Shown: in pieces, positions 1 to 37,882 of the stretch
Position numbering within the stretch: position 1 is the first letter of the stretch
How the letters are laid out: each line of letters starts with the position of its first letter
Assembly: GCA_029982795.1 (NCBI GenBank)
Contig: JARRBY010000005.1
Coordinates: 1-37,882, forward strand
Direction of reading: 5' to 3'
DNA from: Patescibacteria group bacterium
GTDB lineage: Bacteria > Patescibacteriota > Patescibacteriia > Patescibacteriales > UBA12465
Length of the DNA stretch: 37,882 nt
The notes under the pieces: generated by a model
What the model saw: the letters and a program-made list of their open reading frames with translations, nothing else
Told to the model about the DNA's origin: nothing
Database searches by the model: none
Position numbers and translations under genes: made by a program

Positions 1-9
1 ATGTTTATC

Positions 10-37
10 TTGACAATAGTTTAAATTTCGATATAAT
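10..37 (+). promoter_or_regulatory. Promoter of tRNA-Ala
   Basis: TTGACA (10-15) and TATAAT (32-37) are separated by 16 bp, a near-perfect sigma70-type promoter. The expected start is about position 44, so the transcript would begin a few bases before the 51-66 palindrome and the tRNA at 71. The match is direct; activity is inferred. Confidence 0.8.
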
Positions 38-50
38 TTTAGAGATATAT

Positions 51-70
51 TGTTCCTTAAGGAACATTTT
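51..70 (+). repeat. Perfect palindrome with T-tract between promoter and tRNA-Ala
   Basis: TGTTCC (51-56), TTAA, GGAACA (61-66) form a perfect 16-bp palindrome followed by four T, ending exactly where the tRNA begins. It can fold as a 6-bp hairpin at about +8 of the transcript, or serve as an operator. A near-identical palindrome with longer arms lies at 440-463. Function unknown. Confidence 0.7.
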
Positions 71-144
71 GGGCCATTAGCTCAGTTGGCTAGAGCGCTT
101 CCATGGCATGGAAGAGGTCAAGGGTTCAAGTCCCTTATGGTCCA
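71..144 (+). tRNA. tRNA-Ala (anticodon GGC)
   Basis: A full cloverleaf can be drawn: a 7-bp acceptor stem (GGGCCAT with ATGGTCC), D-arm GCTC/GAGC, anticodon stem CTTCC/GGAAG around loop ATGGCAT, and T-arm AGGG/CCCT with TTCAAGT. The acceptor stem carries the G3:U70 wobble that is the alanine identity element, and the discriminator base is A. The 3' CCA is not encoded. A strong promoter lies 34 bp upstream and an intrinsic terminator at 219-247. Confidence 0.97.
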
Positions 145-218
145 CTGAATAAAATATAAATATTTAATTATTTTTTTAATTTAAAATTTTTAATAAACTT
201 TGGTTTTTATTTATCATT

Positions 219-247
219 CCCAAGCATTTTTGCATGGGTATTTTTTT
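219..247 (+). terminator. Intrinsic terminator after tRNA-Ala
   Basis: Stem CCCA-A-GCA (219-226) pairs with TGC-A-TGGG (231-238) through one A.A mismatch around a TTTT loop, and is followed by a run of seven T from 241. It is the first terminator-like structure downstream of the tRNA. Confidence 0.65.
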
Positions 248-439
248 AAAAAATAGAAACAAGCTTAGTTATCAATGTTAGGGACAACAATTATTAATAT
301 TGATCACTTATTGATAAATTTATTCTTTGATATTAATAATAGAGACGGTTTTTCTTTCTTAATTTATATTTTTCTTTCTTTTTTGTTTTTAATATTTATA
401 TTTATATAATTAGTATTAATTTTATTTTACATGATTAAA

Positions 440-463
440 AAAATGTTCCTCAAGGAACATTTT
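440..463. repeat. Second TGTTCC/GGAACA palindrome
   Basis: AAAATGTTCC (440-449) and GGAACATTTT (454-463) are perfect 10-bp inverted arms around TCAA. The core differs from the 51-66 palindrome by one base (CTCAAG against CTTAAG). Flanking A and T runs make it look like a bidirectional terminator, but no gene ends nearby on either strand, so an operator or remnant of a repeat family is equally possible. Confidence 0.65.
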
Positions 464-787
464 AATAATAATTATTTTTATTTTAAAAATTATTACATAC
501 CACTTAATAAAATTAAAAGAAAAATAAATATTAATAAGTTGTTTTGATGTTTTAGACAATAAAATAAATTTTATATATTCTTTATGATTAATTTAAATAA
601 TTTTTAATTCATATTTTGTTACTTTTAGTCTACATTATTCTGGACTTTTCTTTATTAATTTATTAAATATTAGCAAAATATTTTAATGTGAAAAAAATGT
701 TAATAATTTTTATTTTTTCGCTAGTATTAGTATAATTATTTTTTTATTAATAAATTAGAAAAATAAAAAATAAATTAAAAAAATAAC

Positions 788-816
788 TTGAATAGAGCTT
801 ATTATTATTGTATAAT
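788..816 (+). promoter_or_regulatory. Promoter of trxB
   Basis: TTGAAT (788-793), 17-bp spacer, TATAAT (811-816). Expected start about 823, giving a leader of roughly 38 nt with no SD sequence. Confidence 0.7.
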
Positions 817-860
817 TAAAAAGTTAAAGCTAAAAAATCTTTTTAAAAATTTATAATTTT

Positions 861-1778
861 ATGTATGATGTTATAATCATTGGTTCTGGTCCAGCCGGTA
901 TGACGGCCGGCATTTATGCCGTTAGACGGGAGATGAAGACTTTAATAATTGGGAAAGAATTAGGTGGTCAGTTAATATGGACGAATAAAATTGAAAATTA
1001 TCCAGGTTTTGAAAGTATACAAGGCTTGGAATTAATTAATCGTATAAAAAATCAAGCACAAAAATTTGGTGTTGAATTTAAAGATGATGAAATAAAAAAA
1101 ATAGAAAGAGATGCTGATGACGGATCATTTCGTGTTTTTACAACCCGGGAAAAATATAGTGCAAAAACTATTATAGTTACTATGGGTTTGGCGCCTCGTC
1201 GTTTAGCTGTTCCCGGTGAAGTTGAATTATCAGGTCGTGGTATATCCTATTGTGCTAATTGTGATGGCCCTTTTTATAAAGATAAAAAAGTGGCTATTAT
1301 TGGTGGTGGCAATTCAGCTCTTGATGCGGCTGAATATATGTCTAAAATCGCCAGTGAAGTATATCTGGTTCATCGTGGTGAGTCTTTTCGGGCTTTTGAT
1401 ATTTTGGTAAGTGAAGTGATGGAGAGGAAAAATATTTTTATTTATAAAAATACTGAAGTCAAGCAAATTGTGGGTCAAGATAAGGTGGAAAAAATAATTA
1501 TTTTTGATAAGGTTAAAAATCAAGAAAAAGAAATAGCTGTTGATGGCGTGTTTATTGAAATAGGTCGTATTGCTAGTACAGATTTGTTAGCTGATTTTGT
1601 AGAAAGAGATGAAAGAGCTCAGATTATTGCAAAACCTAATATGGAAACCAAAACGCCTGGTATTTTTGCGGCGGGAGATGTTGTTTCTTGTGAATTTAAG
1701 CAAATAACAATTGCTATGGGGCAAGCAACAATTGCCGCTCTAAGCGCCTATCAATTCATTCAAATGAAAGAAAAATAA
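861..1778 (+). CDS. trxB: Thioredoxin reductase (TrxB/AhpF-type flavoprotein)
   Basis: Class-II pyridine-nucleotide-disulfide oxidoreductase that would pass electrons from NAD(P)H through FAD and a redox dithiol to thioredoxin in the cytoplasm. Seen in order: FAD-binding GSGPAG (8-13), GGQL (35-38), redox pair C131-A-N-C134 followed by DG, nucleotide-binding GGGNSA (148-153), HRGESFR (171-177), and the C-terminal AAGDV flavin motif. The length (305 aa) is normal for the family. The NADPH-clamp motif HRRxxxR of E. coli TrxB is only partly kept (HRGxxxR), so cofactor preference is uncertain; the CANC active site also differs from the usual CATC. A promoter lies at 788-816 and the gene appears monocistronic. 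No thioredoxin gene is in the window. Confidence 0.93.
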   Translation: MYDVIIIGSGPAGMTAGIYAVRREMKTLIIGKELGGQLIWTNKIENYPGFESIQGLELINRIKNQAQKFGVEFKDDEIKKIERDADDGSFRVFTTREKYSAKTIIVTMGLAPRRLAVPGEVELSGRGISYCANCDGPFYKDKKVAIIGGGNSALDAAEYMSKIASEVYLVHRGESFRAFDILVSEVMERKNIFIYKNTEVKQIVGQDKVEKIIIFDKVKNQEKEIAVDGVFIEIGRIASTDLLADFVERDERAQIIAKPNMETKTPGIFAAGDVVSCEFKQITIAMGQATIAALSAYQFIQMKEK

Positions 1779-1840
1779 AGAATTAGTTTATAATGACAAA
1801 GCTTGTTAGTTGTTTTTTTGTAGGAAAATAAGAATATTAT

Positions 1841-1849
1841 TGCTATAAT
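1841..1849 (+). promoter_or_regulatory. Extended -10 promoter of the glycan cluster
   Basis: TGC-TATAAT (1841-1849) is a perfect extended -10 element with no good -35 box. The start would be about 1856, 22 nt before the ATG at 1878. It probably drives the co-directional genes up to 6249. Confidence 0.6.
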
Positions 1850-1877
1850 AGAATTATAAAAATATAATTTAAATTTT

Positions 1878-3158
1878 ATGGCTAAGGAAAAATTAATTAA
1901 TTTGGTAGCGGCTGATATGGGTTATGGGCACCAAAGGGCAGCTTATCCTCTTTTAGGTTTAAGTGGCGGTGAAATGATTACAGTTAATGATTATAAAGGA
2001 ATTCCTGAGTGGGAAAAAGATATTTGGCTTGGTAATCTAAAATCTTATGAAAATATTTCTCGTTTTAAAAAGGTACCGGTAATCGGTAAGGGGGTTTTTG
2101 CAACGATGAATTATTTGCAACGAATAAAACCATTTTATCCTTTTCGTGATTTATCAAAACCAACCTTACAACAAAAATATTTTTATAAGCTAATAAAAAA
2201 AGGTTTAGGGAAAGATTTAATGGAAAAATTAGGAGATTCAAGGTTACCGTTAGTAACTACTTTTTTTGTTGGTATGTATATGGCAGAAGAGCATAATTAT
2301 CGTGGTGATATTTATGCTGTTGTTTGTGATGCTGATATTTCTCGTGCTTGGGCGCCACTTAACGCTAAAAGAAGTCGTGTAAAATTTTTTGTGCCAAATA
2401 GTCAGGTTAAAGCGAGATTAATTATGTATGGTGTTAAAGAAGACAATATAATTATTACCGGTTTTCCTTTGCCAACTGAAAATATAGGGGAGAAGAAAGA
2501 AATTTTGAAAAAAGATTTAGCGGTTCGGATTGCTAATCTTGATGTGGATTATGTTTATCGAGAAAAAGAAAAAGCATTATTAAAGAAAATAATTCCCGAT
2601 ACACTGGAGAACAGAAAAAAGAAAGCGATAAGTATTACTTTTGCGGTTGGTGGTGCAGGGGCCCAAAAAGAAATTGGTGGTGAAATTGTAAAAGAATTAG
2701 CTCCTTTTATAGTTAAAAATGAATTTGTGGTTAATTTAGTTGCTGGTATTAGACCGGAAGTGAAAGATTATTTTGAAATGGTGGTAAAGGACAATAATTT
2801 AAAATTAGGGAAAGATGTAAATATAATTTTTCATAAAGATAAGATTGAATATTTTAAATTGTTTAATAAAACTTTACGTCAAACAGATATATTGTGGACC
2901 AAGCCATCAGAATTATCTTTCTATAGTGGTTTGGGATTACCAATTATTATGTCAGAGACAGTTGGATCACAAGAGGATTTTAATCGTGCCTGGTTAATTG
3001 CAATTGGGGCCGGTATTGATAGTAAAGATGTCCGTCATGTAGATGAGTGGTTATTTGATATGTTAAAATCAGGGCGTTTAGCACGAGCAGCTATGGATGG
3101 ATTTTTAAATGCAGAGAATCAAGGAACATATAATATTGAGAAGGAGATAAAAAAATAA
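1878..3158 (+). CDS. GT-B-fold glycosyltransferase-like protein
   Basis: A 426-aa protein without membrane segments or signal peptide. The N-terminal ADMGYGHQRAA (about 12-22) matches the GxGH acceptor-loop style of MurG and MGDG-synthase-like GT-B enzymes. The C-terminal half has a glycine-rich AVGGAGA segment (about 255-261) and a KPSELSFYSGLGLPII region (about 343-358) like the nucleotide-sugar site of GT28 proteins, followed by VGSQEDFNRAWL. I infer a glycosyltransferase or a close non-catalytic relative; donor and acceptor are unknown. It opens a run of same-strand genes (transporter, hydrolase-like, GT2, DoxX-like), with the next gene 2 nt downstream, which points to a shared glycan or lipid-sugar role. 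Confidence 0.6.
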   Translation: MAKEKLINLVAADMGYGHQRAAYPLLGLSGGEMITVNDYKGIPEWEKDIWLGNLKSYENISRFKKVPVIGKGVFATMNYLQRIKPFYPFRDLSKPTLQQKYFYKLIKKGLGKDLMEKLGDSRLPLVTTFFVGMYMAEEHNYRGDIYAVVCDADISRAWAPLNAKRSRVKFFVPNSQVKARLIMYGVKEDNIIITGFPLPTENIGEKKEILKKDLAVRIANLDVDYVYREKEKALLKKIIPDTLENRKKKAISITFAVGGAGAQKEIGGEIVKELAPFIVKNEFVVNLVAGIRPEVKDYFEMVVKDNNLKLGKDVNIIFHKDKIEYFKLFNKTLRQTDILWTKPSELSFYSGLGLPIIMSETVGSQEDFNRAWLIAIGAGIDSKDVRHVDEWLFDMLKSGRLARAAMDGFLNAENQGTYNIEKEIKK

Positions 3159-3160
3159 AT

Positions 3161-4099
3161 ATGAATTGGTTAACAGTTGCTCTAACAGCTTATTTATTAT
3201 TAGCCATCGCTAATCTTTTAGACAAATTTTTAGTTGATAATGTTTTAAAAAGTAGTAAAGCTTACGCCTTTATTAATGGTATTATGGGGTTACTGGTTTT
3301 TGTTGCAGCTCCCTGGTTTTTGAATTGGCCTGGATTTTTTTGGTTTTCATTTAATATATTTTCTGGGTTTTTATTTGCTCTTGCTCTGTGGTCGCTTTAT
3401 GAATCTTTAAAACGGGGCGATGCTTCTCGAGTTTTAGTTTTTATTGGTGGCCTTACCCCGCTTTTTTCTATTTTATTTTCCATTATATTATTTCAAGAGA
3501 AATTTAGTGTAAATCAGTGGTTTGGGATGGGGTTTATGTTATTAGGGGTTTTGCTAATTGCTTTTTTACCTCAATCAAGAAATTTTTTATGGCGATTTCT
3601 TCATTGGCTTGGTTTGAAAAAAGAAAATTTAAAAGCGGGGTTAGACGTTGCTTTAGCTTCTGCCTTTTTTTATTCTCTTTATTTTATAGCAACAAAATAT
3701 GCTTATAGTAATCAGCCATTTGTTAGTACTTTTTTATGGACTCGTTTGGGCGCAGCTATCTTTGTCTCTTTCTTTCTTTTTAATAAAAAAAATAGAGCTG
3801 ATATTTATGATTTGTTTAAGAAAAAGACCCCAACTAAAAATCAAGGTTTAGTAGTATTTAATCAAGCTTTAGGTTCAGGTGGTTTTTTGTTGCAGAATTA
3901 CGCTATTTCTTTAGGATCAGTTGCCATTATTAATGCTTTACAAGGCTTTCAGTATGCTTTTTTATTAATAATTAGTTCTATTTTAGCGGTTTTTTATCCT
4001 AAATTATTAAAAGAGACTTTTTCTTGGCCTATTATTTTACAAAAAACTGGAGCGGTTTTGTTAATTGGTGTGGGATTATATTTTATTGCTCTCTCATAG
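3161..4099 (+). CDS. EamA/DMT-family membrane transporter
   Basis: A polytopic inner-membrane protein of 312 aa with about ten hydrophobic helices in two similar halves of five, the layout of drug/metabolite transporters (EamA). The short charged loop near residues 205-225 separates the halves. The N-terminal half contains SLKRGDASRVLVFIGGLTPLF and the C-terminal half QNYAISLGSVAIINALQGFQ; both resemble the region of EamA repeats with a small-residue helix after a charged loop. The start is 2 nt after the GT-B-like gene. In this setting it may flip a glycan precursor or export a metabolite; the substrate cannot be read from sequence. Confidence 0.75.
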   Translation: MNWLTVALTAYLLLAIANLLDKFLVDNVLKSSKAYAFINGIMGLLVFVAAPWFLNWPGFFWFSFNIFSGFLFALALWSLYESLKRGDASRVLVFIGGLTPLFSILFSIILFQEKFSVNQWFGMGFMLLGVLLIAFLPQSRNFLWRFLHWLGLKKENLKAGLDVALASAFFYSLYFIATKYAYSNQPFVSTFLWTRLGAAIFVSFFLFNKKNRADIYDLFKKKTPTKNQGLVVFNQALGSGGFLLQNYAISLGSVAIINALQGFQYAFLLIISSILAVFYPKLLKETFSWPIILQKTGAVLLIGVGLYFIALS

Positions 4100-4109
4100 T
4101 TAAATCATT

Positions 4110-5162
4110 ATGTTTTTTAAAAGGATAAAAAAATTATTTCATCATCAGAAAACGTGGTTAGGACGTAATAAAAAATGGTTGTGGTTATTTTTTATTTTAT
4201 TAATAATTATAGTTATTTTTTATTTTTTAAAAATTGCTAAAAATTATCCCCTAAAACAAGATTTGAAACATGATCCTGATTTTTTTGGTGTTACCTTCTC
4301 TACTAAATTCTGTGAAGAAATTGGCCTTGATTGGCAAGAAACTTATTTGGCTATACTTGATGATTTGAAGGTAAAGGAAATTCGTTTGCCAATTTATTGG
4401 GATGAAATTGAAACTGAGCCTGGTGTTTTTGATTTTTCTCAGTATGATTATATGATACAGGAAGGTGAAAAGAGAGGCGTTAATTTTGTAGTTAATATTG
4501 GTTGGCGTTTACCACGCTGGCCAGAGTGCCATGCTCCTGACTGGACCAATAAGGAAACCTTAGAATCCACAAAAGCAAAAGTTGTTAGAATGTTAATTGC
4601 AACAGTTAGTCATTATAAAGATTATGATTCTATTGTTGCTTGGCAGTTGGAAAATGAGCCTTTTTTTAATGAATTTGGTGTTTGTCCCCAAAGTGATGAA
4701 TGGTTTTTTGAGAAAGAGTTAGAAACAGTAAGAGCGCTTGATAATCGGCCAATTATTATTTCTGCTACCGGAGAATTGAGTTTATGGCGTAAGGAAGCGA
4801 AGTTGGCTGATATTTTTGGGAGTACCATGTATCGAGTTGTTTGGGGTAGTTGGACCGGTTATGTGCGTTATCCTATCCCTGCTTGGTTTTATCGTTTTAA
4901 GGCATATTTAGCTAATATTAAACCTGAAAATAGAATAATTATTGAACTACAAGCAGAGCCATGGGTTCCAAAAGGAAGCATTATTTATCTTTCTGATGAA
5001 GAAGCTAATAAATCATTTAATATTGATCAGTTTAAGGCTAATTTGCAATTTGCTATTAACACTAAGTTTAAAAAAGCCTATTTATGGGGGGTTGAATGGT
5101 GGTATTATAAATATAAAAATGGTAATCCCGAATATTGGGAATTAGCTAAAACATTATTTTAA
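4110..5162 (+). CDS. Membrane-anchored glycoside-hydrolase-like protein (clan GH-A TIM barrel)
   Basis: 350 aa: a basic N-terminus, one membrane anchor (about 23-41), then an extracytoplasmic catalytic-type domain. Early barrel strands read VKEIRLPIYWDEIETEPGVFDFS. The acid/base motif ENEPF follows VAWQL (about 175-183). A second glutamate in IIELQAEPW (about 278-286) sits where the clan GH-A nucleophile is expected. This resembles GH5/GH39/GH42-type enzymes, but the family cannot be fixed by eye. It probably cuts or transfers surface glycan. The next gene starts directly after its stop codon, so the two are co-translated. A second anchored TIM-barrel protein lies at 36563-37678. Confidence 0.75.
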   Translation: MFFKRIKKLFHHQKTWLGRNKKWLWLFFILLIIIVIFYFLKIAKNYPLKQDLKHDPDFFGVTFSTKFCEEIGLDWQETYLAILDDLKVKEIRLPIYWDEIETEPGVFDFSQYDYMIQEGEKRGVNFVVNIGWRLPRWPECHAPDWTNKETLESTKAKVVRMLIATVSHYKDYDSIVAWQLENEPFFNEFGVCPQSDEWFFEKELETVRALDNRPIIISATGELSLWRKEAKLADIFGSTMYRVVWGSWTGYVRYPIPAWFYRFKAYLANIKPENRIIIELQAEPWVPKGSIIYLSDEEANKSFNIDQFKANLQFAINTKFKKAYLWGVEWWYYKYKNGNPEYWELAKTLF

Positions 5163-5870
5163 ATGTTGTCTATTATTATTCCAACTTTAAATGAAGAGAA
5201 ATATTTACCGCGTTTACTAGAGTCAATAAGAAGACAAAGTTTTTCGGATTATGAAATAATAGTTTCTGATGCTGGTTCAACTGATAAAACGGAATTTGTG
5301 GCTAAAGAAGCGGGGGTGATTTTTATTTTAAGTAATAAAATTAAACATCCATCATATCAACGTAACGCAGGCGCACGTGTAGCTAAAGGTGATATTTTAT
5401 TATTTTTAGATGCAGATTCTCAATTGCCAGAAAATTTCTTAATTAAAGCGATGGGGGAATTTAAAAAGCGTAATTTAACGGGCGCAGGTTTTTATATAAA
5501 ATTTAATCCTAATCGTTTTTATTATAATTTCTATTCGGGGATATCTAATTTTATTTGTTTCTGTAAACAGTGGGGTAATTATCCTGTTGCTGTCGGTGCC
5601 GGTCTTATGTCGTTTAAAAATAGCCATGATATAATTTCTGGTTTTGATCCTGAGGTGCGTTTGGCTGAAGATTATGATTATTGTTATCGTTTATCAAAAG
5701 TAGGAAAGTTTAGAATGATTAAGGGGGTACGTTTACTTTATTCTGCTCGTCGGATTGAAAAAGAGGGTTTTATAGTTTCTGGTTTAAAGTGGCTACATAT
5801 GGGTTTTTATACATTAACGCACCAAACGATTAAAAAAGATATTATCAAATATGATTTTGGTAAATTTTAA
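5163..5870 (+). CDS. Family 2 glycosyltransferase
   Basis: GT-A fold transferase of 235 aa. MLSIIIPTLNEEKYLPRLLES is the classic GT2 opening; then VSDAGSTDKT (about 34-43), the metal-binding DxD in FLDADSQ (about 81-87), and AEDYDYCYRL (about 167-176), the ED motif that supplies the base. No membrane segment is evident apart from a weakly hydrophobic C-terminus, so it probably works at the inner face of the membrane. The ATG immediately follows the stop of the hydrolase-like gene, and its own end overlaps the next gene by 20 nt, showing tight translational coupling. The sugar and acceptor are unknown. Confidence 0.88.
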   Translation: MLSIIIPTLNEEKYLPRLLESIRRQSFSDYEIIVSDAGSTDKTEFVAKEAGVIFILSNKIKHPSYQRNAGARVAKGDILLFLDADSQLPENFLIKAMGEFKKRNLTGAGFYIKFNPNRFYYNFYSGISNFICFCKQWGNYPVAVGAGLMSFKNSHDIISGFDPEVRLAEDYDYCYRLSKVGKFRMIKGVRLLYSARRIEKEGFIVSGLKWLHMGFYTLTHQTIKKDIIKYDFGKF

Positions 5871-6249
5871 AAAAAATCCAGAAAATTTATTACGTTTATG
5901 TATTGCCCTTGTATTTATAAGTGCCGGTACTTATAGAATATTTAATCCTGAGGCAGCTATGTTAGAATTAAATAATTTATATTTACCTACATTTTTAAGT
6001 TGGTTTTTAATTTTTTTTGAAATTATAGGAGGAGGGTACTTATTATTTAAAGGAAAGTATTGGCGAAAAGTAGCTTTAGTTTTTGTTCTTTTTTTATTTC
6101 TTGCGCTTATTAATGCTTGGCGAGTAAATTGGCGGTATTTATTGGATAATATTGGAGAATTGTTTATTTTTAATATAACGCCAACCGATTTTTTTCTTCA
6201 CTTTGTTTTTCTTATTATACTTCTTTCTTTCTTTTTGAAACCAGATTAA
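5851..6249 (+). CDS. DoxX-like small membrane protein
   Basis: 132 aa with four hydrophobic helices. The opening RLCIALVFISAGTYRIFNPE and the later FEIIGGGYLLF match the DoxX/DUF417-type pattern (LR..lglvFl.aG..k..., then E..ggl.L). DoxX proteins are small membrane proteins of poorly defined redox or transport role. It overlaps the GT2 by 20 nt and ends the co-directional cluster just before the terminator at 6255-6285. The family assignment is by pattern only. Confidence 0.65.
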   Translation: MILVNFKKNPENLLRLCIALVFISAGTYRIFNPEAAMLELNNLYLPTFLSWFLIFFEIIGGGYLLFKGKYWRKVALVFVLFLFLALINAWRVNWRYLLDNIGELFIFNITPTDFFLHFVFLIILLSFFLKPD

Positions 6250-6254
6250 AAATA

Positions 6255-6285
6255 AAAACAATCTTTAAAGAGATTGTTTTTATTT
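6255..6285. terminator. Bidirectional intrinsic terminator
   Basis: AAAACAATCT (6255-6264) and AGATTGTTTT (6271-6280) form a perfect 10-bp stem with a 6-nt loop. T-runs follow on the plus side and A-runs precede it, so it can end both the plus-strand glycan cluster and the minus-strand tRNA-Gly transcript. Confidence 0.85.
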
Positions 6286-6288
6286 ATG

Positions 6289-6361
6289 AGCGGGTAACGG
6301 GAATCGAACCCGTCTCTTCAGCTTGGAAGGCTGACATAATGAGCCACTATACGATACCCGC
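6289..6361 (-). tRNA. tRNA-Gly (anticodon TCC)
   Basis: Read on the minus strand: acceptor GCGGGTA paired with TACCCGC, anticodon stem CAGC/GCTG around loop CTTCCAA (anticodon TCC), T-arm ACGGG/CCCGT with TTCGATT, and discriminator T as usual for bacterial tRNA-Gly. No CCA is encoded. It lies 55 nt downstream of the MFS gene and may be processed from the lgt-MFS transcript. Confidence 0.97.
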
Positions 6362-6416
6362 TTTAAGGAAAACTATTTTTAATATTATAAGAAAATATTG
6401 GGAAAGTCAATTTTTA

Positions 6417-7586
6417 TTATTTAGTATCTTTTATAAAATAAATTGAGAAAAAGGCGGGAATAATAATTAAAGCTAGAACTAAGAAGACATAATTAATTGG
6501 TAAAAATAAAAGGGTTAAAGCGGCAAAGGCAGTGCCAATTACAAAACCCAAGGGATTGGTCATTCGAAATATATTAATAAGACCCAAGTCTTTGGCATTT
6601 ATATTTTTGAAGAAATATGAGTCACGTGTTGCTTCTACCATTGCGGCACCAATACGACTAAAGAATAAGGTAATTGCCCATAAAATAACAGCCGGAGTTT
6701 TAATATAAAAAAACAATAAAGAAGAAGCGAAAATAATTAGTAAACCTAAAAGCATTATTTCTTTTTCGCCTAAATATTTATCAGCCATTAAACCAATTGG
6801 AATTTCAAAAATAATAAAAGGTAAAAGCATAAAAGAGAAAATCCAACCTAATTGTGACCAGTCCATACCTAAAGTTTGATTAAGATATAAAGGGATATAT
6901 AAAACGGCACCACTAAAAAAGATGTTTAAAGCAATCGCCGCAATAAAAACCCCTTTTAAATTTTTATTTTTCCAAATTTTTAAAAAACTAACTCCAATTT
7001 TTTCCTTAGTTTTTTTTGTTTTATCTTTTAAATTATTTTTTTGTTTTATAATTACTAAAAATACAGGTATTAATAATAATGATGCTAATAAAAATGATAA
7101 AGGATAACCACCTTTTTCAATTAAGTTAGCTGAGATTATTGGGCCTATGATCCAACCCAGATTATAGCAGGTTAAATAGATCGTTCTTATTTTTCCGGTA
7201 TTTTTATCATCTGAAACTTCTTCTAGAAAAATATCAATATTAATCCAAATTAAATTAGAGGTAACGATAAAAAACATTAAGCTGATAGTGGCTGAAACTG
7301 GTCCGCTGGTAGCTGCCAGTGACAATAAACTAGCGCCAAGTAAGATAAGGATGTTTTTGCTAGTAAAATAATTACCTAATTTATAAATTAGATTAGGAAA
7401 GCTTGCAATGGCGATTATAGTAATAAGGTTGCTAAAAACAAAAAATAAACTTACCCAACTAAGACTGATATATTTTCCTAAAAAACTTGATTGTATATAT
7501 GATATAAGGGCAACTGAGGAGGCAATTACAAACCCTAGAAAATACAAAGTAGTTCTCCTCATTTTATTGGTTTTTTTTGCTGACAT
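6417..7586 (-). CDS. MFS transporter
   Basis: 389 aa with about twelve hydrophobic helices in two six-helix halves joined by a basic loop (about 185-200, KQKNNLKDKTKKTKEK). PIGLMADKYLGEKEIMLLG after helix 8 matches the major-facilitator loop motif G...D+.G+r..l. The substrate is not recognisable; a drug or metabolite exporter is likely. The first ATG overlaps the end of lgt by 23 nt; a second ATG (7562, starting MRRTTLYF) begins 1 nt after the lgt stop and is an equally good start. Neither has an SD, which fits translational coupling to lgt. Confidence 0.83.
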   Translation of the reverse strand: MSAKKTNKMRRTTLYFLGFVIASSVALISYIQSSFLGKYISLSWVSLFFVFSNLITIIAIASFPNLIYKLGNYFTSKNILILLGASLLSLAATSGPVSATISLMFFIVTSNLIWINIDIFLEEVSDDKNTGKIRTIYLTCYNLGWIIGPIISANLIEKGGYPLSFLLASLLLIPVFLVIIKQKNNLKDKTKKTKEKIGVSFLKIWKNKNLKGVFIAAIALNIFFSGAVLYIPLYLNQTLGMDWSQLGWIFSFMLLPFIIFEIPIGLMADKYLGEKEIMLLGLLIIFASSLLFFYIKTPAVILWAITLFFSRIGAAMVEATRDSYFFKNINAKDLGLINIFRMTNPLGFVIGTAFAALTLLFLPINYVFLVLALIIIPAFFSIYFIKDTK

Positions 7587-8397
7587 GAAAGTAAAAAATT
7601 AAAGTAAAAATAGCCACAAAAATAAAAAATAAACTGATTATTTGTGGCCATCGTAGATTAAGAAAGATTAAAGTATCATCAAGACGAATAAATTCTAAAA
7701 AGAAACGTAATATAGAATATAATATCATATAAGTGACAGTCACTACAACATAACCACGCTTGAGAGTTAAATCACTTTTTTTATTTTTATGAATTTTTTT
7801 AATCATTATAATTAATCCAATAAAAATTAAAAATGATCCAATGCTTTCGTATAAAAAAGTTGGTTGAAAATAGGTGTAATTTAAATAGCCAAGAGGACGA
7901 TTAATAATTTCAATTGGAATTCCCCAGGGAAGATTTGTCGGAAGCCCAAACAGTTCTTGATTAAAATAATTACCAAAACGTCCGATTGCTTGTCCTAAAG
8001 CTAATCCTGGTACAAGTAAGGCGGTAATTTTAAAAAATGATAGATTGGCTTTTTTTGCAAAAAAATAAACGACAATTAGTCCGGCAATAATTGCACCATG
8101 AATAGCCAAGCCTCCTTGCCAAATTTTTAAAATTTGTAGAGGGTTATCAAGATAATAGGGGAAAAATAATAACACGTCATATAAACGAGCACCAATTAAA
8201 CCAAAAATAATTAAATAAAAACTTAAATCAATAATTTTTTCTGAATTTAAATGAAAATATTTTTTTCCTAAGTGAATGGTAATTAGAAGGGCAGCAAGAA
8301 TTCCTAGACTAATAAAAAGGCCATACCAGTGTAGAGCAAAAGGGCCAAAATTTATAATTATTGGTTGTGGAAAAAAATTGTGAAGAAAATTAATCAT
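7564..8397 (-). CDS. lgt: Prolipoprotein diacylglyceryl transferase
   Basis: Inner-membrane enzyme that moves diacylglycerol from phosphatidylglycerol to the lipobox cysteine, the first step of lipoprotein maturation. 277 aa, seven hydrophobic segments. It shows the family landmarks: FGPFALHWYGL near the start, H100-G-A and GRFGNYFNQELFG (139-151) with the essential Arg140 and Asn143 positions. Its products in this window would include the solute-binding protein (19889-21268) and the LRR lipoprotein (35535-36050); lspA is at 29833-30312. The promoter just upstream puts the expected transcription start on the ATG itself. Confidence 0.95.
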   Translation of the reverse strand: MINFLHNFFPQPIIINFGPFALHWYGLFISLGILAALLITIHLGKKYFHLNSEKIIDLSFYLIIFGLIGARLYDVLLFFPYYLDNPLQILKIWQGGLAIHGAIIAGLIVVYFFAKKANLSFFKITALLVPGLALGQAIGRFGNYFNQELFGLPTNLPWGIPIEIINRPLGYLNYTYFQPTFLYESIGSFLIFIGLIIMIKKIHKNKKSDLTLKRGYVVVTVTYMILYSILRFFLEFIRLDDTLIFLNLRWPQIISLFFIFVAIFTLIFYFHVSKKNQ

Positions 8398-8403
8398 ATT
8401 TAA

Positions 8404-8432
8404 ATTTTAGCAATTAACGATAATTAAAGCAA
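8404..8432 (-). promoter_or_regulatory. Promoter of lgt, apparently leaderless
   Basis: On the minus strand: TTGCTT (8432-8427), 17-bp spacer ending in TGC, TAAAAT (8409-8404). Six to eight bases after the -10 lies 8398-8396, which is the lgt ATG (8397). The mRNA would therefore lack a leader. Seen as motif match and spacing; the start site is inferred. Confidence 0.55.
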
Positions 8433-8436
8433 AAGA

Positions 8437-8460
8437 AAAAACACTTTTTTTAGTGTTTTT
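8437..8460 (-). terminator. Terminator after tRNA-Leu (TAG)
   Basis: AAAAACACT (8437-8445) and AGTGTTTTT (8452-8460) are perfect inverted arms around six T. On the minus strand it follows tRNA-Leu by a few bases and runs into a T-rich tail, separating that tRNA from lgt. Confidence 0.85.
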
Positions 8461-8463
8461 TTG

Positions 8464-8545
8464 TGCGGACGGAGAGACTCGAACTCTCAAGGGTTGCCCC
8501 GCTTGGTCCTAAGCCAAGTGCGTCTACCAGTTTCGCCACGTCCGC
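8464..8545 (-). tRNA. tRNA-Leu (anticodon TAG)
   Basis: Minus strand: acceptor GCGGACG/CGTCCGC, anticodon stem CTTGG/CCAAG around loop CTTAGGA (anticodon TAG), a long variable arm typical of class II tRNA-Leu, T-arm with TTCGAGT, discriminator A. 82 nt, no encoded CCA. A terminator directly follows. Confidence 0.97.
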
Positions 8546-8588
8546 TTGTTTTATATATTAAATTATATTTTTAAGAAAGTAAAGTTTG

Positions 8589-8597
8589 TGTTATAAT
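8589..8597 (+). promoter_or_regulatory. Extended -10 promoter of ppsA
   Basis: TGT-TATAAT (8589-8597) with no clear -35. The expected start near 8604 gives a 24-nt leader without an SD. Confidence 0.55.
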
Positions 8598-8627
8598 TTA
8601 AAAATAATAAAATAATTAATTTTATCT

Positions 8628-11039
8628 ATGGGAAAATATAAATTCATTAAATTTTTTGAGGAGATAACTATTAAAGATGTTCCTTATGTGGGTGGGAAAA
8701 ATGCTTCTTTGGGAGAAATGTATCGATCTTTATCTAGTCAAGGTTTGAGAGTACCTAATGGTTTCGCTACTACTTCAGAAGCGTATCGTTATTTTTTAGA
8801 TTCTGCCAACTTAAAGCCAAAAATTAGAAAAATTTTAAAAGATCTTGATACCCATAATGTTAAAGATTTAATGAAACGTGGCAAGGAGGTAAGAGAATTA
8901 ATTTTAAACGCACCTTTTCCAGAGGATTTTAGTTCGGAAATTAAACAAGCTTATAAAGAATTATCAACTTTTTATAAAACTAAGAGATTGGATGTGGCGG
9001 TTCGCTCAAGTGCTACTGCTGAAGATTTGCCCGATGCTTCTTTTGCGGGGCAACAAGAAACTTTTTTAAATGTCTATGGAGAAAATAATTTATTACAAGC
9101 GGTAAAGGGTTGCATTGCTTCCCTTTTCACCAATCGAGCGATTTCTTATCGAGTTGATAAAAAGTTTAATCATTTTTCTATTGCCTTATCAGTTGGTGTT
9201 CAAAAAATGGTTAGAGCTGACTTGGGTTCATCGGGGGTAATGTTTACAATTGATACAGAATCAGGTTTTAAAGATGTCGTACTTATTAATTCTATTTACG
9301 GATTAGGAGAAAACATTGTTCAAGGAAAAGTAAATCCTGATGAATTCTATTATTTTAAGCCAACAGGAACGATTATATCTAAGAATATAGGACAGAAGGC
9401 TATTAAAATGATTTATGATACTAAGGGTAAAAAGCCGGTAAAAAATATAGCAGTTAGTGAAACGGATAAGAGTAAATATTCTATTTCCGATAAGGAGGCT
9501 ATTCAGTTGGCACAATGGGGGGTAATTATAGAAAAACATTATAAACGACCAATGGATATTGAGTGGGCACTTGATGGTAAGGATAAAAAACTCTATATTA
9601 CTCAAGCTCGTCCGGAAACCGTGCAGAGTCAAATTAACCCTAATGTCATAGAACGATATAGTTTAAAAGAGAAATCTAAAATTATTTGTTCTGGCCAAAG
9701 TGTCGGTAATAAAATTGGTGTTGGAGTAACTAATAGAATAATGGAAGTAAAAGATATTAATAAGTTTAAACCCGGCCAAGTTTTAATTACTGATATGACT
9801 GATCCTGATTGGGAACCTATTATGAAAATCGCTTCTGCCATTGTTACCGATAAAGGCGGGAGGACTTGTCATGCCGCTATAGTGTCGCGTGAACTTGGTA
9901 TTCCTTGCGTGGTTGGTACTAAAAATGCTTCTAAAAAGATTAAAAGTAACAAAAAAATAACTGTTGATTGTTCTCAGGGTGAAGTCGGTTATGTATATGA
10001 TAAAGAGTTGCCATTTGTGATAAATAAAACAGATATTTTAAATTTAAAAAGGCCAAAAACTAAGATAATGTTAAATATTGCTGAACCGGATAAAGCATTT
10101 TTAAATTCCTTTATTCCTAATGATGGTGTTGGTTTAGCTCGTTTGGAGTTTATTATTAATAATTATATAAAAATTCACCCGCTTGCTTTGGTTAATTATA
10201 ATAAATTAACAAATAAGAAGGCGAAGCAAAAAATAGATTATCTTACTCAAGGCTATACTAATAAAAAACAATATTTTGTTGACCGTTTAGCCCAAGGCAT
10301 GGGAATTATTGCTGCCGCTTTTTATCCTAAAGAAGTTATTTTTCGTTTAAGTGATTTTAAAAGTAATGAGTATGCCAATTTAATTGGGGGTGCTGAATTT
10401 GAGCCAATAGAGGCTAATCCTATGATTGGTTATCGGGGAGCGAGTCGTTATTATTCAAAACAATTTTTACCAGCTTTTAAAATGGAGTGTCAGGCAATAA
10501 AAATAGTGAGAGAGAAGATGAAGTTGGACAATTTAAAATTAATGGTTCCTTTTTGCCGTACCATAGAAGAGGGTGAGATGGTTTTGCAAATTATGGCTGA
10601 AAATGGACTTAAGCGGGGGGACAAAGGTTTAGAGATATATGTTATGGCTGAAATTCCGGCTAATATCATTTTAGCAGAACAGTTTTGTAAAATTTTTGAT
10701 GGTTTCTCCATTGGCTCTAATGATTTAACGCAGTTGGCTTTAGGGATAGATCGGGATTCGGGAGGATCTTTAGAGATTTTAGGATTATCTGATGAAAGAA
10801 ATGAAGCTGTTAAAGAATTAATCAAAAAAATTATTGTTATAGCTAAAAAAAATAAGAAAAAGGTAGGTATTTGTGGGCAGGGACCTAGTGATTTTCCTGA
10901 AATAGCATCATTTTTAGTTGAGAATGGGATAAATAGTATGTCTTTAACTCCTGATAGTGCAGTTGAAACAACAATAGCAGTTTATAATACTGAGAAAAAG
11001 ATGAAAAAAATAAAGAGTTTATTAAGTTATTTTTTCTAA
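8628..11039 (+). CDS. ppsA: Phosphoenolpyruvate synthase
   Basis: Cytoplasmic enzyme converting pyruvate, ATP and water to PEP, AMP and phosphate. 803 aa in the usual order. The N-terminal ATP-grasp domain includes VGGKNASLGEM (about 22-32), VAVRSSATAEDLPDASFAGQQ (about 124-144) and DIEWALDG..LYITQARPET. The central swivel domain GRTCHAAIVSRELGIPCVVG carries the phosphorylated His415. The C-terminal TIM barrel has GSNDLTQLALGIDRD and the active-site Cys749 in GICGQGPSD. All key residues are present. It links pyruvate to gluconeogenesis or works in the lower part of glycolysis, a common layout in reduced CPR metabolism. It stands alone, flanked by tRNA-Leu and convergent with the 3D-domain gene with no gap. 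Confidence 0.96.
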   Translation: MGKYKFIKFFEEITIKDVPYVGGKNASLGEMYRSLSSQGLRVPNGFATTSEAYRYFLDSANLKPKIRKILKDLDTHNVKDLMKRGKEVRELILNAPFPEDFSSEIKQAYKELSTFYKTKRLDVAVRSSATAEDLPDASFAGQQETFLNVYGENNLLQAVKGCIASLFTNRAISYRVDKKFNHFSIALSVGVQKMVRADLGSSGVMFTIDTESGFKDVVLINSIYGLGENIVQGKVNPDEFYYFKPTGTIISKNIGQKAIKMIYDTKGKKPVKNIAVSETDKSKYSISDKEAIQLAQWGVIIEKHYKRPMDIEWALDGKDKKLYITQARPETVQSQINPNVIERYSLKEKSKIICSGQSVGNKIGVGVTNRIMEVKDINKFKPGQVLITDMTDPDWEPIMKIASAIVTDKGGRTCHAAIVSRELGIPCVVGTKNASKKIKSNKKITVDCSQGEVGYVYDKELPFVINKTDILNLKRPKTKIMLNIAEPDKAFLNSFIPNDGVGLARLEFIINNYIKIHPLALVNYNKLTNKKAKQKIDYLTQGYTNKKQYFVDRLAQGMGIIAAAFYPKEVIFRLSDFKSNEYANLIGGAEFEPIEANPMIGYRGASRYYSKQFLPAFKMECQAIKIVREKMKLDNLKLMVPFCRTIEEGEMVLQIMAENGLKRGDKGLEIYVMAEIPANIILAEQFCKIFDGFSIGSNDLTQLALGIDRDSGGSLEILGLSDERNEAVKELIKKIIVIAKKNKKKVGICGQGPSDFPEIASFLVENGINSMSLTPDSAVETTIAVYNTEKKMKKIKSLLSYFF

Positions 11040-11663
11040 TTATTCAATAACTTCTATTTTTGCTATTTTGACGCCAAATTTTTTTGCAGCTTGATAGTCT
11101 TTCATCCAAATATCAACTCGATCAGAATAACGTTGATTCATGCGGTCTCGAACTATAAATACACGATCGCCAAATAGTTCAGGAATTCTAACTTTAGTGC
11201 CAAAACGAAGGAAGTTAGCGGCGATAGTATCCTCTATTTCATGTTCGCAGACATTGAAACCATTGGCGGTTATACAAGGAGTACTATCAGTTTGGCGAGG
11301 GTCAGAATTATAGGCGGTCATAGTATGAAAGCTGGTACTTATTACCTTGATTTCTTTTTCAGCATGAGTGGGTAAAAAGTTCCGTTCTATTGATTCGTCC
11401 ATTGTTTCACTTTTGATTAATAATTCATTACTTATTAAGGAATTATCAATAATTGTGTTATTTGCTGATAAATCATTGCTTTGTGCCACTGCTTGATTGG
11501 CCAGAGTTGGTGTAAAAAATAGGACGAATTGAAAAATACAGGCAATAATAATAAAAAGTAATAAGCTTTGCTTGCTACTGAGAGGAATAATTTCTTCTCG
11601 CAACAATTTCATTTGTTTCATATAGATTAATTTTCTTAAATAAAAAATCCCTAGCATAATCAT
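11040..11663 (-). CDS. Membrane-anchored 3D-domain cell-wall protein
   Basis: The C-terminal 100 residues match the 3D (Asp-Asp-Asp) domain of MltA/YuiC-type lytic transglycosylases: STSFHTMTAYNSDPRQTDS, then TANG, the AAN..RFGTKVRIP strand, FIVRDRMN and DRVDIWM. The three acids are the Asp residues of TDS, RDR and VDIW. A hydrophobic anchor precedes it, so it would face the wall and cleave or bind peptidoglycan. The reading frame extends to a TTG at 11672; ATGs lie at 11663 and 11657, and an ATG at 11621 gives a typical basic-then-hydrophobic N-terminus. The first ATG is given here, but 11621 is plausible because a promoter-proximal hairpin (11642-11684) encloses the earlier starts. Confidence 0.82.
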   Translation of the reverse strand: MIMLGIFYLRKLIYMKQMKLLREEIIPLSSKQSLLLFIIIACIFQFVLFFTPTLANQAVAQSNDLSANNTIIDNSLISNELLIKSETMDESIERNFLPTHAEKEIKVISTSFHTMTAYNSDPRQTDSTPCITANGFNVCEHEIEDTIAANFLRFGTKVRIPELFGDRVFIVRDRMNQRYSDRVDIWMKDYQAAKKFGVKIAKIEVIE

Positions 11664-11684
11664 AATTATCAAGCTTGGGATTTT
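11642..11684 (-). promoter_or_regulatory. Leader hairpin with U-tract before the 3D-domain gene
   Basis: On the minus strand AAAATCCC (11684-11677) pairs with GGGATTTT (11651-11644), a perfect 8-bp stem with a 25-nt loop, followed by TT and an AT-rich tail. It starts about 5 nt after the expected transcription start and holds the candidate start codons TTG 11672, ATG 11663 and ATG 11657 in its loop. It could terminate early transcripts or mask the start. Confidence 0.5.
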
Positions 11685-11695
11685 CTTAACCGTTT

Positions 11696-11723
11696 ATTAT
11701 AGCATTTTATTGAAAAAAGTCAA
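11696..11723 (-). promoter_or_regulatory. Promoter of the 3D-domain gene
   Basis: Minus strand: TTGACT (11723-11718), 16-bp spacer ending in TGC, TATAAT (11701-11696). It combines a good -35 with an extended -10. Expected start about 11689. Confidence 0.75.
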
Positions 11724-11746
11724 TAGTACTTAAGATTTTGTTAATA

Positions 11747-11775
11747 TTGACAAATCTATTCAATTATGATATATT
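11747..11775 (+). promoter_or_regulatory. Promoter of the secreted coiled-coil protein
   Basis: TTGACA (11747-11752), 17-bp spacer, TATATT (11770-11775). Expected start about 11782, leader about 37 nt, no convincing SD. It is divergent from the promoter at 11696-11723. Confidence 0.7.
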
Positions 11776-11818
11776 ATAGCTATAAAAAATCGATCTTTAA
11801 CATTTAAAATATATAGAG

Positions 11819-12574
11819 ATGAAACAATTGATTGTATTTTTGTTGCTAGTTTTCATCGCTAGCCATTCAATGGCACAATCTGCCTATGAAAAAGAGAAGA
11901 TGAATTTAATTGAGTCTGAAATTTCTCGTTTGGAAAAGAAACAGGCTAAATTAAAGAAAGAGTTGGACCGGGAAAAGAATGATCAAATTTTAAAATTGAG
12001 AGAAGACTTGGCGAGGTATAAAAATTTGTCATCCTATACTGAAGAAGTGGACAGAATTCAAGCAAAAATTGATTCTATTGAAAATATAGAATCTAATTTT
12101 GAACTTGATTTACTTGGTTTTAATCTTGAATATTATCAAAATGAGAGGTTGAAGCTAATTACATCCTGGATAGAGCAAGATGTTCCGAAGGAATTATCAA
12201 TCTATCATAAAAACAGACGATCTCGTGCTAATGTTATTCGTCGTGAGGAATTAGTGCTATCAAAAATTGAAGCCAATATTAGTCAATCTATTGAAGGGGG
12301 AGTTGCCGAAAGTGGTTATAAGGTGATATTTGATAATAAATATAGCCTTAACGTAACTTTTATATTAAAATCTTTAGACGGCAGTCAAAGATTTGCCGTT
12401 TCACTTGCTCCCAGAACAAAAGAACGGCACTACATTTTACCAGGTAGATACCAGGTTGAATGTATTATTTCAGGCAGAAGATTTAAAGATGTTAGTTATC
12501 TAAATATTGATGGACAACAACATTTTTATGAAACAGAACCATGTTTTGGTTTTGTTTTAAAAGAAATTTATTAG
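11819..12574 (+). CDS. Secreted coiled-coil protein of unknown function
   Basis: 251 aa. A clear signal peptide (1-20, ending SMAQ before S21) is followed by a charged heptad-like region (about 22-110) rich in Lys, Glu and Leu, then a C-terminal beta-rich part (about 165-251) with PGRYQVECIISGRRF resembling an immunoglobulin-like or PEGA-like sandwich. I do not recognise the family. The protein would sit outside the membrane, next to a divergent wall-acting 3D protein and upstream of the convergent pilin array. By eye its coding sequence is less AT-biased than its neighbours, and the signal-peptide style resembles Bacteroidota exports, which hints at transfer; this is weak evidence. Confidence 0.75.
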   Translation: MKQLIVFLLLVFIASHSMAQSAYEKEKMNLIESEISRLEKKQAKLKKELDREKNDQILKLREDLARYKNLSSYTEEVDRIQAKIDSIENIESNFELDLLGFNLEYYQNERLKLITSWIEQDVPKELSIYHKNRRSRANVIRREELVLSKIEANISQSIEGGVAESGYKVIFDNKYSLNVTFILKSLDGSQRFAVSLAPRTKERHYILPGRYQVECIISGRRFKDVSYLNIDGQQHFYETEPCFGFVLKEIY

Positions 12575-12592
12575 AAATTTCTTAGACTAAAT

Positions 12593-12626
12593 AAAAGAGA
12601 GTCATCAAGGACCCTCTTTTTTTCTT
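12593..12626. terminator. Bidirectional terminator between coiled-coil gene and pilin array
   Basis: AAAAGAG-A-GTC (12593-12603) pairs with GAC-C-CTCTTTT (12610-12620) with one A.C mismatch and a 6-nt loop. T-runs follow on both strands. A second perfect inverted repeat (AAGAAATTT 12561-12569 with AAATTTCTT 12575-12583) overlaps the stop codon of the coiled-coil gene. Confidence 0.8.
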
Positions 12627-12643
12627 TTTAATTTATTAAATAA

Positions 12644-13057
12644 TTAGCCACTAGTTGTTATTCCTCCTGCCGGAGATGAGCCAAAGGGTAAATTAGCGAA
12701 TACGAAGTAGGTAATGGTGTAGGCAGCTAAAACAATAACTAAACCAATTATGGCACTTGTTATAGTGCCTTGTGCTTTTTTTATCGTCTCTTCGTTACCA
12801 CCTGCTGTCATCCATCTAAAACCAGATACTATGGTTAAACTTAAAAAAATTATTGCCAGAAAACCCAAGATAACTTGAATGCCACGAGCAGCAATTTGTC
12901 CAATTTCAACTTTTCCTAAATTAGCTGCCAAACCAGTTTCTGTAGTCATTTTTTCTAATTCTTGGGGGTTATTTATTAATTGTCCTGAAGCTTGACTGAC
13001 AGCGATAATAGGAAAAATGAGAAGAGAAAAAAGAGCGAGCAAGAAGGATTTCTTCAT
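12644..13057 (-). CDS. T4SS-pilin-like protein 6 of the array (last gene)
   Basis: 137 aa in the VirB2/TrbC-like pilin family common in CPR and mycoplasmas (Mbov_0395 type). It has a cleavable-looking signal (1-24, VSQASG), a mature N-terminal stretch, TM1, the family signature GFRWMTAGGNEETIKKAQG, then TM2. It alone in the array has a polar tail of about 17 residues rich in Gly, Ser and Thr (PFGSSPAGGITTSG), which could be surface-exposed or trimmed. It starts 4 nt after the previous paralogue, has no SD, and is followed by the shared terminator at 12593-12626. Confidence 0.85.
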   Translation of the reverse strand: MKKSFLLALFSLLIFPIIAVSQASGQLINNPQELEKMTTETGLAANLGKVEIGQIAARGIQVILGFLAIIFLSLTIVSGFRWMTAGGNEETIKKAQGTITSAIIGLVIVLAAYTITYFVFANLPFGSSPAGGITTSG

Positions 13058-13061
13058 AGTT

Positions 13062-13511
13062 TTATAAAATTAAATTAACAAATATAAAGTTCCAAATAGT
13101 CCAAGCTGAGAGGGTGAGAATTAAACCAATTACAGCGGAAGTTAAAGATCCAGTTGCTTTTTTTACCGTTTCTGGATTACCACCTGATGTCATCCATCTA
13201 AAACCAGCAATAACTGTTAAAAAAATAAAGATAAGACCGGTAAGACTAAGTAAAGCATTAATAACAAGGCCAACTATTCTTGGAATAGAGGTAGTATTTT
13301 CATCAGTTGAATAGCCACTTTTTTTAGCAATATTTTCCATGCGATTAAGAAGATGATTGCTATTACTTGATTGTATTTCTCCACTTTCTTCAAAATTTAA
13401 ATCTTGAAATTCTACATTTTGTTCTACTTGAGCATAGCTGGCGTTGGTTAAAGGTAAAATTAAAAAAGCACTGAAAACAATAAGAAGATAGAATTTAAAT
13501 TTATTTTTCAT
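13062..13511 (-). CDS. T4SS-pilin-like protein 5 of the array
   Basis: 149 aa, the longest array member because of an extended polar segment (about 28-75, acidic, with SNSNHLLNRMENIAKK) between the signal peptide (1-27) and TM1. The signature reads GFRWMTSGGNPETVKKATG and is followed by TM2 ending NLIL, with no tail. It starts 4 nt after the stop of the upstream paralogue and lies 4 nt before the next, so it must be translated from a common mRNA. There is no SD. Confidence 0.85.
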   Translation of the reverse strand: MKNKFKFYLLIVFSAFLILPLTNASYAQVEQNVEFQDLNFEESGEIQSSNSNHLLNRMENIAKKSGYSTDENTTSIPRIVGLVINALLSLTGLIFIFLTVIAGFRWMTSGGNPETVKKATGSLTSAVIGLILTLSAWTIWNFIFVNLIL

Positions 13512-13515
13512 ATTT

Positions 13516-13920
13516 TTAATTAGCTATTACACTAGCTAGTATTCTTGAAATCCAAGAACTAAGAGCGTAGGCAGTTAACACTATAACAAGACCAATACTT
13601 AAGGATAAAATTTTCTTTTGCGCTTCTTCAATCTTTTCTTTATTACCTTGGGCCGTCATCCAATTATTACCCGCTAAAAACATTAATACTAAGAAAATTG
13701 TACCTAAGGCTGTCATCACCATTCTAATAATTGAGCTTATTATATCATCTAAACTGTTGGTAGTATTAATATCAGTTTGGTCAACAATTTTATTTATATT
13801 TTCATCGTATTCATTTCTTTTTTCAGTATTTAAAAAATCTGCTCTTGTGGGATTGGCAAAAACAAAGGTTATGATAAAAAATAATAGAATCAGCCCTTTT
13901 TTTGTAATTACCTTTGTCAT
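13516..13920 (-). CDS. T4SS-pilin-like protein 4 of the array
   Basis: 134 aa. The signal peptide ends near ANPTRA (residue 28). An acidic, Asn/Asp-rich segment follows, then TM1, the signature GNNWMTAQGNKEKIEEAQK and TM2. The motif position before Trp is Asn-Asn rather than the Gly-hydrophobic pair of its sisters, and the helix after the motif is more acidic. It starts 3 nt after protein 3 and has no SD. Confidence 0.85.
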   Translation of the reverse strand: MTKVITKKGLILLFFIITFVFANPTRADFLNTEKRNEYDENINKIVDQTDINTTNSLDDIISSIIRMVMTALGTIFLVLMFLAGNNWMTAQGNKEKIEEAQKKILSLSIGLVIVLTAYALSSWISRILASVIAN

Positions 13921-13923
13921 ATT

Positions 13924-14325
13924 TTAAATAAAGTAAGAAATAAGAAAATAAGAAATGGCGTAGGCGGCAATAGTAATAACTAGACCAATAATAGCATTAA
14001 TAAGGCCTTCTTGGGCTTTTTTTATCGTTTCTTCATTACCATTTGACGTCATCCATTTAACACCACTGAAAATAATTAAGCCAAAAAATATTACCCCAAC
14101 TAAACCTAAGATAGCGTAAATAATGGTGCCAATAATACTATCCACGGTTTCCGCGTTTTCACCGGTGGCAAATCCGGCTTCTTCACTGGTTATATTAAGT
14201 CCGCTATCATTGTTAAAATTAAAGCTTTGGGCGGCAACGATACTTAAAGGCGCTAGAGTTAAAACAAAAAAAATAAAAGAAAAAGTTAAAGCTATAAGTT
14301 CTTTTTTTCTAATAAATTTAGACAT
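13924..14325 (-). CDS. T4SS-pilin-like protein 3 of the array
   Basis: 133 aa. Signal peptide to about residue 33 (SIVAAQS), polar segment with ITSEEAGFATGENAE, TM1 (IIGTIIYAILGLVGVIFFGLII), signature GVKWMTSNGNEETIKKAQE, TM2 (AIIGLVITIAAYAISYFLI). It follows protein 2 with a 1-nt gap, the tightest junction in the array, implying stop-start coupling. No SD. Confidence 0.85.
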   Translation of the reverse strand: MSKFIRKKELIALTFSFIFFVLTLAPLSIVAAQSFNFNNDSGLNITSEEAGFATGENAETVDSIIGTIIYAILGLVGVIFFGLIIFSGVKWMTSNGNEETIKKAQEGLINAIIGLVITIAAYAISYFLISYFI

Positions 14326-14326
14326 A

Positions 14327-14731
14327 CTAATTTAGTATTTCGTTACCGATAAATGAGGTAATAGCATAGGCAGAAAAGACAATGATTAGGCCAATAATAC
14401 CATTCATTAACAAATTCTTAGCTTTAGCTACTTGGGTTTCATTTCCTTGAGCTGTCATCCATAAAATACCAGCATAAATCATCAGAACCAAAAATAAGAC
14501 ACCAACAAAAGATAGAACTGTACCAATTATTTGACCAGCTTTAGTTTGTAAAAAGTTATCGTAGTTTGCGTTTGCACCAGTTTGTGTCTTAAAAGCCTTT
14601 ACTGCGCCGGCAGTTTCATCCAAGCCTTCTAAAGGATTATATTCTTGAGCTTGTAAGCTATTAACGAAAAAAGCACCATTTAGAAGAAATATGCTTAGAA
14701 TAACTAGAAATATAGTTTTTTTTATTTTCAT
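14327..14731 (-). CDS. T4SS-pilin-like protein 2 of the array
   Basis: 134 aa. Signal peptide ending NSLQAQ (about residue 29), polar segment (30-65), TM1, signature GILWMTAQGNETQVAKAKN, TM2. It is separated from the first array gene by 144 bp that hold two overlapping hairpins, so its expression can be uncoupled from that gene. No SD precedes the ATG. Confidence 0.85.
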   Translation of the reverse strand: MKIKKTIFLVILSIFLLNGAFFVNSLQAQEYNPLEGLDETAGAVKAFKTQTGANANYDNFLQTKAGQIIGTVLSFVGVLFLVLMIYAGILWMTAQGNETQVAKAKNLLMNGIIGLIIVFSAYAITSFIGNEILN

Positions 14732-14743
14732 AAAAATAATTTA

Positions 14744-14805
14744 CACTGGTCTGGAAACAAAAAATTGCGTCCAAACCAGTGATTCCCAATTTTACTGAGA
14801 ATCAC
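14744..14805 (-). promoter_or_regulatory. Two overlapping hairpins between pilin genes 1 and 2
   Basis: CACTGGT-C-TGGA (14744-14755) pairs with TCCA-A-ACCAGTG (14770-14781). GTGATTC (14779-14785) pairs with GAATCAC (14799-14805). The stems share GTG (14779-14781), so they compete. On the minus strand they lie just after pilin gene 1, and an AT-rich tail follows the distal stem. They could protect the 3' end of the first gene's mRNA or act as a leaky terminator that lowers expression of the five genes behind it. Confidence 0.7.
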
Positions 14806-14875
14806 ATATTATTATTTATAATATATAAATAATTTTCAGTAGTAATCTTTTCTCGTTATATTAAAGAAATAAGCA

Positions 14876-15262
14876 TTAGACACCACTGGTAGCATTATAA
14901 ATAGCATTAATAACGAAGGTGGAAATTGCCCAAGCTGCTAAAATAATAACTAAACCAATAACTCCGGCTCCTAATATTTGCTGAGCTTTAGATACTTTTT
15001 CTTCGCTACCACCTGCTGTCATCCATTGAAAACCTCCCATTAAGATGATACCCACAGCAATTACTCCTAAAAAGCCAAGAACAACGTTGATGATGCTACC
15101 AACAATTTCTCTCGGATCACGGTTTGATAAAGCATTGTCTAAACCATTATTAACTTGATTTAAACCAAAATCAGCTTGTGCTGATACCTGTACAGCAAAT
15201 ACAGGGGTTAATAATAAAGCAACGATAGCAATAGACAATAAGTGTTTGTAAATTTTTTTCAT
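14876..15262 (-). CDS. T4SS-pilin-like protein 1 of the array, probable major subunit
   Basis: 128 aa. Signal peptide to about residue 30 (VQVSAQA), short mature N-terminus, TM1 (about 53-75), signature GFQWMTAGGSEEKVSKAQQ (77-95), TM2 (about 99-120) and a short tail. The architecture is that of VirB2/TraA pilins. It is the only pilin gene here with a real SD (AAAGGAGGTGA, 15277-15267, 7 nt spacing) and has its own extended -10 promoter, and the hairpins behind it would favour its mRNA. I infer it is the abundant subunit. No T4SS ATPase or channel gene is in the window. Confidence 0.88.
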   Translation of the reverse strand: MKKIYKHLLSIAIVALLLTPVFAVQVSAQADFGLNQVNNGLDNALSNRDPREIVGSIINVVLGFLGVIAVGIILMGGFQWMTAGGSEEKVSKAQQILGAGVIGLVIILAAWAISTFVINAIYNATSGV

Positions 15263-15266
15263 ATTT

Positions 15267-15277
15267 TCACCTCCTTT
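15267..15277 (-). promoter_or_regulatory. Near-perfect ribosome binding site of pilin gene 1
   Basis: Minus strand AAAGGAGGTGA, 7 nt from GGAGG to the ATG at 15262. It fixes the start and stands out because nearly all other genes here have no SD. The only other clear case is the gene at 27576-27899. Confidence 0.92.
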
Positions 15278-15308
15278 CTTAAGTAATAATATTTTATTTA
15301 TATTCTTA

Positions 15309-15337
15309 ATTCTAGCATATTATTTTTAACAAGACAA
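15309..15337 (-). promoter_or_regulatory. Promoter of the pilin array
   Basis: Minus strand: TTGTCT (15337-15332), 17-bp spacer ending in TGC, TAGAAT (15314-15309). Expected start about 15302, leader about 40 nt. Confidence 0.7.
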
Positions 15338-15350
15338 ATAAAAAAAGCTA

Positions 15351-15359
15351 TGCTAAGAT
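15351..15359 (+). promoter_or_regulatory. Extended -10 promoter of the GT-C-like gene
   Basis: TGC-TAAGAT (15351-15359), weak -35. The start would fall near 15366, about 15 nt before the ATG at 15381. It is divergent from the pilin promoter. Confidence 0.4.
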
Positions 15360-15380
15360 AAAAAAAGAGGCTTAGATTTT

Positions 15381-16976
15381 ATGTGGGAGAAATTGAAAAA
15401 AGTAAAATTTGTCAATATTTTTTGGGTGCTATTTTATAGCCTTATTTTTTTAGTTTTAGTCAATACTGGGTTTAACTATTTAGATCCTGATTTGGGATGG
15501 CATTTGAAGGTTGGACAAGAAATTGCGATAAATAGACAAGTACCAACTGTTAATCTGTATAATTATACTTATACTGGCAATTGGGTGGATCATGAGTGGT
15601 TGGGAGATTTATTAGCTTATCTCGCTTTTGATAATTGGGGTTATGAGTTTTTAGTAATTTTTTTTGCAGCCTTAATTACATTTACTTTTATAATCTTAAA
15701 TCTTTTTATTTATAAAAGTTTAAATAAAAAGACAATTTTTCCTTTTGTCGCTATTTTTCAGCTTTTAGGAATTTTTGCTTCCCTTCCTCATTTTGGAGTT
15801 AGAATGCAGGAATTTGGGGTTTTGTTTTTATTATTACTGCTTATTATAATTGATTTGTATAGTCGAAGTGGAAAAAGAAAGTATTTATTTTTTCTGCCGC
15901 TTCTCTTTCTGTTTTGGGCAAATTTACACGCCAGTTTTATCTTAGGTCTTTTTATTTGTTTTGCTTGGTTAGGGATAAAAATAGGAGAAAGGATACTGCT
16001 TTTTAAAAAAAATAACCTATATTTTTTAAAATTAGATAAAGCTTTACCTATTTATCAGATAAAACATTTTTTTTATTTTACTCTTTTATCGCTAGGAGCA
16101 ACTCTAATTAATCCTTATACCTATAAATTGTATAGTTTTTTGGGAGGGTATAAGAATCAAGCTTATTTATCACTAATCCAAGAATGGTTACCACAATACA
16201 GGTTTCCTTTGCATTATGATCAATTAATTTATTTAGCTTTAGGCACAATTGTTTTGCTTTTTGTTACTTATCGCGCCTTTAAAAGAAAAGACAAGATTGA
16301 GCTTTGGCCCTTCTTTTTAACTTTTTTATTTTTAATTCTTAGTTTTAAATCAAGACGACATTTCCCTTTATTTGTAGTTGCCTCTTTTTTGCCCCTCATC
16401 TCTTTTTACAGTGATTTCTTTTCGGGGTTAAGCCTAAAAAGTTACCGGGGGTTTTTAAAGGCATTGACTATATTGTGCTTATTATTGGTTATTTTAAATC
16501 AAGCACTTAGTATTAACTTTATTACGCAGCCTTTTTCTTCTTTTTGTAATCGTTATCCCTGCGCAGCGGTAGACTTTATTAAAGAAAATGATGAATATAA
16601 ACAAGCTAAGTTATTAAATGTCTATGATTGGGGTGGATTTTTAATATGGACCTTACCAGAGAAAAAAATATTTATCGATGGTAGGTTGCCACAAGTGGAA
16701 TATAACGGCAAAACCTTTATTGAAGAATATAGACGTTTTTTTAATAAGGAAGAGGATAAAGCATATTTATTGAATCAATATGGAATTGATTTAGTTTTAC
16801 TCAAAAGTAGTGAGGAGCCTTTAAGATTGAAGAAATGGGAAAGAATATTTTTTCAAATTAGAAAAGAACAATTAAATTCTAAAAATTATCTTCGTGATTA
16901 TTTAGAAATTGCTCCTGAGTGGGAGCAAGTTTATCAGGATGAGACAGCGTTAATTTATAAGCGACGAGCTTTATAA
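15381..16976 (+). CDS. Polytopic GT-C-like membrane protein
   Basis: 531 aa with about ten hydrophobic helices up to residue 385 and a soluble C-terminal domain (about 395-531). After TM1 comes DPDLGWHLKVGQEI (about 35-48) and then TYTGNWVDHEWLGDLLAYL. This first extracytoplasmic loop with D-x-D and Trp-His resembles that of GT-C (PMT/ArnT-like) glycosyltransferases, in which the acidic pair sits in the same loop. The C-terminal part holds LLNVYDWGGFLIWTLPEKKIFIDGR, a segment seen in many uncharacterised bacterial membrane proteins of this kind. It probably transfers a lipid-linked sugar outside the membrane. It is followed after 1 nt by a GT2 that could supply the lipid-linked donor. Confidence 0.7.
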   Translation: MWEKLKKVKFVNIFWVLFYSLIFLVLVNTGFNYLDPDLGWHLKVGQEIAINRQVPTVNLYNYTYTGNWVDHEWLGDLLAYLAFDNWGYEFLVIFFAALITFTFIILNLFIYKSLNKKTIFPFVAIFQLLGIFASLPHFGVRMQEFGVLFLLLLLIIIDLYSRSGKRKYLFFLPLLFLFWANLHASFILGLFICFAWLGIKIGERILLFKKNNLYFLKLDKALPIYQIKHFFYFTLLSLGATLINPYTYKLYSFLGGYKNQAYLSLIQEWLPQYRFPLHYDQLIYLALGTIVLLFVTYRAFKRKDKIELWPFFLTFLFLILSFKSRRHFPLFVVASFLPLISFYSDFFSGLSLKSYRGFLKALTILCLLLVILNQALSINFITQPFSSFCNRYPCAAVDFIKENDEYKQAKLLNVYDWGGFLIWTLPEKKIFIDGRLPQVEYNGKTFIEEYRRFFNKEEDKAYLLNQYGIDLVLLKSSEEPLRLKKWERIFFQIRKEQLNSKNYLRDYLEIAPEWEQVYQDETALIYKRRAL

Positions 16977-16977
16977 A

Positions 16978-17724
16978 ATGATTATGAAAACTATTGAAAT
17001 ATGTTTGCCAATTAAAGATGAAGAGAAAATAATTGCTGATAAAATTAAATTTTTAGATAGTGAACTTTCAAATTTAGATTTGGAAGTAAAGTGGATTTTA
17101 TCAGGCGTAGTTAATGGCAGTTTAGATGCTTCTTATAATATTTTAGAAAGTTTAATCCCTGTTTTAGCACATAAATTAAAGATTTTTAATATTAAAAAGG
17201 GTGGCAAGGCGCGGGCAATAAAAGTTTGTTGGCAACAAAGTGAAGCTGATATTTTGGTTTTTATGGATATTGATTTGGCGGTTCCGCCATATTTTTTAGA
17301 GCCATTACTCTTACCTCTTATTAATAAAGAAGCTGATTTGGTGATAGGTTCACGTTTTTTGCCGGAGTCAGATATAACGCGATTATGGCAACGTCGACTT
17401 ATTTCTCAATTTTATATCTTTTTTTCTCGTTTGCTTCTTCATCATAAACAAAGTGATCTGCAGTGTGGTTTTAAAGCAATCACAAAAGAGGCTTATCAAA
17501 AAATTGCCTGTCATTTGAAAGATAATAATTGGTTTCTGGATACTGAACTTATAATGTTTTCCAAGTCATATAATATGAGAATAAAGGAAATTCCGGTAAA
17601 ATGGCAGGAGCGAGAAAATGTTGTTAAGAAAAGTAATATTCATGTTATAAAAGATAGTTGGCGTTTTTTTAAGAACTTAATTATTTTACGGGGTCGTTTA
17701 AAAAAATTTAAAATTAAACAATAA
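16978..17724 (+). CDS. Dolichyl-phosphate-mannose-synthase-like family 2 glycosyltransferase
   Basis: 248 aa, GT-A fold without membrane helices. It has EICLPIKDEEKIIADKI (opening strand), KGGKARAIKVC (about 78-88), the metal-binding MDIDLAVPP (about 98-106), VIGSRFLPES and LQCGFKAITKEAY, all typical of polyprenyl-phosphate sugar synthases. The usual nucleotide-contacting D-[DN]-G-S-x-D-x-T after the second strand reads SGVVNGSLDAS, with Ser-Gly-Val in place of acids, so substrate binding may differ. It is 1 nt behind the GT-C-like gene and probably makes its lipid-linked sugar donor. A second ATG two codons in (16984) is an alternative start. Confidence 0.82.
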   Translation: MIMKTIEICLPIKDEEKIIADKIKFLDSELSNLDLEVKWILSGVVNGSLDASYNILESLIPVLAHKLKIFNIKKGGKARAIKVCWQQSEADILVFMDIDLAVPPYFLEPLLLPLINKEADLVIGSRFLPESDITRLWQRRLISQFYIFFSRLLLHHKQSDLQCGFKAITKEAYQKIACHLKDNNWFLDTELIMFSKSYNMRIKEIPVKWQERENVVKKSNIHVIKDSWRFFKNLIILRGRLKKFKIKQ

Positions 17725-17752
17725 AAAATACCGCTAAGAGCGGTATTTTTAT
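17724..17752. terminator. Strong bidirectional terminator
   Basis: AAAAATACCGCT (17724-17735) and AGCGGTATTTTT (17739-17750) form a perfect 12-bp stem with a 3-nt loop between two convergent operons. T-runs occur on both strands. Confidence 0.93.
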
Positions 17753-17766
17753 TGATTGATTAATAA

Positions 17767-18150
17767 TTAGGGTAAATATTTTCTTTTTTCTTTTTCTGCT
17801 TCAAGTTCTTTTCTTTTTTCTGGAATTTTTTTTATTTTTTTAAAGATAAAGTAAAGCCATATAACTATGCCAATAAACCAAAGGGCTAGCCAAAAACGAG
17901 CGGTAAAGAAAGGAATATTTTCATAATGGAAGAATAAAAATAGTAAGCCGAGTATAAAATTAGCAACTGAAAAATCATAAAAACTATTAAAAACACCACG
18001 GTATATTCCTTTTTTTCTTTTTAAAATAATAGTAATTATGCCTAAAAGAAAAAGAGCTAGAGTTAAAGCTAACAATAAATTAAAGCCAAGGCTGACAAGA
18101 GAACCGGGATTAACAGAAAACCAATATTTGATGGTTAGAAAATTTGTCAT
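17767..18150 (-). CDS. Small membrane protein of unknown function
   Basis: 127 aa with three or four hydrophobic helices (about 18-42, 60-75, 83-103) and a strongly basic C-terminal tail (KKIKKIPEKRKELEAEKEKRKYLP) expected in the cytoplasm. I do not recognise a family. It is the last gene of a five-gene minus-strand run that starts at 21268, 36 nt after the methyltransferase, and ends at the shared terminator 17724-17752. Confidence 0.7.
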   Translation of the reverse strand: MTNFLTIKYWFSVNPGSLVSLGFNLLLALTLALFLLGIITIILKRKKGIYRGVFNSFYDFSVANFILGLLFLFFHYENIPFFTARFWLALWFIGIVIWLYFIFKKIKKIPEKRKELEAEKEKRKYLP

Positions 18151-18186
18151 ATTTTTTCAAATTCGTTAATTTCAAATTAATTAAAT

Positions 18187-18738
18187 TTATAATTTTGTTA
18201 AGATTAGACCATAATGATAAGGTCCGGCAGAAAACTCTTCTTCAACTTCAAAACCTAATTTTACAGCAGCCGATTTTAAAGATTCTAATTTTATTTTTCG
18301 TTCTGGACTTGGCCCTAGTGGTGAATCAACGGCGCTCCAGTCAATAATAATTAAGCGCCCTTTAGTTCGTAGGAGGCGATAAGCTTCTCTTATTATATCA
18401 ACTCTTTTATTGGATTGGTGCAAGACATTTACTAAAAAAGCAGCATCTAAACTATTTGATTCAATTTTTGTTCCTTTGAAAACTTCAAGATTGGCCCAAA
18501 CTGTTTTAATTTGCGATAAGTTTTCTTCTTCAGCTCTTTTTTTTATTTCTTCCAAGTAATTTTTAATAATATCAACAGCGAAAACAACCCCATTTTTTCC
18601 AACTAATTTTGCTATAGGGAAGGTAAAAAAGCCAAAATTACCACAGCCTAGTTCGGCTACTCGCTGTCTTTCCCCTATTGCCATTTTATTGATAATTTTA
18701 TCAATGTCAAATAAAATGGTTTTTTTTACTTCCATCAT
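18187..18738 (-). CDS. Class I SAM-dependent methyltransferase
   Basis: 183 aa. Motif I VAELGCGNFGFFTFPIA (about 27-43), an acidic end to strand 2 (FAVDI), SLDAAFLVNVLHQS as motif IV, and GRLIIIDW as the strand before the C-terminal subdomain are all visible, as in Methyltransf_11/UbiE-like enzymes. The catalytic SAM site is complete; the substrate is unknown. It lies 5 nt downstream of the RodZ-like gene and 36 nt upstream of a small membrane protein. MM at the start offers two adjacent ATGs. Confidence 0.87.
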   Translation of the reverse strand: MMEVKKTILFDIDKIINKMAIGERQRVAELGCGNFGFFTFPIAKLVGKNGVVFAVDIIKNYLEEIKKRAEEENLSQIKTVWANLEVFKGTKIESNSLDAAFLVNVLHQSNKRVDIIREAYRLLRTKGRLIIIDWSAVDSPLGPSPERKIKLESLKSAAVKLGFEVEEEFSAGPYHYGLILTKL

Positions 18739-18743
18739 ATATT

Positions 18744-19403
18744 TTACTCTACTAATATTTGTCTTATAACAACATTTTCTCGGCTATATTTCTTTTTTGC
18801 GACGATTTCTATATTATTTAAACCTTTTTTTAAATTTATATCATGTGAGAAGACGCCATCTTTATCAGTTAAAATTAACTCTTTATTTATATTTATCTCA
18901 GCACCAGGATCAGTTTTGCCGCTTAGTGTTATTTGATTTTCGCTTGTCATAATATTTTGGGTAGGGTTAGTGATTTCCAGGCTGGGAGAGACAATGAGAT
19001 TGCGAAAATAAAAGCTGAGGTAAAGGATAAAAACAGAAAAAACAAGGATTAATAAAATATTTTTTAAAATTTTAGGAAAAACTAAGAATTCTTTCTTTTT
19101 AATAATTTTTTGAGCAAAAGGATCCTCTTTTTCAAATTCATTTTCTAATTGAGTGAGGAATAAGTCTATTTTTTTTTGATCAATTTCTAGAAAATGAGCG
19201 TATTTTTTTAAGAAACTTTTACAATACATGCCAGAAGGGAGACAATTAAAGTTTTCGGATTCTAAGTTTAATAGGTAATCTTTTCTAATTTGAATAGCAT
19301 CAGCAATTTCCTCAATACTTAATTTTTTTTCATTACGTGCTTGTCTTAATTCTTCTCCTAAGCTAAAAGTGGGACTTATTTTTTTTGAAACAAAGGTATT
19401 CAT
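18744..19403 (-). CDS. RodZ-like membrane HTH protein
   Basis: 219 aa. The N-terminal helix-turn-helix (about 14-80) has LGEELRQARNEKKLSIEEIA and the DYLLNLESENFNCLPSGMYCKSFLKKYA pattern characteristic of RodZ. A basic stretch, one TM helix (about 108-130) and an extracytoplasmic beta domain follow, with ITLSGKTDPGAEININ...GVFSHDINLKKGLNNIEIVA, similar to glucodextranase-B/Ig-like modules. RodZ couples MreB to the wall-synthesis machinery. Here the gene sits in an operon with a pilin-like protein and a solute-binding protein, so it could instead anchor or regulate that surface apparatus. No mreB is in the window. Confidence 0.83.
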   Translation of the reverse strand: MNTFVSKKISPTFSLGEELRQARNEKKLSIEEIADAIQIRKDYLLNLESENFNCLPSGMYCKSFLKKYAHFLEIDQKKIDLFLTQLENEFEKEDPFAQKIIKKKEFLVFPKILKNILLILVFSVFILYLSFYFRNLIVSPSLEITNPTQNIMTSENQITLSGKTDPGAEININKELILTDKDGVFSHDINLKKGLNNIEIVAKKKYSRENVVIRQILVE

Positions 19404-19429
19404 TAGATTAAACAGTATTTTTTGTTAGT

Positions 19430-19885
19430 TTAATATTTATTAGATCCAGCCGGAGTAGTCGCTTCTACTTCTATTTCTAAAGAATCATCTGCAACTGTAC
19501 TTGCTCCCAAGGAAGTGATAACAAAACTAATAATTAACCAACTTGAAAAGACAATAACCAAACCAATCACTGCGGAGACAATCACTTGTTGCGCTCTTTG
19601 CACTTTTTCTTTTGATCCGGCAGAAAGCATAAACATTACTCCACCAATAACAAAGGCAAGTAAGGAAAGGGAGCCAACTAGACCAAGAATTATATCAGAT
19701 ACGTTAACCATCATTTTAACGATATCATTAACTTCATAATTTCCACAATAAGTGGCGTCACCTTCATCACAATTTTCTCCACTTGCTTCTATTAATAAAG
19801 TTTGGCCATAACTAAGGGTGGGAATAGATAGTAAAGCAAAAGAGAAGACTAAAATAATAAGTATATTTTTTATTATATTTTTCAT
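19430..19885 (-). CDS. T4SS-pilin-like protein 7, outside the array
   Basis: 151 aa, same plan as the array proteins: signal peptide (1-27, SYGQ), TM1 (about 62-85), a signature diverged to GGVMFMLSAGSKEKVQRAQQ where the conserved Trp is Phe, and TM2. Its mature N-terminus contains a possible disulfide pair (ENCDEGDATYCGNYEV) absent from the six array members, and its acidic C-terminal tail of about 25 residues is also unique. It starts 3 nt after the solute-binding-protein gene, so the two are made together. This may be a specialised or minor pilin working with that lipoprotein. Confidence 0.82.
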   Translation of the reverse strand: MKNIIKNILIILVFSFALLSIPTLSYGQTLLIEASGENCDEGDATYCGNYEVNDIVKMMVNVSDIILGLVGSLSLLAFVIGGVMFMLSAGSKEKVQRAQQVIVSAVIGLVIVFSSWLIISFVITSLGASTVADDSLEIEVEATTPAGSNKY

Positions 19886-19888
19886 ATT

Positions 19889-21268
19889 TTAGTAAATTGT
19901 TTGTTGTACTTTAACAGCGCCATTTGTAATTATTTTACGCATATCTTCTTCGTTATTGCTTAAAACACTATCTATCATTTCTTTAAAGGCCAATTCAGCC
20001 GCAGTTACATTGCGACCTTTGTACCAACTTTTAGCGGTTAAAACTTGATCGGCAAAAACACCAACCACATCATCTTTAATTTGTTCTGACACAAGTGATC
20101 TTAAAGCGGTTGGTTTTTGGGTTTTAGCTAAATAAGTTTTGGCTTGTTCTGCTTGGGTCATAAATTGAATAAAATCCCAAGCTTCATTTTTATGCTTACT
20201 TTTTTTAGAAACCGTTTCCACCCAATAATTAGCAAAATTGATATTAGTTGGTGGATTGCCTTCAATTTGCGGAAACTTAGCAACAGAGAAATTTAATTTT
20301 GGTGCAGCTGTTTTAATGGTAGGAATATGATAAGCATAACCAAACATAAGAGCAAGATTGCCGTTTATAAACATCTCCAGGGAATTATCCATTTCACTAT
20401 TCCAGGTATAAGACTCTTTGGTGGGATTAGCAAAATCAGTGTAGAAACGAAGAGCTTCTAAACCGGGGTTGTAGTTAGTTTCTTTAGCAAATTCAGGAAT
20501 AAGTTGAAAGGAGACTTTTAAATCATCATTTATCATTGTGGCCCCATTTTGCATCATTAAAAGACTCAAAATATCGCTAAAACGTTCGATATTATCACTA
20601 CTACCCATGGCTACCCCTGATTGAATTAAACCTTTTTTAGGATCTTGTTTTGTTAGTTTTTTTACTGCTTGTAGAAATTCACGATTCCAATATTTTGGTG
20701 GTTCACTAATACCAGCATTATTAAGCAAATCTTTGTTATAAAACATGGCTAAAGTGTCAACAGAAAGAGGGAGACCATAAACCTTGTTATCTTCTAAGAC
20801 CACATCATTACTGACAACATCAACAAAGTTATCTCTAATTTCACGTAAGGTGATACTGGGCGTATTTCTGATTTCATAAACAATTTCCTTTTTAATTGAG
20901 CCTTTTTCCACCGGATAAACCATGGAGGTGAAATCAGGCATAGGTTCAATTTTTGTTTGGTATTTTCTAATCCACGTATTGTGAATGGAAAATATATCCG
21001 GTCCTCTATCTTCAGCTAATGCATTTAATAATTCTTGTTCGTACTCTTCATAGCGTAATTTTCTATAGTCAATGGAAATAGATGGGTGCATGGCGGTATA
21101 TTTTTGGATTATTTCTTCAAAGGCATCCGGCCCTTCAAAGACACGCCAGTATGATAAAGTGACAGGCTCCATTTTTTCAATTTCAACGCTATTATCTATT
21201 TTGCAACCAAAACCAGAACTAATTAAAAAAATGGCAAGCAGTACTAAGAGGCTAATTTTTTTTCTCAT
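19889..21268 (-). CDS. Extracellular solute-binding lipoprotein (ABC family 1 type)
   Basis: 459 aa. A hydrophobic leader ending GFGC (Cys22) is a lipobox-like site. The mature part follows the maltose-binding-like pattern: VTLSYWRVFEGPDAFEEIIQKYTAMHPSI, DIFSIHNTWIRK, KVYGLPLSVDTLAMFYNKDLL, ALMFGYAYHIP and NFANYWVETVSKKSKHKNEAWDFIQFMTQ. It probably binds an oligosaccharide or similar solute outside the cell. There are no ABC permease or ATPase genes beside it; instead it is followed 3 nt later by a pilin-like gene and then the RodZ-like gene. It could use a distant transporter or act as an adhesion or capture subunit. Confidence 0.9.
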   Translation of the reverse strand: MRKKISLLVLLAIFLISSGFGCKIDNSVEIEKMEPVTLSYWRVFEGPDAFEEIIQKYTAMHPSISIDYRKLRYEEYEQELLNALAEDRGPDIFSIHNTWIRKYQTKIEPMPDFTSMVYPVEKGSIKKEIVYEIRNTPSITLREIRDNFVDVVSNDVVLEDNKVYGLPLSVDTLAMFYNKDLLNNAGISEPPKYWNREFLQAVKKLTKQDPKKGLIQSGVAMGSSDNIERFSDILSLLMMQNGATMINDDLKVSFQLIPEFAKETNYNPGLEALRFYTDFANPTKESYTWNSEMDNSLEMFINGNLALMFGYAYHIPTIKTAAPKLNFSVAKFPQIEGNPPTNINFANYWVETVSKKSKHKNEAWDFIQFMTQAEQAKTYLAKTQKPTALRSLVSEQIKDDVVGVFADQVLTAKSWYKGRNVTAAELAFKEMIDSVLSNNEEDMRKIITNGAVKVQQTIY

Positions 21269-21292
21269 ATTGTAATAATTAAATCTGTTTTA

Positions 21293-21301
21293 ATTATACC
21301 A
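21293..21301 (-). promoter_or_regulatory. Extended -10 promoter of the solute-binding-protein operon
   Basis: Minus strand TGG-TATAAT (21301-21293), with poor -35. Expected start about 21286, leader about 18 nt without SD. Confidence 0.6.
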
Positions 21302-21347
21302 AAAACAAAAATATAGTTCCAATTTGTTAGATTTTTAGGGGTATAAA

Positions 21348-24300
21348 TTATCGGGCTGCAATTTTGTTAATATCCACCTCATCCAATTTAATGCTGATAA
21401 TTTGACTTACCCCATCATTTTTCATAGTAACACCGTAAATGATATTAGCACGACGCATAGAAGCACGGTTATGAGTGATAACAATAAATTGACTTTTATC
21501 TGATAAATCATCTAGAATTTTTGCCAGTCTTTCTGAATTTGATTCATCTAAAGCTGCATCAACTTCATCTAAGACTACAAAGGGAGCGGGATTGGCGCTT
21601 ATTATGGCACAGATTAGGGCAATGGCAGTAAGCGCTCTTTCTCCACCAGAAAGCATGGTTACCGATTGAATTTTTTTACCAGGCGGATTTGCTTGAATTT
21701 CAATACCGGCCAAACCAACCGCATTATGTTTTTTAAGGAATTTTATTTTTCTCATTTTTTCATCAGAGGTTAATTTTATTTCTGCTTCCGGTTTACTTAA
21801 GCCAGTTTCAATATAATCTGATATTTCCCTTACTTTATCTTTTTCTTGATTTTCTAAATCCTCTAACATTACTTTTGAAATTTTTGCATTACCGCCACTA
21901 AATAAGATTTGAAAATATTCATTAAACTTTTCTGAGATAATTTTAAATTCTTTGTCAAAACGTTCTTTAATTTTTATATCAAGTTCTTTGATGATTTGCT
22001 CTAGTGATTTAATAGTTTTATTTAAATCATCAGTTTGTTTAAAGAGAAAATCATATCTTTCTTTGGTATTAGCATATTCTTTTTCGGTTTCTTCATCTAT
22101 CCCACCAATTTGTTCAAGTTGGTTTTTATAATTGTTGATATTTTTTTGTAGAGCGTCAAGATCAGGTGGAGTTTTAGGGGCAGGATGATTTTCTACTTCG
22201 TTTAAATTTAAATTATTATTTCTAATATTATTTTCTAAATCTTCTAATTTTGTTTCTTGTCGAGCAGCATCGATTTTAAGATTGTTTAATTCATTTAAAT
22301 AATCGGTTAATTCAGTTTGTAATATTTGAATCTTTTTTTGACAAATAAACATCTGATTTTTTTCTTCCTCTTTGGCTTGGTTTAAAAGACTTAGCTCATT
22401 ATTAAGAGTAGTTTCTTCTTTTTCAATTGCTGTAATTTTTTCTAGTAATTTTGTTTTTTCTTTTTCAATTTGAAAGGCATCAAATTTAGTTTGGCCTTTT
22501 TGAATTTTAATCTTGATTTCTTCAATTTCAGTAGCGATTTTTTCTTTTTGTTCGTTTAATAATTTAATTTTCTCTTTTAGAGTGGAATCTTTAAAACGAC
22601 AATTTTGTAATTTATTTAAAATAGTTTGTTTTTTTTCAAGCAGGTAATCAGTTTTATTTTGTTGGATAAGACGATTTAATTCTTCAGTTTGTAGGTGCAA
22701 ATTTTGTTTTATGGAGTTAATGTCATTTTTTAAAGTCTCTTCCTTTTCTATATCTTCTTTTTTTAAATCCTGTTCAAGAGTAACAAGCTCCCATTCAAGA
22801 CGAGTCTTTCTTTCCAAAAGAGCATTTATTTCTTCTTTAATTTTTGCTTTTTGATTATTATTTTGATTAATCTTTTCGTTAATTATTTGTCTATTTTCGG
22901 TTAATTCAATTATTGCTTGTTGTAAGCTCTGAATGCGTCTGGTATCTTCATCGCTTTCACCGGTTAGAATCGCTTTTATCTCTTCTTGGAATTTACTCTT
23001 AGCAGTTTTTAATAATTTTTTCGCTTCTTTAAAATCGGTAATAGTTTCAATTTGATCTAATTTTTGTAAGAAATCTTTTATGATGTTATTTATTGTTTCT
23101 TCTTTTCCTCCCGATTTTGCTGCTTTTTGAATTTTTTCATTTATTTGTTGTAGTTCAATATTTAAAGTTTTAATTTTTTCTTGGAGAGAATGTAATTCTT
23201 CCAGTAAAGGGTTATTATTTTTTTTATTATATTTAGCAGTTAACTCGGTAATTTCTTTATTTAAATTTTCCCCTTCTTCTTTTAATTTCTTACGTTTTTC
23301 TTTTAGACTTTTAAAGTTTATTCCTGCGCGAGCAGTTAAATTTGCTTCTAAGACAGCTTCAAGACGAGTTAATTTATTTTTATTTTCTTCTTTGTCATTA
23401 TTTAAGCGATTGATTTTCTTTTGTATTTCGGCTGAGCGATTAAGTTCTTTTTCAATATCAGCCAGTTCTATTTTTAGAGTTTCTTCTTCTTGGTGAGAGT
23501 AACTTTTTTGGAGGGATTCTATTTCTAAATTTATATTTTCAAGTTCTGATTTTAATTCTGACAATTTGCTATTTAACCACGAAAGGTCAAATTGACCACG
23601 TGATTCTAATTGAGTTTCAAGTTCTATTTCTAATTTTGCTAATTTTTTTTGGTAAATATTTTTTTGATCTGACAGGTCTCGAAGAAGGGGTTGTAATTCA
23701 TTAATTCTTTGAAAATTATTATTAGTACGAATACGATTTAATTCATCATTCAGACTTTCAAGATTTTTTTCTTTGCTCCGTTTTATTTTTTCTAATTCAA
23801 GATAATTTTTATTGATGGTATTTAATTTTTGGTTAATATCTTGCCAGAGATAGCTGTAGTAATTAATTTGTGAATCATTTAATTTACTTTCAATTTCTGT
23901 TCTTTTTTTCAGTTTATCCATTTGTCGGGTTAGACTCTTAAGACGAGGCCTAATTTCAGAAAGTAACATTTCTACTTGTTGTAGATTGTTATAACTAAGC
24001 TCTAACTTGTTTAAAGCATTATCTCTTTTTATTTGAAATTGTTTTACACCGGTGGCTTCATCAAAAAAGTCTTTACGATCAGCAACGGAGGAATTTAAAA
24101 AGTTATCAACCATTCCTTGACCGATAACACTATATGTTTTTTGGCCAAAACTAGCTTTAGCTAATAACATCTGGATATCACTTAGACGAGAGCGGGTGTT
24201 ATTAATTAAATATTCACTTTCACTGTTTCTAAATACTCGTCTAGTGATGACAATTTCAGTGCAGGTATTAATAATTTTATCTAAATCACTTTCATTTTCT

Positions 24301-24614
24301 TGATTTATGTTTTTATTTTTTGCAACGCCGTCTTCATTATTTAAGTATAAAGAAACCTCAGCTAAACCAAGTCGACTTTTTTTATCAGATCCGGAGAAAA
24401 TAACATCTTCACTTTTTTTACTACGTAAAGTTTTCAAGCTTTGTTCTCCTAATACCCAACGGATAGCATCGGCAATATTTGATTTGCCGGAACCATTGGG
24501 GCCCACTATTGCCGTTAATCCTTTTTTATTCTTTGAAACAAAACCCGGGAAGATTAATTTATTTTTATAGGCGAAAGATTTAAATCCTTGAATTTCTAAT
24601 TTTTCTAAATACAT
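21348..24614 (-). CDS. smc: SMC-family chromosome segregation ATPase lacking a canonical hinge
   Basis: 1088 aa. Head parts are canonical: MYLEKLEIQGFKSFA opening, Walker A GPNGSGKSN, GQGMVDNFLNSSVADRKDFFDEA, ABC signature LSGGERALTAIA (about 988-999) and Walker B FVVLDEVDAALDES. Two coiled-coil arms of about 330 residues each fill the middle. Where a bacterial SMC has a 150-residue Gly-rich hinge there is only a short, mostly helical segment (about 499-556, SGGKEET to LTGESDED), and no CxxC zinc hook. The shortage against a usual 1150-1190 aa matches a missing hinge. The start at 24614 is preferred over an ATG four codons upstream because family members begin MYL. scpA and scpB are not nearby. 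Confidence 0.9.
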   Translation of the reverse strand: MYLEKLEIQGFKSFAYKNKLIFPGFVSKNKKGLTAIVGPNGSGKSNIADAIRWVLGEQSLKTLRSKKSEDVIFSGSDKKSRLGLAEVSLYLNNEDGVAKNKNINQENESDLDKIINTCTEIVITRRVFRNSESEYLINNTRSRLSDIQMLLAKASFGQKTYSVIGQGMVDNFLNSSVADRKDFFDEATGVKQFQIKRDNALNKLELSYNNLQQVEMLLSEIRPRLKSLTRQMDKLKKRTEIESKLNDSQINYYSYLWQDINQKLNTINKNYLELEKIKRSKEKNLESLNDELNRIRTNNNFQRINELQPLLRDLSDQKNIYQKKLAKLEIELETQLESRGQFDLSWLNSKLSELKSELENINLEIESLQKSYSHQEEETLKIELADIEKELNRSAEIQKKINRLNNDKEENKNKLTRLEAVLEANLTARAGINFKSLKEKRKKLKEEGENLNKEITELTAKYNKKNNNPLLEELHSLQEKIKTLNIELQQINEKIQKAAKSGGKEETINNIIKDFLQKLDQIETITDFKEAKKLLKTAKSKFQEEIKAILTGESDEDTRRIQSLQQAIIELTENRQIINEKINQNNNQKAKIKEEINALLERKTRLEWELVTLEQDLKKEDIEKEETLKNDINSIKQNLHLQTEELNRLIQQNKTDYLLEKKQTILNKLQNCRFKDSTLKEKIKLLNEQKEKIATEIEEIKIKIQKGQTKFDAFQIEKEKTKLLEKITAIEKEETTLNNELSLLNQAKEEEKNQMFICQKKIQILQTELTDYLNELNNLKIDAARQETKLEDLENNIRNNNLNLNEVENHPAPKTPPDLDALQKNINNYKNQLEQIGGIDEETEKEYANTKERYDFLFKQTDDLNKTIKSLEQIIKELDIKIKERFDKEFKIISEKFNEYFQILFSGGNAKISKVMLEDLENQEKDKVREISDYIETGLSKPEAEIKLTSDEKMRKIKFLKKHNAVGLAGIEIQANPPGKKIQSVTMLSGGERALTAIALICAIISANPAPFVVLDEVDAALDESNSERLAKILDDLSDKSQFIVITHNRASMRRANIIYGVTMKNDGVSQIISIKLDEVDINKIAAR

Positions 24615-24648
24615 AGCAAGTTTCAAACTAAAATCATTAATAAGTAAA

Positions 24649-24678
24649 AAGGCCTAGGGCCTTAATGTTTTTATTATA
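24649..24678 (-). promoter_or_regulatory. smc promoter -10 and 5'-terminal hairpin
   Basis: Minus strand TATAAT (24678-24673), then AAGGCC (24663-24658), CTA, GGCCTT (24654-24649) and more T. The hairpin starts about 3 nt after the expected start. Both flanking genes read away from it, so it is not the terminator of either; it belongs to the smc leader. Confidence 0.55.
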
Positions 24679-24714
24679 AAGCAATTGATTGATTTTTAAA
24701 AGCACTTTAGTTAT

Positions 24715-24720
24715 TATAAA
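24715..24720 (+). promoter_or_regulatory. -10 box of the cytidylate-kinase-like gene, possibly leaderless
   Basis: TATAAA ends 5 nt before the ATG at 24726, so transcription would start on or within a base or two of the start codon. No good -35 is seen. Confidence 0.35.
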
Positions 24721-24725
24721 GATAT

Positions 24726-25286
24726 ATGATTATTTCATTTAGTGGTGCTCAAGGTTCAGGCAAGAGCACAATTGCTAAAAGATTAGCAGAAAAATTAAAG
24801 ATTCCTCGTTATTATATGGGGGCACTAAGGCGCGAGGCTGCTCAGAAAAAAGGATTAACTTTAGCAGAATATAATAAATTAGGAGAAGAAGATCCACAGA
24901 CTGATTTTGAGGTTGACGAATATCAACGTCAATTAGGCAAAAAACAGGATAATTTTATTATTGAAGGACGTACTTCATGGTATTTTATCCCTCATTCTCT
25001 AAAAATTTATCTTGATGTTGCGCCTGAAGTTGGTGCTAAAAGGATATTTACAAGTCTGCAGAAAGAAAATAATCGCAATGAGGATAAGGGGCTTGAAACT
25101 TGGAAAGATGTTTTAGAAAGTAATAAAAGAAGACAAGAGAGCGATCGTTTGCGTTATCAAAAATATTACAATATTGATGTAAATGATCCTAATCATTACG
25201 ATTTTTATCTCGATACGACCAATTTAAATGTAGATCAAGTTTATGATAAAGTAGAGAGATTTGTGCTAAGTAAAAATAAAAAATAA
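24726..25286 (+). CDS. cmk: Cytidylate kinase-like P-loop nucleoside monophosphate kinase
   Basis: 186 aa, single kinase domain. Walker A GAQGSGKST (7-15) near the N-terminus; YYMGALRREAAQKKGLTLAEYNKLGEEDPQTDFEVDEYQ is the NMP-binding region as in archaeal-type (d)CMP kinases; then IIEGRTSWYF and IYLDVAPEVGAKRIF. RRQESDRLRYQKYYNIDVND matches the lid region of that group. It probably phosphorylates CMP/dCMP, but other small kinases such as shikimate- or dephospho-CoA-kinase-like proteins share the fold. Divergent from smc; rplS follows behind its own promoter. Confidence 0.78.
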   Translation: MIISFSGAQGSGKSTIAKRLAEKLKIPRYYMGALRREAAQKKGLTLAEYNKLGEEDPQTDFEVDEYQRQLGKKQDNFIIEGRTSWYFIPHSLKIYLDVAPEVGAKRIFTSLQKENNRNEDKGLETWKDVLESNKRRQESDRLRYQKYYNIDVNDPNHYDFYLDTTNLNVDQVYDKVERFVLSKNKK

Positions 25287-25322
25287 AAAGGAAGACAAGT
25301 TGTTTTATTATTGTCATAAATC

Positions 25323-25349
25323 TTGACATATTTAAAATTAAACTATAAT
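25323..25349 (+). promoter_or_regulatory. Promoter of rplS
   Basis: TTGACA (25323-25328) and TATAAT (25344-25349) with a 15-bp spacer; an offset -10, TAATAT (25346-25351), gives 17 bp. Expected start about 25357. Confidence 0.65.
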
Positions 25350-25380
25350 ATTAGACAAGAAATAAATTATAAAAAAGTAA

Positions 25381-25406
25381 AAACGAGATTTCAATTAATC
25401 TCGTTT
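25381..25406 (+). promoter_or_regulatory. Leader hairpin of rplS
   Basis: AAACGAGATT (25381-25390) and AATCTCGTTT (25397-25406) are perfect 10-bp arms around TCAATT. It lies between the rplS promoter and the ATG (25423), 16 nt before the start. It may be a feedback site for L19, an attenuator, or the terminator of the kinase transcript; only TTTCT follows the stem. Confidence 0.6.
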
Positions 25407-25422
25407 CTAGCTTATAAATTAT

Positions 25423-25749
25423 ATGGTTGAAACTAAAATGGAATTAAAACCGGGACTGACTGTCAGGGTTTACCAAAAAATTAAAGAATTGAATTCAAAA
25501 GGAGAGGAAAAGGAAAGAGTTCAATATTTTGAAGGCATAATTATTGCCCGTAAACATAATAAAGAAAAGGGGGCAACAATAACAGTACGTAAGGTATCTG
25601 AGGGTATTGGTGTAGAAAAAATTTTTCCTTTGAATTTGCCAACAATTACTAAAATAGAAATTAAAAAAGAAGCAAAGGTAAAACAAGCTAAACTATACTA
25701 CCTTCGTTCTGGTTATAAAAAGAAGTTAAAAGAAAAGACTGTAAAGTAA
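25423..25749 (+). CDS. rplS: 50S ribosomal protein L19
   Basis: 108 aa, full-length L19 of the large subunit at the interface with the 30[13 protein letters not shown], then [48 protein letters not shown] and the basic tail KAKLYYLR-type ([18 protein letters not shown]) are all present. It stands alone with tRNA-Leu starting 15 nt downstream, instead of the usual rpsP-rimM-trmD-rplS operon. The first ATG is 25423; a second, MELKPGLTV at 25438, is possible. The leader carries a perfect hairpin. Confidence 0.96.
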
Positions 25750-25764
25750 TTTTTAGCTTTTTCA

Positions 25765-25848
<84 letters not shown>

Positions 25849-25878
25849 CAGATTTGCCATACGCATTGAAATCGTTTT

Positions 25879-25952
25879 GGGCGCATAGCTCAGTTGGTTA
25901 GAGCACTTCGTTTACACCGAAGGGGTCCAGGGTTCGAATCCTTGTGCGCCCA
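25879..25952 (+). tRNA. tRNA-Val (anticodon TAC)
   Basis: Acceptor GGGCGCA/TGCGCCC, D-arm GCTC/GAGC, anticodon stem CTTCG/CGAAG around TTTACAC (anticodon TAC), T-arm CAGGG/CCTTG with TTCGAAT, discriminator A. No encoded CCA. Confidence 0.97.
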
Positions 25953-25963
25953 CCCGTATAATG

Positions 25964-25989
25964 AAAACAGGTTAATACCTGTTTTTGTT
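25964..25989 (+). terminator. Terminator of the rplS-tRNA unit
   Basis: AAAACAGGT (25964-25972), TAAT loop, ACCTGTTTT (25977-25985), followed by TGTTT. Perfect 9-bp stem right after tRNA-Val. Confidence 0.88.
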
Positions 25990-26063
25990 TATTTCTAGGG
26001 AAAAATTACGGTTTATTGGTATATTGGTTAAAAAGTGCAAAATGTGTGTGGATTTACCAAATA

Positions 26064-26092
26064 TTGACAAAATTAGTATTATGATGTATAAA
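26064..26092 (+). promoter_or_regulatory. Promoter of the GreA-like gene
   Basis: TTGACA (26064-26069), 17-bp spacer, TATAAA (26087-26092). Expected start about 26099; leader about 35 nt, no SD. Confidence 0.75.
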
Positions 26093-26133
26093 GAGAAGGT
26101 TATTTAAAATAAACAATAAAAAATAGAAAGTAA

Positions 26134-26562
26134 ATGGAGAAAATCTCTAGAGGTTTAAAGAACTACTTGGATAAAGAATTATCTCAATTATTAACCCAAT
26201 ATGAGAAAAGACGCTTAGCTCTAGCAAAAGAAGCGGAGGCTGGCTTTGACATCTCATTTTCATTAGAAGAAGAAGTTTGGGAAAGAAAAATCAAATTTTT
26301 AAAAAATCTAATGAAAAACAAGGAAATTATTTCCTTTCAAAAGAAGGGCGAAGAAATTGTTTTGGGAAGTTATGTCACTATTAATTTTCAAGGATTTAAA
26401 AAAAGCTTTATTCTTGATGGTGTTGGTTATAAAAAAGATGACATTATAATAATAAGTAGTAAAAGTCCAATAGGTTCTATCTTGTTAGGAAAAAAAAGGG
26501 GAGAAACTATTCTTTTTCAGGGAAAAACCATAAAAATAGAAACGGTTTCATTTGCCTGGTAG
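26134..26562 (+). CDS. GreA/GreB-like transcription factor
   Basis: 142 aa. The C-terminal half is a GreA/GreB FKBP-like domain: IVLGSYVTINFQG, then SSKSPIGSILLGKKRGETILFQ (about 109-130), the family's most conserved segment (SPlG.aLlGk..Gd). The N-terminal half (1-65) is helical and charged like the Gre coiled coil, but it is shorter than in E. coli GreA (158 aa) and I do not see the tip DE/DEE pattern clearly. It would bind the RNA polymerase secondary channel; whether it stimulates RNA cleavage or acts like Rnk is open. It has its own strong promoter and terminator. Confidence 0.8.
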   Translation: MEKISRGLKNYLDKELSQLLTQYEKRRLALAKEAEAGFDISFSLEEEVWERKIKFLKNLMKNKEIISFQKKGEEIVLGSYVTINFQGFKKSFILDGVGYKKDDIIIISSKSPIGSILLGKKRGETILFQGKTIKIETVSFAW

Positions 26563-26571
26563 TTTAATTTT

Positions 26572-26599
26572 AGTCGTCTTATAAAGGCGACTTTTTTTT
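26572..26599 (+). terminator. Terminator of the GreA-like gene
   Basis: AGTCGTCTT (26572-26580) and AAGGCGACT (26584-26592) form a 9-bp stem with one G.T pair around ATA, then seven further T. A textbook intrinsic terminator. Confidence 0.92.
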
Positions 26600-26604
26600 A
26601 TTTG

Positions 26605-26613
26605 TGATATAAT
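26605..26613 (+). promoter_or_regulatory. Extended -10 promoter of the ART-like gene
   Basis: TGA-TATAAT (26605-26613). Expected start about 26620, 26 nt before the ATG; -35 weak. Confidence 0.55.
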
Positions 26614-26645
26614 TAAAATTATAAAAATAAAGTTAAATTAATTAT

Positions 26646-27533
26646 ATGTCTTTTGAGAAAAATTTTGTTAATTTGAAGAATAATGATAAAACGTTTCTTT
26701 CTTCTGACGAAGAAGAAGAAAGTCAAGTTGATGCAAAGCTTAAGAAGAAGGGGGTAAATAGAAAATTTTTATATAGTCCTGATCAATTGCGTTCATTTAA
26801 GCTTAGTAAAAATCGTGAAAAAAGAGCGATTTATGAAGCGGTTGAGAAAAAAGTGCAAGAGCTTACAAAAGACGCTAAGTTAGATGTTTTTAATACTATA
26901 ATAGAGCTAAGAGAAAAAGGAGAAAAAGATTGGGAGAGTAAGCTATGGGATGAAAATATTAATAAGTTAATAAAAAAATATGGTTATTCAGATGAAACCT
27001 TATTGATTGATTTAGATGAAGAAACTTTAGGTAAATTATTACAACCTTTACGGAAAGAATTAAGAGAAAATACTTATGTGGCAAGGGATAAAATACCTTT
27101 AAATAGATTTACAAAAGAAGGTTTAGGTAGGGCTAAAGATGACGTTTTAGTTTTTCATGTTAGTCCGGAGAAAATTGAAGGTGGACTAAAACCGGCAAAA
27201 GGAGAGGAATATATCTATTTTAGTAGTGATTTGAAGCGCTTATTTAATTTAAATACAGCAAAATATATTTATGCTTTACGGGTTAATAAAAGCCAATTGC
27301 CGAGTACTTTATATTGTGCAGCTGATTGTTTTCATCGGGTAAGATTTACCGATGTTCAAGATTTTGTAATTGAAGATAGTATTAAAATTTTTTCTGAAGA
27401 AGATCCAGGTTATCGAAATGCTGTTTTAAATCGTCTGGGAGCTGACTTTAACACACTTTATACTACTGCGACCGGTCGGGGGGAGTCTTTTATAAAACAG
27501 AAAAATCAAGAGGAAGATAATTTAAAATTATAA
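26646..27533 (+). CDS. Unknown protein with a possible ADP-ribosyltransferase-like C-terminal domain
   Basis: 295 aa, no signal or membrane segment. The N-terminal 150 residues are charged and helical with an acidic patch (SSDEEEESQ, 19-27) and are not recognised. The C-terminal part reads VLVFHVSPEKIEGGLKP (about 167-183), EEYIYFSSDLKRLF (187-200), KYIYALRV (206-213) and FVIEDSIKIF (240-249). This order of a His strand, a Y-x-Y-F strand and a later acidic strand recalls the H-Y-[E/D] clade of ADP-ribosyltransferase folds such as Arr and Tpt1. That is a pattern resemblance only, with His171, Tyr189 or Tyr191 and Glu243 as candidate residues. Single gene with its own promoter, convergent with the gene at 27576. 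Confidence 0.55.
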   Translation: MSFEKNFVNLKNNDKTFLSSDEEEESQVDAKLKKKGVNRKFLYSPDQLRSFKLSKNREKRAIYEAVEKKVQELTKDAKLDVFNTIIELREKGEKDWESKLWDENINKLIKKYGYSDETLLIDLDEETLGKLLQPLRKELRENTYVARDKIPLNRFTKEGLGRAKDDVLVFHVSPEKIEGGLKPAKGEEYIYFSSDLKRLFNLNTAKYIYALRVNKSQLPSTLYCAADCFHRVRFTDVQDFVIEDSIKIFSEEDPGYRNAVLNRLGADFNTLYTTATGRGESFIKQKNQEEDNLKL

Positions 27534-27536
27534 AAA

Positions 27537-27567
27537 AAGACTCAAAATCATAATAGATTTGAGTCTT
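27537..27567. terminator. Bidirectional terminator
   Basis: AAGACTCAAA (27537-27546) pairs with TTTGAGTCTT (27558-27567). The minus-strand side runs into seven T, fitting the end of the gene at 27576-27899; it also closes the plus-strand ART-like gene. Confidence 0.82.
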
Positions 27568-27575
27568 AAAAGAAT

Positions 27576-27899
27576 TCATTTTTTCATTTTTGTAATTAAG
27601 GCTAAGTTTATAAAACCCGCCTCTTTTTCTTTTTTTAGCACATCACGATAGATAATGAAATCTCGAATTCCATTTCTTTGGTTGTAGGCATCATGAATGG
27701 CATTAAATAATTTTTCTCCTTTGTCGAAATTAGGACCAATAATGAAGAGTCTGCTTATTTCATGCAAGATAATGGCATGATTAAATCCTTCTCTTCCTTT
27801 TAAATTAGTCATTTTTTCTTCATAAGCAATTTTATCAAAAGAATCAATAAACTCAATTATTAGAGTTTGGACGATTTTTGCATTTTCTCCAAATATCAT
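27576..27899 (-). CDS. Small unknown protein with very strong expression signals
   Basis: 107 aa, predicted soluble and mainly helical, no cysteines, no signal peptide. I do not recognise a family or motif. Segments such as FNHAIILHEISRLFIIG and GEKLFNAIHDAYNQRNGIRDF look like amphipathic helices. What stands out is control: a TTGACA-17-TATAAA promoter with extended -10 (27978-27950), a leader of about 44 nt and an SD AAGGAGGT (27910-27903) ahead of the ATG at 27899. Only pilin gene 1 has a comparable SD. A transposase remnant lies just upstream of the promoter. Confidence 0.72.
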   Translation of the reverse strand: MIFGENAKIVQTLIIEFIDSFDKIAYEEKMTNLKGREGFNHAIILHEISRLFIIGPNFDKGEKLFNAIHDAYNQRNGIRDFIIYRDVLKKEKEAGFINLALITKMKK

Positions 27900-27902
27900 G
27901 TA

Positions 27903-27910
27903 ACCTCCTT
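27903..27910 (-). promoter_or_regulatory. Ribosome binding site of the small unknown gene
   Basis: Minus strand AAGGAGGT (27910-27903), three nt before the ATG at 27899. It is a consensus SD in a window where most starts have none, and it decides this start. Confidence 0.88.
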
Positions 27911-27949
27911 TTTTATTTTATGAAAGAACTTTAAGTTATTAGTTAGTTA

Positions 27950-27978
27950 TTTATACCATTTAATTAAAAAAGTGTCAA
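27950..27978 (-). promoter_or_regulatory. Consensus promoter of the small unknown gene
   Basis: Minus strand TTGACA (27978-27973), 17-bp spacer ending in TGG, TATAAA (27955-27950). Perfect -35, spacer and extended -10. It begins 20 nt beyond the stop of the transposase remnant, so it may derive from the end of the insertion sequence. Confidence 0.8.
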
Positions 27979-27998
27979 TGTTTGGTGGTAATATGCAT

Positions 27999-28061
27999 TC
28001 AAGAAGTAAGTGCAACACCTGTCATTTCATAGAATACCTCATAAGGGGTCTTCCAGCCAAG
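27999..28061 (-). pseudogene. 3' remnant of an IS30-like transposase gene
   Basis: Read on the minus strand, 20 codons give LGWKTPYEVFYEMTGVALTS then TGA. LGWKTPYEVF close to the stop is the hallmark C-terminus of IS30-family DDE transposases. The codon before Leu is TAA and no longer frame continues upstream, so only the last bases of the gene survive. The rest of the element is not visible. Confidence 0.75.
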
Positions 28062-28082
28062 TTAATTAGATTTTAGTATATT

Positions 28083-28142
28083 AATTTATCTGTTAAATAT
28101 TGTTTTAAACTCAGTTTTTAAGTAAAAAGTGACAGATAAATT
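28083..28142. repeat. Perfect 11-bp inverted repeat, possible element remnant
   Basis: AATTTATCTGT (28083-28093) and ACAGATAAATT (28132-28142) are exact inverted arms, 38 bp apart, 21 bp beyond the transposase remnant and next to the end of the PHP gene. It could be a miniature element, or a hairpin at the 3' end of the PHP transcript. Confidence 0.5.
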
Positions 28143-28162
28143 GTTTAGTTTTTATTGTTATA

Positions 28163-29263
28163 CTATTTATTATGAGAATTTATAAATTTATTTAAATTGT
28201 CATTTGAGGAATTAACAATACGTTCTGGTTCAATATTATTTTTTTGAAGAAGATCGATGAGTTGTAATAATCTTTGTGTTCCTTTTCGACGAGCGGGGTT
28301 TTTAATATCAGGCGGGTTATTGGTATAATTTTTGTTATCGTAATTGTCTAATTGTCCCAAGTTATGGAAATCATAAGTAATGGAGAATAATAATTCTGGG
28401 TAAGAGCTCGCTTTTTTTAAAAGTGTTTGATAAAATTCTTTGTCGGGATTGAATGAAGACAAGTTAAGCTCAAAGCATTTTTTATTTTTAGCCATAGCGT
28501 CTAACACCTCATTCCAAGTCTGCCAATAATCTTTTTTTAAATTATCAAATAAAATTTTATATTTTTCAACACTATTATTAGTTAAATCTTTTTTGCCAAT
28601 AATTTGTTTTATACTATCCCAATCGCCATTTTTTTCTAAATAATTAAGGTTGGCGCTTATCTCTTCATCTTGGGTATAATATTTTTTAAAATAATTCCAA
28701 TCATTTTCATAAAATTCAATATAACGATAAGGGTGACCAATGATATCCACATCTTTATTATTAATAGCAGCGAGTAAAGACTCTTTTATTTTACGGGGGT
28801 CTAATTTATCTGCTATTTTATGTCTGGAAGCAACCACTAAATCAAGCTGTGCTAAAATTTCATTAGGTACATCTATTATTGCTTCGCCGTTATCAAAGAA
28901 TATATTAGCTTCAACTGCAGAATAAGCTTTTGTTTTGTATTTTTGAGAATTATTTAAATTGTCCACCTTCTCTTTTTGTTTTAGAAGTGACTGACAAATT
29001 GGATGATTTATTTCTAATTTTTTTGGTGCGCCTGGGTTAGAAGAGTGTTCGGAAAAAAAGATGAAATCTAGACCTAATTTATCGGCATATTGCATTAAAC
29101 GAGTATCGCTGTGGACCATTTCTTCTTTGGCGCCATCAATTTCTAAACGGTTGCCATTTAAACTATGAGAGTGAAAATCACCCTTGTAGTATTTTCTAAT
29201 CTTTTCTAACCAATCTTCTTGTTTTTTTGGCTTTTCCGCTTTAAAAATTTTATCAAAATTCAT
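28163..29263 (-). CDS. PHP-domain metal-dependent phosphoesterase-like protein
   Basis: 366 aa, cytoplasmic. PHP signature elements appear in order: DFHSHS (29-34) with the H-x-H pair, FFSEHSS (about 69-75), AVEANIF with the conserved Glu (about 115-121), VASRHK and IIGHPYR. These are metal ligands of the PHP barrel shared by PolX C-terminal domains, histidinol phosphatase and related esterases. There is no polymerase or helix-hairpin-helix region, so it is a stand-alone PHP protein. The C-terminal 150 residues are charged and not recognised. The substrate is unknown. Divergent from tsaE; ends near an inverted repeat and an IS remnant. Confidence 0.85.
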   Translation of the reverse strand: MNFDKIFKAEKPKKQEDWLEKIRKYYKGDFHSHSLNGNRLEIDGAKEEMVHSDTRLMQYADKLGLDFIFFSEHSSNPGAPKKLEINHPICQSLLKQKEKVDNLNNSQKYKTKAYSAVEANIFFDNGEAIIDVPNEILAQLDLVVASRHKIADKLDPRKIKESLLAAINNKDVDIIGHPYRYIEFYENDWNYFKKYYTQDEEISANLNYLEKNGDWDSIKQIIGKKDLTNNSVEKYKILFDNLKKDYWQTWNEVLDAMAKNKKCFELNLSSFNPDKEFYQTLLKKASSYPELLFSITYDFHNLGQLDNYDNKNYTNNPPDIKNPARRKGTQRLLQLIDLLQKNNIEPERIVNSSNDNLNKFINSHNK

Positions 29264-29374
29264 ATTTTATCATTATGCTATTATAATAATATTATAATAT
29301 AAAAAACAGTATATAGAAAGTTTGCTTTTTATTTATTTTTATATAAAAATAAGAACAAGATATGTCTTATAATT

Positions 29375-29830
29375 ATGAAATATAAAAATATTTTTAATAC
29401 AGAGCATTTTACTAAAACTTTATCCGATACAGAGTCTTTAGCGCTCGCTTTATCAAAAAATATAAAAGGTAATGAAGTTTTGTTATTTTTTGGAAACTTG
29501 GGGGCCGGTAAAACAGCTTTTATTAAATTTTTAGCAAAGTTTTTAGGAGTTAAAGGTGTGGTAAGTAGCCCTACTTTTAACATTTTAAAAATTTATGATG
29601 TTAAGGGTAATGAAAAGGTAAAGCATTTTTGTCATATTGATGCCTATCGTCTTAATTCTGGAAAGGAGTTAATAGATTTAGGTATTGATGAAATATTAAT
29701 TCAACCGGGAATGGTAACGGCGATTGAGTGGGCGGAAAAAATTAAAGATATTTATCCTTCAAGGTATATAAAAATTGAAATTGAGGTTTTAGCTAACGAA
29801 AGTCGATTATTTAAGATTACAAAAAGATAA
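29375..29830 (+). CDS. tsaE: tRNA threonylcarbamoyladenosine biosynthesis ATPase TsaE
   Basis: 151 aa. Walker A FGNLGAGKT (39-47), switch-like SSPTFNI (64-70), HIDAYRL (87-93) and AIEWAEKI (116-123) are all typical. TsaE works with TsaB, TsaD and TsaC to make t6A37 on ANN-decoding tRNAs; the partner genes are not in the window. It converges on lspA with a 2-nt gap. A TATAAT at 29368-29373 is too close to the ATG to serve this start; TATAAA at 29343-29348 fits better. Confidence 0.94.
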   Translation: MKYKNIFNTEHFTKTLSDTESLALALSKNIKGNEVLLFFGNLGAGKTAFIKFLAKFLGVKGVVSSPTFNILKIYDVKGNEKVKHFCHIDAYRLNSGKELIDLGIDEILIQPGMVTAIEWAEKIKDIYPSRYIKIEIEVLANESRLFKITKR

Positions 29831-29832
29831 AT

Positions 29833-30312
29833 TTAAGAGGGGGAATTATTTTTGTATAATTTAACAAGATAAAGAAGAGCCCCAAGGCTAATCATTAAAT
29901 CAGCTAGATTTAGAACTGAGAAATTTTTGATATAAAGATAATCTATTATATATTTAAATTCAAGACGATCAATTAAATTAGAGATTGCTCCGAAGATAAT
30001 TAAAAGTAAAGAGAAAAGATATAAATTATTTAATTTCTCTTTTTTTATTAAAAAAATAAGAAAGGCAATAAGGCCAGTAATGATAATAATAGTTAAGGGC
30101 AGAGTAATATTAATAGGGAGTGGTAAGGAAAAGGCAATATTGCGGTTTGGTGTAAACTGAAAACTAAATAAGTTTTTGATAAGTATTAATTCTTTTTCTT
30201 GAAAACTTATGGCTACTTTTTTTAAATAACGATCAATTATAAAAAATATAGCTATTATAAAAATAATAGCTATATTATTGAGTTTAAATTTTTTTTTCTT
30301 GGTTTTATTCAT
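29833..30312 (-). CDS. lspA: Lipoprotein signal peptidase (signal peptidase II)
   Basis: 159 aa with four membrane helices. Family blocks: TPNRNIAFS (54-62, the N-x-x-x-A-F box), FGAISNLIDRLEFKYIIDYL (107-126) and FSVLNLADLMISLGA (131-145). Asp124 and Asp138 match the catalytic aspartate dyad. It cleaves the signal peptide after Lgt has lipidated the lipobox Cys. Its 5' end overlaps the DksA/TraR-like gene by 8 nt, so the two are co-translated. Confidence 0.93.
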   Translation of the reverse strand: MNKTKKKKFKLNNIAIIFIIAIFFIIDRYLKKVAISFQEKELILIKNLFSFQFTPNRNIAFSLPLPINITLPLTIIIITGLIAFLIFLIKKEKLNNLYLFSLLLIIFGAISNLIDRLEFKYIIDYLYIKNFSVLNLADLMISLGALLYLVKLYKNNSPS

Positions 30313-30718
30313 TTTCCTGAAGTTCTGTTTTACAGGAAATACAAGCGCCAGCGGTAGGTCTGGCCATTAAACGTTTTTCACCGATTGGTTTGTGACAATA
30401 TTTACAAATACCATAGGTATTATTTTCGATTCTTTTTAAGGCGCTTTCAATATCACTTAAATTTTTTTCTAAAACTTTTTGAGTGGCAAGCGTTGTTGAA
30501 AAATCATTTATTTCTTGGGCATTTTCATCTGGTTTATCACCATATTCAGGAAATTGCACCCCTCTCTTGTCGGCTTCATGACTATCTTTTTTTGACATCT
30601 TTTCTAAATTTGATAGAATTTCATTTTTTTGCGCTAAAAGATCATTCTTGATTTTTTCAAGTGCTTCTTTGGTTATGATAGTTTCTTTATTTGCAAAAAA
30701 ATTTGCTTCTCTTTCCAT
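30305..30718 (-). CDS. DksA/TraR-type C4 zinc-finger protein
   Basis: 137 aa. The N-terminal coiled coil (about 14-95) contains PEYGDKPDENAQEINDF; a C4 zinc finger follows with Cys105, Cys108, Cys126 and Cys129 (YGICKYCHKPIGEKRL...ACISCK), the DksA/TraR signature. Such proteins enter the RNA polymerase secondary channel and adjust promoter kinetics, often with ppGpp. The acidic tip between the coiled-coil helices cannot be aligned with confidence to the DxxDxA of DksA. It leads an operon with lspA and has a 5'-terminal hairpin. Confidence 0.88.
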   Translation of the reverse strand: MEREANFFANKETIITKEALEKIKNDLLAQKNEILSNLEKMSKKDSHEADKRGVQFPEYGDKPDENAQEINDFSTTLATQKVLEKNLSDIESALKRIENNTYGICKYCHKPIGEKRLMARPTAGACISCKTELQENE

Positions 30719-30735
30719 ATGTTTAATAGTAAGTT

Positions 30736-30759
30736 AAAAAAATCGAACTCCTAAAGTTC
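30736..30759 (-). promoter_or_regulatory. 5'-terminal hairpin and U-tract in the DksA/TraR-like leader
   Basis: Minus strand GAACT (30759-30755), TTAGG loop, AGTTC (30749-30745), GA, then seven T (30742-30736). It starts at about +2 from the promoter at 30767-30795 and ends 17 nt before the ATG. The short 5-bp stem resembles a weak intrinsic terminator. Confidence 0.5.
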
Positions 30760-30766
30760 TATATAA

Positions 30767-30795
30767 ATCATAGCTTATATTAGTATTTTTAGCAA
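30767..30795 (-). promoter_or_regulatory. Promoter of the DksA/TraR-lspA operon
   Basis: Minus strand TTGCTA (30795-30790), 17-bp spacer, TATGAT (30772-30767). Expected start about 30760. Confidence 0.6.
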
Positions 30796-30818
30796 GTCCT
30801 TCTTATTTTTGCCAACCT

Positions 30819-30847
30819 TTGACAAGAAAAAAAGATTTTGCTATGAT
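30819..30847 (+). promoter_or_regulatory. Promoter of tRNA-Asp
   Basis: TTGACA (30819-30824), 17-bp spacer ending in TGC, TATGAT (30842-30847): perfect -35 and an extended -10. Expected start about 30854, 35 nt before the tRNA. Confidence 0.85.
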
Positions 30848-30888
30848 TTTTTTGTAATGGCCCTTTAGTTTGCCATTTTTTAAAATTA

Positions 30889-30962
30889 GGAGCGGTAGTT
30901 CAGTTGGTTAGAACGCCTGCCTGTCACGCAGGAGGTCGCGGGTTCGAATCCCGTCCGTTCCG
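30889..30962 (+). tRNA. tRNA-Asp (anticodon GTC)
   Basis: Acceptor GGAGCGG/CCGTTCC (one G.T), D-arm GTTC/GAAC, anticodon stem CCTGC/GCAGG around CTGTCAC (anticodon GTC), T-arm GCGGG/CCCGT with TTCGAAT, discriminator G as required for Asp. No encoded CCA. An intrinsic terminator follows within 10 nt. Confidence 0.97.
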
Positions 30963-30966
30963 CAAT

Positions 30967-30998
30967 AAAAATCACCGTAAAGGTGATTTTTTCTTTTT
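30967..30998. terminator. Terminator of tRNA-Asp, overlapping the end of a convergent gene
   Basis: AAAAATCACC (30967-30976), GTAAA loop, GGTGATTTTT (30982-30991), then TCTTTTT. A perfect 10-bp stem. The stop codon and last codons of the minus-strand gene at 30972-31166 lie inside it, so it may end both transcripts. Confidence 0.9.
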
Positions 30999-31166
30999 GT
31001 TTTTGCTTATAGTGATAACAATAATTATAATTAAGATAAGACCTATTCCTTGTAATCCCGGACTATCATCAAATTCACCGAATACAATAAAAAATATTCC
31101 CAATAATATCGCTAAAATTTTTGGACTCCAGTATAAAATTTTATTTTTTGTGTTTGAGTGTTTCAT
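30972..31166 (-). CDS. Small two-helix membrane protein
   Basis: 64 aa. ILYWSPKILAILLGIFFIVFGEFD followed by LQGIGLILIIIIVITI and a Lys-rich tail gives two membrane helices with a short acidic loop, a pattern seen in a widespread family of tiny bacterial membrane proteins of unknown function. It lies 21 nt downstream of the ABC exporter genes and could be part of that operon. Its C-terminal codons (KKSPLR, stop TGA) are encoded inside the tRNA-Asp terminator stem. Confidence 0.7.
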   Translation of the reverse strand: MKHSNTKNKILYWSPKILAILLGIFFIVFGEFDDSPGLQGIGLILIIIIVITISKNKKKKSPLR

Positions 31167-31187
31167 TTATTTTTTTATTGATAATAT

Positions 31188-33056
31188 TTATATTTTTGCA
31201 AATTGACTATTGTATAAAGATGTATAAAAGCCGTTTTGGGAAAGAAGTTGTTTATGATTTCCTTGTTCAACAATATTTCCGTCTCGCATAACTAGGATGA
31301 GATCGGAATTTTTTATAGTAGAAAGTCGATGGGCAATAACAAAACTTGTTCTCCCTTTCATCAATTTCTCCATGGCTTTTTGAATTAATAACTCGGTACG
31401 TGTATCTACGGAGCTAGTGGCTTCATCTAAAATTAACATTGGGGCATTAGCGAGCATTGCTCTGGCAATGGTTAGAAGTTGTTTTTCCCCTTGTGAAATG
31501 TTATCTGTTTCTTCATTTAGTTTCATATTATAACTTCCCGGAAGGGCACGGATGAAATGATCGGAATGGGCGGCTTTAGAAGCTGCCACAACTTCTTCAT
31601 GAGATGCTTTAGATTTTCCATAAGCAATATTGTCTTCAATTGTTCCGGTAAAGAGCCAAGTATCTTGTAATACCATACTAAAAAGAGCTCGTAAGTCAGC
31701 GCGTTTCATATCTCTTATATCTATACCATCAATCTTTATTGCTCCACTATTTACATCATAAAAACGCATGAGGAGATTGACTATAGTTGTTTTTCCTGCT
31801 CCGGTTGGACCGACGATTGCTACTCTTTGTCCCGGTTTAACGCTTGTAGTAAATCCATGGATTATGGTTTTGTCGGGAGAATAACCGAATACGACATTAT
31901 CAAATTCCACCGCACCTTTAATATTTGGCAATAAAACTGGAAAAGCGGTCTCAGTAATTTCATTTTTTTCTGCCAGGAATTCGAATACACGTTCAGCCGC
32001 AGCTGCCGTGGATTGAAGCACATTGGCAATGTTGGCAGTTTGGGTAATCGGTTGGGTAAATTGATTCATATATTGTATAAAGGCTTGGATATCACCGATT
32101 TTAATTTTTCCGTTTATTGCCAGCCAGCCTCCCAGTACAGCAACTGCTACATAGCCGAGATTTCCGATAAAAGTCATAATTGGCATGAGAAGCCCGGAGA
32201 AAAAATGAGATTTCCATGCGCCGTCGTATAGTTCGTTGTTAATTGCATGGAAAGTTGCGATTGATTTTTTTTCACCATTAAACGCCTTCATGATTGTATG
32301 GCCAGAAAACATTTCTTCGATATGGCCGTTGATTTTTCCTAAAGAGACTTGTTGCTTGGAAAAATATTTCTGCGATTTACCAACCACAAGATTTATAAGT
32401 CCTAAACTTATTGGCAAAATAATTATTGCTACCAATGTCATTTGCCAGCTGATTGTTAGCATCATGATAAGAATACCAATGATGCTGGTGATAGCGGTTA
32501 CAATTTGAATTAAGCTTTGGTTTAGAGTTTGGCTTACCGTATCAACATCATTTGTAACACGACTTAAAACTTCTCCATGAGTACGATTATCAAAATAACT
32601 GAGGGGAAGTCGGTTGATTTTTAGAGAGATATCTCGTCGTAGATTAAAAGTTACTTTCTGTGAAACACCGGACATTATCCATCCTTGGATGTAGCTGAAT
32701 AAAGCGCTTAATAGATATAAGCCTATCAGTAGTTCAATCAATTTTAGAATAGCACCATAGTCAATCATGTGGTTTAAGTAGCCGGCGACGATATTGTTAG
32801 TAACATTACCTAAAATTTTTGGACCAATAATTGTAAATCCCGTACTAATAACAGCAAAAACCAGTACGATTATAATAGAAATTCGAAATGGTTTTAAATA
32901 TTTGATTAAGGCAGCCATAGTGGCTTTGAAATTTTTTGGTTTTTCAACCGGACCTTTTAGACCACCCATGCCGCCATGACCTCTTTTCCTGCCAAAACCA
33001 CCACTAGCACCGGGTGAAGTTGTAGATTTATTTGATTTTTGGTTATTCTTTTCCAT
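31188..33056 (-). CDS. ABC exporter half-transporter, catalytic-site subunit
   Basis: 622 aa. A Gly-rich, basic N-terminal extension (GGFGRKRGHGGMGGLKGP, about 20-37) is followed by six TM helices and an ATPase domain. Walker A is GPTGAGKTT, Walker B MLILDEATSSVD has the catalytic Glu, and the switch His is in IAHRLST. The ABC signature is degenerate, ISQGEKQ instead of LSGGQ. With its partner this gives one active and one degenerate ATP site, as in TM287/288- and BmrCD-type multidrug exporters. It follows the partner by 15 nt. The substrate is unknown; the MarR gene in front suggests drug or toxic-compound efflux. Confidence 0.93.
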   Translation of the reverse strand: MEKNNQKSNKSTTSPGASGGFGRKRGHGGMGGLKGPVEKPKNFKATMAALIKYLKPFRISIIIVLVFAVISTGFTIIGPKILGNVTNNIVAGYLNHMIDYGAILKLIELLIGLYLLSALFSYIQGWIMSGVSQKVTFNLRRDISLKINRLPLSYFDNRTHGEVLSRVTNDVDTVSQTLNQSLIQIVTAITSIIGILIMMLTISWQMTLVAIIILPISLGLINLVVGKSQKYFSKQQVSLGKINGHIEEMFSGHTIMKAFNGEKKSIATFHAINNELYDGAWKSHFFSGLLMPIMTFIGNLGYVAVAVLGGWLAINGKIKIGDIQAFIQYMNQFTQPITQTANIANVLQSTAAAAERVFEFLAEKNEITETAFPVLLPNIKGAVEFDNVVFGYSPDKTIIHGFTTSVKPGQRVAIVGPTGAGKTTIVNLLMRFYDVNSGAIKIDGIDIRDMKRADLRALFSMVLQDTWLFTGTIEDNIAYGKSKASHEEVVAASKAAHSDHFIRALPGSYNMKLNEETDNISQGEKQLLTIARAMLANAPMLILDEATSSVDTRTELLIQKAMEKLMKGRTSFVIAHRLSTIKNSDLILVMRDGNIVEQGNHKQLLSQNGFYTSLYNSQFAKI

Positions 33057-33071
33057 AATTTATTGTGTTAA

Positions 33072-34811
33072 TTAAGCCCTAGCGTTGGCTAGTTCTTGTT
33101 CAGATAATTGAGATGAAGCAATTTCTCTATATACAGTGCAGTTGCGAAGTAATTCAGAATGAGTTCCTTTGCCGACAATTTTCCCGGCATCAAGCACTAC
33201 GATTTTTTCAGCGTGCATAATTGTACTGATACGTTGGGCGACAATAAGTACTGTTTTGCCCTTGATTCTTGTTTGTAGAGCTTTTCGTAAGGCGGCGTCG
33301 GTTTTGAAATCTAAAGCGGAAAAGCTATCATCAAAAATAAATATTTCCGGGTTTTTTGCCAGAGCTCGGGCAATAGCTAGTCGTTGTTTTTGCCCACCGG
33401 AAATATTAGCCCCAGCTTGAGCAATATGGCTTTCAAATTTTTCTTCAAGTTCTTCTATGAATTCTAAGGCTTGAGCAATTTCTGCTGCTTGCATTACGTC
33501 TTTATCATCTGCATTTGGCATACCATATTTAATATTTTCTCTGATTGTGCCAGAGAATAGGATAGCTTTTTGAGAAATATACCCAATGCGAGAACGTAGC
33601 TCTTTTTGTGACATTGCGCGCACATCTACTCCATCAACAAGAATTTGTCCTGCAGTGACATCATAAAATCGGGGGATAAGATTAACAACTGTTGATTTAC
33701 CACTGCCGGTACTGCCAACAATAGCGGTTGTTTGCCCAGGCATAGCGACAAAAGAGAGGTGTTGTAGGACAGGCTCTTCAGATCCGGTGTAGGAGAAGGC
33801 AACATCTTTGAATTCGATTCGGCCTCCTAGATTTTTCGGTTTAATAGGATGCTTAGGATCTTTAATTGTTGTTTCTGATTCTAAAACTTCGGCGATGCGA
33901 GTGGCGGAAACTGAAGCGCGCGGTATCATGATAAAAATAATGGAAATCATAAGAAAGGCGAATATTGCTTGCATCGCGTATTGCATAAACGCTAACATGT
34001 TGCCAATTTGAAGAGTTCCGGCATCAATTTGGCCGGCTCCTAGCCAAACAATTGTAATTACAGTGAGATTGAGAATAAGCATCATGGCTGGCTGTAGAAT
34101 TACCATGAGACGGTTTACAAAAAGATTTACACTTGTGAGTTCTTGATTAGCTTCTTTAAATTTATTTTCCTCGTATTTTTCTTTATTGAAGGAACGAATT
34201 ACTCGTAGACCAGTCAGCATTTCGCGGGTTACTAAATTTAGTTTATCAACAAGTTTTTGTAATTTTTTGAATTTTGGCATCGCAATTTTGAAGATAACGG
34301 CGATGATGACAACTAAAGCAGTTATTGATACTGCCATAATCCAACTCATAGAAGGGGCAAGACTGTAGGCCTTTGCGATGGCTATAATGCCCATAAATGG
34401 CGCCATTAAAGCTAAGCGTAGAAGCATGATAAGGACTCTCTGAATTTGCTGAATATCATTGGTGCTTCTAGTAATTAAAGAAGCGGTTGAAAATTTATTG
34501 AATTCAACAAGAGAGAAGCTTTCAATTTTGGTAAAAAGAGCATCTCGTATTTTTCTGGAAAATCCAGTTCCTATTTTTGAGGCAAGATACCCAACTCCAA
34601 TTGTAGCGAGGCCACCAGCGAAGGTAATAAGTAACATAATTAGGCCAAAGTGATAAATAACACCGGAATCTCCCCCTACTATCCCTTGGTTAACGATGTT
34701 TGCCATGTAATCGGGTAAAGCAAGATTCGCCATGGTTTGTCCGAATGTGAGAATAGTTAAAAAGACTAATGGCCAGATATACGGTTTGAAATATTTTAAT
34801 AATTTAGTCAT
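33072..34811 (-). CDS. ABC exporter half-transporter, degenerate-site subunit
   Basis: 579 aa with six TM helices (first 310 residues) and an ATPase domain. Walker A is GSTGSGKST and the signature is canonical (ISGGQKQRLAIARAL), but Walker B reads IFIFDDSFSALD with Asp for the catalytic Glu, and the switch His is Gln (IVAQRIST). Its signature therefore completes the active site formed by the 622-aa partner, while its own Walker motifs form the non-hydrolytic site. It starts 3 nt after the MarR stop. By eye the ABC genes are less AT-biased than the core genes of the window, compatible with acquisition. Confidence 0.93.
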   Translation of the reverse strand: MTKLLKYFKPYIWPLVFLTILTFGQTMANLALPDYMANIVNQGIVGGDSGVIYHFGLIMLLITFAGGLATIGVGYLASKIGTGFSRKIRDALFTKIESFSLVEFNKFSTASLITRSTNDIQQIQRVLIMLLRLALMAPFMGIIAIAKAYSLAPSMSWIMAVSITALVVIIAVIFKIAMPKFKKLQKLVDKLNLVTREMLTGLRVIRSFNKEKYEENKFKEANQELTSVNLFVNRLMVILQPAMMLILNLTVITIVWLGAGQIDAGTLQIGNMLAFMQYAMQAIFAFLMISIIFIMIPRASVSATRIAEVLESETTIKDPKHPIKPKNLGGRIEFKDVAFSYTGSEEPVLQHLSFVAMPGQTTAIVGSTGSGKSTVVNLIPRFYDVTAGQILVDGVDVRAMSQKELRSRIGYISQKAILFSGTIRENIKYGMPNADDKDVMQAAEIAQALEFIEELEEKFESHIAQAGANISGGQKQRLAIARALAKNPEIFIFDDSFSALDFKTDAALRKALQTRIKGKTVLIVAQRISTIMHAEKIVVLDAGKIVGKGTHSELLRNCTVYREIASSQLSEQELANARA

Positions 34812-34814
34812 ATA

Positions 34815-35249
34815 TTATTTTTCTAAAAGACTGTCAATTATTTTTTCGTTTAAATTGGCATACTGTTCAAGTTCTTTATCAGAAAGAGTATCAAAAAGTT
34901 CTATCATTTTTTGTAATCCTTGTTCTTTAAATTCTTTAAAAAGTTTTTTACCTTTTTCAGATAATGATAGAGTTACAATTCGTCTGTCATCGGGATTAGC
35001 TTGACGGACTAAATATCCTTTATCGACAAGGCCACCGACTAATTGCGTTGCCGCACTGCTAGTAATATTAAGTGTTTGAGTAATGGTTTTTATATTTGTA
35101 GGACTATTTTTAGCGACAAAACGTAAGATAAAACCCTGGGAGGGGGTAATAACTACTTCTTTTTTAGAGGCACAGTTATCTATTAACTTGTGTCGTAGCG
35201 CATACATATTTTGCAGAAGATTTTCAATTATTTTTTTGCGATTTATCAT
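34815..35249 (-). CDS. MarR-family transcriptional regulator
   Basis: 144 aa. The winged helix-turn-helix is clear: TPSQGFILRFVAKNSPTNIKTITQTLNITSSAATQLVGGLVDKGYLVRQANPDDRRIVTLSLSEKG. The D-x-R-R wing motif and the L-x-x-x-G after it are the MarR hallmarks, with dimerisation helices at both ends. It sits directly in front of the ABC exporter genes, so it most likely represses them and itself in response to a ligand. A palindrome overlapping its promoter is the probable operator. Confidence 0.93.
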   Translation of the reverse strand: MINRKKIIENLLQNMYALRHKLIDNCASKKEVVITPSQGFILRFVAKNSPTNIKTITQTLNITSSAATQLVGGLVDKGYLVRQANPDDRRIVTLSLSEKGKKLFKEFKEQGLQKMIELFDTLSDKELEQYANLNEKIIDSLLEK

Positions 35250-35264
35250 AAAATAAAATTATTT

Positions 35265-35308
35265 AATAAAGTGTTTATTATGTTAGCACCTTACATAATT
35301 TAAGTAAA
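35265..35308 (-). promoter_or_regulatory. MarR-ABC promoter with overlapping palindromic operator
   Basis: Minus strand TTTACT (35308-35303), 17-bp spacer ending in TGC, TAACAT (35285-35280). The palindrome ATTATGT (35277-35283) with ACATAAT (35293-35299), 9-bp spacer, covers the -10 and much of the spacer, an arrangement expected for MarR autorepression. A second palindrome, AATAAA-GTG-TTTATT (35265-35279), adjoins it at the expected start. Confidence 0.6.
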
Positions 35309-35351
35309 TAGGATTGTTGGTTGATTGGTTAACAATTAGTTATAAATAAAA

Positions 35352-35383
35352 AATAACGACTTAAAAATCGTTGTTTTTCTTTA
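35352..35383 (-). terminator. Terminator downstream of the LRR lipoprotein gene
   Basis: AATAACGA (35352-35359) pairs with TCGTTGTT (35368-35375), 8 bp with one G.T. T-rich tails on both strands (TATTTTTTATTT on the minus strand). It probably stops minus-strand transcription before the MarR promoter. Confidence 0.55.
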
Positions 35384-35534
35384 TAATTTTTTATCTAGTC
35401 GGGTTGTAATTAAATTATAATTATTTAACCCTATTTAATTGTGGAAATATTAACAAATGGCAGAATGTCAGATTTTACCAAGATTCTTTGCCGGCTAGTT
35501 TTATCAATCAAGCCTTGAGATGGCTTAATTATTT

Positions 35535-36050
35535 TTATTTAATTATATTAACATTATCAGGAAGATTATCGATTATAATTTGTAAATCTTGCTCGGAATA
35601 GTTGTTGCCAGAAATATTAAGTGTTTTTAGATTCTTTAAATTTCCCAGTTCATAAGGAAGTCCGGTTAAATTATTGTTTGATAAATCTAAAATTTCTAAA
35701 TTTTGTAATTGACCAATTTCGGCAGGAACACCAGTCATTTGATTATTGCTAGCATTAAGTATGGTTAATTTACTAAGCTGTCTTATTTCTGCTTGAATAG
35801 CCCCTGTTAAATTATTATTTGATACATCCAGCTCTTCTAAAGAGGCACGAGAAAATACATCATTTGGAATTTTGTCTAAATTTTGACCACTTAAATTAAG
35901 ACTAATATCTAAGGTCTTACTTTCATTATTTTGAATCTCACTATTTGGAGCCTCATTATTTGTTTGAGAATCATTGGGAGTATAAATAAAAGAAGAGCAG
36001 CCGCCTAAGATAAAAGGAATTATTATTATTAAAAATGAGATATATTTCAT
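35535..36050 (-). CDS. Leucine-rich-repeat lipoprotein
   Basis: About 171 aa from the ATG at 36050. A short leader with lipobox ILGGC gives a lipidated Cys after Lgt/LspA processing, then an Asn/Gln/Ser-rich linker (about 20-45) and four to five LRR units of 23 residues (LEELDVSNNNLTG, LTILNASNNQMTG, LEILDLSNNNLTG, LKTLNISGNN). It would present a curved binding surface outside the cell, for adhesion or protein contact. A longer reading frame begins at ATG 36077, but the TATAAT at 36086-36081 puts the transcription start near 36074, so the later ATG is preferred. Confidence 0.85.
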   Translation of the reverse strand: MKYISFLIIIIPFILGGCSSFIYTPNDSQTNNEAPNSEIQNNESKTLDISLNLSGQNLDKIPNDVFSRASLEELDVSNNNLTGAIQAEIRQLSKLTILNASNNQMTGVPAEIGQLQNLEILDLSNNNLTGLPYELGNLKNLKTLNISGNNYSEQDLQIIIDNLPDNVNIIK

Positions 36051-36080
36051 AGACTTATATTTAAATTTATTAGTCATGAA

Positions 36081-36089
36081 ATTATAGCA
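36081..36089 (-). promoter_or_regulatory. Extended -10 promoter of the LRR lipoprotein gene
   Basis: Minus strand TGC-TATAAT (36089-36081). Expected start about 36074, which excludes ATG 36077 as the main start and supports ATG 36050. Confidence 0.65.
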
Positions 36090-36562
36090 AAAAAATAACT
36101 AAAATGAAAGAGTGGGGTAATTAATATTAATTGCGTTTCTTTTTATTATAAGGCTTAAAATATAAAAATAAATAAACAAGACTTTGTTTTTAATTTTTAA
36201 CATAATCAAATATGAAAATATTTAGTACTAAAATTAATACAAAAATATCCGCCAATTTGCATTAATTAGACAATAGGCTCAAATTGTAATTACAAAAAAC
36301 ATCAAGGCTTCTGGTTTTAAAAATTTAATAGTGCTTTTTGTAAAATTTGTATATTTATTATAACATTTGCGCTGAGGTACAAATGAATCTGTATGTATTT
36401 GCCCTACCCGCCCAGTACGCGCGCAATACTCCCTTGCTTTCAGGGAAAATTATAAAATGGTAGTGATTAGTTTGTTCCTTTAGAAAATAATACCAATAAT
36501 AATGATGAGGGTCGTAGTTATTTTCCAATCAAAGATATTTGTAAAAGCTATTTTTCTCTTGG
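36090..36562. other. Intergenic region with a less AT-rich open segment
   Basis: About 470 bases without a confident gene. Positions 36370-36440 are clearly less AT-rich (CCC and CGCG runs). On the minus strand 36528-36358 stays open for 56 codons before TAA and includes KEQTNHYHFIIFPESKG, but it has no ATG start (first candidate TTG 36528). It could be the remnant of a gene, or chance. Nothing else recognised. Confidence 0.4.
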
Positions 36563-37678
36563 CTATAATCCATGAGAGTAATTATTAAAATCATTAAATA
36601 TGGAGTTCCATTTATCTTTGGTGAATTCTATTTCCCACGGCTCAATATAACGGGCGCCGATGTTTTTGGCTTGTTTGAATGATTCTGAAAAATCCCCATT
36701 TAGAAATCTATCTTTTTGATTGGAGTTACCTATCAGTTGAACATAGATATCTCCATCATAATTCTTAAGAGCATTTATAAGATCATGTTGATATGTTGTT
36801 TTTCCGGATAACCACCAAACCGCAACACCGGCACGCTTTTCAAATGAAGGATCGTTCCACAAAGTATTCATTATTCTTATAGGCACATTTTTATTTTCCA
36901 ACACCTCATGAACTTCAACAGCAATAGCTTTATTTTTAAAAGCATTAGAAAAATATCCGGCAATCTCAGTAACAGCGTTTACCCATACATCTTCGGTCCA
37001 TCCTTTCTGTTCCCAAGAAGAATCAGTAAGCATATTATTGAATGGTAATTGGCCTTCTATTCCATTTTGAGTGAACTGTGTTACATACACAAGGGCGAGA
37101 TTAGGGTCATCGCCAAATTCTTCTGCAAGTTTTTCTGCCAATATCTTTACCCTTTCTTTTGGTATCTCATTCCACGCAAGAGGCAAACGATTCTCAGATC
37201 CTCTCCAATTATAAGTTACATAGTCGGTATTGAATGCATAGTCGTCTATCAGCCACTTCGGAGAAAAAGGCCCACCTAAAACAGCAAGCGACCAAAGCTT
37301 TCCATGTTTCTTGATAGCATCTATTTGGGCTTTTAGTAAACTAAAATTAAATTGGCCAGGTGAAGGCTCTATATCTTTCCACTCTACTCTTACAAGAACA
37401 CCTTTTAATTCAGGATTTTCATAAATAGCTTCATTAAATGCTCCGGAACTAGAAAAAACACCTGTCGGCTTAAAAACCACGTTTTTAATTGTAGTATCCG
37501 CTTCAAAGCTTTTAAGATCAGTAGCGGGATTATCCGCCAGAGTTTTATTCTCATTTTCTTCTATTTCAGTATCCGAAAACATTATACCTTTTCTTTTTAA
37601 ATCTCTTGCAAAAAGAGATCCTAAAATAATCACAATCAAAAAAAACACAGCGACCAAAAAGATTTTTTTATTTTTCAT
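36563..37678 (-). CDS. Membrane-anchored glycoside-hydrolase-like TIM-barrel protein
   Basis: 371 aa. A single N-terminal anchor (about 5-24) is followed by an acidic linker and a barrel domain with VRVEWKDIEPSPGQFNFSLLKAQIDAIKKHGK, very like the opening strands of GH5/GH42-type barrels, then LVYVTQFTQNGIEGQLP at the acid/base position and YIEPWEIEF near the end. The canonical N-E-P is not obvious; Glu in NGIEGQ is a candidate, so activity is uncertain. It would face outward. Codon use is less AT-biased than in most of the window. No promoter or SD could be assigned with confidence. Confidence 0.7.
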   Translation of the reverse strand: MKNKKIFLVAVFFLIVIILGSLFARDLKRKGIMFSDTEIEENENKTLADNPATDLKSFEADTTIKNVVFKPTGVFSSSGAFNEAIYENPELKGVLVRVEWKDIEPSPGQFNFSLLKAQIDAIKKHGKLWSLAVLGGPFSPKWLIDDYAFNTDYVTYNWRGSENRLPLAWNEIPKERVKILAEKLAEEFGDDPNLALVYVTQFTQNGIEGQLPFNNMLTDSSWEQKGWTEDVWVNAVTEIAGYFSNAFKNKAIAVEVHEVLENKNVPIRIMNTLWNDPSFEKRAGVAVWWLSGKTTYQHDLINALKNYDGDIYVQLIGNSNQKDRFLNGDFSESFKQAKNIGARYIEPWEIEFTKDKWNSIFNDFNNYSHGL

Positions 37679-37882
37679 ATTACTATTTACTTATTTGTAT
37701 TATTTTAATAAATCTTTAATAGAAGAAACGTTAAGTATTTTAGTGGTTAGTGAATAGCGAGGCGCGCAGAATTGGTGGGGATATGTGTACGTAGAAGCAT
37801 AGAATCTACGTATTTGGCGCGTTGCAGGCTAATTGCTTTGCGCTTTGTGCAAAAAAAGTTTGCGCAACGGTCATAATCTCTC
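37679..37882. other. Right-edge non-coding segment with unusual composition
   Basis: From about 37750 to the end the sequence is close to half G+C by eye, against about 30% elsewhere. TACGTAGA (37789-37796) and TCTACGTA (37806-37813) form a perfect 8-bp inverted repeat, and GCGCAA/TTGCGC words recur. On the plus strand about 40 codons stay open (containing ARRAELVGIC) up to a TAA near 37875, but no start or family is recognisable. Probably the margin of a foreign or repetitive element. Confidence 0.4.

Follow-up and report, generated by a model that had tools for sequence, protein, structure and literature searches.

A convergent pair of accessory genes restricted to one family of Patescibacteria, possibly encoding a small protein and the enzyme it restrains

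A gene for a protein of 107 aa is always found tail-to-tail with a gene for a protein of 295 aa, and because of this arrangement the two products probably constitute one working unit. As a tentative reading, the genes would form a two-gene accessory module in which the 107-aa protein restrains the 295-aa enzyme, its most likely role being that of antidote or immunity partner. The pair lies in a stretch of 37,882 nt (hereafter, the window) that belongs to the genome of an ultra-small bacterium, 669 kb in 35 contigs. The original prediction for this locus had picked out the small gene correctly and had overlooked its ever-present convergent partner. In Patescibacteria, many small genes lack an assigned function; here, the strict pairing in two genera makes a testable two-protein hypothesis of what was an isolated orphan.

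The small gene occupies positions 27576–27899 on the minus strand, and the predicted open reading frame of 107 aa was found there. Homologs are present in five of 39 genomes of the family, the window's own genome among the five, in agreement with the supposed accessory status; the four others encode proteins with 79, 58, 35, and 32% identity to that of the window, and 25 positions are invariant. The reading frame is kept among these relatives, with a dN/dS of about 0.11 against the nearest one (G034); judged by these comparisons, the open reading frame is a real gene whose product is under purifying selection. No recognisable domain had been seen in the protein, and neither Pfam nor NCBIfam contains a match above cut-off. 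AlphaFold2 predicts a five-helix bundle (pLDDT 86.6, pTM 0.81), for which the PDB and the viral models of BFVD contain no fold match with E below 0.9; the homology and structure searches together returned homologs from this family only and a fold without a known match. One weak likeness concerns the insertion domain of MvcA (PF22193), which resembles residues 43–107 in two of the five members (E 0.0023); at 18.9 bits against a cut-off of 27 it was treated as chance, and probably is a resemblance between helical proteins, the 107-aa protein being different from MvcA in lacking the catalytic domain of the latter. Sequence matches to falcipain and CEP57 in the PDB were likewise judged to be chance.

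The partner gene lies at 26646–27533 on the plus strand; its product is helical in the N-terminal half and alpha/beta in the C-terminal part, which carries the motif H-S-P ... Y-F-S-x-D. Homologs of it occur in the same five genomes, and the other 34 of the family have none. In all five, which represent two genera, the genes are adjacent and tail-to-tail, and the flanks vary by genus: one side is taken by a GreA-like gene in the first and by gatB in the second. Like the small gene, the partner is under purifying selection (dN/dS 0.16 against G034). If the two distributions were independent, the same five of 39 genomes would be drawn twice with a chance of about 1 in 576,000, a figure which overstates the strength of the association because the five genomes represent only two clades. 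The same circumstance is what would allow the genes to be neighbours by descent, that is, unrelated accessory genes that moved or were inherited as a block and do not function together: with two independent clades the linkage could simply be inherited, and the separate transcription of the genes would suit such a history. However, the flanks are wholly different between the genera and yet both the pair and its orientation have been kept, and neither gene is found alone among the 39 family genomes; we therefore regard this explanation as unlikely.

Between the two stop codons, at 27534–27575, lies a sequence that folds as a hairpin on either strand (RNA fold about −12 kcal/mol, z −4.8 to −5.2), and equivalent intergenic hairpins fold in three relatives (G034, G033, and G017). 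It is probably a bidirectional terminator serving both genes. The GreA-like gene next to the pair (26134–26562, plus strand) encodes a short and divergent protein of 142 aa, whose close homologs (47–83% identity) are confined to those three genomes of the genus that carry the pair; the others, at 25–37%, resemble ordinary GreA. A shared N-terminal motif, M-[NS]-F-[DE], was also considered as a genome-wide signal and gave one match only, with a pattern that omitted the TCN serine codons.

The pair is restricted to one family of Patescibacteria, and no homologs of either protein were found outside it in the searches made. A profile search of the order returned no further homologs of the 107-aa protein, and the profiles of both proteins recovered no additional ones from class samples comprising 381 genomes. 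The profile of the 295-aa protein's C-terminal domain found no further true match in 380 genomes of the phylum; a match in one of them (G744, E 5e-4) is false, the frame encoding an unrelated ATPase-like protein. Across 84,980 species, a pattern scan gave just three relatives of the 295-aa protein, namely those of G034, G033, and G017. Neither protein was found on viral contigs, phages gave no match to the 107-aa protein, and plasmids none to the 295-aa protein; literature searches returned nothing on the pair.

The expression signals that had drawn attention to the small gene are present as described. Its promoter (27950–27978, minus strand) consists of TTGACA at 27978–27973, a spacer of 17 nt, and TATAAA at 27955–27950, with TG at the extended −10 position, and the ribosome site AAGGAGGT lies at 27910–27903 on the same strand, at the short distance of 3 nt 5′ of the ATG. 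All five homologs have TTGACA and a spacer of 17 nt, 70–84 nt upstream of the start, followed by TATAAA (twice), TAATAT, TATAGT, or TAGAAT as the −10 element; in dinucleotide shuffles of the same composition, TTGACA-17 with at least four of six −10 positions arises about 0.006 times per 150-nt upstream stretch. By its sequence, the gene has been shown to own a conserved promoter of the sigma-70 type. The Shine-Dalgarno sequence is shared with the closest relative, G034, only, and is missing from three of the five homologs. High production of the 107-aa protein is a plausible prediction.

Less of the original prediction stood where it called these signals the strongest in the window and the genome otherwise devoid of Shine-Dalgarno sequences. 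Neither motif is unique: TTGACA-17-TATAAA also occurs at 26064 (plus strand) ahead of the GreA-like gene, and AAGGAGGT also precedes a pilin-like gene (14876–15262, minus strand), 6 nt 5′ of its ATG, the sole other occurrence in the window. As TTGACA-17 sites stand ahead of the GreA-like gene as well as of rplS (25323) and tRNA-Asp (30819), this form is apparently the normal type of strong promoter here. Shine-Dalgarno sequences are indeed rare, but not absent; the 3′ end of the 16S rRNA (GGATCACCTCCTT) has an intact anti-Shine-Dalgarno, and AAGGAGG-N3-10-ATG was found 17 times in 669 kb versus 12 times in the reversed control. The promoter statistics cover the window, and those on the Shine-Dalgarno sequence derive from a genome-wide pattern search. 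The pilin-like gene belongs to a group of six tandem paralogs (12644–15262, minus strand; 128–149 aa, 31–43% identity to the first listed member), and its own product has a below-cut-off match to the Mbov_0395 pilin-like conjugal transfer family.

These signals bear on the second idea of the original prediction, by which the small gene, driven by a strong promoter, encodes an abundant protein of accessory or structural kind and the neighbour is incidental. A promoter kept across two genera would fit, as would the fact that the one other gene in the window with AAGGAGGT encodes a pilin-like protein that is likely abundant. On the other hand, three of five homologs have no Shine-Dalgarno sequence, ordinary genes of the window have similar promoters, and the strict pairing would be left unexplained, all of which makes this view improbable.

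A different origin had been proposed for the promoter, that of an outward-directed insertion sequence promoter captured by the 107-aa gene. The remnant that gave rise to this idea is real: at 27999–28061 (minus strand), outside the gene unit, lies the C-terminal tail of an IS30-type transposase, LGWKTPYEVFYEMTGVALTS followed by the stop codon, 20 nt from the −35 element. It equals the C-terminus of IS30 family transposases (copies from Enterococcus) at 11 of 12 residues, E 0.3; unlike a transposase proper it is a fragment of 20 aa, unrelated to the 107-aa gene or to its promoter, and it is present as a single copy in the genome. In the four relatives, the 300 nt preceding the gene show no such remnant, and the upstream neighbours differ: G034 has an SdpI-like gene, G033 a YchF-like GTPase gene, and G017 and G018 each a thymidylate kinase-dUTPase fusion, as we take them to be from their translations. 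Since the TTGACA-17 promoter stands in these four genomes, lacking the remnant and behind other and unrelated genes, it does not depend on the insertion sequence and the capture is refuted; whatever credence the 20-nt proximity might lend it is close to nil. The comparison illustrates how a fragment of an insertion sequence next to a strong promoter can mislead. Further upstream in the window, a PHP-domain-like protein of 366 aa is encoded at 28163–29263 (minus strand; NCBIfam PRK07945, E 2e-14, below cut-off); its gene is absent from this place in the relatives, and the protein has no similarity to the 295-aa protein. At 30305–30718 (minus strand), beside signal peptidase II, lies the gene of a DksA/YteA-like zinc-finger protein.

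What the 295-aa protein might do is suggested by its C-terminal part, which reads VFHVSP...GLKP...YIYFSSDLKRLF...YIYALRV...IEDSIKIF and in our reading recalls the H...Y...[DE] arrangement found in enzymes of the ADP-ribosyltransferase (ART) superfamily. Closest at hand is KptA/Tpt1, the RNA 2′-phosphotransferase, with which it shares the order of motifs, Y-H-x-[TS] ... G-L ... Y-x-x-[LF]-S-x-D, and, in the low-confidence model, the order of strands and helices. It differs in that the second conserved histidine of KptA (YVHLS) is replaced by Y or F (YIYFS), and in being narrowly distributed and accessory. Among the weak matches that Foldseek listed for the AlphaFold2 model (pLDDT 44) are one ADP-ribosyltransferase and three Tpt1 entries, with probabilities of 0.16–0.35 (0.35 to Tpt1). 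Profile alignment with eight KptA proteins (hhalign) brought the same strands together at a score of 16.5, which is not significant, as 28 of 300 column shuffles scored as well or better; neither Pfam (above cut-off) nor the sequences of the PDB contained a match. An ART/Tpt1-like domain is taken as a lead only, because the model is poor, the shuffled controls match the KptA score, and there is no Pfam family.

If the two proteins act jointly, the 107-aa protein would be made constitutively and in excess from its strong promoter and would bind the 295-aa protein as antidote or immunity partner; the 295-aa enzyme, whose C-terminal domain may be ART/Tpt1-like and thus NAD-using, would be held in check, and the intergenic hairpin, as a putative shared terminator, would end both transcripts. 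A small protein in excess fits an antidote, an immunity partner, or an obligate subunit, because of the strong promoter. In favour of the module are the co-occurrence, the constant tail-to-tail adjacency across differing flanks, the promoter in five of five homologs, the dN/dS values of 0.11 and 0.16, and the weak hints of an ART fold; against it count that the ART reading is without statistical support, that the model of the 295-aa protein is poor, that the genes are convergent where an operon would be usual, that PADLOC gave no match, and that the independent clades number only two. The proteins could also function as a pair that is not toxin and antidote, the 295-aa protein being an ordinary or RNA-modifying (Tpt1-like) enzyme and the 107-aa protein its specificity factor, substrate, or chaperone. 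Strict co-occurrence and linkage are compatible with this as well, the genes are transcribed separately, and the purifying selection on the 295-aa protein is that of an ordinary accessory protein; however, the patchy distribution is unlike housekeeping and neither protein is in a known family. We consider such a pair conceivable at somewhat less than even chances, as likely as the antidote reading. The boldest version of the latter, in which a convergent conflict module (toxin and antidote, or immunity) native to this one family would combine an NAD-using effector of ART/Tpt1-like type with a novel helical antidote kept in excess by its dedicated strong promoter, is doubtful; were the pair an ART-type conflict module, its antidote would be of a new type.

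Genes of toxin-antitoxin systems are as a rule organised in an operon, and DarTG, ParTS, and RES-Xre are two-gene modules of this sort whose toxins have the ART fold. The present genes differ from them in being convergent with a hairpin in between; PADLOC, Pfam, and NCBIfam contain no match above cut-off to known families of toxins, antitoxins, or defence proteins. What they have in common with these systems is that the two genes are inherited together, always adjacent in five genomes, that the pair is accessory and patchy, that the small partner has a strong promoter of its own, and, as a weaker likeness, that the C-terminus of the 295-aa protein is possibly ART-like.
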